Part shown: positions 1 to 64,000 of the stretch, piece by piece
How the letters are laid out: every line of letters starts with the position of its first letter
Numbering within the stretch: position 1 is the stretch's first letter
Assembly (NCBI GenBank): GCA_001803205.1
Contig: MHBE01000005.1
Location: forward strand, 62,001-126,000
Reading direction: 5' to 3'
Length of the DNA stretch: 64,000 nucleotides
Origin: Lentisphaerae bacterium GWF2_38_69
GTDB lineage: Bacteria; Verrucomicrobiota; Lentisphaeria; Victivallales; GWF2-38-69
Notes under the pieces: generated by a model
Databases searched by the model: none
What the model saw: the letters and a program-made list of their open reading frames with translations, nothing else
What the model was told of the DNA's origin: nothing
Program-made: the position numbers and the translations under genes

Positions 1-990
1 GAATTTCCACATTATGTCAGGCCTATGCCTTATTACGCCTGTATTTGAACATGGAACATCGAGAAGAAGAAAATCAAATGATTCTTTGTGACATCTTTTT
101 TCAAATTCTTCCATGTTTATTGCTTCAGCATTTTTGATTTTCATTCTGCAAAAATTTTGTCGAGTTCTTTCAAGGCGCACCTGAGAACGATCCGTAGCTG
201 TTATTTTTGAATCTGGAAATAGAGAACTAAGGATAATGGCTTTTCCTCCTGGTGCAGAACAATAGTCAAGAATTTTATTAGGTTGTATATCTTTTACAAG
301 GCTGCTGAAAAAAGATGCCGCAGGATCCTGAATATAAATCGAACCTTCTTTTAATAAATGGGAATTAAGGATCTCAGTAGGTTCATCAGCTATATAAAAT
401 TCATCAGTCCATGGGAAAGATATTTTTCTGATCTTCAGGTTTTCAAAATCATTCTGATCTATTTCAACAGTTGATCTAAATGTAAATTCAGGCCTGCTAT
501 CTATGGCATTTACTATTTTATCTGCATCATCCTTAGAATAATTATTTACCCATCTTTCGTATAAGAAATCAGGAACGCTTCTTACAGCCGCTGTTAATTG
601 CTCAACCGTATCTTTCTCTTCTAGTTGTCTTATAAAATTCCTGAGAACAGCATTGACAAAATTTGCGCTGAATTTACCTTCTTTGATTTTAACATAAGAG
701 ACTGTCACATCAGTAACTTTAAATTTTTCAATTCCAGTATGATAGAGAATCTGGACAAAAGCTACGGATAAAGCTCTCCGGAGAAAAGCAGAAGGCCGTT
801 TGTTAATCAAGTTTTTTAGAATATGATCAATCAGAGTTTTCTTTCTAAAATAAGTAAAAAGAACAGAAGAGACTGTATTTCTAAGGCTCTGATCCTTGAG
901 AGAAAAATCAAGATAATCATCCAGATTCCCTTCGGTTTCGCAGAAGGCTATCCCTTTAACCGAAAGATTAAGAATATTTTCACTTTTCAT
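1..990 (-). CDS. rsmB: 16S rRNA (cytosine-5-)-methyltransferase RsmB, C-terminus missing at window edge
   Basis: 330 codons are visible; the gene continues past base 1. The family methylates C967 of 16S rRNA with SAM. The N-terminal part is a NusB-like helical domain (about residues 1-130, with a motif resembling FVNAVLRNF near 120). The Rossmann methyltransferase domain follows: a SAM-binding motif resembling DYCSAPGGKA near residue 240 and the catalytic DVPCSNTGVIRHRPD segment near the window edge, containing the PC cysteine of motif IV. The final RsmB motif with the second cysteine lies outside the window. The ATG at 990 begins MKSENILNLS; no strong ribosome-binding site is visible. It is divergent from tRNA-His. 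Confidence 0.93.
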   Translation of the reverse strand, partial: MKSENILNLSVKGIAFCETEGNLDDYLDFSLKDQSLRNTVSSVLFTYFRKKTLIDHILKNLINKRPSAFLRRALSVAFVQILYHTGIEKFKVTDVTVSYVKIKEGKFSANFVNAVLRNFIRQLEEKDTVEQLTAAVRSVPDFLYERWVNNYSKDDADKIVNAIDSRPEFTFRSTVEIDQNDFENLKIRKISFPWTDEFYIADEPTEILNSHLLKEGSIYIQDPAASFFSSLVKDIQPNKILDYCSAPGGKAIILSSLFPDSKITATDRSQVRLERTRQNFCRMKIKNAEAINMEEFEKRCHKESFDFLLLDVPCSNTGVIRHRPDIMWKF

Positions 991-1071
991 AAAACAGTTC
1001 AGATTAGTATTTCTGGTTTAATTATACAGCAAATCAGGTTGGAATCTTCTGTATTTTGTTTTTAAAAGAGC

Positions 1072-1099
1072 TTGAATTGCAATAGTGTCATTATATTTT
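1072..1099 (+). promoter_or_regulatory. Putative sigma-70 promoter of tRNA-His
   Basis: TTGAAT (1072-1077), 16 bp spacer, TATTTT (1094-1099). Transcription would start around 1106, a few bases before the tRNA. The same TTGAnn-16-TATTTT layout occurs before tRNA-Gln and nfnA in this window. Confidence 0.55.
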
Positions 1100-1110
1100 A
1101 ACGCTTCAAT

Positions 1111-1188
1111 GGTGGTCGTAGCTCAGTTGGTTAGAGCGCTTGGTTGTGGCCCAAGAGGTCGGGGGTTCGAGTCCCCTCTACCACCCCA
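1111..1188 (+). tRNA. tRNA-His (anticodon GTG)
   Basis: A cloverleaf folds with the extra 5' G at position -1 typical of tRNA-His, D-arm GCTCAGTTGGTTAGAGC, anticodon loop TTGTGGC with GTG, and T-loop TTCGAGT. The CCA end is encoded (1186-1188). One acceptor mismatch (C6-T67) is seen. The 3' part (1131-1188) is overlapped antisense by the end of larB. Confidence 0.97.
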
Positions 1189-1880
1189 TTCTTTGACGAA
1201 GAGCCTAAACATCTCACAGCCGCGCATCCGGCTCCGAATCCGTTATCTATATTAACAACTGTTATTCCGTTTGCGCAACTGTTAAGCATTGCAAGCAAAG
1301 CTGTTATTCCATTAAACGAAGCTCCGTAACCCACACTTGTCGGTACGGCAATGACAGGACAGGAAACAAGTCCTCCTACTACGCTGGGAAGAGCTCCTTC
1401 CATTCCTGCGATTACTATAATAACTTTGTATTTTCTGATTTTATCGATTTGATTAAAAAGCCTATGGATTCCTGCTACCCCGACATCCATTATAAGCTCA
1501 GATTTAAAACCGCAAGCTTCAGCAGTCAATTTAGCTTCAATTGCCACTCCCATATCACTTGACCCCGCCGTGAGAATCCCGATTTTGGGTTTTTGCGAGT
1601 TTAGTTTTTCCAGTCTGGATTTTGAGAAATAGTAAATAGCTTTTGCATTTTTATCAAAAGTTAACTCAGGTGGAAGCTTTGAAGCGATTTTTTTATAAGT
1701 TTTTTCGTCAACTCTGGTTATGAGAATAACTTTATTTTTATTGAATAGACAATTCGATATATCAAGCAGTTGAGCTTCTGTTTTATTGGCGCCAAAAATA
1801 AATTCAGGAAACCCACAGCGTTCTTTTCTTGAATCATCCAATCGCACTTCACCATTTAACAGGAGAGATTCATTTTTCAT
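1131..1880 (-). CDS. larB: LarB-like pyridinium-3,5-biscarboxylate mononucleotide synthase (PurE-related)
   Basis: About 249 residues. LarB carboxylates and hydrolyses nicotinate adenine dinucleotide to start synthesis of the nickel-pincer cofactor of lactate racemase. The PurE-like core is clear: KIGILTAGSSDMGVA, then a MDVGVAGIHR segment, VIAGMEGALPSVVGGL, and the family end VNIDNGFGAGCAA. The start is taken at ATG 1880 because GAGG lies 9 bases upstream; an in-frame ATG at 1895 is possible. It overlaps the stop of the GNAT gene upstream. The core ends near residue 225; the last about 20 residues are read from the antisense strand of tRNA-His, and the stop lies inside the tRNA. larC and larE are not in the window, so the substrate assignment rests on the family alone. 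Confidence 0.85.
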   Translation of the reverse strand: MKNESLLLNGEVRLDDSRKERCGFPEFIFGANKTEAQLLDISNCLFNKNKVILITRVDEKTYKKIASKLPPELTFDKNAKAIYYFSKSRLEKLNSQKPKIGILTAGSSDMGVAIEAKLTAEACGFKSELIMDVGVAGIHRLFNQIDKIRKYKVIIVIAGMEGALPSVVGGLVSCPVIAVPTSVGYGASFNGITALLAMLNSCANGITVVNIDNGFGAGCAAVRCLGSSSKNGVVEGTRTPDLLGHNQAL

Positions 1881-2340
1881 CCGGCATATCCTCAAAAATA
1901 ATATAATGAGATTTGGTCATTCCCAAAGATAAATAAGTGGTTTGCGCTTTATGATTGTTTCGTTCAACATAGAGCCTCAATCCACAGCAATTTTGCTCTT
2001 TTGATAGTTCTTTAAGATATTTATAAAGATCAGTGAAAATACCTTGTCGTCTGAACTGGGGCAGGACATAGACACTTTTAATCCAGCAGATAAATGCATT
2101 TCTCCAGTCGGACCATTCCTTTGTTATAAGGAGGCAGGCTATGGCTTTATTTTCATAATCAACTGCTACCAGATAAAAGGATTCGGCTTTGCCGTCAATT
2201 ACTGCCTGAACTCCTGAAGGTAGCGTTGCATTATCAAGAATTTTATGTTCTGTCTCCAGAGCCATAGCTTTATTAAAGTTAATAATTGAAGAAATATCTT
2301 CAGGACGAGCATGGCGAATTTTATAAGAGGAAGGAATCAT
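1870..2340 (-). CDS. GNAT family N-acetyltransferase
   Basis: 156 residues, the usual single-domain GNAT length. The acetyl-CoA-binding motif A is seen at about residues 95-115, with VYVLPQFRRQGIFTDLYKYL matching the Q/RxxGxG/A pattern. Downstream GLRLYVERNNHKAQTTYLSLG is the motif B region, ending with a typical Y-x-x-x-G-M segment. It acetylates an unknown amine. The gene sits 10 bp after nfnB and overlaps larB, so it is cotranscribed with them. The substrate cannot be read from the sequence. Confidence 0.85.
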   Translation of the reverse strand: MIPSSYKIRHARPEDISSIINFNKAMALETEHKILDNATLPSGVQAVIDGKAESFYLVAVDYENKAIACLLITKEWSDWRNAFICWIKSVYVLPQFRRQGIFTDLYKYLKELSKEQNCCGLRLYVERNNHKAQTTYLSLGMTKSHYIIFEDMPDEK

Positions 2341-2350
2341 TCCTGAATGC

Positions 2351-3844
2351 TTACTTTTGAGCTAAAAGCTTATTGATTGATGAAGCGGCAATTCTTCCTT
2401 GCCCCATAGCCAAAATTACTGTGGCAGCTCCGAGAACTATATCGCCGCCGGCAAAAATTCTGTCAATAGAGGATTTACAGTTTTCATCGACTATAATGTT
2501 GCCCCATTTATTGCATTTAAGTCCCGGTGTTGTTTGGGAAATCAGGGGATTTGAATCATTGCCAATAGCAATTATCACTGTTTCAATTTCCATAAGAAAT
2601 TCGCTTCCCTTGAGTTCGACAGGCCTACGCCTTCCTGATTCATCAGGTTCGCCAAGTTCATATCTGAGGCATTCTATGTGAGTGGCCTTATCCGAACCTA
2701 TAATTCTTTTTGGACTTACAAGAGTATGGAAAATAATTCCTTCTTCTTTCGCATGTGCAATTTCTTCTACTCTTGCAGGCATTTCCTTTTCTGTTCTTCT
2801 GTAGATAATGTATACTTCTTTTGCCCCCAGTCTTACTGCTGTTCTGGCTGCATCCATAGCTACATTTCCGCCGCCGACAACCGCCACTTTCTTTGATATA
2901 GCTATCGGGGTAGCTGCCATATTGCGGACATAGGCTTTCATCAGGTTGGCTCTGGTCAGGAATTCATTTGCTGAATAAACGCCAACCATATTTTCCCCTT
3001 CAATATTCATGAATTTTGGAAGACCTGCGCCGGTTCCGATAAATACAGCATCGTAACCATCTTTTTCGATTAGGTCTGTTATTTTCCTTGTTTTACCTAC
3101 CACAAAATTAGTTTTTATCTCAACTCCCATTGATTTGAGCGTTTCAATTTCGAGTTGAACTATCGATTTTGGTAGACGGAACTCCGGTATACCGTAAGTC
3201 ATAACTCCGCCTGTTTTGTGGAAGGCCTCAAATATAGTCACGCTATGGCCTTCTCTTCTAACATCAGCTGCAACTACCAAACCGGCAGGGCCGCTTCCTA
3301 CAACAGCTACTTTCTTTGAGGTATTTGGCTTAACCTGCGGAGACATGATATTTCCTTTCTCTCTCTCCCAGTCTGCTACAAATCTTTCCAGTCTTCCAAC
3401 TGCTACGGATTTTAGAACATCTTTGAGCCCTTTTCCTATAGTGCAGTGCATTTGACATTGGACTTCCTGAGGACAGACTCTGCCGCATATTGAAGGCAGA
3501 AGGCTTGTTTTTTTAATTACATCTACTGCTCCCTGAAAGTCAGAGTCCACTATTTTCTGAATAAATCCAGGAATATCGATTTGAACAGGGCATCCTTTTA
3601 TACAGGGGGCATTTTTACATTGAAGGCATCTTAAAGCTTCTGCTTTGGTCTGGCTTTCAGTGTAACCAGTTGCTACTTCATCAGTATTGTTCCTTCTTAT
3701 CAGAGGATCCTGAGAAGGCATTTCCTGTACCAGTATAGACATTCTGTGCTTTGGAGACAATTTTCCAGGGGTCGATTCGATTTTTAATAAAACCTGCTTG
3801 GCGATTGTATCAAGTTCTTGGACAGTCTGATGTTTATTATTCAT
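2351..3844 (-). CDS. nfnB: NfnB, large subunit of NADH-dependent ferredoxin:NADP+ oxidoreductase (GltD-like)
   Basis: 497 residues. NfnAB couples NADH and reduced ferredoxin to NADP+ reduction by flavin-based electron bifurcation in the cytoplasm. The N-terminus carries two cysteine groups for [4Fe-4S] clusters, CLQCKNAPCIKGCP (about 75-88) and CGRVCPQEVQCQMHC (about 119-133). An FAD-binding VAVVGSGPAGL motif follows near 179 and an NAD(P)-binding VAVVGGGNVAMDAARTA motif near 318. GAATVILAMGQGR closes the C-terminus. On its own it could be called a glutamate synthase small subunit or sulfide dehydrogenase subunit; NfnA directly upstream (21 bp) favours Nfn. Confidence 0.9.
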   Translation of the reverse strand: MNNKHQTVQELDTIAKQVLLKIESTPGKLSPKHRMSILVQEMPSQDPLIRRNNTDEVATGYTESQTKAEALRCLQCKNAPCIKGCPVQIDIPGFIQKIVDSDFQGAVDVIKKTSLLPSICGRVCPQEVQCQMHCTIGKGLKDVLKSVAVGRLERFVADWEREKGNIMSPQVKPNTSKKVAVVGSGPAGLVVAADVRREGHSVTIFEAFHKTGGVMTYGIPEFRLPKSIVQLEIETLKSMGVEIKTNFVVGKTRKITDLIEKDGYDAVFIGTGAGLPKFMNIEGENMVGVYSANEFLTRANLMKAYVRNMAATPIAISKKVAVVGGGNVAMDAARTAVRLGAKEVYIIYRRTEKEMPARVEEIAHAKEEGIIFHTLVSPKRIIGSDKATHIECLRYELGEPDESGRRRPVELKGSEFLMEIETVIIAIGNDSNPLISQTTPGLKCNKWGNIIVDENCKSSIDRIFAGGDIVLGAATVILAMGQGRIAASSINKLLAQK

Positions 3845-3865
3845 AATGATTCTCCTTCCCGAGCT

Positions 3866-4708
3866 TTATTTGGCTTTTATGGATGAGTCAAGTTTGCATT
3901 TATGGAAAGCTTCAGTTTCCTGATCCTTATATGCACGCAGCCTTGACATCATATTGTCAAAGTCAACTTTATGTCCGTCAAATTCAGGGCCATCAACGCA
4001 TACAAATTTTGTTTCATTTCCAACTGTAACCCTACAGCCACCGCACATTCCTGTTCCGTCAATCATTATTGTATTCAGGGAAACTAGTGTGGGAATTTTG
4101 AAAGATCTGGTAGTTTCGGCACAGAATTTCATCATTATTGCAGGCCCTATGGCAACAACTAAATCTGGTTTCCAATTTTCACAGATCTCTCTGAGAGGTT
4201 CTGTAACGATAGCTTTTCTTCCGTAGGAGCCATCATCGGTGCATATTATTAATTCATCAGCCAGCTTCTTCATTTCATTTTCAAATATTATAAGCTCCTT
4301 TGACCTTGCTCCGATTATTATCTTAAGTTCATTGCTTGCTTTTTTCATAGCTTTTGCTATAGGGTGTGAAGGAGCTACTCCTATGCCTCCACCAACGCAT
4401 ACGACCTTCCCAAATCTTTCTATATGGGTTGGTTTGCCTAGGGGACCGAGAAGGTTTGCGATATTATTTCCTACATTAAGATCAGAGAGTAGCAAAGTTG
4501 TTTTTCCTACTACCTGAAAAATAATTGTAATTGAGCCTTTTTCAGGATTTGAATCAGCAATGGTGAGAGGAATCCTTTCAGCAAAATCATTATCCAAAGA
4601 AAGAATTATAAATTGGCCAGCCTTACATTCTCTTGATATAAGAGGTGTCTCTAATTCCATTTGGAAGACACTCTGAGAAAGCTGTTTTTTAAATAAAATC
4701 TTATTCAT
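3866..4708 (-). CDS. nfnA: NfnA, small FAD/[2Fe-2S] subunit of ferredoxin:NADP+ oxidoreductase
   Basis: 280 residues, the usual NfnA/SudB/PyrK-like length. An N-terminal FAD-binding barrel (FIILSLDNDFAERIPLTI, about 33-50) is followed by an NAD-binding domain with VCVGGGIGVAPSHPIAKA (about 103-120). Near the C-terminus cysteines in GMCGGCRVTVG and KFVCVDGPEFDGHKVDF form the [2Fe-2S] site. It is first in the operon nfnA-nfnB-GNAT-larB, with a readable promoter at 4758-4785. Pairing with the GltD-like subunit makes NfnAB more likely than sulfide dehydrogenase, though the two share sequence. Confidence 0.9.
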   Translation of the reverse strand: MNKILFKKQLSQSVFQMELETPLISRECKAGQFIILSLDNDFAERIPLTIADSNPEKGSITIIFQVVGKTTLLLSDLNVGNNIANLLGPLGKPTHIERFGKVVCVGGGIGVAPSHPIAKAMKKASNELKIIIGARSKELIIFENEMKKLADELIICTDDGSYGRKAIVTEPLREICENWKPDLVVAIGPAIMMKFCAETTRSFKIPTLVSLNTIMIDGTGMCGGCRVTVGNETKFVCVDGPEFDGHKVDFDNMMSRLRAYKDQETEAFHKCKLDSSIKAK

Positions 4709-4757
4709 ATAGTGTTCCGATTTATGTTTGCTTTAAATTTAAAAAAAGAGATTCTAG

Positions 4758-4785
4758 AAAATAGCATAACCTCTTTTCACTTCAA
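4758..4785 (-). promoter_or_regulatory. Putative sigma-70 promoter of the nfnAB operon
   Basis: On the minus strand TTGAAG (4785-4780), 16 bp spacer, TATTTT (4763-4758). The leader to the nfnA ATG would be about 40 nt. Confidence 0.5.
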
Positions 4786-4801
4786 TCTTTTAAAGAAATG
4801 A

Positions 4802-4833
4802 GAATAAAAAAGCCACCCTTTTAAGGATGGCTT
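4802..4833 (-). terminator. Rho-independent terminator of the ankyrin lipoprotein gene
   Basis: Minus-strand stem AAGCCATCC / GGGTGGCTT (one G-T pair) with loop TTAAAA, followed by a T run. It lies 24 bp past the stop of the ankyrin gene and separates it from nfnA. Confidence 0.85.
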
Positions 4834-4856
4834 TATGGTAAAGCAGAACTATTTTA

Positions 4857-6386
4857 TTATTTTTGATCAGCAGGAGGAGGGGTGGACTGTGTATTGACAG
4901 ATTGATCTATCGAGTTCATGTCCTGAGATATTTGCTTATCAAAATCCTGGAATGAAGCATTATTGTCAGATACAACATTTGCATCATCAAGACCTGGAAC
5001 AGTATTAGTTTTAGTATCACTTGTCATAGATTCATTTCCCTGGAAAACCGGGTCGCTTCTCAGGTCATGCATCATCTGAGTGTCAGATGCAAGCTGTGTT
5101 GTTAGTACATTTTCGAGATTCTGTACAGCTGGAACATCCTGAGTATCTGCTCCCGAAGCATTCGACGGATTAAGACTGTCCTTAAGATCTCCTTGATCTG
5201 AATAGAGAGGCATAAGTTTAGTTGGAGTTTTTTCATCTTTGGAATAACCTGTGTCATTAAGGGCAGACTGATAATTTACAGCAGGTCCCGTTGCATCGGT
5301 TTGATAATATTGATCATTAACATAGTCCTGTACTACCTGCTGCTGAGTTCTTAGGTTTAGGTCAGTAGCAGAATTAGCTGCAACAAGTTTGGTATTAATG
5401 GATGGATCTATTGCTTTTGCAAGATCAACTTCTCCATTCATTATGGCATAGTCTAATGCGCTTGAACCTGAAACAGGATCTACTGCGCTTATCTTTGCGC
5501 CAAGACCAATTAATGTTATACCTGATTGCTGTAAACCGTTTTTAGCGCACCAAACCAAAAGCGGCATTGAGCCAAAAGCGCGGCCATTGGGATCAATTCC
5601 TTTCTGGACAAGATATTTAACCATATCAGTATCCTGGTGGGAAAGAGCGAATATGATGACTTTTCCAACACCGCCGTGTTTATCGTTTTCTATGTTAGCG
5701 CCGTTTTCGATGAGCAATTTTGTAATTTCATCATTTGATCCAACCTGGGACCAATCAAGTACTGACATTCCTCTGATATCAACATAATTAATATTTGCAC
5801 CGGCTTTAATAAGAGCTAAAACCGCATCTTTCTTGCCATAGTATGAGGCAGTTACAAGAGGAGTTGCTCCTGTCACAGGATGGACATAGTCTACTTCGGC
5901 GCCGGCATTTACCAAATCAGCTATAACTTGAGGATTGCCGTCAAATGATGCAACTGATAAAGTAGAGTGACCATCAGAAGAATCAACATTAGGATCAGCT
6001 CCAGCGGCCAGTAATGTTTGTACAACATCCAGATGTCCATTTTTTGCGGCCACGGTCAATGCTGAACCATAGAATGTTTCTATATTCGGGTCAGCGCCTT
6101 GTTCTAGAAGGTATTTTACGACATCAAGTTTATCATGGGCTGATGCGGCTGATAGAGCTGTGCTGCTGTAATACACATTGACATCCATTCCTGCATTAAT
6201 GAAAAGTTTTACGTCAGCAAGATTTCCTTTGCTGGCAGAATCGATAAAGCTGGAAGGAGTAAAGGCGACACCTTTTGCTTCGAGTTGTTTTCTTGCCTGA
6301 TCATTATAAATCTTCGATGTTGAACATGCTCCAAGCGCTATACATGCGAGAGCGATTGCAGAGGCCTTGAGTAATTTCATCTTCAT
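4857..6386 (-). CDS. Ankyrin-repeat lipoprotein
   Basis: 509 residues. A lipoprotein signal peptide is seen: basic start, hydrophobic stretch and lipobox LGAC at about residue 21, so the mature protein is likely membrane anchored. Residues about 45-340 hold seven or eight ankyrin repeats, with units such as LDVVKYLLEQGADPN and LDVVQTLLAAGADPN at 33-residue spacing. The C-terminal third is polar, rich in D, N, Q and S and ends in a proline patch; no known domain is recognised. Ankyrin repeats bind proteins; the partner is unknown. ATG 6386 and ATG 6380 are both possible; the AAGG element at 6390-6393 fits the second better. It stands alone between its terminator and a divergent intergenic region. 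Confidence 0.88.
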   Translation of the reverse strand: MKMKLLKASAIALACIALGACSTSKIYNDQARKQLEAKGVAFTPSSFIDSASKGNLADVKLFINAGMDVNVYYSSTALSAASAHDKLDVVKYLLEQGADPNIETFYGSALTVAAKNGHLDVVQTLLAAGADPNVDSSDGHSTLSVASFDGNPQVIADLVNAGAEVDYVHPVTGATPLVTASYYGKKDAVLALIKAGANINYVDIRGMSVLDWSQVGSNDEITKLLIENGANIENDKHGGVGKVIIFALSHQDTDMVKYLVQKGIDPNGRAFGSMPLLVWCAKNGLQQSGITLIGLGAKISAVDPVSGSSALDYAIMNGEVDLAKAIDPSINTKLVAANSATDLNLRTQQQVVQDYVNDQYYQTDATGPAVNYQSALNDTGYSKDEKTPTKLMPLYSDQGDLKDSLNPSNASGADTQDVPAVQNLENVLTTQLASDTQMMHDLRSDPVFQGNESMTSDTKTNTVPGLDDANVVSDNNASFQDFDKQISQDMNSIDQSVNTQSTPPPADQK

Positions 6387-6735
6387 AACCTTATGGTTTC
6401 CTTTATATTATTGATTAATTGAAATTGCAAGATACCACATTTAATTAAAAGTCTAACAAACAGAAAGAAAAAAGCACTAGGCAAAAATAAAAAAAAATCA
6501 TATTTCTGAAAACGGGTTTATTATTTCAAATAGAAAATTATGAAAATTATTAATTCCAATGATTTTTTAAATTTAAATGAGAGTAAGAATGCTTCTAAAA
6601 TCTGTATTTCTGTAAGTAAAATGAACTGAATTTCTTGTAATAGTCACATGTTCATTTGATTTGTTAGTTTTCCTATTATTTGATTCAGGGTTATATTACT
6701 ATCTTTAAAATTAAAAAAAGAATTTGGAACTTGTT
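6387..6735. other. Divergent intergenic region between the ankyrin gene and gatCAB
   Basis: 349 bp, very A+T rich, no gene seen. It must hold promoters for both directions. Leftward, TATCTT at 6432-6437 with TTAGAC 16 bp upstream is a weak candidate. Rightward, TATTAT and TATATT boxes around 6674-6697 lack a good -35. No repeat, operator or RNA gene could be identified. Confidence 0.4.
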
Positions 6736-7050
6736 ATGAATGAAAAACAATGCCTGAATATTGATGTATCTTATGCAGCCGCCCTGGCAAGGCTCAGAAT
6801 AGAAGAAGAAGAAAAACCTTCTTTGCAAAAAGATATGAACGAAATCGTAGAATATATAAATATGCTTTCTGAGGTTGATGTCACTGATGTACAGCCTACA
6901 ATGCATGCTATTGATCTCAAAAATGTATGGAGAGAAGATATTTGCGTAATAACTGAGAATTTAAAAGAGCAAATAATCGCCAATGCTCCTGCTCATGTAG
7001 ATCACGAACTCATCAAAGTTCCGCAGGTTATTCCAGGAGAAGGCATATGA
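6736..7050 (+). CDS. gatC: Aspartyl/glutamyl-tRNA amidotransferase subunit C
   Basis: 104 residues. GatC is the small scaffold that binds GatA and GatB in the GatCAB complex, which converts Glu-tRNA(Gln) and/or Asp-tRNA(Asn) to the amidated form. Family signatures are present: VSYAAALARLRIEEEEK at the N-terminus, MNEIVEYINMLSEVDVTDVQP in two adjoining pieces, and WREDI near 65. The start is ATG 6736 (MNEKQCL); a TTG four codons upstream is less likely. Its stop overlaps the gatA start (ATGA), implying translational coupling. Confidence 0.93.
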   Translation: MNEKQCLNIDVSYAAALARLRIEEEEKPSLQKDMNEIVEYINMLSEVDVTDVQPTMHAIDLKNVWREDICVITENLKEQIIANAPAHVDHELIKVPQVIPGEGI

Positions 7051-8522
7051 TGACTGACATAAAAACTATTACTATTGCGAAGGCTTCTGAACTTCTCGAA
7101 TCGGGAATTTTAACATCAGTTGAGCTTTGTTCACTCTATCTTAAAAGAATAGAAGAGATAGAAGAGAAAGTTAAAGCATTTGTACATATTGATAAAAATA
7201 AAATTCTCAAACAAGCGGAAGTATCTGATGTGAGAAGAAAAAATGGAACAACCCTTAGCTCTTTTGACGGAATCCCTGTGGCTGTTAAAGACCTGATAGC
7301 TGTCAAGGGCGAACAGTGCACATGCGGTTCAAAAATTTTGAGAGGTATGACTTCTCCATATGATGCCACAGTAGTTTCAAAACTAAGAGAAAAAGGGGCG
7401 GTGCTATTTGGTAGAAATAATATGGATGAGTTTGCAATGGGATCAACATGTGAGAACAGCTCATATTATCCTACTAAGAATCCGTGGGATTTAGAAAGAG
7501 TCCCCGGCGGTTCCAGCGGCGGTTCTGCTGCTGCGGTTGCATCTTCTGAAGTTCTAGCCTCGCTCGGGTCTGATACCGGAGGTTCTGTCAGGCAGCCTGC
7601 TGCTTTTTGTGGAGTTGTAGGGCTGAAGCCGACTTATGGAACAGTTTCCAGATTTGGTCTAGTGGCTTATGCTTCTTCATTGGATCAGATAGGGCCGATA
7701 ACCAAAGATGTCTATGATTCGGCTCTTTTATATGATTTGATAACAGGACATGATCCTAAAGATTCGACATCGTTAAGCAGTCCGGAACTTTCATATGCCA
7801 ATGTAGTAAAAAATGTTTCTGGCAATCTTAAAGGTTTAAAAGTTGGCATACCTAAAGAGTATTTTGGAGAAGGATTAAGCGAGGTTGTTAGAAACGATGC
7901 TACGGAAGCAATAGCGCTTCTGAAAGATCTGGGAGCAGACATAGTTGATATTTCTCTGCCATATTCAAAATATGCAATTTCATCATATTACATTATAGCT
8001 ACTGCTGAGGCCAGCGCCAATCTGGCAAGGTTTGATGGAATTCGTTATGGTTTCAGGTCGTCAGAAAGTTCTAATCTGATGGATCTATACCTGAATTCAA
8101 GAAGGGAAGGTTTCGGAACTGAGGTTAAAAGAAGAATTCTTCTCGGAACATTTGTGCTGAGCAGCGGTTACTATGATGCGTATTATCTTAAGGCTCAGAA
8201 GATTCGCACACTTATAAAAGAGGACTTCAATAAGGCTTTTGCCGTATGCGATGTGATTCTCTCTCCGGCATCACCTTATCCGCCGTTCAAAGTTGGAGAA
8301 ATAACAGACCCTCTTCAGATGTACCTTGCCGATATTTTTACTATTTCTATTAATCTTGCAGGAATCTGCGCAATAAGCGTGCCATCTTCAATAATAAGTT
8401 CAATGAATGTTCCTCTAGGAGTGCAGTTTATTGGCCCTGCCAGAGGAGAAGATGTTATTCTGAAAACAGCAAAGGTATTTGAGGATCACAGAGCCGTCAA
8501 AAACTTTGTTCCCAACCTATAA
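7047..8522 (+). CDS. gatA: Aspartyl/glutamyl-tRNA amidotransferase subunit A
   Basis: 491 residues, full length. GatA is the glutaminase that supplies ammonia to GatB. The amidase-signature triad is visible: lysine in GIPVAVKDLIAVKG (about residue 80), and the serine pair in GGSSGGSAAAVASSE and LGSDTGGSVRQPAAFCG (about 153-181). An AGGAGA ribosome-binding site lies at 7035-7040. Adjacent ATGs at 7047 and 7050 are both usable. It is the second gene of gatCAB and ends 18 bp before gatB. Confidence 0.97.
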   Translation: MMTDIKTITIAKASELLESGILTSVELCSLYLKRIEEIEEKVKAFVHIDKNKILKQAEVSDVRRKNGTTLSSFDGIPVAVKDLIAVKGEQCTCGSKILRGMTSPYDATVVSKLREKGAVLFGRNNMDEFAMGSTCENSSYYPTKNPWDLERVPGGSSGGSAAAVASSEVLASLGSDTGGSVRQPAAFCGVVGLKPTYGTVSRFGLVAYASSLDQIGPITKDVYDSALLYDLITGHDPKDSTSLSSPELSYANVVKNVSGNLKGLKVGIPKEYFGEGLSEVVRNDATEAIALLKDLGADIVDISLPYSKYAISSYYIIATAEASANLARFDGIRYGFRSSESSNLMDLYLNSRREGFGTEVKRRILLGTFVLSSGYYDAYYLKAQKIRTLIKEDFNKAFAVCDVILSPASPYPPFKVGEITDPLQMYLADIFTISINLAGICAISVPSSIISSMNVPLGVQFIGPARGEDVILKTAKVFEDHRAVKNFVPNL

Positions 8523-8540
8523 GATAAGGAAAATAAAACT

Positions 8541-9980
8541 ATGGAATACGATGTTGTAATAGGTTTGGAAGTTCATGTTCAATTAAGAACAAAATCCAAA
8601 ATGTTCTGTTCATGCGCAAATCAGTACGGAGCAGAGCCGAATACTACAATTTGTCCTGTTTGTACAGGCTATCCTGGCGTAATGCCAGTGCCTAACTATG
8701 AAGCAATAAGAAAGACTATCATGGCGGGAATGATGTGTGAATGCGAAATTTCGGAACTAAGCAAGTTTGACAGGAAGAGTTATTTTTATCCAGACATGCC
8801 GAAGAATTATCAGATTTCACAGTATGATCTGCCATTCTGCAAGTTGGGGAAAATTCGTATTTCCGGAAAAGGTTTTTCTGGAGAAGCATTACCTGATAAA
8901 GATATAGGCATAACAAGAATTCACCTTGAAGAAGATGTGGCGAAATCCACTCATTACGCTTCATTCTCCGGGATTGATTACAATAGGGCAGGTGTTCCTC
9001 TGATGGAAATTGTAAGTGAACCTGATATGACAAGCGCCGATGAAGCTTATGCATATCTTACAAGCCTGAAGCTCATTATGCAGTATGGCGCAATAAGCGA
9101 CTGCGACATGGAAAAAGGGCAGATGAGATGTGATGTGAATATTTCTCTGAAGCCAAAAGGAAGAAAAGAATTTGGAACTAAGATTGAACTTAAAAATCTC
9201 AATAGTTTCAGATCGGTCCATCGCGGCATAAACCACGAGATATCCAGACAAGCTGAACTTCTAGACCAGGGCGTTGCTCTGCAGCAGGAAACAAGAGGCT
9301 GGAACGATGACAGAGGAGCAACTTACTTAATGCGCATCAAGGAAAGCGCCCATGATTACAGATATTTTCCTGAACCTGATTTAACTCCTATTTGTTTTTC
9401 TAAAGAAGAAATAGAGATGCTAAGAAAAGAACTGCCTGAGCTTCCGGCACAAATGGCAGAAAGATTTGTTCGTGATTATGAACTAACTGCTTATGATGCT
9501 CAGGTTTTGACTTCTGAAAAGGAAATATCTACATATTTTGATGCTGGAGCTAAAGAAACAAAATCACCTAAACTATTGGCAAACTGGATCATTAATGAAA
9601 TGTTAAGATTGCGCGATGATAGTGAATTTAGTATATTTGAACAGATCCCATTCAAAAACCTTGCTAGATTGGCGAGTATGATTTCTGATAATATTATTTC
9701 CGGCAAGATAGGGAAAATAGTTTTTGAGGAAATGTATGCTACAGGGAAAGACCCTGAGACAATTGTTAAAGAGAAAGTTTTAGCACAGGTAACAGACGAA
9801 TCAGCAATAGTTGAATTTGTAAAGAAAGCAATTGCTGATAATCCCAGCCAGGTAACAGAATACAAGGCCGGCAAGTCTGCTGTTCTGCAGTATTTTGTCG
9901 GACAGGTTATGAAGCTCTCAAGAGGCAAGGCTAACCCTCAGTCCGTAATTAAACTTCTTAAAGAGCAGCTTGATGCCTGA
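8541..9980 (+). CDS. gatB: Aspartyl/glutamyl-tRNA amidotransferase subunit B
   Basis: 479 residues, full length. GatB activates the tRNA-bound acid with ATP and transfers ammonia. The opening GLEVHVQLRTKSKMFC and the zinc-binding cysteines of CSCANQYGAEP-TTICPVC (about 23-41) are typical, as are YFYPDMPKNYQISQYD and RAGVPLMEIVSEPDM. The C-terminal 140 residues are the helical and YqeY-like tRNA-binding tail. Its stop overlaps the HAD gene start by 8 bp. An AAGGAAA element precedes the start. Confidence 0.97.
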   Translation: MEYDVVIGLEVHVQLRTKSKMFCSCANQYGAEPNTTICPVCTGYPGVMPVPNYEAIRKTIMAGMMCECEISELSKFDRKSYFYPDMPKNYQISQYDLPFCKLGKIRISGKGFSGEALPDKDIGITRIHLEEDVAKSTHYASFSGIDYNRAGVPLMEIVSEPDMTSADEAYAYLTSLKLIMQYGAISDCDMEKGQMRCDVNISLKPKGRKEFGTKIELKNLNSFRSVHRGINHEISRQAELLDQGVALQQETRGWNDDRGATYLMRIKESAHDYRYFPEPDLTPICFSKEEIEMLRKELPELPAQMAERFVRDYELTAYDAQVLTSEKEISTYFDAGAKETKSPKLLANWIINEMLRLRDDSEFSIFEQIPFKNLARLASMISDNIISGKIGKIVFEEMYATGKDPETIVKEKVLAQVTDESAIVEFVKKAIADNPSQVTEYKAGKSAVLQYFVGQVMKLSRGKANPQSVIKLLKEQLDA

Positions 9981-10623
9981 GAAATACAAAAACCTGCTTT
10001 TTGATCTTGACGGTACAATTATTGACCCGAAGGAAGGGATTACAACATCTATCCAATACGCATTAAAGAAACTTGGAGCTGAGAAAATTCCTTCTTCCGA
10101 TGAACTTACATGGGGTATTGGCCCGTCGCTAGTGCACAGTTTTCCTAAACTTTTTGGAAAAGAAGACAAAGAATTAGCGCAAAAATGTGTTGAATATTAC
10201 AGAGAGTACTTCTCAAAGAAAGGTATTTTCCAGTGCTTCCTTTACGATGGTATTAAGGATATTCTGACAGAACTTTCAACATCTTCAAAACTGTTTTTGG
10301 CCACCTCCAAACCTGGAATCTTTGCTCTTCAGATACTTGAACTCTTCGAGTTAAAACATCTTTTTACAGGAGTTTATGGCTCGGAATTTGACGGGCGTTT
10401 TATGAATAAAGCTGATTTGATAGCTCATTTACTAAAAATAGAAAAATTAAATGTCTCTGAATGTCTTATGATCGGAGATAGAAAGCATGATATCATAGGC
10501 GCTAAAGTCAATAATATGGAATCCTGCGGCGTCCTTTGGGGTTACGGTTCGAGAAAAGAACTTTCTGAAGCCGGAGTTTCCTTTTTAGTAGAAAAACCTG
10601 AGGGTTTGCTCAAGTTAAAATAA
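9973..10623 (+). CDS. HAD-superfamily phosphatase, phosphoglycolate phosphatase-like
   Basis: 216 residues. Motif I FDLDGTIIDP (residues about 9-18) holds the nucleophile and acid aspartates; motif II is the LATSKPG stretch near 110; motif III/IV is MIGDRKHDIIGA near 165. A helical C1 cap lies between motifs I and II, as in Gph/PpaX. Substrate could be phosphoglycolate, pyrophosphate or another small phosphate ester. The start is ATG 9973 inside the end of gatB, so it is translated from the gatCAB message. Confidence 0.85.
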   Translation: MPEKYKNLLFDLDGTIIDPKEGITTSIQYALKKLGAEKIPSSDELTWGIGPSLVHSFPKLFGKEDKELAQKCVEYYREYFSKKGIFQCFLYDGIKDILTELSTSSKLFLATSKPGIFALQILELFELKHLFTGVYGSEFDGRFMNKADLIAHLLKIEKLNVSECLMIGDRKHDIIGAKVNNMESCGVLWGYGSRKELSEAGVSFLVEKPEGLLKLK

Positions 10624-10673
10624 ATATTTCTTAAAGCAAAGTCTAAGTTTAAAGTTGGTTTTGATAGTTTGAG

Positions 10674-11381
10674 TTAGTCTCTGATATCGCAGTGGTCTAT
10701 GTCGTTCTTATTAGACCCGAACCATACATTGAAATAAGTATCAGATCCATTCTCTCCTCCTGCATCAACTTTTGAGTATGTCCCGTTCTTTTCTGCTCGA
10801 AGTCCAGCGCCTCCTCCGTAAGAACTGCCGCCGCCGCCTTTATTTGTGACTTTCCATCCTTCAGACTTAAACTGTTTATCAAAATAATTAACTACATCTC
10901 TAGGCGACTGTGTTATGGAATAACGGGTGTATGTGCATCCTCTGTCTGTGCCTGTGACAACTTCTTCAGCGCCCGACGGAGGCTGGATAGAAGCGGTTGA
11001 TTTGACAGAAGCAGCAACAGGTGTGCTGTCAAGCTGGATTTTGTCAACATCAATTCCTATGCCGCCCAAGTCAGAATCATTATCTACTTCGCCATAGATA
11101 GTTATGCTTATTTCCGGGGTAACAGTAATGTTTTTCAATTTATCATTATCAATTTTCACATTAATTTCGCCTGTTTTATCTTTGAAGACATATAGTTCAT
11201 CTTTTATGCTTTCTGTAATATTCCCTTTAATGATAACTTTAGTGTCTTCAGGTGAATTTCTAGCTTCTGCAACAGTCGTTGTATTCAGGTCTTTTCTAGT
11301 TCCAGGTCCCTGAAACCCTGCAAATAAATTGGTGCTGCTTAAGGCCATAACAGCAAATATTGAAATAATGATCCGTTTCAT
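10674..11381 (-). CDS. Exported bacterial OB-fold (BOF/YgiW-like) protein with an extra C-terminal domain
   Basis: 235 residues. A signal peptide covers about residues 1-21 (cut after LFA). Residues about 32-125 match the bacterial OB fold of YgiW/YdeI: TVAEARN-SPEDTKVIIKGNI, VFKDKTGEINVKID and TIYGEVD. Residues 140-235 form a second part with a glycine-rich GGGGSSYGGGAG stretch and an aromatic YFNVWFG motif, which I do not recognise. Likely periplasmic; BOF proteins are linked to stress and envelope functions, but ligand is unknown. A good AAAGGAG site precedes the start. A second OB-fold protein lies at 30491. Confidence 0.8.
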   Translation of the reverse strand: MKRIIISIFAVMALSSTNLFAGFQGPGTRKDLNTTTVAEARNSPEDTKVIIKGNITESIKDELYVFKDKTGEINVKIDNDKLKNITVTPEISITIYGEVDNDSDLGGIGIDVDKIQLDSTPVAASVKSTASIQPPSGAEEVVTGTDRGCTYTRYSITQSPRDVVNYFDKQFKSEGWKVTNKGGGGSSYGGGAGLRAEKNGTYSKVDAGGENGSDTYFNVWFGSNKNDIDHCDIRD

Positions 11382-11402
11382 AGTTTTTCTCCTTTAAGGT
11401 GG

Positions 11403-11430
11403 ATTATGCTTAGAAAAAAAATGATTTCAA
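11403..11430 (-). promoter_or_regulatory. Putative sigma-70 promoter of the OB-fold gene
   Basis: Minus strand TTGAAA (11430-11425), 16 bp spacer, CATAAT (11408-11403). The leader would be about 15-20 nt with AAAGGAG inside it. Confidence 0.5.
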
Positions 11431-11513
11431 TATCAATTAGTTAAATAATTAATAATGATTGATTATTATTCTAGAAAAATTCTTTTTGTGAAGTGCTGGA
11501 TGTTGGTCTTAAG

Positions 11514-14500
11514 TTATTCCAGGAGGAATTGTATGTCTTTATCGGTAAGGCGGCTGAAGGATGATGGACTTTCCACTATGCCGTTAAAGAGATTCTGTTT
11601 TCTTTTTTGCAGGTCGAGAATTTTTTCCTCAATAGAATCTTTAACAACCAGTTTGATTGTAGTAATGGGTTTAACCTGGCCGATTCTATGCGTTCTATCG
11701 GTAGCCTGTGCTTCAACACTTGGGTTCCACCAGGGGTCGTAAATAATAACAGTATCGGCGCCTGTCAGATTCAATCCTATACCGCCTGCTTTCAAACTTA
11801 AAAGAAAGAGATTAATATTTTTATCTTTATTGAAATGATTTACTCTCTCAATTCTGTCTTTTGTATTACCGTCAAGATATTCGAAAGGAATTTTCTGTTC
11901 GCTGCACCATTTTTTGATAATGCTTAGAAGAGAAGTGAACTGGCTGAAAACAAGAGTTCTATGACCGCTGTCGATTATCTGGCAGATAATTTCATTAAGA
12001 AGATCGGTTTTTGCCGACTCAATTTTTGACTGGTTAGTAAAATCAGGCAACAGAAGGGGATGGCAGCAGAGTTGGCGCAATCTGAGAAGAGAGCTAAGGA
12101 CATTGAAACGGGTTGATTTTCCCTGAAGGAAGGAGTCACATTCAATTCTTCCCTTGTATAGAATTTCGTTATACACCTTCCTTTGATTACTATTCATCTC
12201 ACAGAAAAGTATCTGTTCTGTCTTTTCAGGAAGTTGTTCTACATCAATTTTTTTCCTTCTTAGAATGAATGGTTTGATTCTGGAAGCAAGTTCCGCCTGT
12301 TTCTCGATATCATTTTCAATTTTGAAGTAATGCTGTTTGAAATTTTCCCTTGAACCCAGCGTGCCGCTATTAAGAAAATCGAAAATTGACCAGATATCTT
12401 CGGGGCTGTTTTCAAGCGGAGTACCGGTCAGGACAATTTTATGTTTTGCATTTATCTGTTTGCATACCCTGGCATTGAGCGTATCAGAGTTCTTTATATG
12501 CTGAGCTTCGTCAAGGATCAGAAGTTCAAAATCAGTATCCTTATAAAGGTCAATATCACGCTTAATGACAGCATAAGAAGTTATGATTAATTTATAGTTG
12601 GAAATATCGCTTATAAGCTGTTCGCGATCTCCGCCGCCGATAAGCAATATTTTCAGGTCAGGCACAAACTTCTTTGCTTCCGCTTCCCAGTTGTATATCA
12701 AGCTCGTTGGGCAGACAACCATAAAAGGTTTTGAAACAGGGTTTTCATTAACTATTAGCTGGATAAGAGCCAAAGTCTGAAGAGTTTTTCCCAAGCCCAT
12801 TTCATCAGCAAGAATGACATTGCAGTTATTGAGAATCATTTTTTTCATCCACATGACAGCATCTATCTGATAATAGCGAAGAGTTCCTTTAAAAGACGAA
12901 AGGTTTATTTCGTCTTTTTTTGGATTAGGTGCCGCAGTAATTGATCTGGATAATTGAAGCCATTGCGCAGGTATGGCATCGGCAATGTCTTTAGCTATTT
13001 CAACCCAATAGATTACGCTGTTTATTGCTATTGTCAGTTCATTTGCTGTTATTAGCGCTATTTCGTCGGCTTTTTCAAGGAATTCTCCAAGTTTATGGTC
13101 AAGTTTAAAAAGCTTTCCATCTTTAAGCACGAAAGTTCTGTTTTCTCTTGATGCTTTGATAAGTTCTTTCCATTTGAAAAAATGTTCACCTGAGTAGAGT
13201 TTGAATTTTGCCTTTACTGAGTCTTTTTCTTCACCAGAAGACAAAATACTGAAGTTTATGTAATCCGGGGATGAGTAAATAAGTTTTGCGGCGGACGGAG
13301 TAATTAGAATTTCGCTGCTGAGTGACAGCAAATCAATAATTTTGTATTGAACAAAGAGTCCTATTCCTTCGGTATCACATAGAGAAAAATATGAATTCCC
13401 GCTGTCTTCAGAAATGCGTATTATTCCGTATGAGAGAAGAGATTTAATGGCGTTCTGTTCAAACTCCTTGTCTCGTTTTATATATGTGCTTCCAGCGGCT
13501 TCTATTTTTGTGTCAGATTCTCCGAAAACATAGGAGCCGTATTTAAAGGAAACATGGAAAACAAGTCCTTTTTTATTATTCGGAAAGAAGTCAATTTTAT
13601 ATTGGACTTTGCACTTATATTCTTTAGTAATAGCTGATTGCTCTTTTTTCCACGTAGATAGGTCGAGATGATGCCTGATGGATTCAAGGCTGTGCTTCTC
13701 AGACAGAATAAAGGATCTAAGCCAAACAAGATCACAATAGGCATTTATCCACCAATATTCGCCTTTCTCTCCTACCCATAGTCCTGATTTACCAAGAAGC
13801 ATTAAAGGGTTAACCAGAGATAATACTCTAGTTCCAATCATTAAAGCGCTTTTGTAATAAGTCGGATTTTTAGGGATAGGAATAGCTGTAATAGAGGCTC
13901 GTTCTCCATGGATAATTATTTTTTGTTCATTGAAATAGATGTTTTTAAAACCAATCAGAGAGTGAAAGAAATCTGCTCCTAGATCAGACTTGAGAGAGAA
14001 TCCATTACCGTCAGGTTCAGCATACTGAGTGATAAACCTAATTATCTGCCTTGACTGCGAGTCAAAATCATGGATTGAAAGATCTGTAGAAAGACCTTCT
14101 GATTCAAATCTTAGCTGTCTTAATTTATTTGTATTACCAATGTATTCTTTTCCTTTGAAAAAAATTTTCAGATTTATATTCCATTTTTCCCAGACGCTGG
14201 AAGCGTTCGGGAATCCATTTTTTGAATGAATAAAAATTTCAGCAGAAGGTTGTTTAGGGGTCTGCTTTGGTAACAGTTTATCTTTACGATTTTCTTCTAA
14301 AGCTGCAACATTAGGTTTTTTAAGTGCGGGTTTGGATTCTTTCTGAACTTCTACAGATACATGGAATTTATGATAGTGCATCAGGCATGAAAGTTCTTCG
14401 AAAGTAATATCGGTAGGATTCTTAGAGAGTCTTGTATTGATTTCTTTAATGCCATAAGAACATATAAGATTAGATTTTGAAGATTTGAAAAGATATACAG

Positions 14501-14618
14501 CATCATCTCCTGACGCCACGCTGAAAATGATAGAGCATTCTTCGAGAGCAGCTTCAGCCTGTCTAACCGTTTCTCTTGACAGTTTCGCAATAAGCGCATT
14601 TAAAGAAAGCCAATCCAT
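11514..14618 (-). CDS. SNF2-family DNA-dependent ATPase/helicase
   Basis: 1034 residues. The C-terminal 470 residues are a complete SNF2 motor: Walker A ILADEMGLGKTLQTLALI (about 610-627), LDEAQHIKNSD box II, VLTGTPLENSPEDIWSIFDF box III, and the helicase-C end with SLKAGGIGLNLTGADTV and ATDRTHRIGQ. The N-terminal 550 residues have no cysteine-rich SWIM zinc motif and no domain I can name; length and layout resemble bacterial RapA/SNF2 proteins of the HepA class. It translocates on DNA and probably remodels protein-DNA complexes; its target is unknown. It is divergent from the murC operon with abutting promoters. No Shine-Dalgarno is visible before the ATG. Confidence 0.92.
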   Translation of the reverse strand: MDWLSLNALIAKLSRETVRQAEAALEECSIIFSVASGDDAVYLFKSSKSNLICSYGIKEINTRLSKNPTDITFEELSCLMHYHKFHVSVEVQKESKPALKKPNVAALEENRKDKLLPKQTPKQPSAEIFIHSKNGFPNASSVWEKWNINLKIFFKGKEYIGNTNKLRQLRFESEGLSTDLSIHDFDSQSRQIIRFITQYAEPDGNGFSLKSDLGADFFHSLIGFKNIYFNEQKIIIHGERASITAIPIPKNPTYYKSALMIGTRVLSLVNPLMLLGKSGLWVGEKGEYWWINAYCDLVWLRSFILSEKHSLESIRHHLDLSTWKKEQSAITKEYKCKVQYKIDFFPNNKKGLVFHVSFKYGSYVFGESDTKIEAAGSTYIKRDKEFEQNAIKSLLSYGIIRISEDSGNSYFSLCDTEGIGLFVQYKIIDLLSLSSEILITPSAAKLIYSSPDYINFSILSSGEEKDSVKAKFKLYSGEHFFKWKELIKASRENRTFVLKDGKLFKLDHKLGEFLEKADEIALITANELTIAINSVIYWVEIAKDIADAIPAQWLQLSRSITAAPNPKKDEINLSSFKGTLRYYQIDAVMWMKKMILNNCNVILADEMGLGKTLQTLALIQLIVNENPVSKPFMVVCPTSLIYNWEAEAKKFVPDLKILLIGGGDREQLISDISNYKLIITSYAVIKRDIDLYKDTDFELLILDEAQHIKNSDTLNARVCKQINAKHKIVLTGTPLENSPEDIWSIFDFLNSGTLGSRENFKQHYFKIENDIEKQAELASRIKPFILRRKKIDVEQLPEKTEQILFCEMNSNQRKVYNEILYKGRIECDSFLQGKSTRFNVLSSLLRLRQLCCHPLLLPDFTNQSKIESAKTDLLNEIICQIIDSGHRTLVFSQFTSLLSIIKKWCSEQKIPFEYLDGNTKDRIERVNHFNKDKNINLFLLSLKAGGIGLNLTGADTVIIYDPWWNPSVEAQATDRTHRIGQVKPITTIKLVVKDSIEEKILDLQKRKQNLFNGIVESPSSFSRLTDKDIQFLLE

Positions 14619-14657
14619 ATATATCTATAATAATTATTTTTAATTAACCGAACCGGA

Positions 14658-14686
14658 AAGATAAACTCACAAGAGAACTAATTCAA
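14658..14686 (-). promoter_or_regulatory. Putative promoter of the SNF2 gene
   Basis: Minus strand TTGAAT (14686-14681), 17 bp spacer, TATCTT (14663-14658). The leader would be about 30 nt. Its -35 box directly abuts that of the rightward promoter. Confidence 0.5.
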
Positions 14687-14715
14687 TTGAAACGATGGAA
14701 AAAAATATATATAAC
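14687..14715 (+). promoter_or_regulatory. Putative promoter of the lipoprotein-murC operon
   Basis: TTGAAA (14687-14692), 17 bp spacer, TATAAC (14710-14715). It faces away from the SNF2 promoter; the two -35 boxes touch. Confidence 0.55.
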
Positions 14716-14761
14716 CATAAGGTAATGATGAGAATTTAAATACTTAAACTGAGTGAGATTT

Positions 14762-15133
14762 ATGGGTAAAAAATATTTTGTTCCGTGTTTGGCTGCAGCA
14801 ATCTCAATTATATCCGGATGTACGACTCTTAATAAAGAGAAGATAAGCGATAAACTAAGTGCCTGTGAGTTTGCTTCTCAAGAAAAAGAACATGATGTAA
14901 AAATAACATATAAGTCAAATACAGTTGAAAGCCTTGATGTTGTTTATAATAATAAAAATGAGTCGGTTAGAGTTACTATGCCTGACGGGAGGCAATATGA
15001 ACTTCCCCGCGCAATGGCAGCTTCTGGCGTACGCTATACAAGCGATGATAATACTGTTTTCTGGTCGAAAGGGGCGAACGCGCAATTCTGGATTGATGGC
15101 AAACTTGTTTTTAGCGGAGAAGAGAAAGAGTAA
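14762..15133 (+). CDS. MliC-like lysozyme-inhibitor-type lipoprotein
   Basis: 123 residues from ATG 14762. The signal peptide ends in lipobox IISGC (about residue 18). The rest fits the MliC (membrane-bound inhibitor of c-type lysozyme) fold: ITYKSNTVESLDVVYNN, VRVTMPDGRQYELP and the signature AASGVRYTSDD-TVFWSKGANAQFW. In MliC the conserved SxxxSGxxY and K residues plug the lysozyme active site; serine, tyrosine and lysine equivalents remain here. Inhibition itself is inferred. A GTG three codons upstream is a weaker start. The gene is 30 bp before murC, which fits a role in peptidoglycan protection. Confidence 0.75.
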   Translation: MGKKYFVPCLAAAISIISGCTTLNKEKISDKLSACEFASQEKEHDVKITYKSNTVESLDVVYNNKNESVRVTMPDGRQYELPRAMAASGVRYTSDDNTVFWSKGANAQFWIDGKLVFSGEEKE

Positions 15134-15163
15134 TGCTTTCTTTGTAAGATTTGTGTGGTAAAA

Positions 15164-16462
15164 ATGAATTTACAAAATATAAAAATACATTTTATTGGTT
15201 GCGGAGGCATTGGCATGCTTGGCCTTGCCCTGATGGTGCTCGAAAAAGGCGCAATTGTAAGCGGATCTGATATTGAGGAAAGCAAGAATACAAAACTCCT
15301 CAAATCTTTAGGAGCAAGAGTCGTAATAGGAAAACACGAAGCTTTAAATATTCCATCACAGAATGAACCTTGTATAATCATTTACTCTTCTGCTGTTAAA
15401 CTGGATAATCCTGAACTCTTAAGAGCGCGGGAACTAAATTACATTTGCTATAAGAGAGGTGAGTTTTTAGGAATTCTAGCTAAATCATTTGAAACAGTTA
15501 TTTCAGTGGCAGGTTCGCATGGAAAGACGACCGTCACATCAATGATAACTTATGTTTTACTTAAAGCCGGCTTAAAGCCAGGCTACTACATTGGCGGGTT
15601 TCCCAGGGGGTGGGAAAAGAATGCTTCATGCGGAAACGGTAAAACACTTGTGGCAGAAGCTGACGAGAGTGATTTATCATTAAATTTCTTATGTCCGACA
15701 GTAGGTATTGCATTGAACCTGGACAATGACCATGCGTGGAATGTGGGCGGGCTTGATAAACTTCATGAAGGTTTCAAAAAATACGTTTTCGATTCAAGAA
15801 TATTTTTAAATGGTTCAGAAAACTTTCCTGAAGGATTTCTTGAGGAACTCAAAACCAATGGAATAGAATTTTTAGAAAGAGAGAATATGCAGACAGGAGA
15901 GAGTCTCAATTCCGCAGAATACAACAATTTAAGTACAGTTGTTACTGTAGCTGGATATTTTGGCATTACTTCTCAAAGGACATTAGATATTCTTAAAACT
16001 TTTCCCGGTGTAGAGAGAAGAATGTCCAGGATATTTGACTCTGAAACTCTGATAGTACTAGAAGACTACGCTCATCACCCCTCAGAAATAAATGCTGTTA
16101 TTTCTCAGGTAAAAACAAAATACTCTGACAGGAAACTTATAGTTCTCTTTCAGCCACACAGGGAAAAACGCCTCCAGTTCTGCTTTGAAGCTTTTGTCAA
16201 AGAACTCTCAAAAGCTGATTTTGTATTTATTTTACCAGTGTTCGGTGCTTGGGAAAATACAGGAAAAAAGCTTGAAGAAGAGCTCAAAAAAGCAATTGGG
16301 AGCAAAAGCAGAAATATATCTTATGACTGGAATAACTCGGCATTTGAGCTCAGTTCATTTATTAAACCTGAAGAGAAAACTCTTTTAATGCTGCTGGGAG
16401 CCGGGGATATTAATCAAATAATAAAACCCTTAGTAGAAAATCTTTCATGGAGATTTAAGTAA
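15164..16462 (+). CDS. murC: UDP-N-acetylmuramate--L-alanine ligase (MurC)
   Basis: 432 residues, slightly short for MurC. It adds L-alanine to UDP-MurNAc in peptidoglycan synthesis. The N-terminal FIGCGGIGMLGLA nucleotide-binding loop, SGSDIEES, and the ATP-binding GSHGKTTVTSM loop (about 118-128, Ser where most have Thr) are clear. LVAEADESD, LNLDNDHAW, YAHHPSEI and FQPHREKR follow in order. Mpl (murein peptide ligase) is the alternative; the N-terminus is closer to MurC. Start at ATG 15164. The stop overlaps the next ATG. Confidence 0.85.
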   Translation: MNLQNIKIHFIGCGGIGMLGLALMVLEKGAIVSGSDIEESKNTKLLKSLGARVVIGKHEALNIPSQNEPCIIIYSSAVKLDNPELLRARELNYICYKRGEFLGILAKSFETVISVAGSHGKTTVTSMITYVLLKAGLKPGYYIGGFPRGWEKNASCGNGKTLVAEADESDLSLNFLCPTVGIALNLDNDHAWNVGGLDKLHEGFKKYVFDSRIFLNGSENFPEGFLEELKTNGIEFLERENMQTGESLNSAEYNNLSTVVTVAGYFGITSQRTLDILKTFPGVERRMSRIFDSETLIVLEDYAHHPSEINAVISQVKTKYSDRKLIVLFQPHREKRLQFCFEAFVKELSKADFVFILPVFGAWENTGKKLEEELKKAIGSKSRNISYDWNNSAFELSSFIKPEEKTLLMLLGAGDINQIIKPLVENLSWRFK

Positions 16463-17316
16463 TGTTCAGGCTCCATTTTTCTGTTTTAATGTTTGGCATA
16501 ACTGGTCTTTTCGGTAAATTTGTTACGCTCTCTTCTACCATGATAACTTTTGGAAGATGCTTTTTCGCAGTTATCTTTCTTTTCTTTTGCATAGTAGCAA
16601 TGAAAGAAAATTTCTTTTTTAAATCAAAAAAAGATTTTCTGACAGTCCTTTTCACGGGAGTCATAATTGGGCTTGTATGGTTTTTCTTTTTCCAGTCAAT
16701 AAAAGTTTCTACAGTTTCTGTTGGCCTCATCACCTACGCTACCGTAGCAATTTTTACTACTTTTATAGAACCTTTATATTTCCGTAAAAAAATAAGAAGA
16801 ACAGATATAATCCTGGCTTTTGTGGCTTTTATAGGTGTTTGTCTGGTCGTGCCTGATTTTAATCTTTCGGACAATATTACGCAGGGAGTTATTCTTGGTC
16901 TTTTGGCAGCTTTTTTTTCTTCGATTTTTTGCGTAATGACTAAGAAACTCATAACAAAATATTCAAGTGTCAAGCTGACATTCTATCAGTATGGGACAGT
17001 TGCAGTGCTTGGGCTGCCTTTCTTTGCAGTACAGCATCCTTCAGTTGATGCAAAAAATCTTATGCTTATAATAATTCTTGGCGTGATTTTTACGGGTTTT
17101 GCCAACACTCTTTTTATTAGTTCCTTTAAGAAAGTTACTGCTACAAAAGCTATGATTATACTTACTCTGGAACCAATATATGGAGTGATACTTGCAATAA
17201 TTCTGCTTGGAGAAAAACCTACGATGAACACCCTTATTGGAGGGGTTATAATTTTTCTCAGCGCTTTTTATGCAACAATTGAAGGGCAATTGGTTGCCAA
17301 ACTGCGTACTAAATAG
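16462..17316 (+). CDS. EamA/DMT-family transporter
   Basis: 284 residues with about ten transmembrane segments in two five-helix halves, the layout of EamA (drug/metabolite) carriers. The repeat ends are seen in the VGLITYATVAIFTTFIEPLYF region near 95 and the matching TATKAMIILTLEPIYGVILA near 230, both with the proline before an aromatic residue that marks this family. Substrate cannot be predicted. ATG 16462 shares a base with the murC stop, so translation is coupled. Confidence 0.85.
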   Translation: MFRLHFSVLMFGITGLFGKFVTLSSTMITFGRCFFAVIFLFFCIVAMKENFFFKSKKDFLTVLFTGVIIGLVWFFFFQSIKVSTVSVGLITYATVAIFTTFIEPLYFRKKIRRTDIILAFVAFIGVCLVVPDFNLSDNITQGVILGLLAAFFSSIFCVMTKKLITKYSSVKLTFYQYGTVAVLGLPFFAVQHPSVDAKNLMLIIILGVIFTGFANTLFISSFKKVTATKAMIILTLEPIYGVILAIILLGEKPTMNTLIGGVIIFLSAFYATIEGQLVAKLRTK

Positions 17317-17361
17317 TATTATTCAGGTTTTGCGTCAAACTTTATCAGGTTTTTAACTAGA

Positions 17362-18273
17362 ATGAATGATTATTTAAAATTTTGTGAGTTTACAAGCGAC
17401 ATTGATTTTTCCGGCGTAATCGGAGAGCTTCTTGGGGCTCTGCCGTATCAAAGCTGCATCAGCGATGACCTTGAAAGTAAAATTACTTCTTACAGACTAT
17501 ATTACGAGTCTGAAGCTGAAGGCAGAGAACTTTTTAAAGTGTTGGGTGACAATATTGCTCAATGGCGCGATATCGGTGTTAATTCTTCTGAAGTAGCATT
17601 TGGTTCTATCAAGAATGAAGACTGGCAGGAAGTCTGGAAAAAGCACTTCAAGATACAGCACATAACATCAAACTTTGTTATAAAAGCCAGCTGGCTTGAC
17701 TACCACAGAAAAGGTGATGAAAAGGTAATAGAAATTGATCCTGGAATGAGTTTTGGGACTGGCAGTCATGAAACGACTCAATTTTGTCTAAAAGCAATTG
17801 AAAAATTATCCGGACATGGGTACAGAAGTTTTCTTGATGCAGGATGCGGTTCAGGTATTCTTGCCATAGGTGCTGTGATGTTTGGCTTTGATGTAGTATA
17901 TGCCTTTGATTATGATGAAGAATCAGTTGAATCTACACTTGAAAACATACAAAGGAATAAGATTGCTCAGACAATTAAATTAAATACATCTGATATAGCA
18001 TGCTATGAACCGGACAGGAAATTCGATTTAGTAATGGCAAATATCATATCCGGAATTTTAATCGCGAATAAGGAAAAACTGATGTCATGGGTCAGCCCAG
18101 CAGGCTGTCTCGTTCTTTCAGGAATTCTTAAAGACGAGTACCCAAAAGTCAGAGCTGAATTTACCAGCAATGGCTTTGTTGAAATATATTCAGGAACTGA
18201 AAAAGAGTGGACAGGCGGTGTTTTTCATAGAGGTCCTGACGAAGTATTAAAAAATTTGCTTAGAGAACAATAA
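17362..18273 (+). CDS. prmA: Ribosomal protein L11 methyltransferase
   Basis: 303 residues, standard length. PrmA trimethylates several amines of ribosomal protein L11 using SAM. The family start of the catalytic part, EDWQEVWKKHFK (about 75-86), then IEIDPGMSFGTGSHETTQ (about 126-143), the SAM loop FLDAGCGSGILAIGA (about 160) and NIISGILI (NPPY-like loop) are all present. It is 45 bp after the EamA gene in the murC operon. Confidence 0.95.
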   Translation: MNDYLKFCEFTSDIDFSGVIGELLGALPYQSCISDDLESKITSYRLYYESEAEGRELFKVLGDNIAQWRDIGVNSSEVAFGSIKNEDWQEVWKKHFKIQHITSNFVIKASWLDYHRKGDEKVIEIDPGMSFGTGSHETTQFCLKAIEKLSGHGYRSFLDAGCGSGILAIGAVMFGFDVVYAFDYDEESVESTLENIQRNKIAQTIKLNTSDIACYEPDRKFDLVMANIISGILIANKEKLMSWVSPAGCLVLSGILKDEYPKVRAEFTSNGFVEIYSGTEKEWTGGVFHRGPDEVLKNLLREQ

Positions 18274-18319
18274 AGGGCAATTCCTGTCAGATACAGCTCG
18301 AAGACAAAGGAGGATGAAA

Positions 18320-19783
18320 ATGAAGAAAACTAAATTTAGCGGGAAAATTTTAGTCATCGGGTGCGGTTCTGTATCACGATGCACTTTGCCTCTTCTGCTG
18401 AAACACATTGATATTAATCCCAAAAAAATAACTGTCATAGATTTTGCTGACTGTCGTGAGTACATATCTGATTCAATCCAGACAGGGGTAAATTACGATA
18501 TTGTTAAAATAACTCCTGAAAATATGCACTCAGTCCTAAGTAAATACACTTCTTCAGGCGATATGATTGTTGATTTGGCATGGAATATTGACTGCTGCGA
18601 AATAATGCAATGGTGCCATAATCATGATGTAAAGTATGTCAATACTTCAGTGGAAGTATGGAATCCCTACGACAATAAAAAATATAAAACGCCCCAATCG
18701 AAAACTCTTTATGCCAGACACATGGCTATTCGCAAGATGACCGCTTCCTGGCATGTCAAAGGCCCTAGCATGATAGTCGAACATGGTGCTAATCCAGGGT
18801 TGGTTTCTCATTTTACAAAAATGGCATTGAAAGATATTGCGGAAAAAATAATTACAGAAAAACCTGACGATGAGCGATCAAAAATACTTCCTGACCTCAT
18901 TTCAAAAGGCGACTATCCAAATATAGCTAAACTTTCCGGAACGAAAGTTATCCATATTAGTGAACGCGATATGCAGATTACAAATAAACCCAAAGAAACT
19001 AATGAATTTGTCAATACCTGGAGCATAGAAGGATTGTATGAAGAGGGCATTGCTCCCGCGGAAATGGGATGGGGAACTCATGAAATGGAACTGCCAAACA
19101 ATGTTTTTTTACATAACGAAGGTCCGATGAACCAGATATGCCTTGAACAATGCGGGATAAGAACAAAAGTGCACTCATGGGTTCCTGCAGGAGAAATAAT
19201 TGGCTTTATGGTTAGGCATGGAGAGGCTTTTACAATATCGGACTATCTAACTGTCTGGGAAGAGAACAAAGCAGTTTATCGGCCAACGGTTCATTATGCC
19301 TACTGTTGTTCTGATTCGACTATTGCTTCGCTTCATGAGCTTGAGATGAGAAATTTCAATCTTCAGCCGAAACTAAGAATAATGACAGATGAAATAATAA
19401 GCGGAAAAGATGAATTGGGTGTGCTTTTAATGGGCCATGATTTTAAATCCTGGTGGTGTGGAAGTCTTCTTGACATTAACGATGCAAGGAGTCTGCTTCC
19501 TCATCAGAACGCAACTACTCTTCAGGTAGCAGCTTCAGTTCTTGCCGCGGTACTCTGGATGATAAAAAACCCTTCTGAAGGATTCCATGTCCCGGATGAA
19601 CTGCCGTATGAAGAAATCCTTGGTTATGCCAGACCATATTTAGGCCCGGTCGTTTCCCTTCAATCTGACTGGACTCCGATGAAAGACAGGAAAGAATTTT
19701 TCAGAAATTATGATTTTGAATCAGATGACAATTCAAAGCAAAACGGCGATATTGAGTGGCAATTTAAGGATTTTCTAGTTTAA
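18320..19783 (+). CDS. hss: Homospermidine synthase
   Basis: 487 residues, the bacterial Hss length. The enzyme makes sym-homospermidine from putrescine with NAD+. The N-terminal Rossmann motif ILVIGCGSVSRCTLPLL, the YVNTSVEVWNPYDN segment with the active-site tryptophan region, VEHGANPGLVSHF (about 155-167) and the WGTHE element fit Hss, not saccharopine dehydrogenase. Start is ATG 18320: AAAGGAGG lies 6 bases upstream, too close for ATG 18314. It precedes guanine deaminase by 38 bp. Confidence 0.92.
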   Translation: MKKTKFSGKILVIGCGSVSRCTLPLLLKHIDINPKKITVIDFADCREYISDSIQTGVNYDIVKITPENMHSVLSKYTSSGDMIVDLAWNIDCCEIMQWCHNHDVKYVNTSVEVWNPYDNKKYKTPQSKTLYARHMAIRKMTASWHVKGPSMIVEHGANPGLVSHFTKMALKDIAEKIITEKPDDERSKILPDLISKGDYPNIAKLSGTKVIHISERDMQITNKPKETNEFVNTWSIEGLYEEGIAPAEMGWGTHEMELPNNVFLHNEGPMNQICLEQCGIRTKVHSWVPAGEIIGFMVRHGEAFTISDYLTVWEENKAVYRPTVHYAYCCSDSTIASLHELEMRNFNLQPKLRIMTDEIISGKDELGVLLMGHDFKSWWCGSLLDINDARSLLPHQNATTLQVAASVLAAVLWMIKNPSEGFHVPDELPYEEILGYARPYLGPVVSLQSDWTPMKDRKEFFRNYDFESDDNSKQNGDIEWQFKDFLV

Positions 19784-19821
19784 GTTAAAGAAAATAATAA
19801 GGGGCAGCGGGGGGATATATT

Positions 19822-21147
19822 ATGAGGGCTTTCAGAGGGACATTCATACATTTTCTTGACAATCCTGAAACCAATCCTGATTCGTCACATCAGTTGATTG
19901 AAGACGGGCTGATGTTGCTAAATGATGAAGGTGTCATAATTGATGTAGGCGAATTCAGAGATTTGAAGAAATATCTGATGGATCCTTGTGTTGATTATAT
20001 AGATTATTCCGAATATATAATTATTCCTGGATTTGTGGATTCGCACATACATTATCCTCAATTGGAAATGATAGCTTCCTATAGTGGTGGCCAATTGCTT
20101 GAATGGCTTGAAAGATGTGTTTTTGCTACTGAAGCTAAATATAAGGATTATGAATACGCTAAGCTCAAAGCTGATATTTTTTTCAAGGCTCTTTTAAAAA
20201 ACGGAACAACTTCCGCCCTGGTTTTTACTACAGTTCACAAGGAATCTACTGAAGCTTTTTTTGACAAAGCAGATGAACTTAATATGCTAATGATAGGAGG
20301 TAAAGTCCTAATGGACAGAAATGCTCCAGCATACCTGCTGGATACGCCTGAGAAAGCATATGAAGAAACTGATTGTTTGATTAACAAATGGCATAATAAA
20401 AACAGATTGAGATATGCCATAACTCCAAGATTTGCTCCTACCTCCAGCGAAGCACAGCTGCAAGCGGTTTCGGCTCTTAAGAAAAAACATGAAAGCGTTT
20501 ATCTTCAGACTCACCTTTCAGAAAATAAAAATGAAGTAAAATGGGTTCAGGATATCTTCCCCTGGAGCAGGGATTACACTGATGTATATGAAAAATATGA
20601 ATTACTGGGAAAGAGAAGTATTTTTGCTCATTGCGCTCATCTCAATGACAGAGAGTTTGATATTATCAAGGAATCCAATTCTTCCATAGCCTGGTGCCCT
20701 TGTTCTAATTTTTTCCTGGGAAGCGGTTTATTCAACATTAATAAAGCAAGGGAATTTGGCATCCGCCTTTCTCTGGGGTCAGATGTCGGAGGAGGCAATC
20801 ATATTTTTATGCTTCAGGTAATGGATGAGGCATATAAAGTAGGAGCTGTTCAAAACTATAATATGAGTCCTCTTGCTTCGTTTTATCAGACAACTTTGGG
20901 CAATGCCAGAGCCCTGAGCATAGATGATAAAGTAGGAAATCTAGTGAAGGGGAAAGATGGCGATTTCCTGGTGATCAATCCTCACGCTACACCATTTCTT
21001 GAAGATAGATTAAAAGCAGCTGAGACCATTGAGAACAAGCTCTTCTGCCTGCAGATGCTTGCAGATAAGCGCATAATCAAAGCTACTTATATAAAAGGCA
21101 ATAAGTCCTACGAGAGTAATTCGCTTATTAAAGAAAGTTTTTTTTGA
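19822..21147 (+). CDS. guaD: Guanine deaminase
   Basis: 441 residues. It hydrolyses guanine to xanthine and ammonia. Zinc ligands and family motifs are visible: PGFVDSHIHYPQ (about 70-81), VLMDRNAPAYLLDT, QTHLSENKNEVKW (histidine and glutamate), FAHCAHL and LGSDVGGG with the final aspartate. CPCSNFFLGSGLFN is characteristic of guanine deaminase among amidohydrolases. A GGGGGGA purine run precedes the start. It ends the rightward run and its stop abuts the convergent permease stop. Confidence 0.93.
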   Translation: MRAFRGTFIHFLDNPETNPDSSHQLIEDGLMLLNDEGVIIDVGEFRDLKKYLMDPCVDYIDYSEYIIIPGFVDSHIHYPQLEMIASYSGGQLLEWLERCVFATEAKYKDYEYAKLKADIFFKALLKNGTTSALVFTTVHKESTEAFFDKADELNMLMIGGKVLMDRNAPAYLLDTPEKAYEETDCLINKWHNKNRLRYAITPRFAPTSSEAQLQAVSALKKKHESVYLQTHLSENKNEVKWVQDIFPWSRDYTDVYEKYELLGKRSIFAHCAHLNDREFDIIKESNSSIAWCPCSNFFLGSGLFNINKAREFGIRLSLGSDVGGGNHIFMLQVMDEAYKVGAVQNYNMSPLASFYQTTLGNARALSIDDKVGNLVKGKDGDFLVINPHATPFLEDRLKAAETIENKLFCLQMLADKRIIKATYIKGNKSYESNSLIKESFF

Positions 21148-22665
21148 TTAAATTTTGTTTCTGTATCTCTTCCTAATCATTTCCGATAAGAGGAAGAGCG
21201 TTATTATCACCAAGACACTAATCCCATTAAGTATTGAGCTTTCTATTATTCTTCTATCGCTCAGCATTGCGTAGTCAACTACCGGAACAGTTGGAAAGTA
21301 ATTTATCAGCTGCATAGTGTAAGCTATTGTGAATTCTCCGAAAACTATAGCAAAAATCTGGATAAAAACAGTTATAAATACCGGCATGAGAATTGGCAAT
21401 TCAATTAATTTAAATATCTGAAAAACCGAAGCCCCGTCCACTTTTGAAGCTTCAATTATTTCTGAAGGAAATCCTCTGATATGCTGATACATGAAGCTGT
21501 AGGCGATGGGAGCTGATATAATAAGATACCCGCACAGCACAAGCATTACATAAGGTATTGAATATCTTATATTCATATAAACAAGTACAATCCCAAGAAA
21601 CGCATTCGATATGCCGCATGCAGATAAAACTATCCAATCGGTAAATCTTGAATAGCTTTTAAGCAATAAGTAAACAAGAACAACAACAGCCAGAGCTGTG
21701 AGTGTACTTAAAATAAAAGAGTCTATAAGGCTCTTTAAAACAGGATAATATGCGTTGAGCCCAGCGGAGAATAAAGTTATTATACCAGAAAAATCAAATC
21801 TGCCGGTGTAAAAGTTATAGAAAGCAAAAATAAGTCCGGAGGTTACTATAAAAAATTCAAAAAACACATAAAGAGCTGTAAAGAGCATTGAAAATCTTGA
21901 TGATTTGAAAGGTTTTCTTTCTGAATGATCGCTTTCATAAGAGGAAGCTAGACCAGGAAGAAAACTTATAAATGACAGAATTATAAACTGAATTATTCCG
22001 TAACCAAGAGCTTTTGAAAGGTTCATGCTGCTGCTCAGAGTAGTAGCAATCTCCACTTCAAGAGTAGAAAACTTGATTCCTCCCAGTCCTAATACAATTG
22101 CAAAATTTGTAAAACAGAATGCAAAACAGAGGAAAAAAGCCTTTAGAAGTGAAGGCATCACCATTGGAAGTTTTATTCTGAAAAATATTCTTATGCTTCC
22201 TGCTCCTTCAAGGCAGGCATTTTCTATTATGGAGACAGGAATGTTTCGTAATGCTTCTCCGATATATTTAACAAAGATGGGAGAGTTATAGAAGACATTC
22301 GCAACAACGATTATTCCGAGAGTATAGAGAAGATTAAACGGTTTCAAAAAAGGAAAATTTCCTATTATGGAAAAAGCCACAACAGTGGAAACAGCAGGAA
22401 AAAAAAATGGGATAAAAATCGTGCTTTCAGCAAAAAAGCTGATATAAGAGTTTGATTTGGAAATATAATTTGATGGAATTAATGCCACTGCCAAGGCTAT
22501 AAAAGTTGACAGAAAAGCCTGAAAAAAAGTAAATTGTGCTACTTTGAATGTATATGAGGTGAAAAGGCTTTGAAGGACTCCCGCTCCAAGATTATAAAAA
22601 CAAAATACTCCGAATGGCACCAACCATATTAGTAGGAAAAAGAAATTTAAAGTAAATTTTCTCAC
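21148..22665 (-). CDS. thiP: Thiamine-type ABC transporter permease (two fused halves)
   Basis: 505 residues with about twelve transmembrane helices. Two ATPase-contact EAA loops are seen, EALRNIPVSIIENACLEGAG (about 163-182) and IRGFPSEIIEASKVDGAS (about 392-409), so both permease halves are in one chain as in ThiP/FbpB. It starts 9 bp after the binding-protein stop, downstream of the TPP riboswitch; that context assigns thiamine or a precursor as substrate. No ATPase gene follows: the next gene is convergent guaD. The motor must come from elsewhere. Confidence 0.82.
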   Translation of the reverse strand: MRKFTLNFFFLLIWLVPFGVFCFYNLGAGVLQSLFTSYTFKVAQFTFFQAFLSTFIALAVALIPSNYISKSNSYISFFAESTIFIPFFFPAVSTVVAFSIIGNFPFLKPFNLLYTLGIIVVANVFYNSPIFVKYIGEALRNIPVSIIENACLEGAGSIRIFFRIKLPMVMPSLLKAFFLCFAFCFTNFAIVLGLGGIKFSTLEVEIATTLSSSMNLSKALGYGIIQFIILSFISFLPGLASSYESDHSERKPFKSSRFSMLFTALYVFFEFFIVTSGLIFAFYNFYTGRFDFSGIITLFSAGLNAYYPVLKSLIDSFILSTLTALAVVVLVYLLLKSYSRFTDWIVLSACGISNAFLGIVLVYMNIRYSIPYVMLVLCGYLIISAPIAYSFMYQHIRGFPSEIIEASKVDGASVFQIFKLIELPILMPVFITVFIQIFAIVFGEFTIAYTMQLINYFPTVPVVDYAMLSDRRIIESSILNGISVLVIITLFLLSEMIRKRYRNKI

Positions 22666-22674
22666 GCGGCAGTA

Positions 22675-23667
22675 TCAATAAGTCATTAATTCTGTCCACT
22701 TGTTCATCCAGATTTGTAAATCAGCTGCTAGTTCTTCATTGGGAATGTGTTTGTACTTTTCAGGATTCCTGTAATACTTGAAAACCTCGGGCAATTTTAC
22801 ATCTGTAACTGGCATCATCCAGTTGTTAAGCGGTATAGCCTGCTGAACTTCATCTGTCAGGCAGAAATCTATAAACTTTCTAGCTTTATCGTTTATATCT
22901 TTTTTTCTTACGAGGGCGTTAGCTTCAATTTCCATATAACCGCCTTCTTCTGGTATAAAAACTTTATACTTGTCACTTTTATATGTGTATATGGAAAAGG
23001 CTTCATCTGAAGCATAGCTTACCATCATTGCTGCTTCGCCTGTTTCAAATTTGGCAAAACATGAATTCCAGTCGGGAGTAATTGTTATTATTGCTCCCTT
23101 CAGGCGTTTCCAGTAATCAAGCCAGTTATTTCCATAAACAGCTATTGTCCAGAAAAGGAAATCCTGTCCAGTTGTGGAAGTTCTCGGATCAGGCATAACA
23201 ATTGATTTTTTAAGTTTTGTAATATCTTCAAAACTTTTCAGCGGAATTTTAATTTTCTCAGGGTCATAGATGAAGGCAAGGCCGCCGAAATCAAACATTG
23301 TTGCTTTGAATTCAGGGGAGATGGTATTACCTGGAGCTTTAATTTTGGTATAGGTTGCAGGCCTGTAAGGTTCAAGGAGATTTAATTTATCGGCCTCCAG
23401 AAACGAAACCTGATTTAACCCCATGACAATATCTGCCTTGGGATATTCTTTCTCAAGAGAAAGCCTGACTACAATTTTTGAAGATCCTTCAAAATAAATA
23501 CCTTTGACTTTTACATCATTGTCAGCTTCAAACTTAGAAATTAATCCGCTTTTAAAAAGCCAAATGTATTCACTGGGCATATAAACAGTCAGAACATCCT
23601 GATTTTTTGAGCATGATGCTATTAAAAGAATACATATGATTGAGATTGTTCTTATAAGATTTTTCAT
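22675..23667 (-). CDS. thiB: Thiamine ABC transporter substrate-binding lipoprotein
   Basis: 330 residues from ATG 23667, which has AGAAAGGAA upstream. Lipobox IASC at about residue 19. The fold is a type 2 periplasmic binding protein of the TbpA/FbpA group: LTVYMPSEYI at the mature N-terminus, DFGGLAFIYDPEKI, PDPRTSTTGQDFLFW and EANALVRKKDINDKARKFIDFCLTDEVQ in two adjoining pieces. Similar proteins carry iron or spermidine; the TPP riboswitch directly upstream points to thiamine. Confidence 0.83.
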   Translation of the reverse strand: MKNLIRTISIICILLIASCSKNQDVLTVYMPSEYIWLFKSGLISKFEADNDVKVKGIYFEGSSKIVVRLSLEKEYPKADIVMGLNQVSFLEADKLNLLEPYRPATYTKIKAPGNTISPEFKATMFDFGGLAFIYDPEKIKIPLKSFEDITKLKKSIVMPDPRTSTTGQDFLFWTIAVYGNNWLDYWKRLKGAIITITPDWNSCFAKFETGEAAMMVSYASDEAFSIYTYKSDKYKVFIPEEGGYMEIEANALVRKKDINDKARKFIDFCLTDEVQQAIPLNNWMMPVTDVKLPEVFKYYRNPEKYKHIPNEELAADLQIWMNKWTELMTY

Positions 23668-23694
23668 ATTCTGTTCCTTTCTAAGATTATATTG

Positions 23695-23727
23695 CAAAAA
23701 AAAACCTTCCGTCGAAAGGGAAGGTTT
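23695..23727 (-). terminator. Riboswitch-controlled intrinsic terminator
   Basis: Minus-strand stem AAACCTTCC / GGAAGGTTT with an 8-nt loop and nine T's. It sits between the TPP aptamer and thiB, so ligand binding probably lets this hairpin form and stops transcription. Confidence 0.85.
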
Positions 23728-23735
23728 AATATATT

Positions 23736-23823
23736 CCTACGCTGGCATTACCCAGATCAGGTTTTATGGTCGAGACTAGAACCCATCTCCTCTCAGCCGA
23801 AAAATATCAGCTCCCATTCGGTG
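23736..23823 (-). ncRNA. TPP riboswitch (THI element)
   Basis: On the minus strand the conserved CTGAGA (23796-23791) and the second THI segment ACCTGATCTGGGTAATGCC plus AGCGTAGG (about 23762-23736) are present, separated by a variable arm. These match the universally conserved TPP-binding core. Followed by a terminator, so regulation is at transcription of the thiB-thiP pair. Confidence 0.96.
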
Positions 23824-23847
23824 TAATTGTAAAAGAACTTATGCAGC

Positions 23848-23875
23848 ATTCTAGCTTTGGGAATCATTTAAACAA
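23848..23875 (-). promoter_or_regulatory. Putative promoter of the TPP riboswitch operon
   Basis: Minus strand TTGTTT (23875-23870), 16 bp spacer, TAGAAT (23853-23848); initiation near 23841, about 18 nt before the aptamer. Confidence 0.45.
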
Positions 23876-23926
23876 GCATGGATAAGCAATAATAAGGATT
23901 TTTAGGACAGGATATTAAGAAACAAT

Positions 23927-25186
23927 CTAGAAGGCATCTATCTTTAATTGAATATCCCTAATGGATTTTGAATATAAATCGACAATATCAGTTTCATTAT
24001 TTAACGGATGAACAATAAAGTTTCCCAGAACCCAGCTGTCATAGTCATCAGGTGGAAGCTTAATTATTTTTCCAGGATAAGATGTCAGGTTTAACGCCAG
24101 TACTTTTTTATCTTTGATCAGCGCTGAAGCATCTATGTTTTTAAGCACTCCTTCTTTATCGGCGAATATCCTGAAAGCAATCATATTCAGAATGGATCTA
24201 TAATCTTTTGGCATAATTTTGCAGCCGGAAGCGTAATTGATTGCCATTTCAATAATATTCTGTTCCGTGGCTGCAAAAAGTAAGGATGGCAAACAGTCTC
24301 CTCCAGGTCTTGGCGCAATTTCAATAAGAAAGATTTCATTGTTCTTTACTATAAAATCAATCATGCATATGGATTTATTTATACCTAAGGAAGTTCCTGC
24401 TTTATTCAATGTAGCAATTAAATTTTCATGTGTAACTTCGGGAATTGTATTAATAAGCTTGTATCCGGCTATTATTCCAAAAGGTAGAGAGCATGATGAT
24501 TTTATCTTTTGGGTAAGTCGTATGATTTGAACAGAATTATTTTCAATCATGAAATCGCAGCTGTATTCTATGCCTTCTATAAATTCTTCAGCCAATATTA
24601 CTAGCTTATCTGTTTTAAAGAGTCTGTTATCCTGTCTTGCTTTGAGGCCGGCAATGATTTGTTCGAATCTTTTTATAATATCTTCTGATGTCCGGCACAG
24701 ATAAACAAGTTCGCTGCCGGCTCCGGATAATGGCTTTAGAACACAGGGACTTTCTAAAGTTTCAAAAAATAAAATAGCGTCTTCTTTCGAATAAAGAAGA
24801 GAGTATCGAGGCGTTTTGAGCCCGGCTTTTTTCCATGCTTCTTTTGAGAGGAATTTATTTCTTGAACTTCTAATTGTTTCTGAGGATTGAAAGAAGACAT
24901 TAAAATGTTTGCCTATTAATGAGGCAAGTTCCAAAGATTCACAGTCATAGCAGGCTATACCGTTTATTGATAATGAGTATCTATTTAAATGGTCTATTAA
25001 ATCAGAAATGGCCTGATTAGCATTAGATAAATCAGAACAGACTTCTTTCGGTAAATCAGGAACAGGTTCTATTGCATTTTTCCTGAGTTTTATATCTGTT
25101 AAAAATAATACTCTGCTGCCGGCAAATGAGTCGATAGCGTTAATATAGTCAGGAGTAGTCCCGACTATCAGAACTTTAGCATCCAT
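23927..25186 (-). CDS. ATP-grasp carboxylate-amine ligase of unknown substrate
   Basis: 419 residues from ATG 25186 (AGGA four bases upstream). Fold order is that of ATP-grasp ligases: a Rossmann-like N-terminal part (KVLIVGTTPDY), ATP-binding lysine in CVLKPLSGAGSELVYLC (about 150), the EEFIEGIEYSCDFMI strand (about 205) and the metal-binding IDFIVKNNEIFLIEIAPRPGGD near 280-300, given here in pieces: glutamates then RPGGD. These enzymes join a carboxylate to an amine through an acyl phosphate. The gene overlaps the upstream GNAT stop by 11 bp; together they sit behind a sigma-54 promoter. Substrate not known. Confidence 0.85.
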   Translation of the reverse strand: MDAKVLIVGTTPDYINAIDSFAGSRVLFLTDIKLRKNAIEPVPDLPKEVCSDLSNANQAISDLIDHLNRYSLSINGIACYDCESLELASLIGKHFNVFFQSSETIRSSRNKFLSKEAWKKAGLKTPRYSLLYSKEDAILFFETLESPCVLKPLSGAGSELVYLCRTSEDIIKRFEQIIAGLKARQDNRLFKTDKLVILAEEFIEGIEYSCDFMIENNSVQIIRLTQKIKSSCSLPFGIIAGYKLINTIPEVTHENLIATLNKAGTSLGINKSICMIDFIVKNNEIFLIEIAPRPGGDCLPSLLFAATEQNIIEMAINYASGCKIMPKDYRSILNMIAFRIFADKEGVLKNIDASALIKDKKVLALNLTSYPGKIIKLPPDDYDSWVLGNFIVHPLNNETDIVDLYSKSIRDIQLKIDAF

Positions 25187-26141
25187 ATGTTCCTGTTCTG
25201 TCCTTAACATGCTCTAGAGGTATTTCTTTGGCTGTATGGAGTTTTATTTCATATAGAGGTTTGGAAGAGAGATGGAAGCGTTCTTTCCAGCCGAAATCAC
25301 CGCACAGGAAGTCTATTTTGTCAAATTTATTATTTGAAGCCCATTCGATATGATGGAAATTTATCAGTTTGGCTATGCCGGTAAATTCAGGATTTGTGCC
25401 GCCAGCAAGAACAACATATTCTTTATTATAAACAGTGCCAATATCTACTGCCGCTGTTTTTTCTCCGACAGTAACTGTCGTTATCCGAAGCATATTTTTG
25501 TCCCACAGGTATTTTATAAGGGATTCAAAAGAATTGAAAAACCTATTGTCTGTGAAGTATGAATGTTCTCCAAATGCAGAGAGGTTCATTTCAAAAAGAG
25601 TATCAATATCTTCGAGCTTATTATATCTTATAAGAGCTCCCTGAGCATAGAATTTGTCGATTTCTTTTGAGAGATTCTTGCGCGACTTTCCGGAGAATTT
25701 CTGCATGTACTGGTCAAAAGAGTAGTTATATTCCCCAGGGTAAAGATGGTAATTTATTTCATCAACAGTTAATGATTCGTTAAAATAGAGGCTGTTAGCG
25801 CACATATAACGGATATGGATTGGACCAGGGGCATTATCAATAAGGATTTGGAAGGCGTTGTTATCGCAGGCATAGGCTTTATTCTGCTCCAGCCATGTTT
25901 TCCCGCTCCATGATTCACCAGGGAAAAACGAATAAAAGCCTGACTCCTCTATCCAGCTTAACGGCAGTATTCCTTGTACCTCTCCGTCATTTTCAAGAAT
26001 CAGGAAATCGTTATTCCTTTGAAATGAGTCTGAAAAACATTTTCTTATATCCCATAAGTCAAAAATGCTTGACGCCTCAATGTATTTTTTCCATATACAC
26101 GCGCACTCTTCGATATCTTCAACCGCCTTCAATGTATACAT
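25176..26141 (-). CDS. GNAT/FemAB-like acyl- or aminoacyltransferase (Acetyltransf_6/BioF2 type)
   Basis: 321 residues. The layout is that of the double-GNAT FemAB/CelD-like group: an N-terminal GNAT half with FLILENDGEVQGILPLSW (about 43-60), a central helical segment FSGKSRKNLSKEID (about 148-161), and a C-terminal half with VGEKTAAVDIGTVYNKEYVV and FHHIEWASNNKFDKIDFLCG. Family members move acyl groups or amino acids onto amines in envelope or secondary metabolites. It begins the two-gene operon with the ATP-grasp ligase; GGAGG lies 12 bases before the ATG. The exact reaction is unknown. Confidence 0.75.
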   Translation of the reverse strand: MYTLKAVEDIEECACIWKKYIEASSIFDLWDIRKCFSDSFQRNNDFLILENDGEVQGILPLSWIEESGFYSFFPGESWSGKTWLEQNKAYACDNNAFQILIDNAPGPIHIRYMCANSLYFNESLTVDEINYHLYPGEYNYSFDQYMQKFSGKSRKNLSKEIDKFYAQGALIRYNKLEDIDTLFEMNLSAFGEHSYFTDNRFFNSFESLIKYLWDKNMLRITTVTVGEKTAAVDIGTVYNKEYVVLAGGTNPEFTGIAKLINFHHIEWASNNKFDKIDFLCGDFGWKERFHLSSKPLYEIKLHTAKEIPLEHVKDRTGTYGC

Positions 26142-26212
26142 TTTATAAAGGCTACCTCCATTATGTATTATTTTACCGAATATTATCAGCTAAACTTGAT
26201 AAAAACATTTTA

Positions 26213-26228
26213 GCAAATATTATGCCAA
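26213..26228 (-). promoter_or_regulatory. Sigma-54 (-24/-12) promoter of the GNAT/ATP-grasp operon
   Basis: Minus strand TGGCATAATATTTGCT. It fits the consensus TGGCAYRNNNNTTGCW, with the invariant GG and GC exactly 10 bp apart. Initiation would be near 26201, giving a leader of about 60 nt. I found no other such site in the intergenic regions of the window. Confidence 0.8.
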
Positions 26229-26361
26229 ATCAATTAAAAGTTCGTAAAATAGTTAAAAATACTCTTTAAGCAAACCTAATTTATGAAATATAGGGATAAT
26301 AGCTTATCTATATAATCTTATTTTCTTTTATCTATTAAAGGTTAAAGCATGGTGATAGTAA

Positions 26362-26418
26362 ATATAGGTATTATAATACTTAAATAATTTTAATAATACG
26401 GTAATAAAATACCTATAT
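26362..26418. promoter_or_regulatory. Imperfect inverted repeat, candidate activator-binding site
   Basis: Arms ATATAGGTATTATAATAC (26362-26379) and GTAATAAAATACCTATAT (26401-26418) match at 16 of 18 positions around a 21-bp centre. It lies about 135-190 bp upstream of the sigma-54 promoter, the usual enhancer distance, and just before the activator gene, so it could also serve autoregulation. Confidence 0.5.
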
Positions 26419-26448
26419 GATATATAATTGAATGAAGAGGAGACATCA

Positions 26449-27861
26449 ATGAAAATCAGATTGCTTTTAGCTGTTAAAGACAGAAAACTAGAAAAATATC
26501 TGGAAGACTATTTTTCAATGCCTGATATAGAGGTCAAATGCCTCGGTCAGTTAAAATCTGCCTGGCAGAAACTCGTAAGAAGCTGCGGAGATATAATAGT
26601 TATAAGTGAAGAGCATATACCTATTTCTCTTGAAGCAAATATTGCTCTGCTCAATTCTCTTCCTGAGACTCCTACAACAATTCTTCTTCATAATAGAGAT
26701 TCATCCGAAGAAAATGCCAAATTACTGGCGTCAGGAGCAGACACTGTGCTTTTTGTGGGAATTCAGGATGTGAGCATAGCTGAAGCCATATATGCGTCGA
26801 TAGAATCAAGAAGGAAATTTTATTCCCAAAACAGAATAAGTGATTACAAGCTTAAAACTTCCCCAAAGTTAACCGACTTTAACTCCTTAAATCAGAAGAT
26901 GAGGATGTTCATGGATGAGGTGCAGCAGATTATACCAAATGACACTCCGCTTCTAATCTTGGGGGAAACTGGAGTAGGGAAAGAACACCTGGCAAAAATA
27001 ATACACGCGGAAAGTCCTAGATCCAGAGGCCCATTCATTCCTGTTAATATAGCCGGATTACCAGAACAGTTACTAGAGAGTGAACTTTTTGGTCACGAAC
27101 AGGGTGCTTTTACAGGAGCTATAAGATCCAGGCGCGGCGCGTTTGAACTAGCTCATAATGGAACGATTTTTCTGGATGAAATTGGAGAGATGCCATTACA
27201 TCTTCAGGCAAAATTGCTCCGAGTCCTTCAGGACTATGAACTCAAGCCTGTTGGGGGCGAGAAGTCAATATGGGTTAATGTAAGAGTAATAGCAGCGACA
27301 AATAGAATAGTTGAAGAAGAAGTAAATAAAGGGACTTTCAGGAAAGACCTTTTTTACAGACTCAATGTTGTTACCCTCACTGTTCCACCATTAAGAGAAC
27401 GGCCTGAAGATATTCCGCAGATAGCTAAGAATTTTGTTGAACTTTACAGGAAGAAATACTCAAAGCGCTCAGTTTCGATTTCAGATAACGCCATGAAGGC
27501 TTTATCTTCCTACGATTGGCCTGGAAATGTTAGAGAGTTGATGAATGTAATCGAAAGATTAGTGATTCTTTCAAAAGGGCAGACAATAACACTTGATCAG
27601 CTTCCAAGGAACTTCAGCGATAATCAGTCAATGCTGTCTAATGCTCTTCATGCGAAAACTGCGCCTTCCTCATGGGATAATAAAACAATGCCGGAAGTAA
27701 TAACTGAAGCTATTTCAGAGATAGAAAAACTATATATCCAGTCAGTTTTGACTAAAACAAAAGGAAGAGTCGGCGAAGCTGCAAAAATAGCAGGCGTTCA
27801 TCCGCGCGGCTTCTACGGAAAAATGAAAGATTATTCGATATCTAAAGAAAATTTCAAATGA
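26449..27861 (+). CDS. Sigma-54-dependent transcriptional activator with degenerate receiver domain
   Basis: 470 residues from ATG 26449 (GAGGAG at 26436-26441). The AAA+ core is complete: Walker A LGETGVGKE, ESELFGHEQGAFTGA with the sigma-54-contacting GAFTGA loop, Walker B GTIFLDEIGEMP, and sensor AATNR. The C-terminus has a Fis-type helix-turn-helix (GRVGEAAKIAGVHPRGFYGK). Residues 1-125 have the shape of a receiver, but the phosphoacceptor position after DIIVI is Ser53-Glu54, and the acidic pair of strand 1 is reduced to one Asp. Control by phosphorylation is therefore doubtful. No kinase is adjacent. It faces away from the sigma-54 promoter it probably activates. Confidence 0.92.
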   Translation: MKIRLLLAVKDRKLEKYLEDYFSMPDIEVKCLGQLKSAWQKLVRSCGDIIVISEEHIPISLEANIALLNSLPETPTTILLHNRDSSEENAKLLASGADTVLFVGIQDVSIAEAIYASIESRRKFYSQNRISDYKLKTSPKLTDFNSLNQKMRMFMDEVQQIIPNDTPLLILGETGVGKEHLAKIIHAESPRSRGPFIPVNIAGLPEQLLESELFGHEQGAFTGAIRSRRGAFELAHNGTIFLDEIGEMPLHLQAKLLRVLQDYELKPVGGEKSIWVNVRVIAATNRIVEEEVNKGTFRKDLFYRLNVVTLTVPPLRERPEDIPQIAKNFVELYRKKYSKRSVSISDNAMKALSSYDWPGNVRELMNVIERLVILSKGQTITLDQLPRNFSDNQSMLSNALHAKTAPSSWDNKTMPEVITEAISEIEKLYIQSVLTKTKGRVGEAAKIAGVHPRGFYGKMKDYSISKENFK

Positions 27862-27868
27862 GAATATA

Positions 27869-29110
27869 TTATGGAATTATCACAAGAAAAATGTAATAGA
27901 CAAATGCATTTATGATTGTCAAAGGAATCCCTATTTTTGCGAAATCTAGGAATGTGATAGTTTCTTTGCTTCTCATTTCAGCATTTTGAATAATTATTAT
28001 ATTACTTGCTGCTCCTAAAATAAGCAGATTTCCCGCTATTGTGCTTCCAGCAGCTAAAGCTATAAGGGCTTTGGACGAAGCTCCGGCTTTTATCAGCAGA
28101 GGCATATACAAAGCCACCATTGGAACATTTGAGATAAGCTGGCTTAGAATGATACTCATCATAAGGATTGAAGGCAGTGATGTAATTTCAAAATTCATCT
28201 CCTTTAATATTGCCTGAAAAACTCCGGATATCCAGACACTCTCCATAAGGATAAACATCGATGCGAAAAAAATCAGTGTATACCAGTCAATATGCCTGAC
28301 GATTTCTATTCTTTTTTTACTGAAAATAATAATGGGGAGCATCCCTATTAAAGCTATGTAAGTAAGCTGAAACTGGAAAACAGGAACGAAGAAAACAAAA
28401 ACTATTTTTAGAATTATCAGAATTAAAACCAGCATTAATGAAATTTTAGAAAGGAAAGCCAGATTGCGATTCCTGATCGGTTCCTGCGAATGGTCAATGA
28501 TTCTGCCTCTGAAATGTTCTTTATAGAAGAGTTTAAGCAGGAAATAAACCGAAAAAAGATTAATAATGGTTGGAATAAAAAGATATTTTAAAAATAAAAC
28601 GAAAGGATTGCTGATATTGCCGTGAATAGCAATAAGAAGATTCTGTGGATTCCCTATTGGGCTCATTACGCTTCCTATGGTGACTGAAAAAGCCAAAGCC
28701 AGCAGCAAAACTTTTGCATGAATATTATGTTTTTTTGCGAGCAGCAACATAACTGGCGCGCCTACTATTGACAGAGTGTCATTCATAAGAAGAGCGGAGA
28801 GAAATCCAAAACCGAAAAGAATAGCTATTAGAAGCGCGTTATCTGTTTTTGTCTTTTTAAAGAACCGATAAGTAAGGTGTGAAAGGTAACCGCTCGATTC
28901 CATAGCTTTTCCGATTACAAACATTCCAAAAAGGAAAAGCATTACATCCAGATTTATAGATTTAAATGCATTGTTGATTGGGATTCTGCCTGTTATAAGA
29001 ACAGTTATTGCTCCCAAAAGCATTATTTGCCAGATTTGAAGTTTGATTTTCCCTATCTGCCTTACTGCAATGAGCACAAAAACCAGGAATAAGACTATTA
29101 TGGAAATCAT
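27869..29110 (-). CDS. ArsB/NhaD-type ion transporter
   Basis: 413 residues with 10-12 hydrophobic segments. Motifs of the ion-transporter superfamily are seen in each half: SALLMNDTLSIVGAPVMLLL with SPIGNPQNLLIA (about 105-160), and SQLISNVPMVALYMPLLI with the AGSTIAGNLLILGAASNIII stretch near the end. Members export arsenite or exchange Na+/H+ or carry organic acids; no ars regulator or ArsA is adjacent, so the substrate is open. It converges on the activator gene with 7 bp between stops. Confidence 0.82.
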   Translation of the reverse strand: MISIIVLFLVFVLIAVRQIGKIKLQIWQIMLLGAITVLITGRIPINNAFKSINLDVMLFLFGMFVIGKAMESSGYLSHLTYRFFKKTKTDNALLIAILFGFGFLSALLMNDTLSIVGAPVMLLLAKKHNIHAKVLLLALAFSVTIGSVMSPIGNPQNLLIAIHGNISNPFVLFLKYLFIPTIINLFSVYFLLKLFYKEHFRGRIIDHSQEPIRNRNLAFLSKISLMLVLILIILKIVFVFFVPVFQFQLTYIALIGMLPIIIFSKKRIEIVRHIDWYTLIFFASMFILMESVWISGVFQAILKEMNFEITSLPSILMMSIILSQLISNVPMVALYMPLLIKAGASSKALIALAAGSTIAGNLLILGAASNIIIIQNAEMRSKETITFLDFAKIGIPLTIINAFVYYIFLVIIP

Positions 29111-29201
29111 AATTTATTTTTCATGGAGAACAGATTTTTCACAGCTTATCGTTAAAATAATGTATCATATTAAAATATATCTACATATACAAGAGGGTGT
29201 A

Positions 29202-30491
29202 ATGGCAGGGATAAAAAACAATAAGATTTTTGGAATTGACTACCGATGGTTTCTTGTTTATATGATGCTTTTGGGTTCCATCGTCAATTATCTGGACCGG
29301 GCAAATATGAGCATAGCTAATACAACTATAAGTTCTGAATTTAATTTAAATACAATTCAGATGGGACTCATGCTTTCAGCTTTTATGTGGCCATATGCTA
29401 TAGCCAATCTTCCGGCAGGATGGTTTATAGATAGATTCGGCATTAACAAAATCTTTATATTCGGAATAATTTTATGGTCTCTTGCCACGATAGGCGGAGG
29501 ATTGGCCGTCGGCTTTGCTACTTTGTATTTGTCGAGAATGGTGCTTGGGATAGCGGAAGCTCCATTTTTTATTATCGGAGGAAAGATTACACAAAAATAC
29601 TTTGATGAAAAGGAAAGAGGCATAGCCGCGTCAGTAATAAACCTCGGGCCTAAGATAGCGCAGGGGTTTGCTCCCCCGCTGTTGACATTAATGCTTATTT
29701 ATTTAGGCTGGAGATGGATGTTCATATCTCTGGGGTTAGTAGGTTTCCTGGTAGCTTTGTTATGGATGAAATTTTATAGAAAGGAAGACGATAGAGCTGA
29801 ACTTCAGGAGACAGCCAGGCAGAGGGAAAGAGCCCATTCCAAAAATATCAGCTGTTGGAAACTTTTCAATCATCAGTCAAGTTGGTTTTTCAATATCGGC
29901 AATGTCTCATCCTCCTATATCTTCTGGTTTTATTTCACCTGGCTTCCGACTTATTTGATTCAGGGAAAACATGTCAGTCTGGCCAATACAGCCTGGCTTA
30001 CAGCGATTCCTTTTATAGCTGGAATTTTAGCAGTTCCGGCAGGAGGGTGGATTTCAGATAAGCTTATAAAAAGAGGAATGGATGTTATTAAAGCAAGATT
30101 GATTCCTACTGTAGGAGGGTGTTTCATTTCAGGGTTGGCCGTTTTACCGGTTAATTATATTGACAGTACTTTTATAGCTATGGTGCTTGTTAGTATTAGT
30201 TTCTTCGCTATAGCCATGAGAGTGGGTGTTCTTTGGGCTCTTGTAGGAGATATTACGCCAAAAGAGGCTGTAGGAACTTTTGGAGGCATACAAAATTTTG
30301 CCAATTTTATAGGCGGCACACTAGCGCCTATAGGGACAGGATATATCCTTGCAATTTCAGGAGGAAACTATAATTTTGTATTTATTGTTTGCGGTATTCT
30401 GGCAATAATAAGCGCAGTTAGCTATGGGCTTATCAGAAAACCTATTTTAAGTTCGGAAATTTTAAAATTTAATTTAAAAAGGAGTCATTAA
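29202..30491 (+). CDS. MFS transporter, anion:cation symporter-like
   Basis: 429 residues from ATG 29202, chosen for GAGGG just upstream and because the family start (IDYRWFLVY, then LDRANMSIA) follows at once. Twelve transmembrane segments. The LDRANMSIA and WFIDRFGINKIFIFG segments are typical of the ACS family (hexuronate, glucarate, phthalate carriers). RMVLGIAEAPFF marks helix 4. The likely substrate is an organic anion, unproven. The stop overlaps the next gene's ATG. Confidence 0.85.
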   Translation: MAGIKNNKIFGIDYRWFLVYMMLLGSIVNYLDRANMSIANTTISSEFNLNTIQMGLMLSAFMWPYAIANLPAGWFIDRFGINKIFIFGIILWSLATIGGGLAVGFATLYLSRMVLGIAEAPFFIIGGKITQKYFDEKERGIAASVINLGPKIAQGFAPPLLTLMLIYLGWRWMFISLGLVGFLVALLWMKFYRKEDDRAELQETARQRERAHSKNISCWKLFNHQSSWFFNIGNVSSSYIFWFYFTWLPTYLIQGKHVSLANTAWLTAIPFIAGILAVPAGGWISDKLIKRGMDVIKARLIPTVGGCFISGLAVLPVNYIDSTFIAMVLVSISFFAIAMRVGVLWALVGDITPKEAVGTFGGIQNFANFIGGTLAPIGTGYILAISGGNYNFVFIVCGILAIISAVSYGLIRKPILSSEILKFNLKRSH

Positions 30492-30880
30492 TGAAAATGA
30501 GAAAGTTTTTATTGGCAGCAGTTATCTTAACTGGAACAACTTTTGCTTTTGCCGGAAGCGACTGGCTTTCAAATGTAGCAAATACTGTTGATAATGTCAA
30601 TTCCATTGCAAGCGGTGACGGTATAGTTAATAAAACTACTATAAGCGATATCAAAAATTCAGGAACAAAATACATAAATAGAAGAGTTCAGGTTACTGGT
30701 AAGATAGTGGCGCTTTCGGTAACAAAGACTGAAGGAATCTATGCAGTGACGATTGCGGACGATACAGGAAATACATTAAGAGTCAATGTTACAGTAAGTC
30801 CTCTTCGCCGACTTCTCGATACTGTGACAGCATTTGGCACATACAATGGAGAATCGCTGGATAACGGCAAAATCTGGTAA
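30491..30880 (+). CDS. Small exported OB-fold protein
   Basis: 129 residues. A signal peptide covers residues 1-21 (cut at AFA). The mature part has an OB-fold pattern: KYINRRVQVTGKIVAL, a YAVTIADDTGNTLRVNV strand pair and VTAFGTYNGE. This resembles BOF and nucleic-acid-binding OB folds, but being exported it more likely binds small ligands or protein. AAGGAG lies 6 bases before the ATG, and the start overlaps the MFS stop. Function unknown; a larger relative is at 10674-11381. Confidence 0.7.
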   Translation: MKMRKFLLAAVILTGTTFAFAGSDWLSNVANTVDNVNSIASGDGIVNKTTISDIKNSGTKYINRRVQVTGKIVALSVTKTEGIYAVTIADDTGNTLRVNVTVSPLRRLLDTVTAFGTYNGESLDNGKIW

Positions 30881-30884
30881 GAGA

Positions 30885-30902
30885 AAGAAGTTTTAACTTC
30901 TT
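30885..30902. terminator. Hairpin between convergent genes
   Basis: Arms AAGAAGTT and AACTTCTT are perfect 8-mers around two T's, followed on the plus strand by CTTTTCC. The T tract is weak. It lies after the OB-fold gene and at the stop of the convergent gene. Confidence 0.4.
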
Positions 30903-31726
30903 CTTTTCCTCGGTATCCTTACAAATCTGGGCGAGTTATTCTTGTCCAGGTTTATTCCATTAGCAAAACAAAGTGAACTGATATTTGATTTTGCTATATT
31001 TTGGACTAAGTGCAATTTGTTTTCTATAGGGCAACCACAGCTTTCAGTCTGGACTATCAGGTCTACAGACATGTCGTTATTTATATATAGCAGTCCCCAT
31101 CCTTCAGTAAGTTCGTCTTTTTTGATTAAACCTCTCGGAACTGCAAGGTATAATGAATCAGCTAAAAGAGCGCTTTTGATTTTTTCGAATGTGCTTCCTT
31201 TGTTTATTGAGCGTTCAAGTCTTTCAATTAGGGAACAGCATTTATGATAATCTTTATTTTTTGTCTTCTTGTAATCCCATGATTCAATATCGCTGAAAAG
31301 ATTATCGCTCAGTTTTAGTTCGGGTTCTTTCTCTCTTATTGAAGCTTCAAAATACAATTTATTCCTTTTCTCCTGGGAAAGAATCTCTTTCAATTCTGAA
31401 TTTTTGCCGCAATCGGAGATACAGTCTTCTCTGTTTGAACGCACTTCAACAATAGCTGTTCTGCAAGGAACGAGGTATTTTTTCTTTTTTCTTATTTCTG
31501 TTTTTGACCAGAAAGCTGCTATATTTCCCCTGATTTTTACTAGTCTTGTAGGAACATCATAACCAATGCCCGAAGGGGTGGATTTAAGAAGCCATCCTAT
31601 AACTGATCGTCTAAGATCTTTATCGTTAATATTATTCTCGTAATGAGGCTTCCTTTCATATTCCTGAGAAGTATTTTCGGATGTTTCAGACATGAAATCA
31701 AAAGTCAATTGAAAATCTGCGTCCAT
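30893..31726 (-). CDS. Uncharacterised protein
   Basis: 277 residues, no signal peptide or membrane segment, basic C-terminus (PRKRRS). Readable blocks are YDVPTRLVKIRGNIAAFW (about 55-72), TAIVEVRSNREDC (about 88-100) and LADSLYLAVPRGLIKKDEL followed by GWGLLYIN (about 188-216). The last block resembles MmcB-like, PD-(D/E)xK-fold proteins, where a sensor-like strand follows an AVP motif; this is a weak resemblance and the nuclease acid residues are not clear. Cysteines occur at five places without a metal-binding spacing. A function is not proposed. Confidence 0.6.
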   Translation of the reverse strand: MDADFQLTFDFMSETSENTSQEYERKPHYENNINDKDLRRSVIGWLLKSTPSGIGYDVPTRLVKIRGNIAAFWSKTEIRKKKKYLVPCRTAIVEVRSNREDCISDCGKNSELKEILSQEKRNKLYFEASIREKEPELKLSDNLFSDIESWDYKKTKNKDYHKCCSLIERLERSINKGSTFEKIKSALLADSLYLAVPRGLIKKDELTEGWGLLYINNDMSVDLIVQTESCGCPIENKLHLVQNIAKSNISSLCFANGINLDKNNSPRFVRIPRKRRS

Positions 31727-31783
31727 AGCATAACAAAATAATAGTTAATAAATGTTAATAATCTATTGACAGATTTTTAGTTA

Positions 31784-32671
31784 TCAAAGAGAATCCGGAA
31801 GAATGCCTGCTGATTTTTTATCCAAAGAAGAACTTTTCAAGAGCGTAGACAAATAAGTAAGCAGCGTTTGTTTATCTTTCGGGAATCTCGCAGAGATTGG
31901 GATTGGAATTGAAGTGTGATCAGCGCGAAAAACAGTCGATGATAATTCCAGATGCTCAATAATTCTATATAGTTCCTGAATTGAATCATATTCTGTAATT
32001 GTTTCGTACCCTTCATACATTCTTAGTCCGGGAACCTTTATGAAGCGTAAAACAGCAAAGAATTTCGGGTTCATTTTATTTACAGCTATCGCAGTATTTA
32101 TTGCATGCTGCTCCGAATATTTTTTTCCGCCTAAACCCAGAAGCGCAAATACACACATTCTTATTCCTGAATGCTGGGTCTTAATGACAGCTTTGATCAT
32201 GTTATCGGCAGTTTCATCTTTTTTAACTAATTGCAGAAGTTTTTCATCTCCGCTTTCAAGCCCCATATACAGAGTGTGTAGTTTCAAATTCTTCAATACA
32301 GTTAGTTCCTCGGCACTCTTGTTGTTTATAGAAGAGCCATTTGCATACATTGAGATTCTTGAAAGGTTGGGAAAGCATGAATTAAGCTTTTCAAAAACAC
32401 TTTTTAAATAGGAGAACTCAATATCCATGACATCTGCGTCCGCAAGGAAAATTCTTGATGTTTCGATGCGCTTTAGAGAAACTTTATCTATCTCTGACAA
32501 AATGTCAGTTAATGGGCGTATTTCATGCCTTACGCCTTTATACATAGGACAAAAAAGACATTTATTGTGCGGGCATCCGTAAGAAATCTGTAAGACGAGG
32601 CTGTCTGCCTCTGATGGTGGCCTGAAGAGGGGTTCTTTATATTTTAAAGGAGTGTCTGAATTGAATAACAT
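31784..32671 (-). CDS. Radical SAM protein
   Basis: 295 residues from ATG 32671. The cluster motif YGCPHNKCLFCPMYKG (CxxxxCxxC spacing, close to the Elp3/MiaB-like variants rather than strict CxxxCxxC) is at about residues 28-43. A TIM-barrel series follows: RIFLADADVMD, LSRISMYANGSS, LHTLYMGLESGDEKLL and GIRMCVFALLGLGG. This is the layout of the B12-independent Elp3-like group; similar proteins are annotated as coproporphyrinogen oxidase-like or unknown. The start lies only a few bases past the rplU terminator, so it needs its own promoter or read-through. Substrate unknown. Confidence 0.82.
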   Translation of the reverse strand: MLFNSDTPLKYKEPLFRPPSEADSLVLQISYGCPHNKCLFCPMYKGVRHEIRPLTDILSEIDKVSLKRIETSRIFLADADVMDIEFSYLKSVFEKLNSCFPNLSRISMYANGSSINNKSAEELTVLKNLKLHTLYMGLESGDEKLLQLVKKDETADNMIKAVIKTQHSGIRMCVFALLGLGGKKYSEQHAINTAIAVNKMNPKFFAVLRFIKVPGLRMYEGYETITEYDSIQELYRIIEHLELSSTVFRADHTSIPIPISARFPKDKQTLLTYLSTLLKSSSLDKKSAGILPDSL

Positions 32672-32675
32672 ACAA

Positions 32676-32703
32676 ATAAAAAAAAGGCGCAATTTCTTGC
32701 GCC
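32676..32703 (-). terminator. Rho-independent terminator of rplU
   Basis: Minus-strand stem GGCGCAA / TTGCGCC with loop GAAA and nine T's following. It ends transcription 18 bp after the rplU stop. Confidence 0.9.
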
Positions 32704-32720
32704 TCAGCAAATTGGAGAAA

Positions 32721-33032
32721 TTAAGCTGATATTTTTGAAATCTTTACTTTAACCAAATTCTGTCTGTGACCTTTGGTTTTATGATAACCTTTGCGTTTTT
32801 TGAATTTAAAAGCGATAAGCTTGTCGCCACGAAAATGGTTTACTATCTCGCCTTCAACTTTGGCTCCGCTGACTGTAGGGCTGCCAAATTTAACATCTTT
32901 TCCGTCTCCAACGGACAATACATCATTAAATTCAACTTTCTCGCCGTCGTTACCTTCAATTAGCTCAATGTCAATGATGTCATCAACTTGAACTCTATAT
33001 TGTTTTCCGCCTGTAAGAATTACAGCATGCAT
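32721..33032 (-). CDS. rplU: 50S ribosomal protein L21
   Basis: 103 residues, full length. L21 binds 23S rRNA near L20. The family start MHAVILTGGKQYRVQVDD and the C-terminal block KFKKRKGYHKTKGHRQN are exact. AAGGAG precedes the ATG. The usual partner rpmA (L27) does not follow: a terminator and the radical SAM gene come next. A readable promoter gives a leader of about 50 nt. Confidence 0.98.
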   Translation of the reverse strand: MHAVILTGGKQYRVQVDDIIDIELIEGNDGEKVEFNDVLSVGDGKDVKFGSPTVSGAKVEGEIVNHFRGDKLIAFKFKKRKGYHKTKGHRQNLVKVKISKISA

Positions 33033-33092
33033 TTGTGTCTCCTTGATATATATAAAATGATAATATAGTTTTCATAAACAACAGAGCCGAAA

Positions 33093-33120
33093 AATATAAA
33101 GCTATTAGAATAACTTGCAA
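33093..33120 (-). promoter_or_regulatory. Putative promoter of rplU
   Basis: Minus strand TTGCAA (33120-33115), 16 bp spacer, TATATT (33098-33093). Confidence 0.5.
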
Positions 33121-33158
33121 ACCAATAAGAGAGAAATCTTGCTTTTTGTGCGGTTGTA

Positions 33159-33890
33159 TTAGGTTCTTCTTGCGGAAATCAAGACTATCTGTGTATTAGT
33201 GATTAAATCGTGAATAGATTTCTTGCGTCCTAATATATAATTAAAAACGGGCGAAATAATCCAGAATACGCAGATAAATACTGCAAAGATAAAGGCTCTG
33301 AGAAGATATACTTCATCTGCATTATCTCCTTCTCTTACCAGGATCAGTCCATAGTACCACATTCCAATTGTCTGGGCAAAAATTCCTAATGATGAGCCAA
33401 GATACAATAGAATCAGGAATAAGCTAAGTATAACAATCGTTAAACCTTGATTTTTAAGATCAGAGATTCCAAGCGCTGTCATTAGAAAGTCAGTTAAATA
33501 AATAGATATACAGAAAATGCATAGCACGACTATAAGGTCGACAATTCCAGCTTTCATTCTTATATAGATTCCGGCCTTATCAGGGAGAAATGTATTTTTA
33601 AAATCTGTTGAGTTCTTCTTTTGCTGTTCCACAGAAGATACATGTAATATTTTAGTAAAATTATGTTCTGTTTTTTCATCAGGTGTATGCCGGACTTTTC
33701 TGAATTTGGCTTCCTGAGCTTTAAACGCATCCTTTAAAAAAGAAAAATCGTCAGCCTTTTTCCATAAGGCGAGTTTGGAGTTTCTGACTTCAGAATCAGG
33801 CAGGACTCGTCCGTCCTCAACCCAACGGATAAGAATATCATCTTCAATAGGTCCATATTCCTTGTCATTAACTTTTACTATGTATTCCAT
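33159..33890 (-). CDS. GYF_2 and RDD domain membrane protein
   Basis: 243 residues. Residues about 3-52 are a GYF_2-type domain (YGPIEDDILIRWVEDGRV, then LWKKADDF). Residues about 108-235 are an RDD domain: AGIYIRMKAGIVDLIVVL with the arginine and aspartate signature, then three or four transmembrane helices and the end DLITNTQIVL. RDD proteins are membrane proteins linked in some bacteria to ion exchange or compatible-solute stress; here no such context is visible. It is divergent from terC. Confidence 0.85.
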   Translation of the reverse strand: MEYIVKVNDKEYGPIEDDILIRWVEDGRVLPDSEVRNSKLALWKKADDFSFLKDAFKAQEAKFRKVRHTPDEKTEHNFTKILHVSSVEQQKKNSTDFKNTFLPDKAGIYIRMKAGIVDLIVVLCIFCISIYLTDFLMTALGISDLKNQGLTIVILSLFLILLYLGSSLGIFAQTIGMWYYGLILVREGDNADEVYLLRAFIFAVFICVFWIISPVFNYILGRKKSIHDLITNTQIVLISARRT

Positions 33891-33909
33891 AAAAGAGAAA
33901 AGTGTTATT

Positions 33910-33938
33910 TTGAAGAGTATTTTTATTCTATTTATGTT
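33910..33938 (+). promoter_or_regulatory. Putative promoter of terC-sppA-lpxB
   Basis: TTGAAG (33910-33915), 17 bp spacer, TATGTT (33933-33938), about 45 nt before the terC ATG. Confidence 0.4.
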
Positions 33939-33986
33939 ATAGTAAATTTCAAAAATAGCAAATATCTATAAATATAGGAATTTTAA

Positions 33987-34697
33987 ATGCTTGATGCTAT
34001 CGGTCTTTTACTTCTTCTCTTCGGTTTGGAAATAGTTCTTGGAGTAGATAATATTCTCGTAATTGCAATTTTTATAAGCAAACTAAGTCCTGAGCAGAGA
34101 AAGAAGGCAAGATTTTTCGGTCTGCTGTTTGCTCTTATTGCGAGAATAGTTTTTATATGTGTCCTGATAAAGCTGGCTGATTTCAGGCATCCTATTGCTT
34201 TCGGTTTGTCGATTAGAGACATGATTCTTATTGCAGGGGGACTGTTCCTCCTTTATAAAGCAGTAGCTGAAATACACTCTACAGTAGAGCTTAAAGAAGA
34301 AAAAGATCATGAAGCGCAATCCTATAATCTCTCATCAAAGTTTGCTTCAGTAATTTCACAGATTGTCATTTTAGATATAGTTTTTTCCATTGATTCAGTT
34401 ATTACTGCAATAGGGCTGACAAATAATACTTGGATTATTGTAACTGCTGTAATCCTCTCATTTATCGCAATCCTTTATTTCGCGGGGCCGATTGGAGAAT
34501 TTATTATCAGACATACTTCAATAAAAATCCTTGCGCTCGCTTTTCTTGTTACAATAGGTGTAACTATTTTTATGGAAGGAATACATAAATCATTGCCAAG
34601 AGAATACATATATCTGCCTATGGGGTTTGCTCTCATGGTAGAATTTCTTAAGATGAGATATGATTACAATAAAAAGAGAAAATTTCAAAAAGAATAA
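33987..34697 (+). CDS. TerC family membrane protein
   Basis: 236 residues with about seven transmembrane helices. Family signatures with intramembrane acids are seen: LLFGLEIVLGVDNILVIAIF (about 8-27) and ILDIVFSIDSVITAIGLT (about 128-145). TerC/Alx proteins are associated with manganese export and metalation of secreted proteins, and with tellurite resistance. No ter genes are near, so metal handling is likelier. The stop overlaps a possible ATG of sppA. Confidence 0.9.
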   Translation: MLDAIGLLLLLFGLEIVLGVDNILVIAIFISKLSPEQRKKARFFGLLFALIARIVFICVLIKLADFRHPIAFGLSIRDMILIAGGLFLLYKAVAEIHSTVELKEEKDHEAQSYNLSSKFASVISQIVILDIVFSIDSVITAIGLTNNTWIIVTAVILSFIAILYFAGPIGEFIIRHTSIKILALAFLVTIGVTIFMEGIHKSLPREYIYLPMGFALMVEFLKMRYDYNKKRKFQKE

Positions 34698-34708
34698 TGA
34701 GGTTAAAA

Positions 34709-35779
34709 ATGGATACAATTAACATGCAGAATCCTGCCAATAATCCCAACCAGTTTCAACCCCAGCCAAAGCCCAGAAAAAAAATGGGCTGTTTAGTTAA
34801 TGGCATTATAGGTGTCGTTGTTCTTTTTATTATTCTTGTAATTATAGGTTCGATTTTCGGAGAACAACCGAAGGATATTGATATTTATACAGGCGGAAAA
34901 ATAGAGCAGATATATGTTTCAGGAAACCACAAGTCTGTAAACAAAATAGCTTTGATTAAAGTCAATGGTGTAATTTTCAGCGGAGTTAACAGTTGGGACG
35001 AAATGGTAAACGCAGATTCTATTGCTTCTCAGATTTATGCTGCTCAGTCTGATCCTGAAGTAAAGGCTATTATTCTTGAAATTAACTCTCCTGGCGGAGA
35101 AGTTTCAGCAGCAGATAAAATTTATAATTTCATACAAAACTTCAGGAAGACAAAACGGCCTGTTATAGCGCTTTTTGATTCTATGGCAGCAAGTGGAGGT
35201 TACTATATCGCAGCGCAAACCGATTGGATTGTGAGCGGAAGGCTTTCTATAACAGGAAGCATAGGTGTAATAATCGACAGTATTAAATATTACGATCTTC
35301 TTAGTAAAGTCGGAGTTCAGGACGAGGTTTATAAGACAGGAGAATTCAAGGATTTGTTAAACGGTGGCAGACCTACTACACTGGGCGAAAAAGAACTTCT
35401 GAAGAACATGATTGGCGAATCTTACAATATCTTTGTCGATATTGTATCGAAAGGAAGAATCTCGAAAAATATAAAACTTACACCTGAATATATAAAAACT
35501 TCTGAAATCGGCGACGGGAGAGTTTTTTCAGGACAGGAAGCTTTACAGCTGGGGTTGGTAGATCAGATAGGATATTACTCAGATGCATTGAACAAAGCCT
35601 TATCTCTTGCAAAACTGCACAAGGATGATGTACAAATTGTCATGTATGAAGAGAAATTATCTTTTTCTCAAATTCTTGGCAGATTGATGATGAACAATTT
35701 CAAAATGAACCTGGAAATCCCTGGTATAAGCAGAAACAGCGTGACTCAGCCCGGGAATTTTTATTATCTGTATAGATAA
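34709..35779 (+). CDS. sppA: Signal peptide peptidase SppA, single-domain form
   Basis: 356 residues from ATG 34709, which has GAGG 7 bases upstream; ATG 34697 is also possible. A transmembrane anchor lies at about residues 27-49. The S49 core has EINSPGGEVSAADKIYNFI, FDSMAASGGYYIAA with the nucleophile serine, SITGSIGVI and TGEFKDLLNGGRPTT with the base lysine, as in Bacillus SppA. It cleaves residual signal peptides in the membrane. It lies between terC and lpxB and is cotranscribed. Confidence 0.9.
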   Translation: MDTINMQNPANNPNQFQPQPKPRKKMGCLVNGIIGVVVLFIILVIIGSIFGEQPKDIDIYTGGKIEQIYVSGNHKSVNKIALIKVNGVIFSGVNSWDEMVNADSIASQIYAAQSDPEVKAIILEINSPGGEVSAADKIYNFIQNFRKTKRPVIALFDSMAASGGYYIAAQTDWIVSGRLSITGSIGVIIDSIKYYDLLSKVGVQDEVYKTGEFKDLLNGGRPTTLGEKELLKNMIGESYNIFVDIVSKGRISKNIKLTPEYIKTSEIGDGRVFSGQEALQLGLVDQIGYYSDALNKALSLAKLHKDDVQIVMYEEKLSFSQILGRLMMNNFKMNLEIPGISRNSVTQPGNFYYLYR

Positions 35780-35786
35780 AATCAGT

Positions 35787-36953
35787 ATGTCAGGCAATAA
35801 GAGAAATATCTGGATTGTTGCCGGCGAAACTTCCGGAGATCTTTACGGGGCAGCATTAGCTGAATCCTTAAAGAAATTATATCCTGACGATCTAACTATT
35901 TCCGGAATGGGTGGAAATGCCATGAAAGATTCAGGCGTGGACATCTTTATTGATTCTACTGAACTTGGCATTATTGGTTTTGTGGAAGTTCTTAAAAGCG
36001 CTGCTAAGTTGGCTAGGCTTTTCAGGATGTTTGTAAAAAAGGCAAAAACTCAGAGGCCTGATGCTGTTATCCTTATAAACTATCCCGGGTTTAATCTCAG
36101 ATTGGCTAAAAAGATGCACAGAATGAATATCAAGGTCATCTGGTACATAAGCCCACATATATGGGTTTGGGGCAAAAAAAGGATTTACAAGTTAGCCAGA
36201 TATTGCAATAAAATGCTGGTGATTTTCCCCTTTGAAGTTGACTATTATAAAGCTAAGACAAACTTGGATGTCGAATTTGTAGGACATCCGCTTCTGGATA
36301 TTGTAAAAGGGAAAATTGATTCTTCCATCAAGCGCGATCAGGACAAACTTCTTATCATACCGGGAAGCAGGCTTAGCGAGATAGAAAGAATTCTGGTTCC
36401 TTTTCTTGAAGCTGCTCTTATTATTAAACAAAAGCACCCCAGTATAAAACTTATTATTTCCTCTGCAAGGCCCGCTGTTGAGAAGAAAATACGCTTGATT
36501 ACAGAGCAGTTCATGATAGATAGAAAAGTCCAAATCCCCTTTGAAATAGAATCGGGTAATAACCTTCAGCTTATGCAGCAATGCTCAACAGGCCTTGCAA
36601 AATCAGGAACTGTAACAATGGAAGCGGCAATTATAGGGTTGCCTCTTGTGGTTTACTACAGACTAAACCCTATTACTTTTTTCCTCGCAAAACACATACT
36701 CATAAGAAAGCTTTTCAGGAATTCTTTTGTTATGCCCAATATCATAGCAAACAACGCTATTTATGAGGAATTCTTACAGAATGAAGGGAAACCGGAAATC
36801 CTTGCTTCAGCAGTGGAAAGGATTTTGCCTGGCGGAAACAGAAGAGATTATGTTATTGCAGAGCTGAATAAATTAAGAGCCAATCAGTTATCCTATGATA
36901 ACTCCAATGCATCTGATAATGCCGCCAAAGCAATAAAAAGTATCCTATCGTAG
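35787..36953 (+). CDS. lpxB: Lipid-A-disaccharide synthase
   Basis: 388 residues. LpxB (GT19) joins lipid X and UDP-diacyl-GlcN to form the lipid A disaccharide. Signature segments: IWIVAGETSGDLYGAALAES, the ISGMGGNAMKDSGV loop, ILINYPGFNLRLAK, YISPHIWVWGKKRI and VGHPLLDIV, with GLAKSGTVTMEAAIIGLPLV near 270. Its presence shows an outer membrane with lipid A. It is 7 bp after sppA and is the last core gene before the restriction island. Confidence 0.95.
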   Translation: MSGNKRNIWIVAGETSGDLYGAALAESLKKLYPDDLTISGMGGNAMKDSGVDIFIDSTELGIIGFVEVLKSAAKLARLFRMFVKKAKTQRPDAVILINYPGFNLRLAKKMHRMNIKVIWYISPHIWVWGKKRIYKLARYCNKMLVIFPFEVDYYKAKTNLDVEFVGHPLLDIVKGKIDSSIKRDQDKLLIIPGSRLSEIERILVPFLEAALIIKQKHPSIKLIISSARPAVEKKIRLITEQFMIDRKVQIPFEIESGNNLQLMQQCSTGLAKSGTVTMEAAIIGLPLVVYYRLNPITFFLAKHILIRKLFRNSFVMPNIIANNAIYEEFLQNEGKPEILASAVERILPGGNRRDYVIAELNKLRANQLSYDNSNASDNAAKAIKSILS

Positions 36954-37145
36954 AAAAAGATGAGGGGGAGGGAAGAAAATTCTCTTCAGGATAAAGGAAA
37001 CTATGACTGTAAAGTGAGCTCTAATGCTAATGCATTATTGTAAATCAAGTCTGAATTTAATTTAGTAACTGGCAGGAAGATAAGGACATATTGCCGTATA
37101 ATGACTATCGGGATTGTTTGAAAGAACCTTTAATGTTTTGAAAAT

Positions 37146-39899
37146 ATGCCTGATAAAAACCAGAGTTCTGAACAGAAAGCAAGAGACAATATTGATAAGC
37201 AGCTTAATCTTGCCGGGTGGTCAGTACAGGACAAGAACAGTATAGATTTGAATGCCGGGCTCGGCGTGGCAGTCAGAGAGTATCAGACTGAAATTGGCCC
37301 TGTTGACTATGCGCTTTTTGTTGATGGCAAAGCCTGCGGCGTAGTTGAAGCCAAGAAGGAAGAAGAAGCTTTTCGGATGACTGTGCATGAAAGACAGGCC
37401 GGGGATTATGCTGACAGCAAACTCAAATATATTGCGAAAAGCCCGCTTACATTTGTCTATGAAAGCACAGGAATAATTACTGTATTTGCCGACAGAAGAG
37501 ATTCAAAACCAAGATTCAGGCAACTCTTTTCATTTCACAAACCTGAGACGCTTTTAGAATGGATGAATCAGGACAAGGCTTTGAGAAGTAGATTTCTCGA
37601 TCTTCCTGAGCTGCACAAAGAAGGATTGCGAGATTGCCAGTATAGAGCGATTACCAACCTCGATGTTTCTTTCAAGGAGAATAAGCCCAGAGCGCTTATC
37701 CAGATGGCTACCGGAAGCGGGAAAACCTATACTGCAATTACAGCTATTTACCGTTTACTGAGATTCTCAAAAGCCAAAAGAATTCTTTTTCTTGTTGATA
37801 CAAAGAATCTTGGAGAGCAGGCCGAACAGGAGTTTATGTCGTTTACTCCGAATGATGACAACCGCAAATTCGCCGAGCTATATAATGTTCAGCGGCTCAG
37901 TTCTTCCTATGTCGCGCCTGATAGCCAGGTTTGCATAAGCACAATTCAGAGAATGTACTCTATCCTGAGAGGAGAAGAACTCGATGAGTCGGCAGAAACT
38001 ATTAATCCGAACGAAATCAAACCTATAGAAATACCAAGAGATGTTGAATACAATCCAAAAGTTCCTCCCGAATTCTTTGATTTTATAGTTATAGACGAGT
38101 GCCACCGCTCCATTTACAATTTGTGGAAACAAATTCTTGATTACTTCGATGCCTTCCTGATTGGTTTGACTGCTACTCCCGACTCCAGGACTTTCGGTTT
38201 CTTCAATGAAAATATTGTTAGCGAATATTCGCATGAAGACGCTGTAGCCGACGGAGTAAATGTGGGATATGAAGTCTATCTGATTGAAACAAAGGTCTCT
38301 CAGTCAGGCGGTTTTCTGCCGATGAATGAATATGTGGATGTAAGAGAGAAGCTTACCAGAGCAAAGAAATGGAAACAGCTTGACGAAGATATCGAGTACA
38401 GTTCCAGGCAGCTTGATAAGGATATAGTCAATTTCAGCCAGATAAGAAATATAATCAAAACTTTCAGGCACAAACTTTCCGAAATATTCCCAGGCCGCAG
38501 CGAAATCCCCAAAACTCTCATATTCGCCAAGACAGACAGCCACGCTGAAGACATAATAAAGATTGCCAGAGAGGAATTTGACGAAGGGAATGAGTTCTGC
38601 AAAAAGATTACCTATCAGTCTGAAGAAGATCCGAAATCAATTCTGGTCTCCTTCCGAAATGAGTATAACCCCAGAATAGCCGTTACGGTTGATATGATTG
38701 CTACAGGAACAGATGTAAAACCGCTCGAGTGCCTTCTCTTTATGCGGGATGTTAAGTCCAGGAACTATTTTGAACAGATGAAAGGGCGCGGAACAAGAAC
38801 TCTGGGTTACGACGACCTCAAAAAAGTTACTCCATCGGTTATTACAAATAAGACTCATTTTATTATTGTTGATGCCGTAGGCGTTACAAAATCTCTTAAA
38901 ACTGACAGCCGACCTCTTGAGAGGAAACCAAAGGTTTCATTAAAGGATTTATTCTACGGCGTTATGATGGGTTTGAATGAGGAAGATATCTTTCTTTCCC
39001 TGGGCGGAAGACTGGCAAGAATTAATAAGGAAATGAGCGAAACTCAAAGAGAAAAATTCAAAGAACTTGCCAAAGGGACGACTCTTCCTGATGTGATCCA
39101 TAACCTTCTTAATGCTTTTAACCCCGATAAGATTGAAGATAGAGCAAGAGAGAAATTCAAGATTCCGGATAGTTCGCCCATAACCGAAGCACAGCAGAAA
39201 GAAATTCAAAATGAGCTTATCAAAAGGGCTTCTACTTCTCTGACCGGAACTCTATTTAACTTCATTGAAGACACCAGGAAAGCCAACGAACAGATAATCG
39301 ATACCATCAATATTGATGAAACGACTTTTGCCGGATGGGACAAGGATTCAGCCAATAAGAATGAACTCCTGATAGAGAGTTTCAGAGAATTTATAGAACA
39401 GAACAAAGACGAAATAACTGCCCTGAGCATCTTCTACAATCAGCCTTCAAAACTCAAGGAAATAACCTATTCCATGATGAAAGAGGTTCTTGATCTCATC
39501 AAAACAAGAAAACCCGCTCTGGCTCCTCACAATGTTTGGCGGGCTTACGAAAATCTCGATAAGGTTAAAAAGAATACTTCTCCCAAAAATGAACTCACCG
39601 TATTGGTTTCGCTGATTCGAAATATCGTTCGTGTTGATAGGGAACTTGTTCCCTTTGAAACTACTGTAAACGCTAACTTCAAAAACTGGATATTTAAAAA
39701 GAATGCGGGGCATAAACAGTTTACCGAAGAGCAGATGAGTTTCTTGCGAATGATCCGTGATCATGTAATTACTTCAATGAGATTTGAAGCCGGAGACTTT
39801 GAACATATCGAACAGGGAATGCTTGGCCGCGCATACAAATCTTTCGGCAAAGAACTATATTCAACTATCGACGAACTCAACGCAGAACTGGTGGGGTGA
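37146..39899 (+). CDS. hsdR: Type I restriction enzyme, R (motor/nuclease) subunit
   Basis: 917 residues. The N-terminal nuclease has the PD-(D/E)xK pattern with Asp54 in PVDYALFV and Glu68-Ala-Lys70 in GVVEAKK. The helicase follows: Walker A MATGSGKTYTA (about 184-194), VIDECHRS box II, GLTATPDS box III, VTVDMIATGTDVKP and FEQMKGRGTRT (box VI). The C-terminal 250 residues match the EcoEI_R type. HsdR translocates and cuts unmodified DNA with HsdM and HsdS. It opens the island; 192 bp without a recognisable gene separate it from lpxB. Confidence 0.95.
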   Translation: MPDKNQSSEQKARDNIDKQLNLAGWSVQDKNSIDLNAGLGVAVREYQTEIGPVDYALFVDGKACGVVEAKKEEEAFRMTVHERQAGDYADSKLKYIAKSPLTFVYESTGIITVFADRRDSKPRFRQLFSFHKPETLLEWMNQDKALRSRFLDLPELHKEGLRDCQYRAITNLDVSFKENKPRALIQMATGSGKTYTAITAIYRLLRFSKAKRILFLVDTKNLGEQAEQEFMSFTPNDDNRKFAELYNVQRLSSSYVAPDSQVCISTIQRMYSILRGEELDESAETINPNEIKPIEIPRDVEYNPKVPPEFFDFIVIDECHRSIYNLWKQILDYFDAFLIGLTATPDSRTFGFFNENIVSEYSHEDAVADGVNVGYEVYLIETKVSQSGGFLPMNEYVDVREKLTRAKKWKQLDEDIEYSSRQLDKDIVNFSQIRNIIKTFRHKLSEIFPGRSEIPKTLIFAKTDSHAEDIIKIAREEFDEGNEFCKKITYQSEEDPKSILVSFRNEYNPRIAVTVDMIATGTDVKPLECLLFMRDVKSRNYFEQMKGRGTRTLGYDDLKKVTPSVITNKTHFIIVDAVGVTKSLKTDSRPLERKPKVSLKDLFYGVMMGLNEEDIFLSLGGRLARINKEMSETQREKFKELAKGTTLPDVIHNLLNAFNPDKIEDRAREKFKIPDSSPITEAQQKEIQNELIKRASTSLTGTLFNFIEDTRKANEQIIDTINIDETTFAGWDKDSANKNELLIESFREFIEQNKDEITALSIFYNQPSKLKEITYSMMKEVLDLIKTRKPALAPHNVWRAYENLDKVKKNTSPKNELTVLVSLIRNIVRVDRELVPFETTVNANFKNWIFKKNAGHKQFTEEQMSFLRMIRDHVITSMRFEAGDFEHIEQGMLGRAYKSFGKELYSTIDELNAELVG

Positions 39900-39966
39900 A
39901 TGAATTTATTTAATATGTGTGATAACAAGTTTTGTTTATCCAATAATACACTTCAAAGAAACAAGT

Positions 39967-40293
39967 ATGAATAAAGTCGATAATTCTTATAGTTATATAA
40001 AATTCTTAAAAAATAATATCACATTTTTTATCTTACATATTTTTATATTATCAATTACATGTTGTATTGCATTTTTCTGCAATAAATTCATTTCATTTCT
40101 CTTTGGCATTCAAATTAATAAGATCTTTAATTTTTCCTATATAAGCCTGGAACAAACTAATTTATTTGAATATTTCAAGTTACTTATAATTCTGTTTTTT
40201 ATCATCGCCAGTTCAATTGAGGTTATAAAACTTCTTTATAGATTGTTCCGAGGTAGCATCCTTATAAAGAAGCAAAAGGCAAGGAAAAGATGA
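39967..40293 (+). CDS. Small membrane protein of unknown function in the restriction island
   Basis: 108 residues from ATG 39967 (MNKVDNSYSY). Two hydrophobic helices are at about residues 16-45 and 66-88, and the C-terminus is strongly basic (LIKKQKARKR). No recognised domain. It overlaps the start of the large membrane protein that follows by 4 bp, so the two are translated together. Base composition is more A+T rich than flanking genes. An ATG 16 codons upstream is possible but would approach the hsdR stop. It may form a complex with the next protein. Confidence 0.65.
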   Translation: MNKVDNSYSYIKFLKNNITFFILHIFILSITCCIAFFCNKFISFLFGIQINKIFNFSYISLEQTNLFEYFKLLIILFFIIASSIEVIKLLYRLFRGSILIKKQKARKR

Positions 40294-42764
40294 AGATATT
40301 TAGAACTGATTGTAATACAACTGCTATTATACCAACATTTCTATTCACTTTGGCTATTTTAGCATCTCTAGAAATTATTGTAATATTTTGCTATACGCTT
40401 GATATATTTAAGGGTCATAAAATCTGGTTAACAGCTATTTTACTGTTTCTTGCACTGTTTTTGTTCAATACACCAAAATTAAGACAGACTTGTACTATAA
40501 GAATTCTTCGAGGAATAGTATGGATAATTAATTCCATAAAAAGAATCAAAGCTCAATTTAGCAAAAATCCATATAACTATTTTTGGATTATAACTATTTT
40601 CAGTTTTACCATAATACTATTTTTTTACATCTATTTGGTTGATGGCTTTATCCGGTTTTCTTGCTTAAAGCTAGAAACAGGTAATACCTTGGCTCTAACA
40701 CTCCTGAGTACATTTATTCCATTTATTTTTGCAGGAGTCACATATTCAAAAAGTAGGCTCTCAAAAATTCTACCTGTTAAAATTGTAGACATTTGCTATG
40801 GAAGAGAGTTTTTCTTTGCTTGCGCTGTACAAATCATAATTTTCTCCTTATCTTTTTTAGCTCCTTTTTTGCAAATGAAATTTCATTTAGAGCAAACATT
40901 TCAAATAACATTGACTGGGGTTTCATTTGTGTCTGCATTGATTTTTATAGGAGTAATGTTTGAGATATCCAAACTTCATATTTCATTAGGTTATTTTAGG
41001 GAGAAAGAAACAAAAAAACTGAGAAACTTATTTATAAAGGATATCCCAGATTGTCCTATAAAAGGGGCGCTATGGTATAGAATTTATAGTTCTTATATTA
41101 TTGGCATTATTCCTATGACACTTAATAGAATAGCCCATCCATTAACACCACAGAAAGAATGCTACGAAACTGCCAAAAGCACATTAGATATTTTTTTTAG
41201 TATAGTAAAGAATTTTATAAGAGATGGGTATTTAGCCGATACAAGTATTTGCCTTAGCGAATTAACTGAATACGCAAAAGAATATTACTATTGTCGTCAA
41301 AATTATAGTGACACTTCTGATGAGGTCAATTTATACATTACTAATGAGTTTAAATTAATTATAGAAAACTGTGCCAACAAAGAGAGGGAAAAATTTCTTG
41401 AATTATTTCTTAAGCCAATAGAAACTATTGGATTATCTACATGTAAATATAAAAAAATTGGGATGAGCTCAAATAGCTTAATTTATGGGTGGTGTGAATT
41501 AATCAAAAACAGTGCTATTATTACTGCAAATCTTGAGAATTCAATTTTTACTGGGAGTGTGATTACTGTCCTAGGAGACATAGCTTGTAAAGATTTAGCG
41601 GATGAGAATAAAGCAATAAGAGAAATAGAAACATTAAAACAGTTAGGCTTATTATTCGCAAAATCAAAGTGGTACTACCATTACTGCATGGTTTCCAATT
41701 GTTTTACTGCCTTAAATAAAATATTGAAGGCATATTTTGAAACATTGCCTACCCAGTTCCATACTTCTAATTGTTATTTTTTAAAGAGTTATTGGTTTGA
41801 AGCTTATCATATCATTTTGACTGAGAAATTGAAAAATTTCCAAGATAGTTTCTTTTATAACCCGTTTTCAGAAATTATCCCCCCTGTTATCCACCCATTA
41901 TTAAACCCTCATACTCTTCCTGTAGCATATGAATATAGCCTTAATGAAACTTTAAATGGCAATACTTTTAAGAGTATTCTAGAATCCTTGCAATCAATAG
42001 AAGAAAGACATTTACAAGAAAACTTATTTGAAATAAGACTTAACTTGCTTCTAATTCACGATTTGTATATTAGTCTAGCCGTATCACCAATTGTACAATC
42101 ATCTTCAATTTATGGTAATTTTGTTCAAACTATAGTTTCTCTTGTTTATATAGACCTAAAAGCAACAATAAAAATGGAATATTTTAAAGATGAGTGGGTT
42201 AGTGCATTAGTAGAAAAATATTCTAAATTGTTTAAGAGGTTTATAATCTTATTCGAGGAGGGAACTAAAAAGAATAGTAATCATTTGCTTGACAGCGAAA
42301 TGAATACCTTAATATCAATTCCAGCTATTTCTCTAGCCTATAGAGATAAAAACTGTGCTGAATTAGTAGAAAATCTTATTAGAGACTTCAAAGAGATTCT
42401 TTGCAATATATTAGAAATTTCAGGAAAAAATAACTGTACTCATACTAAGGATACTATATTGGGATACATTTTATTACTTGCAGGCTGGTTAAAAATCTCA
42501 AACAGTTTCCTCAATATAAGAGAGGAACTTGAATCCATATTGAAAGTACATAAAAGAACGAGAACTTCTTATGGATTTGAATCAGAATATATTTCCTATG
42601 GCCTTCCATCAGGGCATTTAATGCATGACAAATGGCATTTGTTCCCTTCGGCGCTATGGGAACCTAACTTACAAAGCAAAATAGATGAAGAACTAATGAA
42701 AAAAGATGAACTTATAGAATATGCAAAACAATTTATAGATGTCGAAGTTAAACATCTTTTTTAA
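40290..42764 (+). CDS. Large membrane protein of unknown function in the restriction island
   Basis: 824 residues. The first 230 residues have about six hydrophobic helices (near 13-36, 43-60, 97-119, 128-148, 170-192, 203-226). The remaining 590 residues are soluble, helix-rich and lack any ATPase, nuclease or protease motif I can see; cysteines are frequent (about 20) but not in metal-binding spacing. A conserved-looking end, ISYGLPSGHLMHDKWHLF, is near 770. It is A+T rich with more AAA/ATA codons than its neighbours, which suggests recent transfer. Its place between hsdR and hsdS suggests a defence accessory role; this is inference. Confidence 0.75.
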   Translation: MKIFRTDCNTTAIIPTFLFTLAILASLEIIVIFCYTLDIFKGHKIWLTAILLFLALFLFNTPKLRQTCTIRILRGIVWIINSIKRIKAQFSKNPYNYFWIITIFSFTIILFFYIYLVDGFIRFSCLKLETGNTLALTLLSTFIPFIFAGVTYSKSRLSKILPVKIVDICYGREFFFACAVQIIIFSLSFLAPFLQMKFHLEQTFQITLTGVSFVSALIFIGVMFEISKLHISLGYFREKETKKLRNLFIKDIPDCPIKGALWYRIYSSYIIGIIPMTLNRIAHPLTPQKECYETAKSTLDIFFSIVKNFIRDGYLADTSICLSELTEYAKEYYYCRQNYSDTSDEVNLYITNEFKLIIENCANKEREKFLELFLKPIETIGLSTCKYKKIGMSSNSLIYGWCELIKNSAIITANLENSIFTGSVITVLGDIACKDLADENKAIREIETLKQLGLLFAKSKWYYHYCMVSNCFTALNKILKAYFETLPTQFHTSNCYFLKSYWFEAYHIILTEKLKNFQDSFFYNPFSEIIPPVIHPLLNPHTLPVAYEYSLNETLNGNTFKSILESLQSIEERHLQENLFEIRLNLLLIHDLYISLAVSPIVQSSSIYGNFVQTIVSLVYIDLKATIKMEYFKDEWVSALVEKYSKLFKRFIILFEEGTKKNSNHLLDSEMNTLISIPAISLAYRDKNCAELVENLIRDFKEILCNILEISGKNNCTHTKDTILGYILLLAGWLKISNSFLNIREELESILKVHKRTRTSYGFESEYISYGLPSGHLMHDKWHLFPSALWEPNLQSKIDEELMKKDELIEYAKQFIDVEVKHLF

Positions 42765-42799
42765 AAAGAGTTTTCAACAAAAATTTCACTGGAATTAAT

Positions 42800-44218
42800 A
42801 TGTCCCAGATTAATAATACACCAAAAGAATGGACCGCTAAAAGACTTGGAAATATTTGCAATATTATTATGGGGCAATCTCCTCCATCTTCTACTTACAA
42901 CTCAAGAAATATAGGTCTCCCTTTTTTTCAAGGTAAAGCTGAATTTACTGAACTACATCCAATAGTAGAGAAATGGTGTAGTGAGCCTAATAAAATTGCT
43001 GAACCTAATGATATTTTACTTTCTGTTCGTGCTCCAGTCGGAACAACTAATATTGCTAGCCAAAGATGTTGTATTGGTAGAGGTCTAGCAGCAATACGCT
43101 ACCCTTGCCATTTGTTTTTGTTTTACTATCTTAGACATATAAAAAATGAACTGGAAAAACAAGGAACCGGAACAACTTTTAAGGCTATTTCAGGAGAAAT
43201 ATTAAAAAACACAAACTTGATCTTACCCCCTCTTCACGAACAGCAGAAGATTGTTGAGGCCATTGAGGAGTTGTTTTCTGAGCTGGACAAGGGAGTTGAG
43301 AGTCTGAAGAAGGCAAAAGAACAGCTCAAAGTCTATCGTCAGTCCGTTCTGAAAAATGCCTTTGAAGGAAAGCTGACGGAAAAATGGAGAGAGCGAAACA
43401 AAGAGAAGTTAGAACCGCCAGAACTCCTTCTTGAGAAAATAAGGAAAGAACGGGAAGAAACAGCGAGAAAGCAAGGCAAAAAGCTTAAACCGGTAAAATC
43501 TATTACCGAGCAAGAGCTTTCTACATTGCCAAAACTACCAAAAGAATGGCTGTGGGTAAAAATAGGTAACATATTTGATGTTTTTATAGGGGCAACTCCA
43601 AGTAGAAAAATAGCAGAGTATTGGAATGGTAAAATAAACTGGGTTAGTAGCGGAGAAGTCAACTTTAAGAATATCTATTCTACTAAGGAAAAAATAACTG
43701 ATTTGGGATTAAAAAATTCATCTACTTTATTGCATCCGATAGATACAGTTATGCTTGCTATGATAGGAGAAGGCAAAACAAGAGGGCAAGTTTCTATATT
43801 AAAGGCAGAAGCGGCACATAATCAAAATACAGCAGCACTTGAAGTAAATCCTAAGTATTTTCTATCTAATTTGCTTTACTATTATTTTATTTTTGTATAT
43901 GAGAAGACAAGGAATATAGGGTCTGGAAATAATCAAAAAGCATTAAATAAGGAAAGGATTCAGAACATACATTATCTGTTATTTTCAAAGTTAGAACAAC
44001 TTCAGATCGTTCAGGAAATTGAAACTCGGCTTTCTGTTTGTGACGAGATGGAGAAGACGGTTGAAGAGAGTTTGAAAAAGGCGGAGAAGCTGAGACAGTC
44101 AATGTTGAAAAAGGCTTTTGAAGGGAAGTTGACAGAGAAGTGGCGTCAGGAAAACCCTGAACTGATAAGCGGTGAAAACTCCGCCGAAGCGCTGTTAAGC
44201 AAAATAAAAAAGAATTGA
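42800..44218 (+). CDS. hsdS: Type I restriction enzyme, S (specificity) subunit
   Basis: 472 residues with two target recognition domains (about 10-145 and 245-395), each followed by a helical conserved region. The conserved regions repeat one another: LPPLHEQQKIVEAIEELFSE with KNAFEGKLTEKWRERN, and LEQLQIVQEIETRLS with KKAFEGKLTEKWRQEN. The DNA of these repeats is also alike (about 43320-43395 and 44072-44150), which allows recombination between half-subunits. The recognised sequence cannot be predicted. It sits apart from hsdM, with darTG between. Confidence 0.93.
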   Translation: MSQINNTPKEWTAKRLGNICNIIMGQSPPSSTYNSRNIGLPFFQGKAEFTELHPIVEKWCSEPNKIAEPNDILLSVRAPVGTTNIASQRCCIGRGLAAIRYPCHLFLFYYLRHIKNELEKQGTGTTFKAISGEILKNTNLILPPLHEQQKIVEAIEELFSELDKGVESLKKAKEQLKVYRQSVLKNAFEGKLTEKWRERNKEKLEPPELLLEKIRKEREETARKQGKKLKPVKSITEQELSTLPKLPKEWLWVKIGNIFDVFIGATPSRKIAEYWNGKINWVSSGEVNFKNIYSTKEKITDLGLKNSSTLLHPIDTVMLAMIGEGKTRGQVSILKAEAAHNQNTAALEVNPKYFLSNLLYYYFIFVYEKTRNIGSGNNQKALNKERIQNIHYLLFSKLEQLQIVQEIETRLSVCDEMEKTVEESLKKAEKLRQSMLKKAFEGKLTEKWRQENPELISGENSAEALLSKIKKN

Positions 44219-44221
44219 TTT

Positions 44222-44809
44222 ATGGATAGTAGGATTAAATATTTATACAACATAATGCCAATGATTAACATCTCATCAGTTATCAGGCATGGAATACTAT
44301 CTAATGCTTTGGCTTGCCGGATTCAGCATAGTTCAATTGCCGATAATACTGTTCAGAATAGAAGAGATAGCGTTCATATCCCAGGAGGAAAACCTTTACA
44401 CAACTACGCAAACCTCTATTTTGATGCCAGAAACCCAATGATGTACAGAAGAAAAGAAGAGTTTAATGAAATATGCGTGCTATGTGTATCAACAGAAGTT
44501 ATGAAGTTTTCGGGAGTTGTTTTAACTGATGGCAATGCTTCGAGCGGGTATAACAGATTTTTCAGCGTTGAAGAAGGTTTATCAGCAATTTGTTTTGATA
44601 AGGTATTTGCCAGAGATTGGACATATCCTGATACATTTGAATACTACAGAAGAAAACGGATAAAATGTGCTGAAGTTCTAGTGCCGGACAAAATTGGTTT
44701 TGAATACATCAAAAGCGCTTTTGCTGCAACTAAACTTGCAGAGTATAAGCTAAGAGGTTTGTCCTGGCCGTTGCCGATTGAGATTAATCCTGATATATTC
44801 TTTATGTAA
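44222..44809 (+). CDS. darT: DarT-like DNA ADP-ribosyltransferase toxin
   Basis: 195 residues. DarT transfers ADP-ribose from NAD+ to thymine bases of single-stranded DNA. Family blocks: IKYLYNIMPMINISSVIRHG at the N-terminus, LHNYANLYFDARNPMMYR (about 60-77, NAD-contact region), and the catalytic glutamate in RIKCAEVLVPDKIG (about 140-153). It begins 3 bp after the hsdS stop and 12 bp before its antitoxin darG. DarTG pairs are known phage-defence toxin-antitoxin systems. Confidence 0.9.
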   Translation: MDSRIKYLYNIMPMINISSVIRHGILSNALACRIQHSSIADNTVQNRRDSVHIPGGKPLHNYANLYFDARNPMMYRRKEEFNEICVLCVSTEVMKFSGVVLTDGNASSGYNRFFSVEEGLSAICFDKVFARDWTYPDTFEYYRRKRIKCAEVLVPDKIGFEYIKSAFAATKLAEYKLRGLSWPLPIEINPDIFFM

Positions 44810-44821
44810 GAAGGTAATACT

Positions 44822-45940
44822 ATGATAAAGATACTAATTGGAAATATTTTTGACAGCAAAGCCCAGACAATAGTTAATACAGTGAACTGTGTCGGCGTAA
44901 TGGGCAAGGGCATTGCTCTTGAGTTTAAGAAACGCTTTCCTGAAATGTTCAATGAATATAAGGACAAGTGTGACAAAAGCTTGGTTAAGCCAGGTGTTCC
45001 TTATATTTACAGTAATCTGCTTGGCGGCAGCATAATAAATTTTCCGACAAAAGATCACTGGCGCTCTTCTTCGCATCTTGAATTCGTAGTTAAAGGATTG
45101 GATATCTTTCTTGAGAAATATCAAGACTGGGGAGTTAAGTCTGTGGCTTTTCCCCCTCTGGGATGCGGAAATGGCGGTCTCGAATGGGAGATGGTAGGCA
45201 GAATAATGTACCAGAAATTATCAAATCTTGATGTTCCAGTTTCAATATATGCTCCTTTTGGAACTCCACCGTCTCAAATAAAAGAGGATTTTCTATCAGC
45301 AAAAGTGGAGATTGATGTATCTGAAATTAAAGGAAAGCATCAATCATCAATTTTGCCGGAATGGTATGTTCTTCTTGAAGTTATGTACAGACTCCAGAGA
45401 CAAACTTATGCCAATCCCGTAGGAAGAGTGATTTTTCAGAAACTCTGCTATATACTTACTTTGTTGGGTTTAAAGACGGATTTGAATTTTGTTCAGCACA
45501 GTTATGGGCCGTTTTCTGCAGATATAAAAGAAATGATAAACATTCTTGCCAATGCAAACCTTATATCTGAAGTCCAGCTTGGAAAAATGAATGCGATCCG
45601 TGTTACTGAGGATTATAAGAATATCAGAGATAAGTATAACGATATCATCATCAAAAATGAAAAGAATATTCTCAGGACTGTCGATCTTTTCTGCCGGATA
45701 AGGAATACCGACCAGGCTGAAGAAATTGCAACTGTCATTTATTCTGTTCACAAACTAAAAAAAGATTTTCCTTATAGAGATATAGAAGAATCAGAAGTGC
45801 TTGACTTCATTCTTAATAGCTGGAAAAGTCATTGGGCTGATAAAAAAGATGCTATCAGCAATACAATTAGAAATCTTGTTCTGCTCAAATGGATTAAACT
45901 CAAATTTAGCGATTCGCTAGACGCTGTTCAGTACTTCTAA
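44822..45940 (+). CDS. darG: DarG-like macrodomain ADP-ribosylglycohydrolase antitoxin
   Basis: 372 residues. Residues about 1-155 are a macrodomain: IVNTVNCVGVMGKGIALEFK binds ADP-ribose, and FPPLGCGNGGLEW is the second ligand loop. It removes ADP-ribose from DNA. The C-terminal 200 residues contain a helical block (FQKLCYILTLLGLKTD, then HSYGPFSADIKEMI) that resembles Panacea/SocA-like antitoxin domains and in DarG contacts the toxin. AAGG lies before the ATG. It directly follows darT. Confidence 0.9.
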   Translation: MIKILIGNIFDSKAQTIVNTVNCVGVMGKGIALEFKKRFPEMFNEYKDKCDKSLVKPGVPYIYSNLLGGSIINFPTKDHWRSSSHLEFVVKGLDIFLEKYQDWGVKSVAFPPLGCGNGGLEWEMVGRIMYQKLSNLDVPVSIYAPFGTPPSQIKEDFLSAKVEIDVSEIKGKHQSSILPEWYVLLEVMYRLQRQTYANPVGRVIFQKLCYILTLLGLKTDLNFVQHSYGPFSADIKEMINILANANLISEVQLGKMNAIRVTEDYKNIRDKYNDIIIKNEKNILRTVDLFCRIRNTDQAEEIATVIYSVHKLKKDFPYRDIEESEVLDFILNSWKSHWADKKDAISNTIRNLVLLKWIKLKFSDSLDAVQYF

Positions 45941-45969
45941 ATCATTGAAATAATATGAAAAAGTCAGCT

Positions 45970-45986
45970 TGTGCAAAAAATGCACA
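45970..45986. promoter_or_regulatory. Short palindrome upstream of hsdM, possible operator
   Basis: TGTGCA / TGCACA, perfect 6-bp arms around AAAAA. Located after darG and before the decayed gene and hsdM. Could be an operator; no binding protein can be named. Confidence 0.3.
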
Positions 45987-46009
45987 TGCTTGCATGGAAT
46001 TTACGATTT

Positions 46010-46144
46010 ATGAGAATCGAATATATACAAGAAATTAATAGACAGGGAGAAGGACTCTCTGTCGAGTTCAAGGAAATTGGAAGGGCTGATGAATTGGGTT
46101 CAGGAGTCAGAAATATTTTTAAATTCTGTAAAAAAGGATTCTAA
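46010..46144 (+). pseudogene. Remnant of an AlbA_2-type (divergent AAA-4) ATP-binding protein, internally deleted
   Basis: A 44-residue open frame. Its first half, ending NRQGEGLSVEFKE, is the N-terminus of AlbA_2 proteins, while its second half, ADELGSGVRNIFKFCK, matches the C-terminal end of the same family. The roughly 400 residues that normally lie between are gone, and the junction is in frame. The stop is immediately followed by the hsdM ATG. Such genes are common companions of type I systems. It is either a pure remnant or a minimal leader keeping hsdM translation coupled. Confidence 0.7.
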
Positions 46145-47626
46145 ATGAACGCACAGACAATAGTTTCAAAAGTTTGGAGTTTTTGTAATACACTTAGAGA
46201 CGACGGCGTAAGCTATGGTGATTATTTGGAACAGCTTACCTATCTGCTATTTTTAAAGATGGCTGATGAATATTCCAAACCGCCTTATAACAGGGAAACA
46301 GGAATACCGCAGGAATATAACTGGTTATCTCTTACTTCCAAAAAGGGCGCTGAACTGGAAACCCATTACATCATGCTTCTGCAGGAACTTGGGAAGAAGA
46401 AAGGCATATTGGGACAGATTTTTACAAAGTCCCAAAATAAGATTCAAGACCCCGCCAAACTTAGCCGACTTGTTCAAATGATTAATGAAGAAGATTGGGT
46501 AATAATGGGCACTGATGTCAAAGGCGATATATATGAAGGTTTACTTGAGAAGAATGCCGAGGATGTGAAAAGCGGTGCTGGTCAGTATTTCACGCCAAGG
46601 CCTTTAATCAGGGCTATGGTGGAGTGTTTAAAGCCTGAACCTATGAAGACTATCGCCGACCCTGCATGTGGAACAGGAGGCTTTTTCCTGGCATCTTATG
46701 ACTATCTGACTAACAACAGATTTTTTAAATTGGATAAAAACCAAAAAGAGTTCCTGAGATTTAAAACCTTTTCCGGCAATGAAATAGTTCCCAATACAAG
46801 AAGGCTGGCTTTGATGAACCTCTTTCTTCATAATATTGGAGCCTTAGACACTGCTGCAATGATCTCTTCAAATGACTCTCTTGTGGCTGATAATGGAGAA
46901 CGGTTTGATTATGTCCTTACAAATCCTCCATTCGGGAAGAAAAGCAGTATGTCGTTTACTAACGATGAAGGGGAACAGGAAAAGCAGGAACTAACTTACA
47001 ACAGACAGGATTTCTGGGCTTCTACATCAAACAAACAGTTAAACTTTGTTCAGCATATACGAACGATACTCAAGGCTGACGGAAAAGCCGCCGTTGTAGT
47101 CCCCGATAATGTTCTGTTTGAAGGAGGCGCAGGGGAAACAGTAAGAAAGAAGCTTCTGGACAATACCAATCTTCACACAATACTCAGGCTGCCTACCGGT
47201 ATATTTTATGCGAACGGAGTTAAGGCCAATGTGATATTCTTTGATAACAGGCCTGCTTCAAAAAATTCATGGACTAAAGAAGTATGGTTTTACGATTATA
47301 GAACGAATATTCACCATACGCAGAAAAAGAACCCTCTCAAATTCGAAAACCTGAAGGATTTTATAGAATGTTATAATCCGAAAAATATAAATCTCAGGCA
47401 AGAAACCTGGTCTGAAGAGAATCCACAAGGAAGATGGAGAAAATACAAATACGAAGATATCCTTGCAAGAGATAAAACCAGCCTTGATATTTTCTGGCTC
47501 AAAGATGAAAGCCTTGCCGATCTGGATAATCTTCCTGAACCTGATGTTTTGGCTCTGGATATTATCGATAATATCGAATCAGCCCTGGATAACTTTAAGC
47601 AAATCATCAGTGTATTGCCTAACTGA
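46145..47626 (+). CDS. hsdM: Type I restriction-modification, M (methyltransferase) subunit
   Basis: 493 residues. HsdM makes N6-methyladenine at the site chosen by HsdS. The N-terminal helical domain (LRDDGVSYGDYLEQLTYLLF) precedes the methyltransferase: GAGQYFTPRPLIRAMV, SAM motif ADPACGTGGFFLA (about 175-187) and catalytic motif IV NPPFG (about 261). AAGG lies before the ATG. It is the last gene of the island; the usual order hsdM-hsdS-hsdR is inverted and interrupted here. Confidence 0.95.
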   Translation: MNAQTIVSKVWSFCNTLRDDGVSYGDYLEQLTYLLFLKMADEYSKPPYNRETGIPQEYNWLSLTSKKGAELETHYIMLLQELGKKKGILGQIFTKSQNKIQDPAKLSRLVQMINEEDWVIMGTDVKGDIYEGLLEKNAEDVKSGAGQYFTPRPLIRAMVECLKPEPMKTIADPACGTGGFFLASYDYLTNNRFFKLDKNQKEFLRFKTFSGNEIVPNTRRLALMNLFLHNIGALDTAAMISSNDSLVADNGERFDYVLTNPPFGKKSSMSFTNDEGEQEKQELTYNRQDFWASTSNKQLNFVQHIRTILKADGKAAVVVPDNVLFEGGAGETVRKKLLDNTNLHTILRLPTGIFYANGVKANVIFFDNRPASKNSWTKEVWFYDYRTNIHHTQKKNPLKFENLKDFIECYNPKNINLRQETWSEENPQGRWRKYKYEDILARDKTSLDIFWLKDESLADLDNLPEPDVLALDIIDNIESALDNFKQIISVLPN

Positions 47627-47702
47627 ATTTTTATCGGTTGAGAGTCAGAAAATTATGCGCTTAATTGAATAGCCTCTCCGTATATGTGTAAGAAGAGGAT
47701 AA

Positions 47703-47776
47703 TGGCTGCCCGGCAAGGATTTGAACCTCGACAAAATGCTCCAGAGGCACTTGTGCTACCGTTACACCACCGGGCA
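47703..47776 (-). tRNA. tRNA-Gln (anticodon CTG)
   Basis: Minus-strand cloverleaf: acceptor TGCCCGG / CCGGGCA, anticodon stem AGTGC / GCATT with loop CTCTGGA, anticodon CTG, T-arm loop TTTGAAT, and encoded GCCA end. Its 3' end faces the restriction island. Confidence 0.95.
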
Positions 47777-47790
47777 ACGAAGAAGTCTAA

Positions 47791-47818
47791 AAAATAGCAA
47801 TCCATATGAAAAAGTCAA
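47791..47818 (-). promoter_or_regulatory. Putative promoter of tRNA-Gln
   Basis: Minus strand TTGACT (47818-47813), 16 bp spacer, TATTTT (47796-47791); about 15 bp before the tRNA. Confidence 0.6.
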
Positions 47819-47835
47819 GCAGAGATAGAAAATAC

Positions 47836-49014
47836 TTAAGTTTTGGCGAGTTTTTCCAGTTCGGTATAGTACTCGTTTTCGAGTTCATCAACCATAAAAC
47901 GCCAATCAAAGTTTTTTGCGACTAGATTCTGGCCGTTTCTGCCTAATTCTTCACGCAGATTTTTATTTTTAAGCAGAGTTATTGTATTTTCAATAACTTT
48001 ATCGATTTCATCAGTTTCAATTATAAAACCTGTCTTTCCATTTATTAGTACTTCCGGTGTCCCATCGAGGTTGAACGCTATTGCGGGTTTAGCGCAGGCA
48101 AGCGCTTGTACTACCGAACGGGGAAGTCCTTCTCTGAGAGAGAGGTGAAGAAGAACATCTATTATGCTCAGATATTGCGGGATAAATTCGGGTTTAAGCA
48201 GGCCGGCAAATATGAAATTTCTGCTTAGTCCGGCGTTTGCAGCATCCTGTTGGATTTTATTTTTAAGTATCCCGTCTCCTATGAGAAGAAAATATGTGTT
48301 TGGAACAGAGGCAATGACTTTTCTTGCTATTTCCACTATATGATCATAGCCTTTGAGGTGAAATAGTCTTGCAAGAGTCCCAACTATCAGAGCATCTTCC
48401 GGAATTCCAAGTTTTTTCTTAAGTTCTATATCATGCCCTGCTTTCAAGAATGAATTAATTTCCATCCCGCTATAAACAACTCTGTATTTATCTTTGTGGC
48501 CGATATGGTTTTCTACGCTTTGGTTTATCATTGCCTGAGCTACAGCGAATATTTTATGACATTTCTTTTCAGCAAGTCTTTCCAGAAAAATGTATAATTT
48601 GTTTTTCCATGGTTTTTCATTTCTGTGAAAAGCCTGGCCATGTATTGTGTGAACAACCAAAGGAATTTTTGCATTCCATGCGGCATATCTTCCTACTATT
48701 CCGGCCTTTGAGCTGTGCGTGTGAACGACATCGAATTTTTCTTTTATAAAATATCTCTTTAGTCTTAAATAGGCTTTTATATCCTTGATGGGAGAAAGTT
48801 CTCTTACAAGTTCAGGACATTCGACAATTTTGACTTTCCCAACATTGCGGTTTTCAAGAAGCTTTCCTTCAGGTCCAGTAGTCGGGCCTGTAACTAAAAC
48901 TACCTCATGACCTTTTTCCGCTTGTCCGATAGCTGAAAGAAGGGTGTTTTCCTGCGCTCCTCCGATGATCATCCGGGTAATGAGATGACAAATTTTGAGC
49001 TTTTTTCTAGGCAT
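47836..49014 (-). CDS. Family 4 glycosyltransferase
   Basis: 392 residues, GT-B fold. The N-terminal HLITRMIIGGAQENTLLSA (about 10-28) is the acceptor-side glycine loop; DVVHTHSSKAGIVGRYAA follows. In the C-terminal half, VGTLARLFHLKGYDHIVEIA and SLREGLPRSVVQALACAKPA (E-x7-E motif, about 293-312) bind the nucleotide sugar. Likely role is envelope polysaccharide or lipopolysaccharide synthesis. The start overlaps the ispE stop by 8 bp. Confidence 0.9.
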   Translation of the reverse strand: MPRKKLKICHLITRMIIGGAQENTLLSAIGQAEKGHEVVLVTGPTTGPEGKLLENRNVGKVKIVECPELVRELSPIKDIKAYLRLKRYFIKEKFDVVHTHSSKAGIVGRYAAWNAKIPLVVHTIHGQAFHRNEKPWKNKLYIFLERLAEKKCHKIFAVAQAMINQSVENHIGHKDKYRVVYSGMEINSFLKAGHDIELKKKLGIPEDALIVGTLARLFHLKGYDHIVEIARKVIASVPNTYFLLIGDGILKNKIQQDAANAGLSRNFIFAGLLKPEFIPQYLSIIDVLLHLSLREGLPRSVVQALACAKPAIAFNLDGTPEVLINGKTGFIIETDEIDKVIENTITLLKNKNLREELGRNGQNLVAKNFDWRFMVDELENEYYTELEKLAKT

Positions 49015-49900
49015 ATTTAATTTCGTATGGAGTCTTAAGTATTGAAGATTGAGTCAGATAAACGGAAGGCCCATATTTATTTTTCATTTTTAAAATGGTT
49101 TTGGACGCAGTCTTCTTGTCTTTTGTTATGCCAAAAAGAGTTGGTCCGCTTCCTGTTATTTCAGAAGCATCAAGTCCAAAACTAATTAAATCTGACTTAA
49201 TCGATTCTAAGAAGGGGAATTTATTGTACAGAGACACGGCAAGGTCATTTTTGATAAAGGGTAAAATCTGAACATAATTGCCGTCATTAATGTATTTAAT
49301 TAGAGTTTCTATGCAAAGGTTCTCACATATACCTGGGGTAACAATGTTCTTGTAAGCCCACGCTGCGCTAACAGGAAATAGTGGAGCACAAATAACTACT
49401 GTAAAATCCAAAATTACATTGACAGGAGCTAAAATTTCACCGATTCCACCTCCTGCAGACGGCTTAGGGTTGAGAAAGAACGGAACATCAGCTCCTACTT
49501 TTAGAGCTATTTCAGACAGTTCTTCGGGTTTTAATGCACTGAATAATTTCTGCAGAAGAAGAAGCGTAGCAGCAGCATCAGAACTACCCCCACCCATTCC
49601 GGCAGTTATCGGAATATTTTTTTCTATACTTATTTTGAGAGAAGCTTTCAATGATGCCTTTTCCATATAGAGCTTTGCCGCTTTATAGCAAAGGTTTCTG
49701 GCATCGCATGGGATTTCAGAATTGGAGCAGCTAATTAAAATTTCATTGCCGTTTTTTGCATTTAAAGTAATAATATCACAAAGATCTTTCAGCGGTAAGA
49801 AAATAGTATCGAGATTATGATAACCGTCAGTTCTTTTTCCAAGAACTTTCAGGAATAGATTTATTTTTGAAGGAGTATTTAAGGAAGCCTGCACATTCAA
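49007..49900 (-). CDS. ispE: 4-diphosphocytidyl-2-C-methyl-D-erythritol kinase
   Basis: About 297 residues. IspE phosphorylates CDP-methylerythritol in the non-mevalonate isoprenoid pathway. The GHMP kinase core is clear: TPSKINLFLKVLGKRTDGYH at the start, the ATP loop PITAGMGGGSSDAAATLLLL, and ASEITGSGPTLFGI near the C-terminus. The start is uncertain: TTG 49900 or GTG 49894 just after the cysE stop fit the family N-terminus; an ATG at 49972 would overlap cysE by 67 bp. No strong ribosome-binding site helps. Confidence 0.9.
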   Translation of the reverse strand: MNVQASLNTPSKINLFLKVLGKRTDGYHNLDTIFLPLKDLCDIITLNAKNGNEILISCSNSEIPCDARNLCYKAAKLYMEKASLKASLKISIEKNIPITAGMGGGSSDAAATLLLLQKLFSALKPEELSEIALKVGADVPFFLNPKPSAGGGIGEILAPVNVILDFTVVICAPLFPVSAAWAYKNIVTPGICENLCIETLIKYINDGNYVQILPFIKNDLAVSLYNKFPFLESIKSDLISFGLDASEITGSGPTLFGITKDKKTASKTILKMKNKYGPSVYLTQSSILKTPYEIKYA

Positions 49901-49905
49901 ATGGA

Positions 49906-50844
49906 TTACTTTTTGGTTTTTATTGAAAGCTCGTTTTTCGAAATAGTTACGAGGGTATTTGGGGGAATACATTCAGTTAACCATACATTTCCTCCAATTA
50001 CCGAGCTTTTGCCTATGACAATATCTCCCAGTACTGTAGCGCCGGAATAAATTGTGACATTATCTTCCAGTGTAGGGTGGCGTTTTCTGTCTCGAATAAT
50101 TTTTCCATCGGGAGTTTTAGGAAATGATAAAGCTCCCAGAGTGACGCCCTGGAAGATTTTGCAATGATTTCCCAGAATGGAAGTTTCTCCGATTACAACG
50201 CCTGTTCCGTGGTCAATAAAGAAACTCAAACCTATTTTAGCTCCAGGATGGATGTCAATTCCTACTTTGCTGTGAGCGTACTCTGTCATTATTCGTGGTA
50301 TAAGCGGAACATCTTTAATATGAAGTTCATGAGCAATTCTATAAACCATTATAGCATAAAGCCCGGGATAGCTGATTATTATTTCCTCGAGGCTTTTTGC
50401 CGCAGGATCTCCTTCATAGGCTGCCTCTACATCCAGTTTCATTTTATTTCTAAGTTCGGCAAGACTTTTTATGAAATGCGAAACAGCCTCTTCTGTAAGC
50501 TGTTCAATATCGCAAGATTTACACAGTTCTTTATTTGAGCACTGATATCTGAAGGCTCTGGAAACCTGACTGAAAAGCTCGACATAGAGTTTTGAAATCA
50601 TGTTCCCAACAAAATAATTAATATTCTTAAGATCTAATATTTTTTCGTGGGCATATCCCGGGAAAATGATTTCTTCTATATCGTCAATAATCTGGTAGAT
50701 TTCATTTTTACTAGGAAGATTTGATCCAGAAAGGTGATTGATGCCTTTCTCATCTTCATATGTTTTATCCAGCGCAGAAATTGCGTTTTTTACTAATTCG
50801 GCCTTATCCTGGTTCCAAAAATCATTTGAAAAACAGTTCTTCAT
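49906..50844 (-). CDS. cysE: Serine O-acetyltransferase, long EpsC/SAT type
   Basis: 312 residues from ATG 50844, which has GAGGAGA 8 bases upstream. It makes O-acetylserine for cysteine synthesis. The N-terminal helical domain precedes the left-handed beta helix: hexapeptides in DIHPGAKIGLSFFIDHGTGV, VIGETSILGNHCKIFQGVTL and PTLEDNVTIYSGATVLGDIV, with catalytic His and Asp in FIDHGTG. The missing C-terminal tail after VTISKNELS suggests altered cysteine feedback or cysteine-synthase binding. No other cys genes adjoin. Confidence 0.92.
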   Translation of the reverse strand: MKNCFSNDFWNQDKAELVKNAISALDKTYEDEKGINHLSGSNLPSKNEIYQIIDDIEEIIFPGYAHEKILDLKNINYFVGNMISKLYVELFSQVSRAFRYQCSNKELCKSCDIEQLTEEAVSHFIKSLAELRNKMKLDVEAAYEGDPAAKSLEEIIISYPGLYAIMVYRIAHELHIKDVPLIPRIMTEYAHSKVGIDIHPGAKIGLSFFIDHGTGVVIGETSILGNHCKIFQGVTLGALSFPKTPDGKIIRDRKRHPTLEDNVTIYSGATVLGDIVIGKSSVIGGNVWLTECIPPNTLVTISKNELSIKTKK

Positions 50845-50889
50845 ACATTTTCTCCTCATAAAGACCTCAAAAATTACGCTGATAATGCT

Positions 50890-50895
50890 ATTATA
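50890..50895 (-). promoter_or_regulatory. -10 element of the cysE promoter
   Basis: Minus strand TATAAT, about 45 bp before the chosen cysE start; the -35 (CTATCT at 17 bp) is poor. Confidence 0.4.
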
Positions 50896-50985
50896 ACAAA
50901 TCAATATGAAAAAGATAGAGCGAAATAGGATAAAGAGCGCTAAAATCTATTTACTTTTATAAACTGCATATTAATGGAGCCGATT

Positions 50986-51048
50986 ATGTCTAAACTATGT
51001 AAAATGAGCTGCAAGAAGAAAAATAGCGATTTTATAGAAAAGGAATAA
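50986..51048 (+). CDS. Possible 20-residue leader peptide before mnmE
   Basis: The frame from ATG 50986 reads MSKLCKMSCKKKNSDFIEKE and has GGAG 7 bases upstream. It ends 17 bp before mnmE. The lysine/cysteine pattern recalls the N-terminus of small Cys/Lys-rich proteins; it may be a cut-down copy, a leader peptide or chance. Confidence 0.35.
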   Translation: MSKLCKMSCKKKNSDFIEKE

Positions 51049-51065
51049 ACTCAGATTAAACACCG

Positions 51066-52427
51066 ATGAATGATTCAGATACAATTGCAGCTATATGTTC
51101 CGGAGTGGGCAGTTCAATTGCTATTATAAGGATTTCCGGCTATAAAGCTCTTGAGATAGGCAGACAGATATGGAAGTCCAAGCATTCCTTGAATATTGAA
51201 AGTTCACGAAAATTTCTGTTAGGAAGAATTCTTCCATCTGCAGATACTTCCGGAGAGGTTGCTTTTGCTGTTTACATGAAAGGTCCTGATACTTTTACAG
51301 GGGAAGATGTTTTAGAAATTCATGCGCATGGAGGCGCGACAAATTCAAGAAGACTGCTGAGGGCTGCAATCAACGCTGGCGCAAGGCAAGCAGAAGCAGG
51401 GGAGTTTACCTACAGAGCGTTTATTAATGGGAAAATAGATCTGACTCAGGCAGAAGCGGTCTGCGATTTCATAAGCGCTCATAATGATAATGCTCTTCAC
51501 CTGGCGGAAAGACAGATGGATGGGGTTCTGGGGAAGAAAATAAAAGCTGTTAGAGAGAAAGTTATGAATATTCTTGCCGAATGCGAAGCAAGAGTAGACT
51601 TTCCTGAAGATGAGCTTGACTTTATTCCGATTCAAGAGCATTTGAAAGTAATCGAATCAATAGAAAAAGAACTTCGGAAATTATATGAAACCAAATACGA
51701 AGGTAAAGTTATCAGAGATGGCGTAAGAGCCGTTATAGCTGGCAGGCCCAATGCAGGGAAATCGTCGCTGATGAATTTGCTCTTGGGTTATGAGAGAGCA
51801 ATAACCACCGATATACCGGGAACTACAAGAGATACACTTGAAGAGTTTGTGAATATCAGAGGAATACCTGTCAAATTAATAGATACAGCAGGCCTACGCG
51901 ATTCAGATGATATAATAGAATCCATGGGAATACAGAAAACTCTTGACTCGATTGAGTCATCTCAAGTAATAATTTGGCTTCTTGACGCATCATCTGATAT
52001 AAGAGATGAACTTGCAGCGATGACTCAATATCTTAATTCAGCTGATAATGCCATAGCAGTGTGGAATAAAACCGATTTGATTAAGGATAATAAAATTCTT
52101 CCATCAGCTCCTTTTGAAGTAGTTGAAATATCAGTAAAGAATGAATTGGGAATCAATAACCTTCTAGATGCGATAGAAACAAAAGTCTGGAGTCATCATA
52201 CAAAACTTCAGAATAATGAGGTTCCTGTTTCTCAAAGACACGCAGAATATATATTGCAGTCTTTAAATGCTCTGCCTGATGCTATTTCCAACTTAAAGAG
52301 TGAAAATTGGGAACTTGCTTCAATTGGATTTAAAAGCATTATTAACTATCTGGGGTCTATAACAGGAGAAGACGCTTCGATAGATATTTATGAAACTATA
52401 TTCAGTCGATTCTGTATCGGGAAATAG
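51066..52427 (+). CDS. mnmE: tRNA uridine-5-carboxymethylaminomethyl modification GTPase MnmE
   Basis: 453 residues. With MnmG it modifies U34 of certain tRNAs. The N-terminal formyl-THF-binding domain (FTGEDVLEIHAHGG and GEFTYRAFINGKIDLTQAEA) is followed by a helical domain holding a G domain: AGRPNAGKSSLMN (G1, about 219-231), DIPGTTRDT (G2), DTAGLRDSDD (G3) and NKTD (G4). The C-terminal FCIGK with the essential cysteine is present. No Shine-Dalgarno is visible. Confidence 0.97.
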   Translation: MNDSDTIAAICSGVGSSIAIIRISGYKALEIGRQIWKSKHSLNIESSRKFLLGRILPSADTSGEVAFAVYMKGPDTFTGEDVLEIHAHGGATNSRRLLRAAINAGARQAEAGEFTYRAFINGKIDLTQAEAVCDFISAHNDNALHLAERQMDGVLGKKIKAVREKVMNILAECEARVDFPEDELDFIPIQEHLKVIESIEKELRKLYETKYEGKVIRDGVRAVIAGRPNAGKSSLMNLLLGYERAITTDIPGTTRDTLEEFVNIRGIPVKLIDTAGLRDSDDIIESMGIQKTLDSIESSQVIIWLLDASSDIRDELAAMTQYLNSADNAIAVWNKTDLIKDNKILPSAPFEVVEISVKNELGINNLLDAIETKVWSHHTKLQNNEVPVSQRHAEYILQSLNALPDAISNLKSENWELASIGFKSIINYLGSITGEDASIDIYETIFSRFCIGK

Positions 52428-52535
52428 AAAAATCAGCTTAAAAGATTTTCAGGAAATCATTTATTTGTAAATTTATGTAATCGCGATAAATATCTGTTTT
52501 CGTATCCAAAAAAAGAGATATAGCTAATCTTTTAA

Positions 52536-52563
52536 TTGACACATAAATAGTATTTTTTATAAG
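52536..52563 (+). promoter_or_regulatory. Strong sigma-70 promoter of the dehydratase/activase gene
   Basis: TTGACA (52536-52541, perfect), 16 bp spacer, TATAAG (52558-52563). Leader about 65 nt. Confidence 0.7.
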
Positions 52564-52587
52564 AAATAATTAAATTTTAGTTTAAAA

Positions 52588-52627
52588 TGGTTAATAATGG
52601 CTCTAGATTTGTCCAAACTATTAACCA
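52588..52627 (+). promoter_or_regulatory. Inverted repeat in the leader, possible operator or translational hairpin
   Basis: Perfect 9-bp arms TGGTTAATA / TATTAACCA with a 22-bp centre, ending 9 bp before the ATG. Placed between the promoter and the start codon. Confidence 0.4.
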
Positions 52628-52636
52628 AGTGCAATA

Positions 52637-54712
52637 ATGACAAAATATTTTCTAGGCATAGACATAGGTTCTACTACCTTAAAAGCTGTTCTGATAGATC
52701 AGGATTTTAATATACATAATACACTATACGAAAGGACGAAACCTGTAAAAGGAAAACCTGTTTCCTGTTCAGGTAGATGCGGGACATGCGGTTCCTGTAA
52801 TATGGGAGCAGTAAAAAACACTATTGATGATTTTCTCTGGCATAAAAATCTTGCTCAGAACCAGATTGCCTGTACAGTTGTTACTGGAAGCCAGATAGTA
52901 GAAGAAACACAAAATTTCATTAGTTTTAACTTCAAGGTAAGCGAAGTTTCCGCTCATGTCGAGGGAGCAAATAGATTTTATTCGCAATGTCGGGCCATTT
53001 TAGATGTAGGGGGTCAGGACAGCAAGGCGATGATCTATAATGAGGAAATGCAGATGTGGACCTCAAAAATGAGTGGGATATGCGCGGCAGGGACAGGGGC
53101 TTTTCTAGATAGCGTTGCAACAAAATTAGGAGTGCCAGTAGAAGAAATGGAAAAACTTGCTGACTACTCTTCAGAACTGGAATTTTCATCAGTATGCGCT
53201 GTTTTGAGTGCTACTTCAATAAATAAATATAAGAACAGATATCCTCTTGGACTTATTATAGGAGGAGCATGCAAAGCTCAGGCAAGGACAATAATGTCAG
53301 GGGTAGGGGATCTGTTTTTTAACTACAAGGGAGATATTGTTTTTCAGGGAGGTGTAGCTGCGAACGGAGCTGTAAAACACTACTTGGAAGAAATAACAGG
53401 CAATAAAATTATTGTTCCAAAATATCACAATGTAATGGGAGCTTTAGGAGCCGCCTGCATTGGCAGGAAATTTATTGATATCAAGCCAAAACTGGTTAAT
53501 TCGAAGGATATTTTTTCAGATGTTCCACTTAAATCAATCTCTCTAAGGATTAAGAGTACAAGAAGAGAATTTCTAGGGTCTCGAAAAGAAAAGCCGGTAT
53601 GGCGCAATCTTTTCTTCCCTGTCGAAATTCTAAATGCAATGGACGCAAATATCATTACTCTTGAAACTTATGCCGCACTTTTTGCACGAAATAGAAAGAA
53701 AGTAAAACAAGCCTTTGATGTAGCATCATATAAAGGTTTTTCCGGGGCTGAAACCTGTTCGTTTTTAAGAACGCTTGAAGGTATTGAACTTCCGGAGCCT
53801 TTATTTGGAGTTTCGACATCACAGCCCTGTTTGCAGGGAGAAAGAATATTCAGGGATCTTGTTCGTGATTATGGAAAGGAAGATTCATTTTTCTCATTAC
53901 ATACACCTGTCAAATTTGACGAAAACGCAGTAGAGCATATGGCTTGTGATTTGGAAAAAGCAGTAAGCCTTCTAGAGAAAGCGCTTGGCAGAAAACTTGA
54001 TCCAAACAAGCTTAGAGAAGCTTGCGAATTCTCAAATCAGGCTCGTGAAGTTTCCAATAAATGCAATTATCTGAGAACGAATTCCCCACCGCTGATTAGA
54101 GGAAGTACTGCAATCTATTTTGCCGCCATGTTTTCTCAATTATGGGGAAAGAAAGAACTCGTTGAAATTCAGCAGCAGTTTTATGAAGATCTTCTACAAA
54201 GAAGAAATGAGCTTGAAGGGAAGATTTCCATAGAAGATACTCATAGAATTTTATGGCTACATTTACCTCCATTTTATGACAGCAAACTTCTTGATTATAT
54301 CGAAATTACCTGCAATGCGCCAATTGTCTTTGAAGAAGTTAATTTTTGTGGTTGGGATGTCCTTGATGTTAATGACCCATACAGGGCGCTTGCGAGAAAA
54401 CTTCTAACTGTAGGCTTTCTTGATCCGCATTTACGAGTTTCAAAGATTGCTGAATATGTTCCGACGGGAAAAATCAATGGTTGTATAATTTATAATCATA
54501 TGTTTGGAAGATGTTCTATGTCAGATGCTTCATTAATTAAACATCTCAGGCAGGAACTTTCAAAAAAGCTGGTACCTCTTCTTGTTTTAGATGGAGACTG
54601 TATGGATCCAAGCGTAGATCCCTGCAGTACATATACTAAAATAAATGCTTATATTGAAGCTCTTAATGCCAAGAAATATGGTAATATGTTTGGACCTTTT
54701 GAGCAAAAATAA
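52637..54712 (+). CDS. Fused 2-hydroxyacyl-CoA dehydratase activase and dehydratase-like protein
   Basis: 691 residues. Residues about 1-275 are an ASKHA activase like HgdC/BcrD: GIDIGSTTLKAVLID, ILDVGGQDSKAM, and the bridging-cluster cysteines in ICAAGTGAFLD and SSVCAVLSATS. Residues about 320-680 resemble an HgdB/BcrC-type dehydratase subunit (PLFGVSTSQPCLQGE, VFEEVNFCGWDVLD, VLDGDCMDPS). Together they could drive ATP-dependent low-potential electron transfer to a thioester or another double-bond system. Unusual is an insertion, SCSGRCGTCGSCNMG at residues 43-57, whose four cysteines could hold an extra metal cluster. Substrate unknown; no CoA-transferase is near. Confidence 0.85.
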   Translation: MTKYFLGIDIGSTTLKAVLIDQDFNIHNTLYERTKPVKGKPVSCSGRCGTCGSCNMGAVKNTIDDFLWHKNLAQNQIACTVVTGSQIVEETQNFISFNFKVSEVSAHVEGANRFYSQCRAILDVGGQDSKAMIYNEEMQMWTSKMSGICAAGTGAFLDSVATKLGVPVEEMEKLADYSSELEFSSVCAVLSATSINKYKNRYPLGLIIGGACKAQARTIMSGVGDLFFNYKGDIVFQGGVAANGAVKHYLEEITGNKIIVPKYHNVMGALGAACIGRKFIDIKPKLVNSKDIFSDVPLKSISLRIKSTRREFLGSRKEKPVWRNLFFPVEILNAMDANIITLETYAALFARNRKKVKQAFDVASYKGFSGAETCSFLRTLEGIELPEPLFGVSTSQPCLQGERIFRDLVRDYGKEDSFFSLHTPVKFDENAVEHMACDLEKAVSLLEKALGRKLDPNKLREACEFSNQAREVSNKCNYLRTNSPPLIRGSTAIYFAAMFSQLWGKKELVEIQQQFYEDLLQRRNELEGKISIEDTHRILWLHLPPFYDSKLLDYIEITCNAPIVFEEVNFCGWDVLDVNDPYRALARKLLTVGFLDPHLRVSKIAEYVPTGKINGCIIYNHMFGRCSMSDASLIKHLRQELSKKLVPLLVLDGDCMDPSVDPCSTYTKINAYIEALNAKKYGNMFGPFEQK

Positions 54713-54730
54713 TTATAGGGATTTATCAGT

Positions 54731-54967
54731 ATGCCTATTTTTGAATATCATTGTAAGAAATGTAATAATATTTTTGAGAAGCTTGTATCAGGGCAGCTTC
54801 AGGGAATTCATCAATGCCCCAAATGCAACTCAATGGAGACAGAAAAAATTTTATCCCGTTTCTCTTCTGGAATGACTGCAGGTAAAACTTCTTCTTGTCC
54901 TGCAAAAGCTGTGTGTGAACCAGCAGGCCATAGTTGCGGTGCATGCTGTCCCATGCATAGACACTAA
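54731..54967 (+). CDS. FmdB-family zinc ribbon protein
   Basis: 78 residues. The start MPIFEYHCKKCNNIFEKLV and QCPKCNS form the single zinc ribbon of the FmdB family (CxxC pairs at about residues 8-11 and 29-32). The tail (CPAKAVCEPAGHSCGACCPM) has five or six more cysteines and may bind a second metal. Role unproven; it follows the dehydratase/activase gene by 18 bp and is probably cotranscribed. Confidence 0.82.
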   Translation: MPIFEYHCKKCNNIFEKLVSGQLQGIHQCPKCNSMETEKILSRFSSGMTAGKTSSCPAKAVCEPAGHSCGACCPMHRH

Positions 54968-55009
54968 TATTTCTATTGGGATTACAATCTCAAACCAAAT
55001 TGTCTGACT

Positions 55010-55270
55010 TCATCCTTGATGATAGTTTTTCTTGGTTTTATGATTTTTTATGAGTATAAATTGTCCGCATTTTGGACAGATTGTGGTATTTTCTCTAGGA
55101 TTAACAAGAAAGGCATAGCGACATTCATTACATATGCAGAGTTTTCCTTCAGAAAGAGACCAATTACGGATATCATTCCTCCATGATTCTCTGACCCATA
55201 GAATTATAAGGTACACTATCCATAGAAGAAGATATATAAAAAAGACAGTAGCGTAAGAAGCTTGAAACAT
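55010..55270 (-). CDS. Membrane-anchored zinc ribbon protein
   Basis: 86 residues. One transmembrane helix at about 7-26, then a zinc ribbon with Cys47-x2-Cys50 and Cys65-x2-Cys68 (CNEC, CPKC). It starts one base after the TonB-like stop and is the last gene of that operon. The zinc ribbon would lie in the cytoplasm or periplasm depending on orientation. No known family assigned. Confidence 0.65.
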   Translation of the reverse strand: MFQASYATVFFIYLLLWIVYLIILWVRESWRNDIRNWSLSEGKLCICNECRYAFLVNPRENTTICPKCGQFILIKNHKTKKNYHQG

Positions 55271-55271
55271 A

Positions 55272-56102
55272 TTATTTCTCCTGTTCTTTATTATTATTAT
55301 TGCTATATACCGGAAGCCATTCTACCCTTGCAAAAATTAAATTATTTTTGAACTTATCATATATTTCATCGGGCCATTTACATACAGACAGATTCCTTAA
55401 AGCTATTTCGTCAAGTTCAGAAGAATTGGAACTTTCAATTATTCTTCCTGATAGAATGAGTGAAGGATTTTGCGGGATGTAAAGTTCAATGACGGTAGGG
55501 CCATGTGGGTTGAACTTTATTATTTTGTCTTTTTTATCAACTAAGTCGAAAAACTTAATATCTATAGGCATGCCAGTATAGAAATCTGTGACATAAGGAT
55601 ATGAAACTTTTTGGGAGAGCAGAGGGGCTTTTGCAATTGCCGGGGGGCGGGCGGTGTCAAACCATGTAAGTTTCGGCATATAATCGGAAAAAGTTAAACT
55701 ATTAACCGGAATATTCCTTATAGTTGTTTCTTGCTGTGTATTATCTGTGGCTGGTATGAATTTTCTATAATCGAGAATAGAGAAAACAGGCTGTTGAAGA
55801 CGAAAAGTTTCCTTTGATAAAAGGAGTTCACTGTAACCAAAATTTAAATTAGGAAGAACTATTAATGTTGGATTTTCATCTTTCATCCAGCTTATTATCT
55901 CCTTAAGAGAAGAAGGAATATTTTTGTTGTCTAATGGAAGCATTACAATGCCTGAGCGACTTGAAGATATTTCTTTTTTGACGGTATCAATAGGTGAAAA
56001 TAGTATAAAAAATAGAAGATGCGCAAGCAAGCATACTCCCAGAGCAAAGAACCATGGTTTGATTATCAGATTATATTTTTCTTTTAAAGGGAATGTTGAC
56101 AT
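55272..56102 (-). CDS. TonB-like energy-transducing protein
   Basis: 276 residues. The single N-terminal helix (about 17-35, GVCLLAHLLFFILF) carries a histidine at 28, as in TonB/TolA anchors, though the SxxxH serine is absent. There is no proline-rich spacer; a few prolines occur near 150. The C-terminal part, LSGRIIESSNSSELDEIALR (about 214-233) then VCKWPDE, matches the TonB C-terminal pattern (Gxvx..SSGxxxLDxxAlxxxxxW). It follows exbD by 5 bp, the expected place for TonB. No receptor gene is seen here. Confidence 0.7.
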   Translation of the reverse strand: MSTFPLKEKYNLIIKPWFFALGVCLLAHLLFFILFSPIDTVKKEISSSRSGIVMLPLDNKNIPSSLKEIISWMKDENPTLIVLPNLNFGYSELLLSKETFRLQQPVFSILDYRKFIPATDNTQQETTIRNIPVNSLTFSDYMPKLTWFDTARPPAIAKAPLLSQKVSYPYVTDFYTGMPIDIKFFDLVDKKDKIIKFNPHGPTVIELYIPQNPSLILSGRIIESSNSSELDEIALRNLSVCKWPDEIYDKFKNNLIFARVEWLPVYSNNNNKEQEK

Positions 56103-56107
56103 CAGAT

Positions 56108-56545
56108 TTAGTTTGTTTTATCCAATGGTACCTGAAAAGTTGTGCTCTTGATTGCTTCTACAGCCAGATAGACATTCAGATTAAGATTATTAGCCAGTGA
56201 CAAAATCTCAGTGACTGCTCCCTGCGGCGTATTTTTGTCAGCCCGTATAATAATGCTGTCAATTTCATATCTGGATGAGATATCGGCAAGTTGTTTCGCA
56301 ATGCTTTTGAAATCCATCACCTGATCATTGAAATAAAAATTTTGATTTTTATCAATGGTTATTACAATTTTCTCAGCATTAATAGGCTGTCCGATAGCGT
56401 GAGGCAGTTCAATGCTGATGGCCGACAACTGAACAAATGAACTGGAAAGAGTCATAAATATAAAAAGAAGAAAGGCAATGTTGATAAAAGGAACGAAGTA
56501 ATTGAAGGGGTTATTGATTATGTTAAGTTTAGTTTTTATCTTCAT
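56108..56545 (-). CDS. exbD: ExbD/TolR-like protein with Asn replacing the channel aspartate
   Basis: 145 residues with one N-terminal helix and a periplasmic ExbD fold (ISIELPHAIGQPINAEKIVI, DSIIIRADKNTPQGAVTEIL). ExbD passes the proton motive force from ExbB to TonB. The helix normally holds an essential aspartate (PLIDVVF; D25 in E. coli ExbD); here the codon at 56482-56480 is AAC, giving PFINIAF with Asn22. The gene starts 23 bp after exbB. The change may make it a non-proton-driven variant or an inactive paralogue. Confidence 0.85.
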   Translation of the reverse strand: MKIKTKLNIINNPFNYFVPFINIAFLLFIFMTLSSSFVQLSAISIELPHAIGQPINAEKIVITIDKNQNFYFNDQVMDFKSIAKQLADISSRYEIDSIIIRADKNTPQGAVTEILSLANNLNLNVYLAVEAIKSTTFQVPLDKTN

Positions 56546-56568
56546 TTTTTTAAGTTTATATAAGCTTG

Positions 56569-57216
56569 TTATTTTTGAGCTTTACTTGAATCGGCTTTAG
56601 GCATTTTGGATGAGCTGAAAAAGTATATTATTTCCGAGGAAGCTTTGTCTATTTCAGTAACAATATTCTGGATTCTTGATACCAGATAATTATAGGCAAC
56701 AGTACAAGGGATTGATACGCATAATCCTGCAGCAGTAGTAAGGAGTGCTTTCCAGATTGCTTCTGACAGTCCTACGGCGTTTACAAAGGCACCTTTTAAT
56801 TGTATTATCTGGAAAGCTTCTATCATGCCAAGAACTGTTCCAAGCAGTCCCAAGAGAGGAGTTATATAAGCAATTGTGGCTAAAATATTCATTTTTCTTT
56901 CCATTCTCGGGATTTCGTCTAAAGAGGCATTTATAGCAACCTGTTTTAAATCTGTATCATTTTGGGCATACCTTAATATCACTGCTCTTAAAACATGTGC
57001 TACAGGTCCTGGAGTTTCCTCACAAATACTAATAGCCTCAATAGTGTTTCCTTTTTTCAAGACATTAATAATTCCATTCAGAAGCTCTCCAGTATTTATT
57101 TGTGCTCTATGAATGTGAAACCATCGTTCCAGAACTATAACCAGGGCAATAAAACTGCAGAATGAAATTATCCACATTATTGAGCCCCCATATTCCATAA
57201 AAGTGACTAGAATCAT
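56569..57216 (-). CDS. exbB: ExbB/TolQ-like motor protein
   Basis: 215 residues, three membrane helices. The family core is intact: GGSIMWIISFCSFIALVIVLER at the start, given in pieces, then ITPLLGLLGTVLGMIEAF (about 121-138) and LLTTAAGLCVSIPCTVAYN (about 160-178) with the conserved threonines of the ion path. AAGGAG lies 11 bases before the ATG. It is located between the TPR gene and exbD. Confidence 0.9.
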   Translation of the reverse strand: MILVTFMEYGGSIMWIISFCSFIALVIVLERWFHIHRAQINTGELLNGIINVLKKGNTIEAISICEETPGPVAHVLRAVILRYAQNDTDLKQVAINASLDEIPRMERKMNILATIAYITPLLGLLGTVLGMIEAFQIIQLKGAFVNAVGLSEAIWKALLTTAAGLCVSIPCTVAYNYLVSRIQNIVTEIDKASSEIIYFFSSSKMPKADSSKAQK

Positions 57217-57224
57217 TATTGATT

Positions 57225-59798
57225 TTACTCCTTGAATTTATATAAATTTCTGATTTCATCTATTCTTTGTTCAAAATCGCTTACGGGAGCTATCTTGTGT
57301 TTAACCAGTTCTTTCAGTACACTAATTGCCGCAAAAGCCTTTTCCGAAGAATTTTCTTCCATAAGAAGCCTTGTAAGCGCTATGGCGCTTTTGACAAGCC
57401 ATATTTTTGAAGGATTATGTCCTGATTCAAGCTCAATGATGTTTGAGTAAAAAGCATCGTGATACGCTTCTATTGCTTTTTGTTTTTCTGAAATGATTTC
57501 ATAACACTTGCCTAGCTTATACAGTGTCTGAGTCTTTATAAAGATTGATATTTGAGGATAATCGAGAATCTTATTATAATTCTGAATTGCGCTTTGAATC
57601 AAGCTGTTTTTATCCTCACTAAAGTTGATTTCCGCAAAGAAACAATCACCAATTCTGCCAAGTGAAGCAATCGCGATTTCTTGATTATTGGAAACATCAT
57701 ATGCTGACTTATAAGCTTGAATAGCATCAGAATATTTCCCATCAGATGACAGAATGTCTCCCTTCAGGTAAAGAGCCCATGGATATATTGCAGTAGTAGG
57801 AAAGTTCTCTTCAATTTGAGATATTGCATCAAGAGCCTTCTTATTATCTTCGATGATTGAATATATAAAAGCTTCCTGATAAAAACATTTAGCTGCTACT
57901 TCAATATTGTCATTATTATTTTTAATTAAAAAGTCTATCATGTCCAGAGCTTTATCAAACTGTTTATCCTGTTGATAATATTCTACAAGCCAAAATACTA
58001 CCTGAACAGAATATTGTGAATCAGGGTAAGACGATAGAAAGATCTGAGAGTATTTCGAGACAGCGTCAAAATTTTTCAAAGAGATATCTGAATATATGAG
58101 TTTATATAGAGTTATTTCTCTTAATGGAGAGTCTTTATAGTTATCTAGAAGTTGGTGAAAATAAAAAGCGGCATTGTCATTTTTCTGAATTACAAGTGAT
58201 AAAGATCCCGCTTCAAATAATGCTTCAGGAGCTAATTCGGATTCAGGATTATTCTGAACAAACTCAGAAAATTTTTCTATGGCCTGAGTAAAATTATTGA
58301 GCTTTTCAAGACATAACGCATACATAAAATAGGGAGAGGGTTTTATTAGCGAGTCAGGAAATTTATTTATGAGAAGTTTAATAGTTTCTTCTGCTGAATC
58401 AAATTCATTTAGGTTCATATAAACCTGTGACTCTTTATTCAGGCATAGTTCTGCGTAAGCGGGATATTCGTTTCTAATCGATATAAATTCTTTTAAAGCA
58501 GAACGGTAATCGTTTTTTGCAAATAGAACTTCAGCTTTTAAATATTTTGCATGGCTGACTGACTCAGAATCTTTGCTTTTAGAAATGACATAGTCGAAGT
58601 ATTTGTCGGCAAGTTGATAATTTTTCAAAGCCAGGTCGTTTCTGCCAAAAAGAAGAGCTAGTTTAACCGTATCGAGATCAGGAGAAAGGTCAAAGAAAAA
58701 GTATTTTTTTGATAAATCAGCAAGATCTTCTTCATGTTTTTCTCTCATCAAAGCTTCGGAAAGAGTTAACAGGACTTTGCCATTTATGCCAGCTTTTGGG
58801 AATGCTTCAAGGAACATTTTAGCTGTCCGAATAGCTTGATCTAAATTATTCAATTTAAGACAGGTATTGATTTTGAGAATTACGGAGAGTTCTTTGCTGT
58901 ACATGTCAGGAGCAAGATAAAAAGCATCGTCTATAACTGAAAGAGCTTCGCTGTATTGATCAGATTTTATCAATGAAGAAGAGAGGCTGTAGGCTACAAA
59001 GAACCATAGATAATCAGGGCCAATAGCTTGAGGTCTGATTTGTTCATAGAGATTTTTTGCTGATTTAAGATTATTCTGCATGCAAAAAATATAGATATTT
59101 ATCAATTCATTTTTCAAGTTGTTTGATTTTTTTGTAGCCTCAGATTCTGAACTAATAATTTTCCTGGCTTCATCAAAATTATTTGTTGCCAGAGTAATCA
59201 TTATCATTTCCTGTGAAGCCATACTGGCTAGATCTTCGGATTTTTGAGCTATGGCTTTTTCTCTGAGTTCTGTGAAAAGTTTGTAAGAGGAATTAAGATC
59301 TCCCATTCTAAGCACGCTTAACGCTTTGCCAAAAAGAGAATTGAGGTAAATTGCATCATTTGTGGATGCAGAGTTGGTCAGGATTTCGTTAAAAGTTGAG
59401 GAAGCTTCATCTAATTTTTCCTCATAAAGAAAAATTTCTGCCTTCCAGTAAGCAAGAATTCTCTGGTCTTCAGGGTGAGTTGGGAAATATTGTGCGAATT
59501 TTGTTGAAAGTTCACTATAAAGCCTCTTGGCCTCATCTATGTTGTTAGCTCTCAAGCAAGTCGCAATCAAGCAGAAATAAGCATCTCTTATTGCGGGAGA
59601 ATCTCCAACAGCGTCTTTGAGGTAGTTTTCGTAATAATTCATTGCAACATCATAAAGGCCGCTGTCAAAGGCTTTGTCGCCCAGCAGTCTTTTCTGGTAT
59701 TGAAGAGAAGTTGAATACAAAAAAAATGGCAGAAAAAATAAGACCAAGAACAAAAATATTCCTGTTTTTCCTGCCATTGATTTAATAGGGTAAAACAT
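57225..59798 (-). CDS. TPR-repeat exported protein
   Basis: 857 residues. A hydrophobic helix (about 13-29) acts as a signal peptide or anchor. The rest is a long array of tetratricopeptide repeats of about 34 residues, for instance DAIQAYKSAYDVSNNQEIAI, FTQAIEKFSEFVQNNPES and DLALKNYQLADKYFDYVIS. It resembles YbgF/outer-membrane assembly TPR proteins. The gene lies 18 bp after recA and 8 bp before exbB; it likely works in the TonB-like complex. ATG 59777 is an alternative start. Confidence 0.85.
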   Translation of the reverse strand: MFYPIKSMAGKTGIFLFLVLFFLPFFLYSTSLQYQKRLLGDKAFDSGLYDVAMNYYENYLKDAVGDSPAIRDAYFCLIATCLRANNIDEAKRLYSELSTKFAQYFPTHPEDQRILAYWKAEIFLYEEKLDEASSTFNEILTNSASTNDAIYLNSLFGKALSVLRMGDLNSSYKLFTELREKAIAQKSEDLASMASQEMIMITLATNNFDEARKIISSESEATKKSNNLKNELINIYIFCMQNNLKSAKNLYEQIRPQAIGPDYLWFFVAYSLSSSLIKSDQYSEALSVIDDAFYLAPDMYSKELSVILKINTCLKLNNLDQAIRTAKMFLEAFPKAGINGKVLLTLSEALMREKHEEDLADLSKKYFFFDLSPDLDTVKLALLFGRNDLALKNYQLADKYFDYVISKSKDSESVSHAKYLKAEVLFAKNDYRSALKEFISIRNEYPAYAELCLNKESQVYMNLNEFDSAEETIKLLINKFPDSLIKPSPYFMYALCLEKLNNFTQAIEKFSEFVQNNPESELAPEALFEAGSLSLVIQKNDNAAFYFHQLLDNYKDSPLREITLYKLIYSDISLKNFDAVSKYSQIFLSSYPDSQYSVQVVFWLVEYYQQDKQFDKALDMIDFLIKNNNDNIEVAAKCFYQEAFIYSIIEDNKKALDAISQIEENFPTTAIYPWALYLKGDILSSDGKYSDAIQAYKSAYDVSNNQEIAIASLGRIGDCFFAEINFSEDKNSLIQSAIQNYNKILDYPQISIFIKTQTLYKLGKCYEIISEKQKAIEAYHDAFYSNIIELESGHNPSKIWLVKSAIALTRLLMEENSSEKAFAAISVLKELVKHKIAPVSDFEQRIDEIRNLYKFKE

Positions 59799-59816
59799 TC
59801 AAGAGAGAATGGAAAT

Positions 59817-60893
59817 TTATGAAACTGAGATTGTTGTCTGAGGATTTGACAATTTAGCTGCATTAAGCTGCTTAACTTTTTCCCTGATAGAAGTTAATAA
59901 TTTATTTTCAAGTTCTGGATTCTGTTTGATAAGTTCTTTTACCATGTCTCTTCCCTGGCCTAATTGTTCTCCGCCAAAAGAAAGCCATGCTCCTTTCTTT
60001 TCGATTATTCCCGTATCAATTCCAACATCAAGAATAGAACCGGCTCTAGAGATGCCTTCGCTGAATTCTATATCAAATTCAGCTTCTCTAAATGGTGGAG
60101 CTAGTTTGTTTTTAACTACTTTAACTTTTGTTCTACTTCCAATCTGTTCACCTTTTGCGTCTTTTATTGGAGATGATCTTCTTATATCTAGGCGGATGGA
60201 ACTGTAGAATTTCAGGGCATTGCCTCCTGTAGTTGTCTCCGGATTCCCAAAAACTATTCCGATTTTGGAACGGATCTGATTGGTAAAAATAACGCAAGTC
60301 CTGCTTTTATTGATTGCTCCTGTCATCTTTCTGAGGGCTTGAGACATGAGGCGCGCCTGAAGACCCATATGTGAATCTCCCATGGAACCTTCAATCTCAG
60401 CTCTAGGTACCAGGGCTGCTACAGAGTCGATAACCAGAACATCTATTGAATTGCTTCGTATAAGGGTTTCAGCGATATTGAGAGCATCTTCTCCGCTGTC
60501 AGGCTGGGAAACCAGCAAGTCAGCAACTTTTACTCCAATCTTTTCTGCATAAGAAGCGTCTAAAGCATTTTCAGCGTCAATTATGGCACAAATGCCACCA
60601 GCTTTTTGTGCATTGGCAATGACATGAAGGCATACTGTTGTTTTGCCTGAAGATTCCGGACCGTATATTTCTACAACTCTGCCTCTTGGCAATCCTCCTA
60701 CCCCCAGAGCTATGTCAAGGGCAAGGGAGCCTGTACTAATTGTAGCTATGTCATTGTGAAAAGAGTCATCGCCAAGGAACATTATCGAACCTTTGCCGTA
60801 TTCTTTTTCAATCTGATTAATGACAAGAGCTAGATTTTTATCTTTTGAAGTTTTGTCATCAGTTTTTTTCCCGAGGTTTTTTTCGTCAGCCAT
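59817..60893 (-). CDS. recA: RecA recombinase
   Basis: 358 residues, full length. RecA forms filaments for homologous recombination and SOS signalling. Walker [10 protein letters not shown] (about 70-78), [18 protein letters not shown] (Walker B), loop 1 [18 protein letters not shown] and [19 protein letters not shown] with [10 protein letters not shown] are present. No SOS box of the E. coli or Bacillus type is found in its promoter region. Confidence 0.98.
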
Positions 60894-60946
60894 AAGTTTA
60901 CCCGCCTAAAATGATATTTAGAAGTTAAGTGTCAAACAAAGGGAAA

Positions 60947-60974
60947 ATTATAATAAAAAAAAGGCTTTTTACAA
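60947..60974 (-). promoter_or_regulatory. Putative promoter of recA
   Basis: Minus strand TTGTAA (60974-60969), 16 bp spacer, TATAAT (60952-60947). About 55 nt of leader. Confidence 0.55.
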
Positions 60975-61017
60975 GATAAATGTATATTTTTGGGTTCTTT
61001 TAATGCAAAGAATAACA

Positions 61018-61046
61018 TCGACAATACAAAATGACTCTGCTATACT
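61018..61046 (+). promoter_or_regulatory. Putative promoter of the peptide-binding protein gene
   Basis: TCGACA (61018-61023), 17 bp spacer, TATACT (61041-61046). Initiation near 61053 excludes the upstream ATG at 61003 and supports ATG 61093. Confidence 0.6.
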
Positions 61047-61092
61047 CAACTTATTTATCAAACCTCTAAGCAAAGTAGGATTTTTTATTTAT

Positions 61093-62982
61093 ATGGCAAA
61101 AGACAGAAAATTTTTGACTAATATACTGCTAATTATTCTTGTAGCTTTAGTTATAACTATAGGAATAGTAATAGTAAAAGCTATTGACTATTCAAGATTT
61201 AAAACAGAGGAACTGAAAAATTCGATAAGCCATATTGAAAGGAAGCTTAACGACATCGAAATGAATCTTAAAAACTCCAAGTCCTCAAGAGGGCAGAGTG
61301 ATTATGAAGAGTCAAGATCCCGTAATATTGCCAACTTATCATATTTTGATCCTGATGCTGATTTTGGAGGAACGATAATTAACTGCGAGAGGACAGCAAG
61401 CGAAAATATGAATAACATATTGAGCAACGAGAAGTTTGTTAGCGATATCTGGTCATACACAAACAGTTCTTTAACTTCAAGAGACTATTCTGATCCGGAT
61501 CTGATTGAACCTCTTATGGCTGAGAAATGGGATTTATCAGAGGACAAACTTGTTTACGACATAACGATTAAGCCTGGAATTTTATGGCATGACTTTAAAG
61601 ACCCTGTGTCGGGAAAAGAATGGAAAAATATAGAAGTAACTGCTGAAGATTTTAAATTCTATGTTGATGTAATTAAAGATGAAAGCGTAGACTGTGCCCC
61701 TTTGAGAGTTTATTTTCAGGACTTGGACAGGATTGAAGTGCTTTCCAGATATCGTTTTAAAGTTTACTGGAAGAAGAAATATTTTCTATCTGAGGCTTGG
61801 ACTTTGGGGTTAAGCCCGCTGCCAAAGCATTTCTATAAGGACTACGAAGTGTCTTTTGACGGTAAAAAATTCAATAACGATTATGCAAGAAATAAACTTG
61901 TTATAGGCTGCGGTCCATACAGGTTTGTCAGATTTGATCCAGGACAGAGAATAATTCTAAAAAGATGGGAGAAATATTTCGGATCAAAATATGGGATAGC
62001 CCCGCCATTGGAAACAGTTGTTTTTGAAATAATAAATCATCCCAATACCCAATTTCAGGCATTGCTCTCAAATGACATAGATAAAATGGATTTAACGCCC
62101 GACCAATGGGTAAGTAAAACTGATATTCCGGAATTTGATTCTGAAAGCAGCAACTTCAAAATCAGAAAAATGAACTTTCCTTCCAGAACATATACTTATA
62201 TAGCTTATAACGAGAAAAACCCTCTTTTTCAGGATAAAAGAGTTCGTCAGGCCATGACTTATCTAGTTGACAGGGAGAAAATACTCAAAGTTGCCTACAA
62301 TGGTTTGGGAAGAATTGTTTCGGGGCCTTTTTTTATTGACAGCCCTTACTATGACCAGGCTGTAAAACCTTATGAATTTTCACCTGAGAAAGCAAGATTA
62401 TTGTTAAAAGAAGCCGGTTGGGAAGACCATGATGGAGACGGAACACTCGATAAAGATGGAAAGAAGTTTGAATTCACTGTTCTTTCAGTGGCTCAAAGCA
62501 CCATTCAGGAAAAAATGTTTCCGATAATAGACGAAGATATGAAGAAGGTTGGAATTGCAATGAATGTTAATAAAATTGAGTGGTCTGTTTTTCTTCAAAG
62601 ACTGGATAAGAAAAATTATGATGTGGTGTCTCTTGCATGGGCTCTTCCTTTGGATCCTGACCCAACCCAGGTATTTCATAGCTCAGGAGCTGATATAGAA
62701 AGTTCAAGTAATCATATAAGCTTTAAAAGTAAAGAAATTGATAAGCTTCTTGATGAATTAAGAGACTGTTTTGATCAAAACAGGCGTGTGGAGATATGCC
62801 ATTACATACATAAAATTCTTCATGAAGAGCAACCTTATACATTCCTTTTTTGTCCTGACGAACTTCTTGGTATAAATGCAAGATATGAAAATGTAAGGCT
62901 TTTTCCAAAATATCCTGTTGTACCAGAAGAGATTATGTGGACTCCCAAAAGCAAACAATCTACAATGAAGATAAGTAATTAA
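61093..62982 (+). CDS. Membrane-anchored oligopeptide-type solute-binding protein (SBP_bac_5)
   Basis: 629 residues. An N-terminal helix (about 10-33) with no lipobox or clear cleavage site is followed by a short coiled coil (about 35-65), so it seems anchored rather than free. The binding fold is DppA/OppA-like: PLMAEKWDLSEDKLVYDITI, VTAEDFKFYVDVIK, YIAYNEKNPLFQDKRVRQAM and SPEKARLLLKEAGWEDHDGD. No permease or ATPase follows; priA starts 4 bp after its stop. Ligand unknown; a sensor role is possible. Confidence 0.87.
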   Translation: MAKDRKFLTNILLIILVALVITIGIVIVKAIDYSRFKTEELKNSISHIERKLNDIEMNLKNSKSSRGQSDYEESRSRNIANLSYFDPDADFGGTIINCERTASENMNNILSNEKFVSDIWSYTNSSLTSRDYSDPDLIEPLMAEKWDLSEDKLVYDITIKPGILWHDFKDPVSGKEWKNIEVTAEDFKFYVDVIKDESVDCAPLRVYFQDLDRIEVLSRYRFKVYWKKKYFLSEAWTLGLSPLPKHFYKDYEVSFDGKKFNNDYARNKLVIGCGPYRFVRFDPGQRIILKRWEKYFGSKYGIAPPLETVVFEIINHPNTQFQALLSNDIDKMDLTPDQWVSKTDIPEFDSESSNFKIRKMNFPSRTYTYIAYNEKNPLFQDKRVRQAMTYLVDREKILKVAYNGLGRIVSGPFFIDSPYYDQAVKPYEFSPEKARLLLKEAGWEDHDGDGTLDKDGKKFEFTVLSVAQSTIQEKMFPIIDEDMKKVGIAMNVNKIEWSVFLQRLDKKNYDVVSLAWALPLDPDPTQVFHSSGADIESSSNHISFKSKEIDKLLDELRDCFDQNRRVEICHYIHKILHEEQPYTFLFCPDELLGINARYENVRLFPKYPVVPEEIMWTPKSKQSTMKISN

Positions 62983-62986
62983 TATA

Positions 62987-64000
62987 ATGCCCAAGATAGC
63001 TAGAGTCCTTGTTAATCTTTCCTTAAATAAACATTATGAATATTTAGTTCCTGATTCTCTTTCAAATGATGTAAAAGTTGGTTCAAAGGTCATTGTTCCA
63101 TTCAGAAACAGACATATTGAAGGGCATATTGTTTCATTTTCCGAACAGACTTTCTTTTCAGATAAACTTAAAGAAATAAGCTCATTATGTTATAAGTCAC
63201 CAGTCATTCCGCAAAACTTGCTTTCTCTTGGAGATTGGATTGGTTCTTACTACTGCTGCTCAAAAGAGCAATCCCTGAGAGCATTGTTGCCAGGCGCGGT
63301 AAGAAGCGGGAAGATTTCAAAAAAAGAAGCTATCCATATTTACATTAGTGACAGGGATAAGGCAGCTGAGTTTTTATTTCGTGATAAGACCAAATCCGAA
63401 CATCAGAAAGCGATTCTTAAGGCTCTGATCCAAAGACCAGATATGCTCTTGTCAAATCTGAAGAAAATGACTTTAGTATCTGATTCGGCCATTAAATCAT
63501 TAATAGATAAGAAGCTTATAGGTAAGGAAAAGAGATATGTTGGCAGAGACCCTTTTTCTGTCCCTATAACTCCGGATGTGGAAATTCCTGTTCTTACTGA
63601 CGAACAATCAAAAGCTGTCAGTGTAATTACAGATATGCAGGATAAGAAAATTGAAGCCGTAACAGCATTGCTTTTTGGAGTTACAGGAAGCGGTAAGACT
63701 GAAGTTTATCTCAGAAGTATAAAAGAAGCTCTTGATAGGGGAAAAGATTCAATAGTACTGGTGCCTGAAATAGCTTTGACTCCACAGACGACAGAAAGAT
63801 TTAGAGCCAGGTTTGGAAATATGGTTTCCGTTCTTCATAGCGCCTTGAGCGATGGGGAAAGATATGATGAATGGATGAAAATATATGAAGATAAAGTAAA
63901 AATCGTAGTCGGCGCCAGAAGCGCTCTTTTTGCCCCTTTTAGAAATCTTGGATTGATTATTGTAGACGAGGAACATGAAAACTCTTACAAACAGGACGAA
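62987..64000 (+). CDS. priA: Primosomal protein N' (PriA), N-terminal part
   Basis: 338 codons, cut at the window end. PriA reloads the replisome at stalled forks. The N-terminal DNA-binding domain (VNLSLNKHYEYLVPDSL, KVIVPFRNRHIEGHIV) and the helicase motifs LFGVTGSGKTEVYLRSI (Walker A), LVPEIALTPQTTERF and IIVDEEHENSYKQ (DEEH box) are seen. The zinc-binding and C-terminal helicase parts lie outside. Confidence 0.95.
   Translation, partial: MPKIARVLVNLSLNKHYEYLVPDSLSNDVKVGSKVIVPFRNRHIEGHIVSFSEQTFFSDKLKEISSLCYKSPVIPQNLLSLGDWIGSYYCCSKEQSLRALLPGAVRSGKISKKEAIHIYISDRDKAAEFLFRDKTKSEHQKAILKALIQRPDMLLSNLKKMTLVSDSAIKSLIDKKLIGKEKRYVGRDPFSVPITPDVEIPVLTDEQSKAVSVITDMQDKKIEAVTALLFGVTGSGKTEVYLRSIKEALDRGKDSIVLVPEIALTPQTTERFRARFGNMVSVLHSALSDGERYDEWMKIYEDKVKIVVGARSALFAPFRNLGLIIVDEEHENSYKQDE

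Follow-up and report, generated by a model that had tools for sequence, protein, structure and literature searches.

A GNAT/ATP-grasp gene pair with a predicted sigma-54 promoter in Lentisphaerae bacterium GWF2_38_69 is a reduced version of a recurrent cassette that may build a putrescine-type amide

In butirosin biosynthesis, the BtrJ/BtrK pair performs an ATP-grasp ligation followed by decarboxylation of the ligated amino acid by a PLP enzyme of the alanine-racemase fold. Enzymes with the FemX and LF-transferase-like fold have peptide substrates. FemX and Sba18/Sbb17 are aminoacyl-tRNA-dependent peptide synthases; Sba18/Sbb17 have been solved with streptothrisamine. Besides their FemAB protein, XrtA/PEP-CTERM loci encode a PLP decarboxylase along with a sigma-54 regulator. 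According to the accessible part of PMC8976061, the argolaphos cluster of Streptomyces monomycini encodes AlpC (ATP-grasp, PRK02186) and AlpF (PF13480 GNAT), both proposed to link amino acids through amide bonds. The locus described here combines these two family labels as well, whereas argolaphos belongs to a phosphonate pathway whose gene table, as far as accessible, lists no SpeD-like enzyme, alanine-racemase-fold PLP decarboxylase, or sigma-54 activator. SpeDC pyruvoyl L-ornithine decarboxylases are known to occur with speD/speE, casdh/casdc, or hss (PMC10407285, accessible sections), and the words ATP-grasp and acetyltransferase do not occur in the text of PMC10407285. PspA-linked operons, as presented in the accessible part of PMC11237479, also unite an ATP-grasp ligase with a SpeD-family enzyme (AdoMet decarboxylase) in one operon type, but the ligase is of another, glutathionylspermidine-synthetase-like family by description, membrane and chaperone genes are included, and GNAT has 0 occurrences in that part of the text.

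The window, i.e., the whole stretch of 64,000 nucleotides analyzed from contig MHBE01000005.1, contains on its minus strand a gene for a tandem-GNAT (PF13480) transferase (25176..26141) and one for an ATP-grasp carboxylate-amine ligase (23927..25186). In the GNAT protein, Acetyltransf_6 scores above the Pfam cut-off and the FemAB_like match is sub-threshold. Its profile gave 0 matches at E 0.01 against the sequences of solved structures. A fold search with its structure model returned Sba18 (Z 18.0, rmsd 3.5, 263 aligned residues) and FemX (Z 17.5) as the closest folds, at only 11–12% sequence identity, and CoA-dependent tandem GNATs also matched at lower Z. The tandem-GNAT fold suggests a FemX-like, aminoacyl-tRNA-dependent class; tRNA use by this protein is a prediction from the model. 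The ATP-grasp ligase scores above the Pfam gathering threshold. Its best solved match is 4dim, annotated as phosphoribosylglycinamide synthetase, followed, by sequence comparison only, by the L-amino acid ligases 3vot (2.9e-23) and 4wd3 and by BacD. The earlier note's observation, a FemAB-like transferase paired with an ATP-grasp ligase behind a sigma-54 element and divergent from an activator, was confirmed. The claimed 11-bp overlap of the two genes is obtained from the ATG at 25186, which has AGGA four bases ahead of it, but becomes 35 bp from the longest-ORF start at 25210.

The same cassette, usually with two further enzymes, recurs in distant bacteria in the order SpeDC-GNAT-ATPgrasp-PLPdc on one strand, and the window holds a reduced version in which two enzyme genes are kept. 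Across 26 relative loci, GNAT is present in 26/26, ATP-grasp in 25/26, PLPdc in 24/26 (both misses fall at contig ends), and SpeDC in 23/26; the loci were drawn by GNAT similarity, which biases the sample, and the initial scan extended no further than close relatives. Counted as present were the L012 GNAT, in two pieces, and the contig-cut L010 PLPdc, L043 ATP-grasp, and L052 GNAT, L052 replacing L013 of the same contig. Duplicates, paralogue matches, and short loci were left out (L001, L002, L015–L017, L021, L022, and L024–L038, L038 being a partial second GNAT of G767), and L053–L080, added later or for other questions, lie outside this survey. By title, 9/12 of the first relatives are Desulfobacterota. 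Within the phylum of the window's organism, GNAT was found at E 1e-20 in 2/387 genomes and PLPdc at E 1e-60 in 4/387, both GNAT genomes included. Among neighbor clusters recurring in at least three loci, judged by eye without Pfam in flanks of 5–8 kb on sometimes short contigs, there was no exporter, receptor, NIS-type synthetase, or glycosyltransferase family.

A −24/−12 promoter element, TGGCATAATATTTGCT (26212-26227, minus strand), lies just upstream of the GNAT gene with the exact GG-N10-GC spacing that had been noted; 70 bases, rather than the 72 bp first given, separate it from the ATG at 26141. The divergent sigma-54 activator described as about 220 bp away is indeed there, with 221 bases between the element and its best start, ATG 26449. 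In the 64 kb window, TGGCATAATATTTGCT is the single match to the pattern TGGCAYNNNNNTTGCW, against 0.14 expected from shuffling; the whole genome has 16 matches versus 2 for the pattern read backwards, and rpoN is present as one Sigma54_DBD match. Sites with at least 10/13 consensus positions occur in 15/15 activator–operon gaps with a complete divergent activator, the window included. These gaps range from 307 to 1577 bp, and 14/15 of the sites are no more than 520 bp from the first gene, that of L049 being 1247 bp from SpeDC. L009, whose activator is a fragment beside a contig edge, is outside the 15, and a match had to reach 600 bits to be taken for the operon's activator, which excluded that of L042 (302 bits). 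A site is again present in L072, which was fetched later and is also outside the 15, and among loci with upstream sequence but no adjacent activator it occurs within 520 bp in 1/8 (L050). Could the match in the window be a coincidence, with a sigma-70 holoenzyme transcribing the operon? At least one pattern match appears in 13/100 shuffles of the window, the gap has a very low GC content (22%), and single-locus shuffle tests are weak (L003, 13/200; L007, 8; L014, 6; L049, 16), but the 15/15 conservation, the site in L072, and the genome count of 16 versus 2 led us to reject a chance promoter, which we regard as extremely unlikely. The earlier note had named lack of conservation of promoter and pair in relatives as evidence against its reading; the survey of synteny and promoter found conservation instead, and the predicted sigma-54 promoter architecture of the window operon is well supported.

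The sequence between promoter and first gene also bears on the possibility that the cassette modifies a protein or peptide, the ligase substrate being a small, highly charged ORF located there in some loci. Charged ORFs of 52–73 codons are found in L003, L008, L012, L040, and L049, SpeDC itself carries a charged extension, in frame, at its N-terminus in L041, L045, and L046, and the GNAT fold resembles FemX and LF-transferase. Yet the gap in the window has no plus-oriented ORF of at least 25 codons, the promoter lies 76–101 bp before SpeDC in L004, L005, L006, L010, L014, and L072, which leaves no room for an ORF, and the five charged ORFs had no Pfam match, so a peptide substrate appears very unlikely.

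The activator (26449..27861, plus strand) is of the NtrC/EBP type. Its start is preceded by GAGGAG, Pfam identifies Sigma54_activat, AAA lid, and Fis-type HTH domains, and the GAFTGA motif is present in the alignment. The structure model and fold search of its N-terminus indicate a receiver fold without the phospho-acceptor Asp. In the alignment, the corresponding column, assigned to the end of receiver strand 3 from the structure model, is Ser in 11/14 sequences (window included), Asn in 2/14, and Asp in 1/14. Because of this missing Asp, the protein probably responds to a ligand or partner and not to a kinase; in this residue it departs from a two-component response regulator. Divergent orthologues occur in 14/26 relative loci, and a TetR-type gene takes the activator's place in L044 (by Pfam) and in L023, L043, and L048 (by BLAST cluster). 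Upstream of the sigma-54 site, a palindrome, GGYAWWNNWWTRCC, is found, often paired. In the window, the proposed activator-binding sites are GGTATTTTATTACC (26400..26413, read on the minus strand), which fits 12/12 positions, and AGTATTATAATACC (26367..26380, likewise), which fits 11/12 and is 33 bp from the first. At 11/12, 17 palindromes were seen versus 0.86 expected in 18 stretches, an enrichment that is partly circular since these same stretches were inspected by eye to derive the motif. For the window alone, 19/100 shuffles give a match, and the held-out L072 has one palindrome upstream of its site, at 10/12 only.

The first gene of the relatives' operon belongs to the AdoMet_dc family and probably encodes a SpeDC-like pyruvoyl ornithine decarboxylase. 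The equivalents of the processing Ser, His, and Cys (S63/H68/C83) are kept, and the Gln, Thr, Phe, and Tyr called diagnostic for ornithine decarboxylase in the accessible section 7 of PMC10407285 are invariant in 10/10 alignment rows, the columns being our own assignment from the text description and not from the logo figure. The likeness to described SpeDC enzymes therefore extends from family to catalytic and diagnostic residues. The same diagnostic residues are shared by the L070 SpeDC, which adjoins an apparent speD-speE, and by the C-terminal half of a SpeD-SpeD fusion in L071. The SpeDC profile gave 0 matches at 0.001 against solved-structure sequences. The window's own genome (95% complete) yielded no AdoMet_dc/SpeD-family match, the family being found in 8/14 control genomes. 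The PLP decarboxylase best matches the solved N-citrylornithine decarboxylase 7kh2 (4.5e-35) and also matches BtrK (5.5e-28), although the butirosin pair acts on an acyl carrier protein, which is not among the cassette's recurrent neighbors as judged by eye. An orthologue in the window's genome (E 4.8e-188) lies about 51 kb from the operon. It may have another job there, since it follows a DUF3857/transglutaminase gene at a distance of 9 bp, its 9 kb locus has no sigma-54 site at 11/13, and this pair persists in G002, a genome of the same family, with GNAT absent. Membership in FslC (N-citrylornithine decarboxylase) was rejected, with 90.9 and 81 bits in relatives and 73.4 in the window's genome against a cut-off of 500.

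Collectively, we propose an inducible pathway whose intracellular product would be an amide: putrescine, or an amine like it, bearing an amino acid that is ligated and partly decarboxylated, together with an aminoacyl group derived from tRNA. We give this reading an even chance. The divergent activator would bind the paired palindromes 138–185 bp upstream and open the sigma-54 promoter. In most relatives, judging from residues and context, the SpeDC-like enzyme would turn ornithine into putrescine; in genomes without it, putrescine would be drawn from general metabolism. The ATP-grasp ligase may then couple putrescine, or an amine like it, with an amino acid, perhaps via a carboxylate of the side chain on the pattern of γ-glutamyl amides, the PLP decarboxylase may strip the carboxylate off the ligated residue as N-citrylornithine decarboxylase and BtrK do, and the FemX-like GNAT may transfer an amino acid from aminoacyl-tRNA onto a free amine, an order suggested by family and fold. 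The product would be a small basic amide, probably retained in the cell because no recurrent exporter was found among the neighbors, as judged by eye. Counting against this pathway, the window lacks adjacent SpeDC and PLPdc genes, two decarboxylases for one ornithine-derived product are not the simplest scheme, a TetR-type gene replaces the activator in some loci, and the ligase's best solved match carries a phosphoribosylglycinamide synthetase annotation.

Amino-acid-amide biosynthesis, as first suggested for the pair, is supported in kind by fold and family neighbors that are mostly amide-bond-forming. An envelope amide was among the options, but we think that the two decarboxylases normally encoded in the operon, a SpeDC-like one for ornithine and a PLP-dependent one, indicate a putrescine-type product instead. 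Modification of the envelope or an exopolysaccharide, as in exosortase-A loci, would parallel the cassette functionally in FemAB, PLP decarboxylase, and sigma-54 control, and the GNAT has a FemX-like fold; the window GNAT matches TIGR03019 (FemAB, XrtA-associated) at 30.2 bits, the activator TIGR02915 (PEP-CTERM-box response regulator) at 301.5 bits, and the decarboxylase TIGR03099 (exosortase A-associated). All three scores fall under the curated cut-offs, however, and XrtA-type FemAB membership was rejected (30.2 versus 260.35 bits). No NCBIfam model matches the L004 GNAT at E 0.001, Exosortase_EpsH was not found in the window's genome by a model that matches just 1/14 control genomes, and glycosyltransferases do not recur among the neighbors in three or more loci as judged by eye, so this analysis makes an envelope role unlikely. 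A non-NRPS siderophore-like or antibiotic amide, in which decarboxylated N-acyl-ornithine units are joined by the ATP-grasp enzyme and aminoacylated by the GNAT, would suit the argolaphos gene pair and the best solved match of the PLPdc, N-citrylornithine decarboxylase, which the NCBIfam model names for rhizoferrin synthesis, but seems quite unlikely given that, by eye, no exporter, receptor, or NIS-type synthetase recurs among the neighbors in three or more loci.

In a narrower form of the putrescine-type proposal, which is possible but doubtful, the product is an undescribed intracellular polyamine conjugate: putrescine would be amidated by the ATP-grasp ligase with a side-chain-linked amino acid, this amino acid would then be decarboxylated, and the conjugate would be capped from aminoacyl-tRNA, while the phosphate-blind receiver of the activator would sense a metabolite, which might be the product itself or a sign of polyamine status. 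Decarboxylation would here extend the amine with an omega-amino acyl unit. If true, this would set a counterpart built through amides beside the aminopropyl and carboxy-polyamine routes. A description of the gene set was not found in a partial literature search, outside which lies the 2009 amidoligase survey (Iyer et al.) that may figure the neighborhood, and a term search of the accessible part of PMC12945691 gave 0 occurrences. The product of the cassette can be sought directly, since its genes are few, conserved, cleanly controlled by an inducible promoter, and found in the deposited strain Desulfogranum marinum DSM 2058. If true, the proposal would widen the known scope of polyamine metabolism and tRNA-dependent amide synthesis and would provide a defined case of a sigma-54 activator whose receiver domain is not phosphorylatable in the usual way.

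The composition of the three genes does not clearly point to recent transfer, their GC content being 0.351–0.396 versus 0.345–0.394 in the 13 other genes listed. The GC3 of the GNAT gene, 0.385, is the highest of the 16 genes (others 0.278–0.357).

The gene for a tandem-GNAT transferase (GNAT; 25176–26141, minus strand, 321 codons; Acetyltransf_6, 66.5 bits) is followed by an ATP-grasp ligase gene (23927–25186, or starting at 25210, minus strand; domain match) and stands divergently to an NtrC-type activator gene (26449–27861, plus strand; domain match). A pattern search placed the sigma-54 site TGGCATAATATTTGCT between GNAT and the activator (26212–26227, minus strand), and a profile search found one rpoN match in the window's own genome. 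An earlier note had described a sigma-54-dependent GNAT/ATP-grasp operon divergent from its own activator; its distances, recomputed on the window, are correct to within a few bases, and its 11-bp gene overlap holds if ATP-grasp starts at the second ATG, which has a better ribosome site than the first, and not otherwise. Downstream, a TPP riboswitch (23717–23827, minus strand, 58.7 bits) precedes a thiamine-type ABC binding protein (22675–23697) and a permease (21148–22665), both assigned by profile matches.

Profile annotation of 26 related loci revealed a co-directional, ordered operon, here called the cassette, of a SpeDC-like pyruvoyl ornithine decarboxylase (SpeDC, 23/26), GNAT (26/26), ATP-grasp (25/26) and a PLP decarboxylase (PLPdc, 24/26). 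The divergent activator adjoins it in 14 of the 26 loci and an activator fragment in a fifteenth, L009, while a TetR-family gene (Pfam on L044 only) takes its place in L023, L043, L044 and L048. Pairwise identities co-vary, with rho values of 0.83 for ATP-grasp/PLPdc, 0.76 for GNAT/ATP-grasp, 0.73 for GNAT/activator and 0.54 for PLPdc/activator, and of 0.24–0.46 for pairs with the short SpeDC. One scan of a GTDB-based collection gave 12 relatives (by title nine Desulfobacterota, one 'Proteobacteria', one Nitrospirae and one Hydrogenedentota); searches by phylum at E 1e-20 detected GNAT in 2 genomes out of 387 from the window's phylum and in 14 out of 395 from that of Desulfogranum. The genome of L012 carries a second activator, SpeDC and GNAT copy (L072, 2432–5911), with ATP-grasp visible as an open frame in its N-terminal part only. 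Near the cassette, homologous proteins that appear by eye C39 peptidase-like occur in L006 (4535–5281), L007 (11518–12243) and L043 (3167–3901), and what look by eye like a lysine 2,3-aminomutase and an ATP-grasp gene occur together in L040 (12537–14823) and L041 (9016–12000).

In the window alone, the site is not decisive, as at least one pattern match arose in 13 of 100 shuffles. The own genome holds 16 matches versus 2 for the reversed pattern, one of them about 50 bp before a gene whose translation reads as ammonium-transporter-like. The conservation survey bore out that promoter and gene pair recur in relatives: all 15 operons that face a complete divergent activator, those of 14 loci plus the window's own, have in the intervening gap a GG-N10-GC site matching 10 or more of the 13 consensus positions, and in 14 of them it lies at most 520 bp from the first gene. 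Outside these 15, L072, a locus included for another reason, has a site (11/13) 85 bp before SpeDC, and a site is likewise present in L006 and in L012, where the contig breaks off some 590 bp upstream. Among eight loci with upstream sequence and no adjacent activator (L011, L023, L042, L043, L044, L048, L050 and L051), only L050 has such a site within 520 bp.

Upstream of the site lies a palindrome, GGYAWWNNWWTRCC, of which several loci have two or three copies spaced by about 30 bp. Over 18 stretches, 38 matches at 10/12 (9.8 expected) and 17 at 11/12 (0.86 expected) were observed, an enrichment that is overstated because the motif was taken by eye from nine of them. The nine stretches giving no example (L005, L007, L012, L039, L040, L046, L049, L050 and L052) had 3 matches at 11/12 versus about 0.5 expected, in two of the nine. 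Among the 16 genome sites, only that of the window has 11/12 palindromes within 300 bp. These palindromes are candidate binding sites for the activator. Its N-terminus is a receiver fold according to a model and fold search, and the phospho-acceptor position is Ser in 11, Asn in 2 and Asp in 1 of 14 rows.

SpeDC belongs to the AdoMet_dc family, and its processing and catalytic Ser, His and Cys are spaced like S63/H68/C83 of T. maritima. Gln, Thr, Phe and Tyr are invariant in 10/10 alignment rows, in columns of our own assignment, backed by two SpeD homologues (L070 and L071) in contexts read as polyamine; Li et al., in section 7 of their paper, give this set as diagnostic for ornithine decarboxylase (PMC10407285). 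The GNAT AlphaFold2 model (mean pLDDT 82.4) most resembles Sba18/Sbb17 (Z 18.0, rmsd 3.5, 263 aligned) and FemX (Z 17.5), followed by MprF, mycothiol synthase and N-myristoyltransferase (Z 12–14), and its sequence profile found no relative among solved structures. By its predicted fold, GNAT is FemX/Sba18-like, a common fold being no proof of donor. ATP-grasp is PRK02186-like, under the cut-off, with 4dim (annotated phosphoribosylglycinamide synthetase), the L-amino acid ligase 3vot and BacD as solved relatives; for PLPdc, the best solved match is the N-citrylornithine decarboxylase 7kh2, ahead of diaminopimelate decarboxylases and BtrK.

The sequences establish the promoter element, the type of activator, the presence of rpoN, and the order and conservation of the operon. 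A scheme employing all four enzymes would have SpeDC provide putrescine, ATP-grasp then make an amide by ligation, PLPdc decarboxylate the ligated residue and GNAT transfer an aminoacyl group as the last step, copying the logic of butirosin's BtrJ/BtrK. No exporter was seen by eye among neighbour families present in at least three loci, which favours a product retained in the cell.

The window's cassette has no adjacent SpeDC or PLPdc. Its genome has no AdoMet_dc match; it does have a PLPdc orthologue (E 4.8e-188), which shares the window's contig at a distance of about 51 kb from GNAT and 187 bp from the contig end. SpeDC is also missing from L039, with an activator, and L009, and was not found in their genomes (G559 and G393). 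We take this to mean that SpeDC provides putrescine, a common metabolite obtainable by other routes. A saccharopine-dehydrogenase-like gene (18314–19783, plus strand), 4 kb from ATP-grasp, encodes what we take to be a bacterial homospermidine synthase. The own genome also encodes other PLP decarboxylases with the fold of PLPdc, namely a lysA, above cut-off on contig C63, and one on C40 under every NCBIfam cut-off. A genome of the same family, G002, counts against a simple cassette story, since its PLPdc, like that of the window's genome, follows a DUF3857/transglutaminase gene (63% identity) and GNAT was not found there in the phylum search (E 1e-20). Two genera belonging to the window's family conserve PLPdc immediately after a DUF3857/transglutaminase-core protein of about 1270 residues (L018, 3740–8878; L079, 7276–12409). 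In L080 (3452–8808), a distant PLPdc relative follows three tandem ATP-grasp genes, a different cluster with the same two enzyme kinds.

A literature search by gene combination, outside which the 2009 survey of Iyer and colleagues falls, found no description of the four-gene set, and the words ATP-grasp and acetyltransferase are absent from the text of the SpeDC paper (PMC10407285). The cassette shares its pair of ATP-grasp and PF13480 genes with the argolaphos cluster, where the pair has been described; there the authors regard the GNATs as peptide aminoacyl tRNA ligases and leave the assignment of the individual bonds to enzymes undecided (PMC8976061). PspA-linked operons are also reported to combine ATP-grasp and AdoMet decarboxylase genes, but their ATP-grasp is described as belonging to a different family, and the text on them does not mention a GNAT (PMC11237479).

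In five loci, the stretch from the sigma-54 site to SpeDC holds a short, highly charged ORF (L003, 7184–7342; L008, 7279–7464; L012, 393–554; L040, 6463–6654; L049, 6546–6767). None of the five matched Pfam, and an ORF scan found no such ORF in the window gap. In L041, L045 and L046, SpeDC has a charged in-frame extension instead.

Follow-up and report, generated by a model that had tools for sequence, protein, structure and literature searches.

A two-gene membrane module, probably of phage defence, between hsdR and hsdS of a type I restriction-modification operon

That defence genes can be discovered through their location within other systems is well established (PMC12988326). In enteropathogenic E. 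coli, DarTG2 is embedded in a type I restriction-modification system (RMS) as part of a phage-active island, RptR-RMS-DarTG-M48 (RRDM). This island has the regulator gene rptR at its start and a gene for an M48 peptidase at its end, and its hsdS-hsdR site has been named a potential hotspot of recombination for defence systems (PMC12255303). In the VPI-2 island of V. cholerae, two formerly unknown genes within a type I restriction-modification (RM) operon, tgvAB, proved to be anti-phage and to encode a GmrSD-type modification-dependent restriction system (PMC11411939).

The window analysed here, a stretch of 64,000 nucleotides from Lentisphaerae bacterium GWF2_38_69, contains a type I RM operon whose genes all point in one direction, in the order hsdR-pair-hsdS-darT-darG-hsdM, the pair being two membrane protein genes that are not themselves hsd genes:

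37146..39899, + strand: hsdR, type I restriction subunit, 917 aa (ResIII 5.1e-41; EcoEI_R_C 3.2e-30)
39967..40293, + strand: small membrane protein, 108 aa, ATG start (open reading frame, hydropathy)
40290..42764, + strand: large membrane protein, 824 aa (open reading frame, hydropathy, loop charges, chance estimate)
42800..44218, + strand: hsdS, specificity subunit, 472 aa (Methylase_S 3.1e-35; PADLOC Specificity_I 5e-74)
44222..44809, + strand: darT, ssDNA-modifying ADP-ribosyltransferase toxin, 195 aa (PF14487 1.6e-35; PDB 7omu 1.4e-14)
44822..45940, + strand: darG, macro-domain antitoxin, 372 aa (Macro 5.8e-18; PADLOC DarG 9.1e-89)
46145..47626, + strand: hsdM, type I methyltransferase, 493 aa (N6_Mtase 1.3e-72; PADLOC MTase_I 1.1e-199)

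The successive intergenic gaps from hsdR to hsdM are 67, -4, 35, 3, 12 and 204 bp. Since promoter-like and terminator-like matches within the array were no more frequent than in shuffled sequence, a single transcription unit is opposed only by the 204-bp gap before hsdM. The pair occupies the space between hsdR and hsdS (slot 1), on the same strand as the hsd genes; the space between hsdS and hsdM (slot 2) holds a DarT domain followed by a macro-domain DarG, that is, a DarTG toxin-antitoxin system (44222-45940), which the earlier note on this DNA did not mention. As in the RRDM island, DarTG lies inside a type I RM operon and variable genes occupy an internal site; however, the DarTG site is hsdS-hsdR in that island and hsdS-hsdM here, and the RRDM island has no membrane pair of the present kind (PMC12255303). 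With TgvAB the pair shares the placement of two genes of initially unknown function within a type I RM operon (PMC11411939), but TgvAB is of the GmrSD type, whereas the present proteins are predicted to be membrane-embedded and gave no sequence match. The pair is new in sequence, not in its kind of arrangement.

In two genomes of the same family no match to hsdR was found past E = 1e-20, which fits horizontal acquisition of the RM operon. The insertion could not be dated by an empty site, as lpxB and the glycosyltransferase gene were far apart or on separate contigs in the five relatives compared. A distant second hsdR/helicase-like match (E = 1.5e-30) is present in the same genome outside the window (G000:C61:9144-10037).

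Coordinates and hydropathy bore out the earlier description of the pair as a 108-residue double-helix protein and an 824-residue protein with six helices, encoded between hsdR and hsdS with an overlap of 4 bp; the overlapping letters are ATGA. The small protein has two strong predicted transmembrane (TM) helices, at about residues 20-38 and 72-90, and a Lys/Arg-rich C-terminus; an alternative in-frame GTG upstream, at 39919, would extend it to 124 aa. A purine-rich stretch, aaggaaaag, immediately precedes the ATG of the large gene. An open frame of this length has a probability of about 5e-31, as estimated from base composition, so the large frame is not accidental. Its product has six predicted TM helices within residues 13-227, followed by a mainly helical C-terminal part of about 600 residues; within this part, residues 584-602 and 723-741 are weakly hydrophobic. 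Loop charges alternate along the TM part, and the N-terminus and the C-terminal part are therefore both predicted to lie inside (N-in/C-in). Self-comparison of the large protein revealed no internal repeats, and no catalytic or pore motif was identified in the pair. AlphaFold models made without an alignment showed helices only and were unusable, both for the whole large protein (pLDDT 41) and for residues 248-480 (pLDDT 44).

The pair had also been described as unlike its neighbours in composition. This is true of GC content, which is 24% in the small gene and 30% in the large one, compared with 37-41% in the remaining genes of the locus. Codon usage gives a different picture for the large gene, whose divergence (0.074) barely exceeds that of ordinary genes in the window (0.027-0.072); the value for the small gene is clearly higher (0.117), this gene being very short. 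With codon usage so close to ordinary in the large gene, the GC contrast is due in part to the make-up of a hydrophobic protein rich in Lys, Ile and Phe.

Neither protein matched a family in Pfam, NCBIfam, PHROGs or PADLOC, and matches to PDB sequences did not rise above chance level. To this extent the absence of a known motif, as the earlier note had it, stands. In particular, no PADLOC-DB 2.0.0 model matched either protein at E <= 1; the lack of sequence homology to any defence protein in this and the other libraries weighs against a defensive role. Homology to a housekeeping transporter, named beforehand as a refuting result, was not found: no transporter family of Pfam or NCBIfam matched (limit E <= 10, HMMER filters on). 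For the large protein the search of PDB sequences listed only chains of EcfT, a component of ECF transporters (4huq and 4hzu), aligned with residues 28-116 at E = 3, a level expected by chance for hydrophobic sequence.

The large protein was also sought, as the only query, in about 1,260 different genomes, and no credible relative was found at the sensitivity of BLAST and HMMER; in a sample of genomes, a family that is rare or strongly diverged would be missed at this sensitivity. The partly overlapping sets comprised 100 relatives, 388 genomes of the phylum, 137 of the order and 149 of the class, 25 genomes with the same RM subtype, and samples from three other phyla, of 346 genomes (phylum of L085, a Bacteroidetes MAG), 299 (phylum of L087, Legionella) and 146 (phylum of L074, Vampirovibrio). 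Two weak matches, in G099 (E = 0.004) and G696 (E = 9.8e-4), contain four and two internal stops, respectively, and were attributed to chance. A tblastn search of phages and plasmids gave nothing, and neither did peptide-pattern scans of GTDB and IMG/VR contigs; these scans require exact 8-residue matches and so reach close relatives only. Across the genome, phage, plasmid and contig searches the large protein is thus a singleton, known from this one example.

Since the proteins themselves carry no informative sequence, their position was examined in related type I RM loci, 80 of them obtained by an hsdM scan covering many phyla and 18 from hsdR homologues in the phylum of the window. The order hsdR-[slot 1]-hsdS-[slot 2]-hsdM is general across loci of this RM subtype. 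Of 78 loci, 31 have more than 300 bp in slot 1; for slot 2 the same is true of 66 among 82. All three hsd genes were placed in 75 loci, and 67 of these carry cargo in one slot or both; hsdS boundaries are approximate in these counts, because hsdS diverges fast, and short fills may be overcounted. In many loci of the subtype hsdR and hsdS directly abut. A large protein with multiple N-terminal TM helices, like the one described here, was found in the slots of no other surveyed locus. A DNA search of E. coli genomes with hsdM gave one 74-bp match only.

Pfam and PADLOC scans of the slot cargo (105 open reading frames of at least 120 aa, taken from the slots) showed what else these sites receive. 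Pfam matches included Schlafen AlbA_2 (9), Fic (8), AAA_15 ATPases (5), subtilase (4), AAA (4), GmrSD_N (2), PIN (2) and SIR2 (2), and PADLOC matches included IetA (4) and IetS (4). A full-length Avs4 (2328 bits) lies in slot 1 of L097, an OLD/GajA-like protein (OLD/Gabija-like nuclease, 3e-42) in that of L128, and a KAP NTPase in that of L127. A second DarT-DarG was found in a Nitrosomonas MAG (L060:7500-9214), in slot 2 of the same RM subtype, as in the present locus. The slots that hold the pair and DarTG here are thus filled in related loci by unrelated defence genes (Avs4, OLD/GajA-like, IetAS, Fic, Schlafen, DarTG). Cargo that is not obviously defensive was represented by three IS200-like transposase matches and a CAAX-protease-like protein in L125.

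As the pair is undescribed and related loci carry known defence genes at its site, it is best read as a defence module, probably one against phages that has not been described before, a conclusion resting on position and not on recognised sequence. The suggestion of such a module in the earlier note thus holds in that the pair is absent from every library searched and occupies a site of known defence genes elsewhere; the killing of the infected cell, or leakage from it, that was proposed along with it stays conjectural. More specifically, we consider the chances about even that the pair is an accessory anti-phage cargo module in slot 1, acting as a sensing membrane effector beside DarTG in slot 2. 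Counting against it are the single known example, the lack of a recognised catalytic or pore motif and of a usable structure, the absence of a similar protein from the slots of the other surveyed loci, and the slot cargo that is not evidently defensive.

From the 4-bp overlap we infer that the two proteins work together. The large protein would be an inner-membrane protein with six TM helices in an N-in/C-in arrangement, whose helical cytosolic part of about 600 residues may sense a signal of infection and switch the membrane part, and the translationally coupled two-helix protein may be its partner, serving as a gate, a pore component or a restraint. Once restriction has failed, the pair could depolarise the membrane of the infected cell or make it permeable, and in this way back up restriction and DarTG; a leak of this kind would resemble the action of membrane effectors in general. 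Kiwa, a system consisting of the membrane protein KwaA and of KwaB, is likewise a two-gene, membrane-associated anti-phage system. The likeness is one of analogy only, as the helix number and protein sizes differ and the pair has no PADLOC match.

Other origins of the pair have to be weighed against this. It could be a non-defence passenger, such as a transporter, channel or envelope protein, recombined into an RM locus that collects genes. The missing homology to defence proteins would agree with that, the low GC content suggests a foreign origin, and the slots do receive transposases and a CAAX-protease-like protein; however, their identifiable cargo is largely defence-related, no transporter profile matched, and the long frame is intact and coupled over 4 bp. 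We regard this origin as rather unlikely. An accessory role in the RM complex itself, with the pair as a membrane anchor or sensor that brings HsdRMS to the site of phage DNA entry, or as its regulator, is suggested by the location within the operon, flanked by hsdR and hsdS. Comparable genes are missing from most loci of this RM subtype, and hsdR and hsdS often abut; HsdRMS therefore has no need of the pair, and this role appears very improbable.

The pair might also be a toxin-antitoxin or addiction module stabilising the operon, in which the large protein acts as the toxin and the small hairpin as its restraint, or the reverse. The overlap of the two genes is in keeping with this, as are the genuine toxin-antitoxin pair DarTG in the neighbouring slot and the Fic and PIN proteins among the slot cargo. 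No toxin-antitoxin family matched, though, and 824 aa is unusually large for a membrane toxin; as a separate explanation we consider it quite improbable, and it overlaps with the reading as a defence module, because many toxin-antitoxin pairs act in defence.

The stronger version of the defence reading, in which the pair is the first member of a new family of membrane effectors against phages, composed of a six-helix protein with a helical cytosolic sensor of about 600 residues and a two-helix partner, and forms a third layer behind HsdRMS and DarTG, is put forward only tentatively. If it is true, three defences would be stacked in one operon (cleavage of unmodified DNA, attack on DNA by DarT and membrane shutdown), and the anti-phage effectors would gain a membrane family so far unannotated. 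The survey makes both internal slots of this widespread RM subtype, hsdR-hsdS and hsdS-hsdM, promising sites for undescribed defence genes.

Some further slot-1 contents were recorded in the course of the survey. In L133 (3734-5036) the slot encodes two proteins, one soluble (291 aa) and one for which four TM helices are predicted (142 aa); neither matches Pfam or PADLOC, and they are possibly another undescribed membrane-associated pair. In L097 (418-6200) the Avs4 homologue is preceded by a 272-aa protein that has no Pfam or PADLOC match. L120 (5205-6860) encodes a DUF6119 protein (1.7e-121) with no match in PADLOC, and L103 (4641-5354) a DUF5131 protein, for which the PADLOC candidates are PDC-M41B and PDC-M30B.
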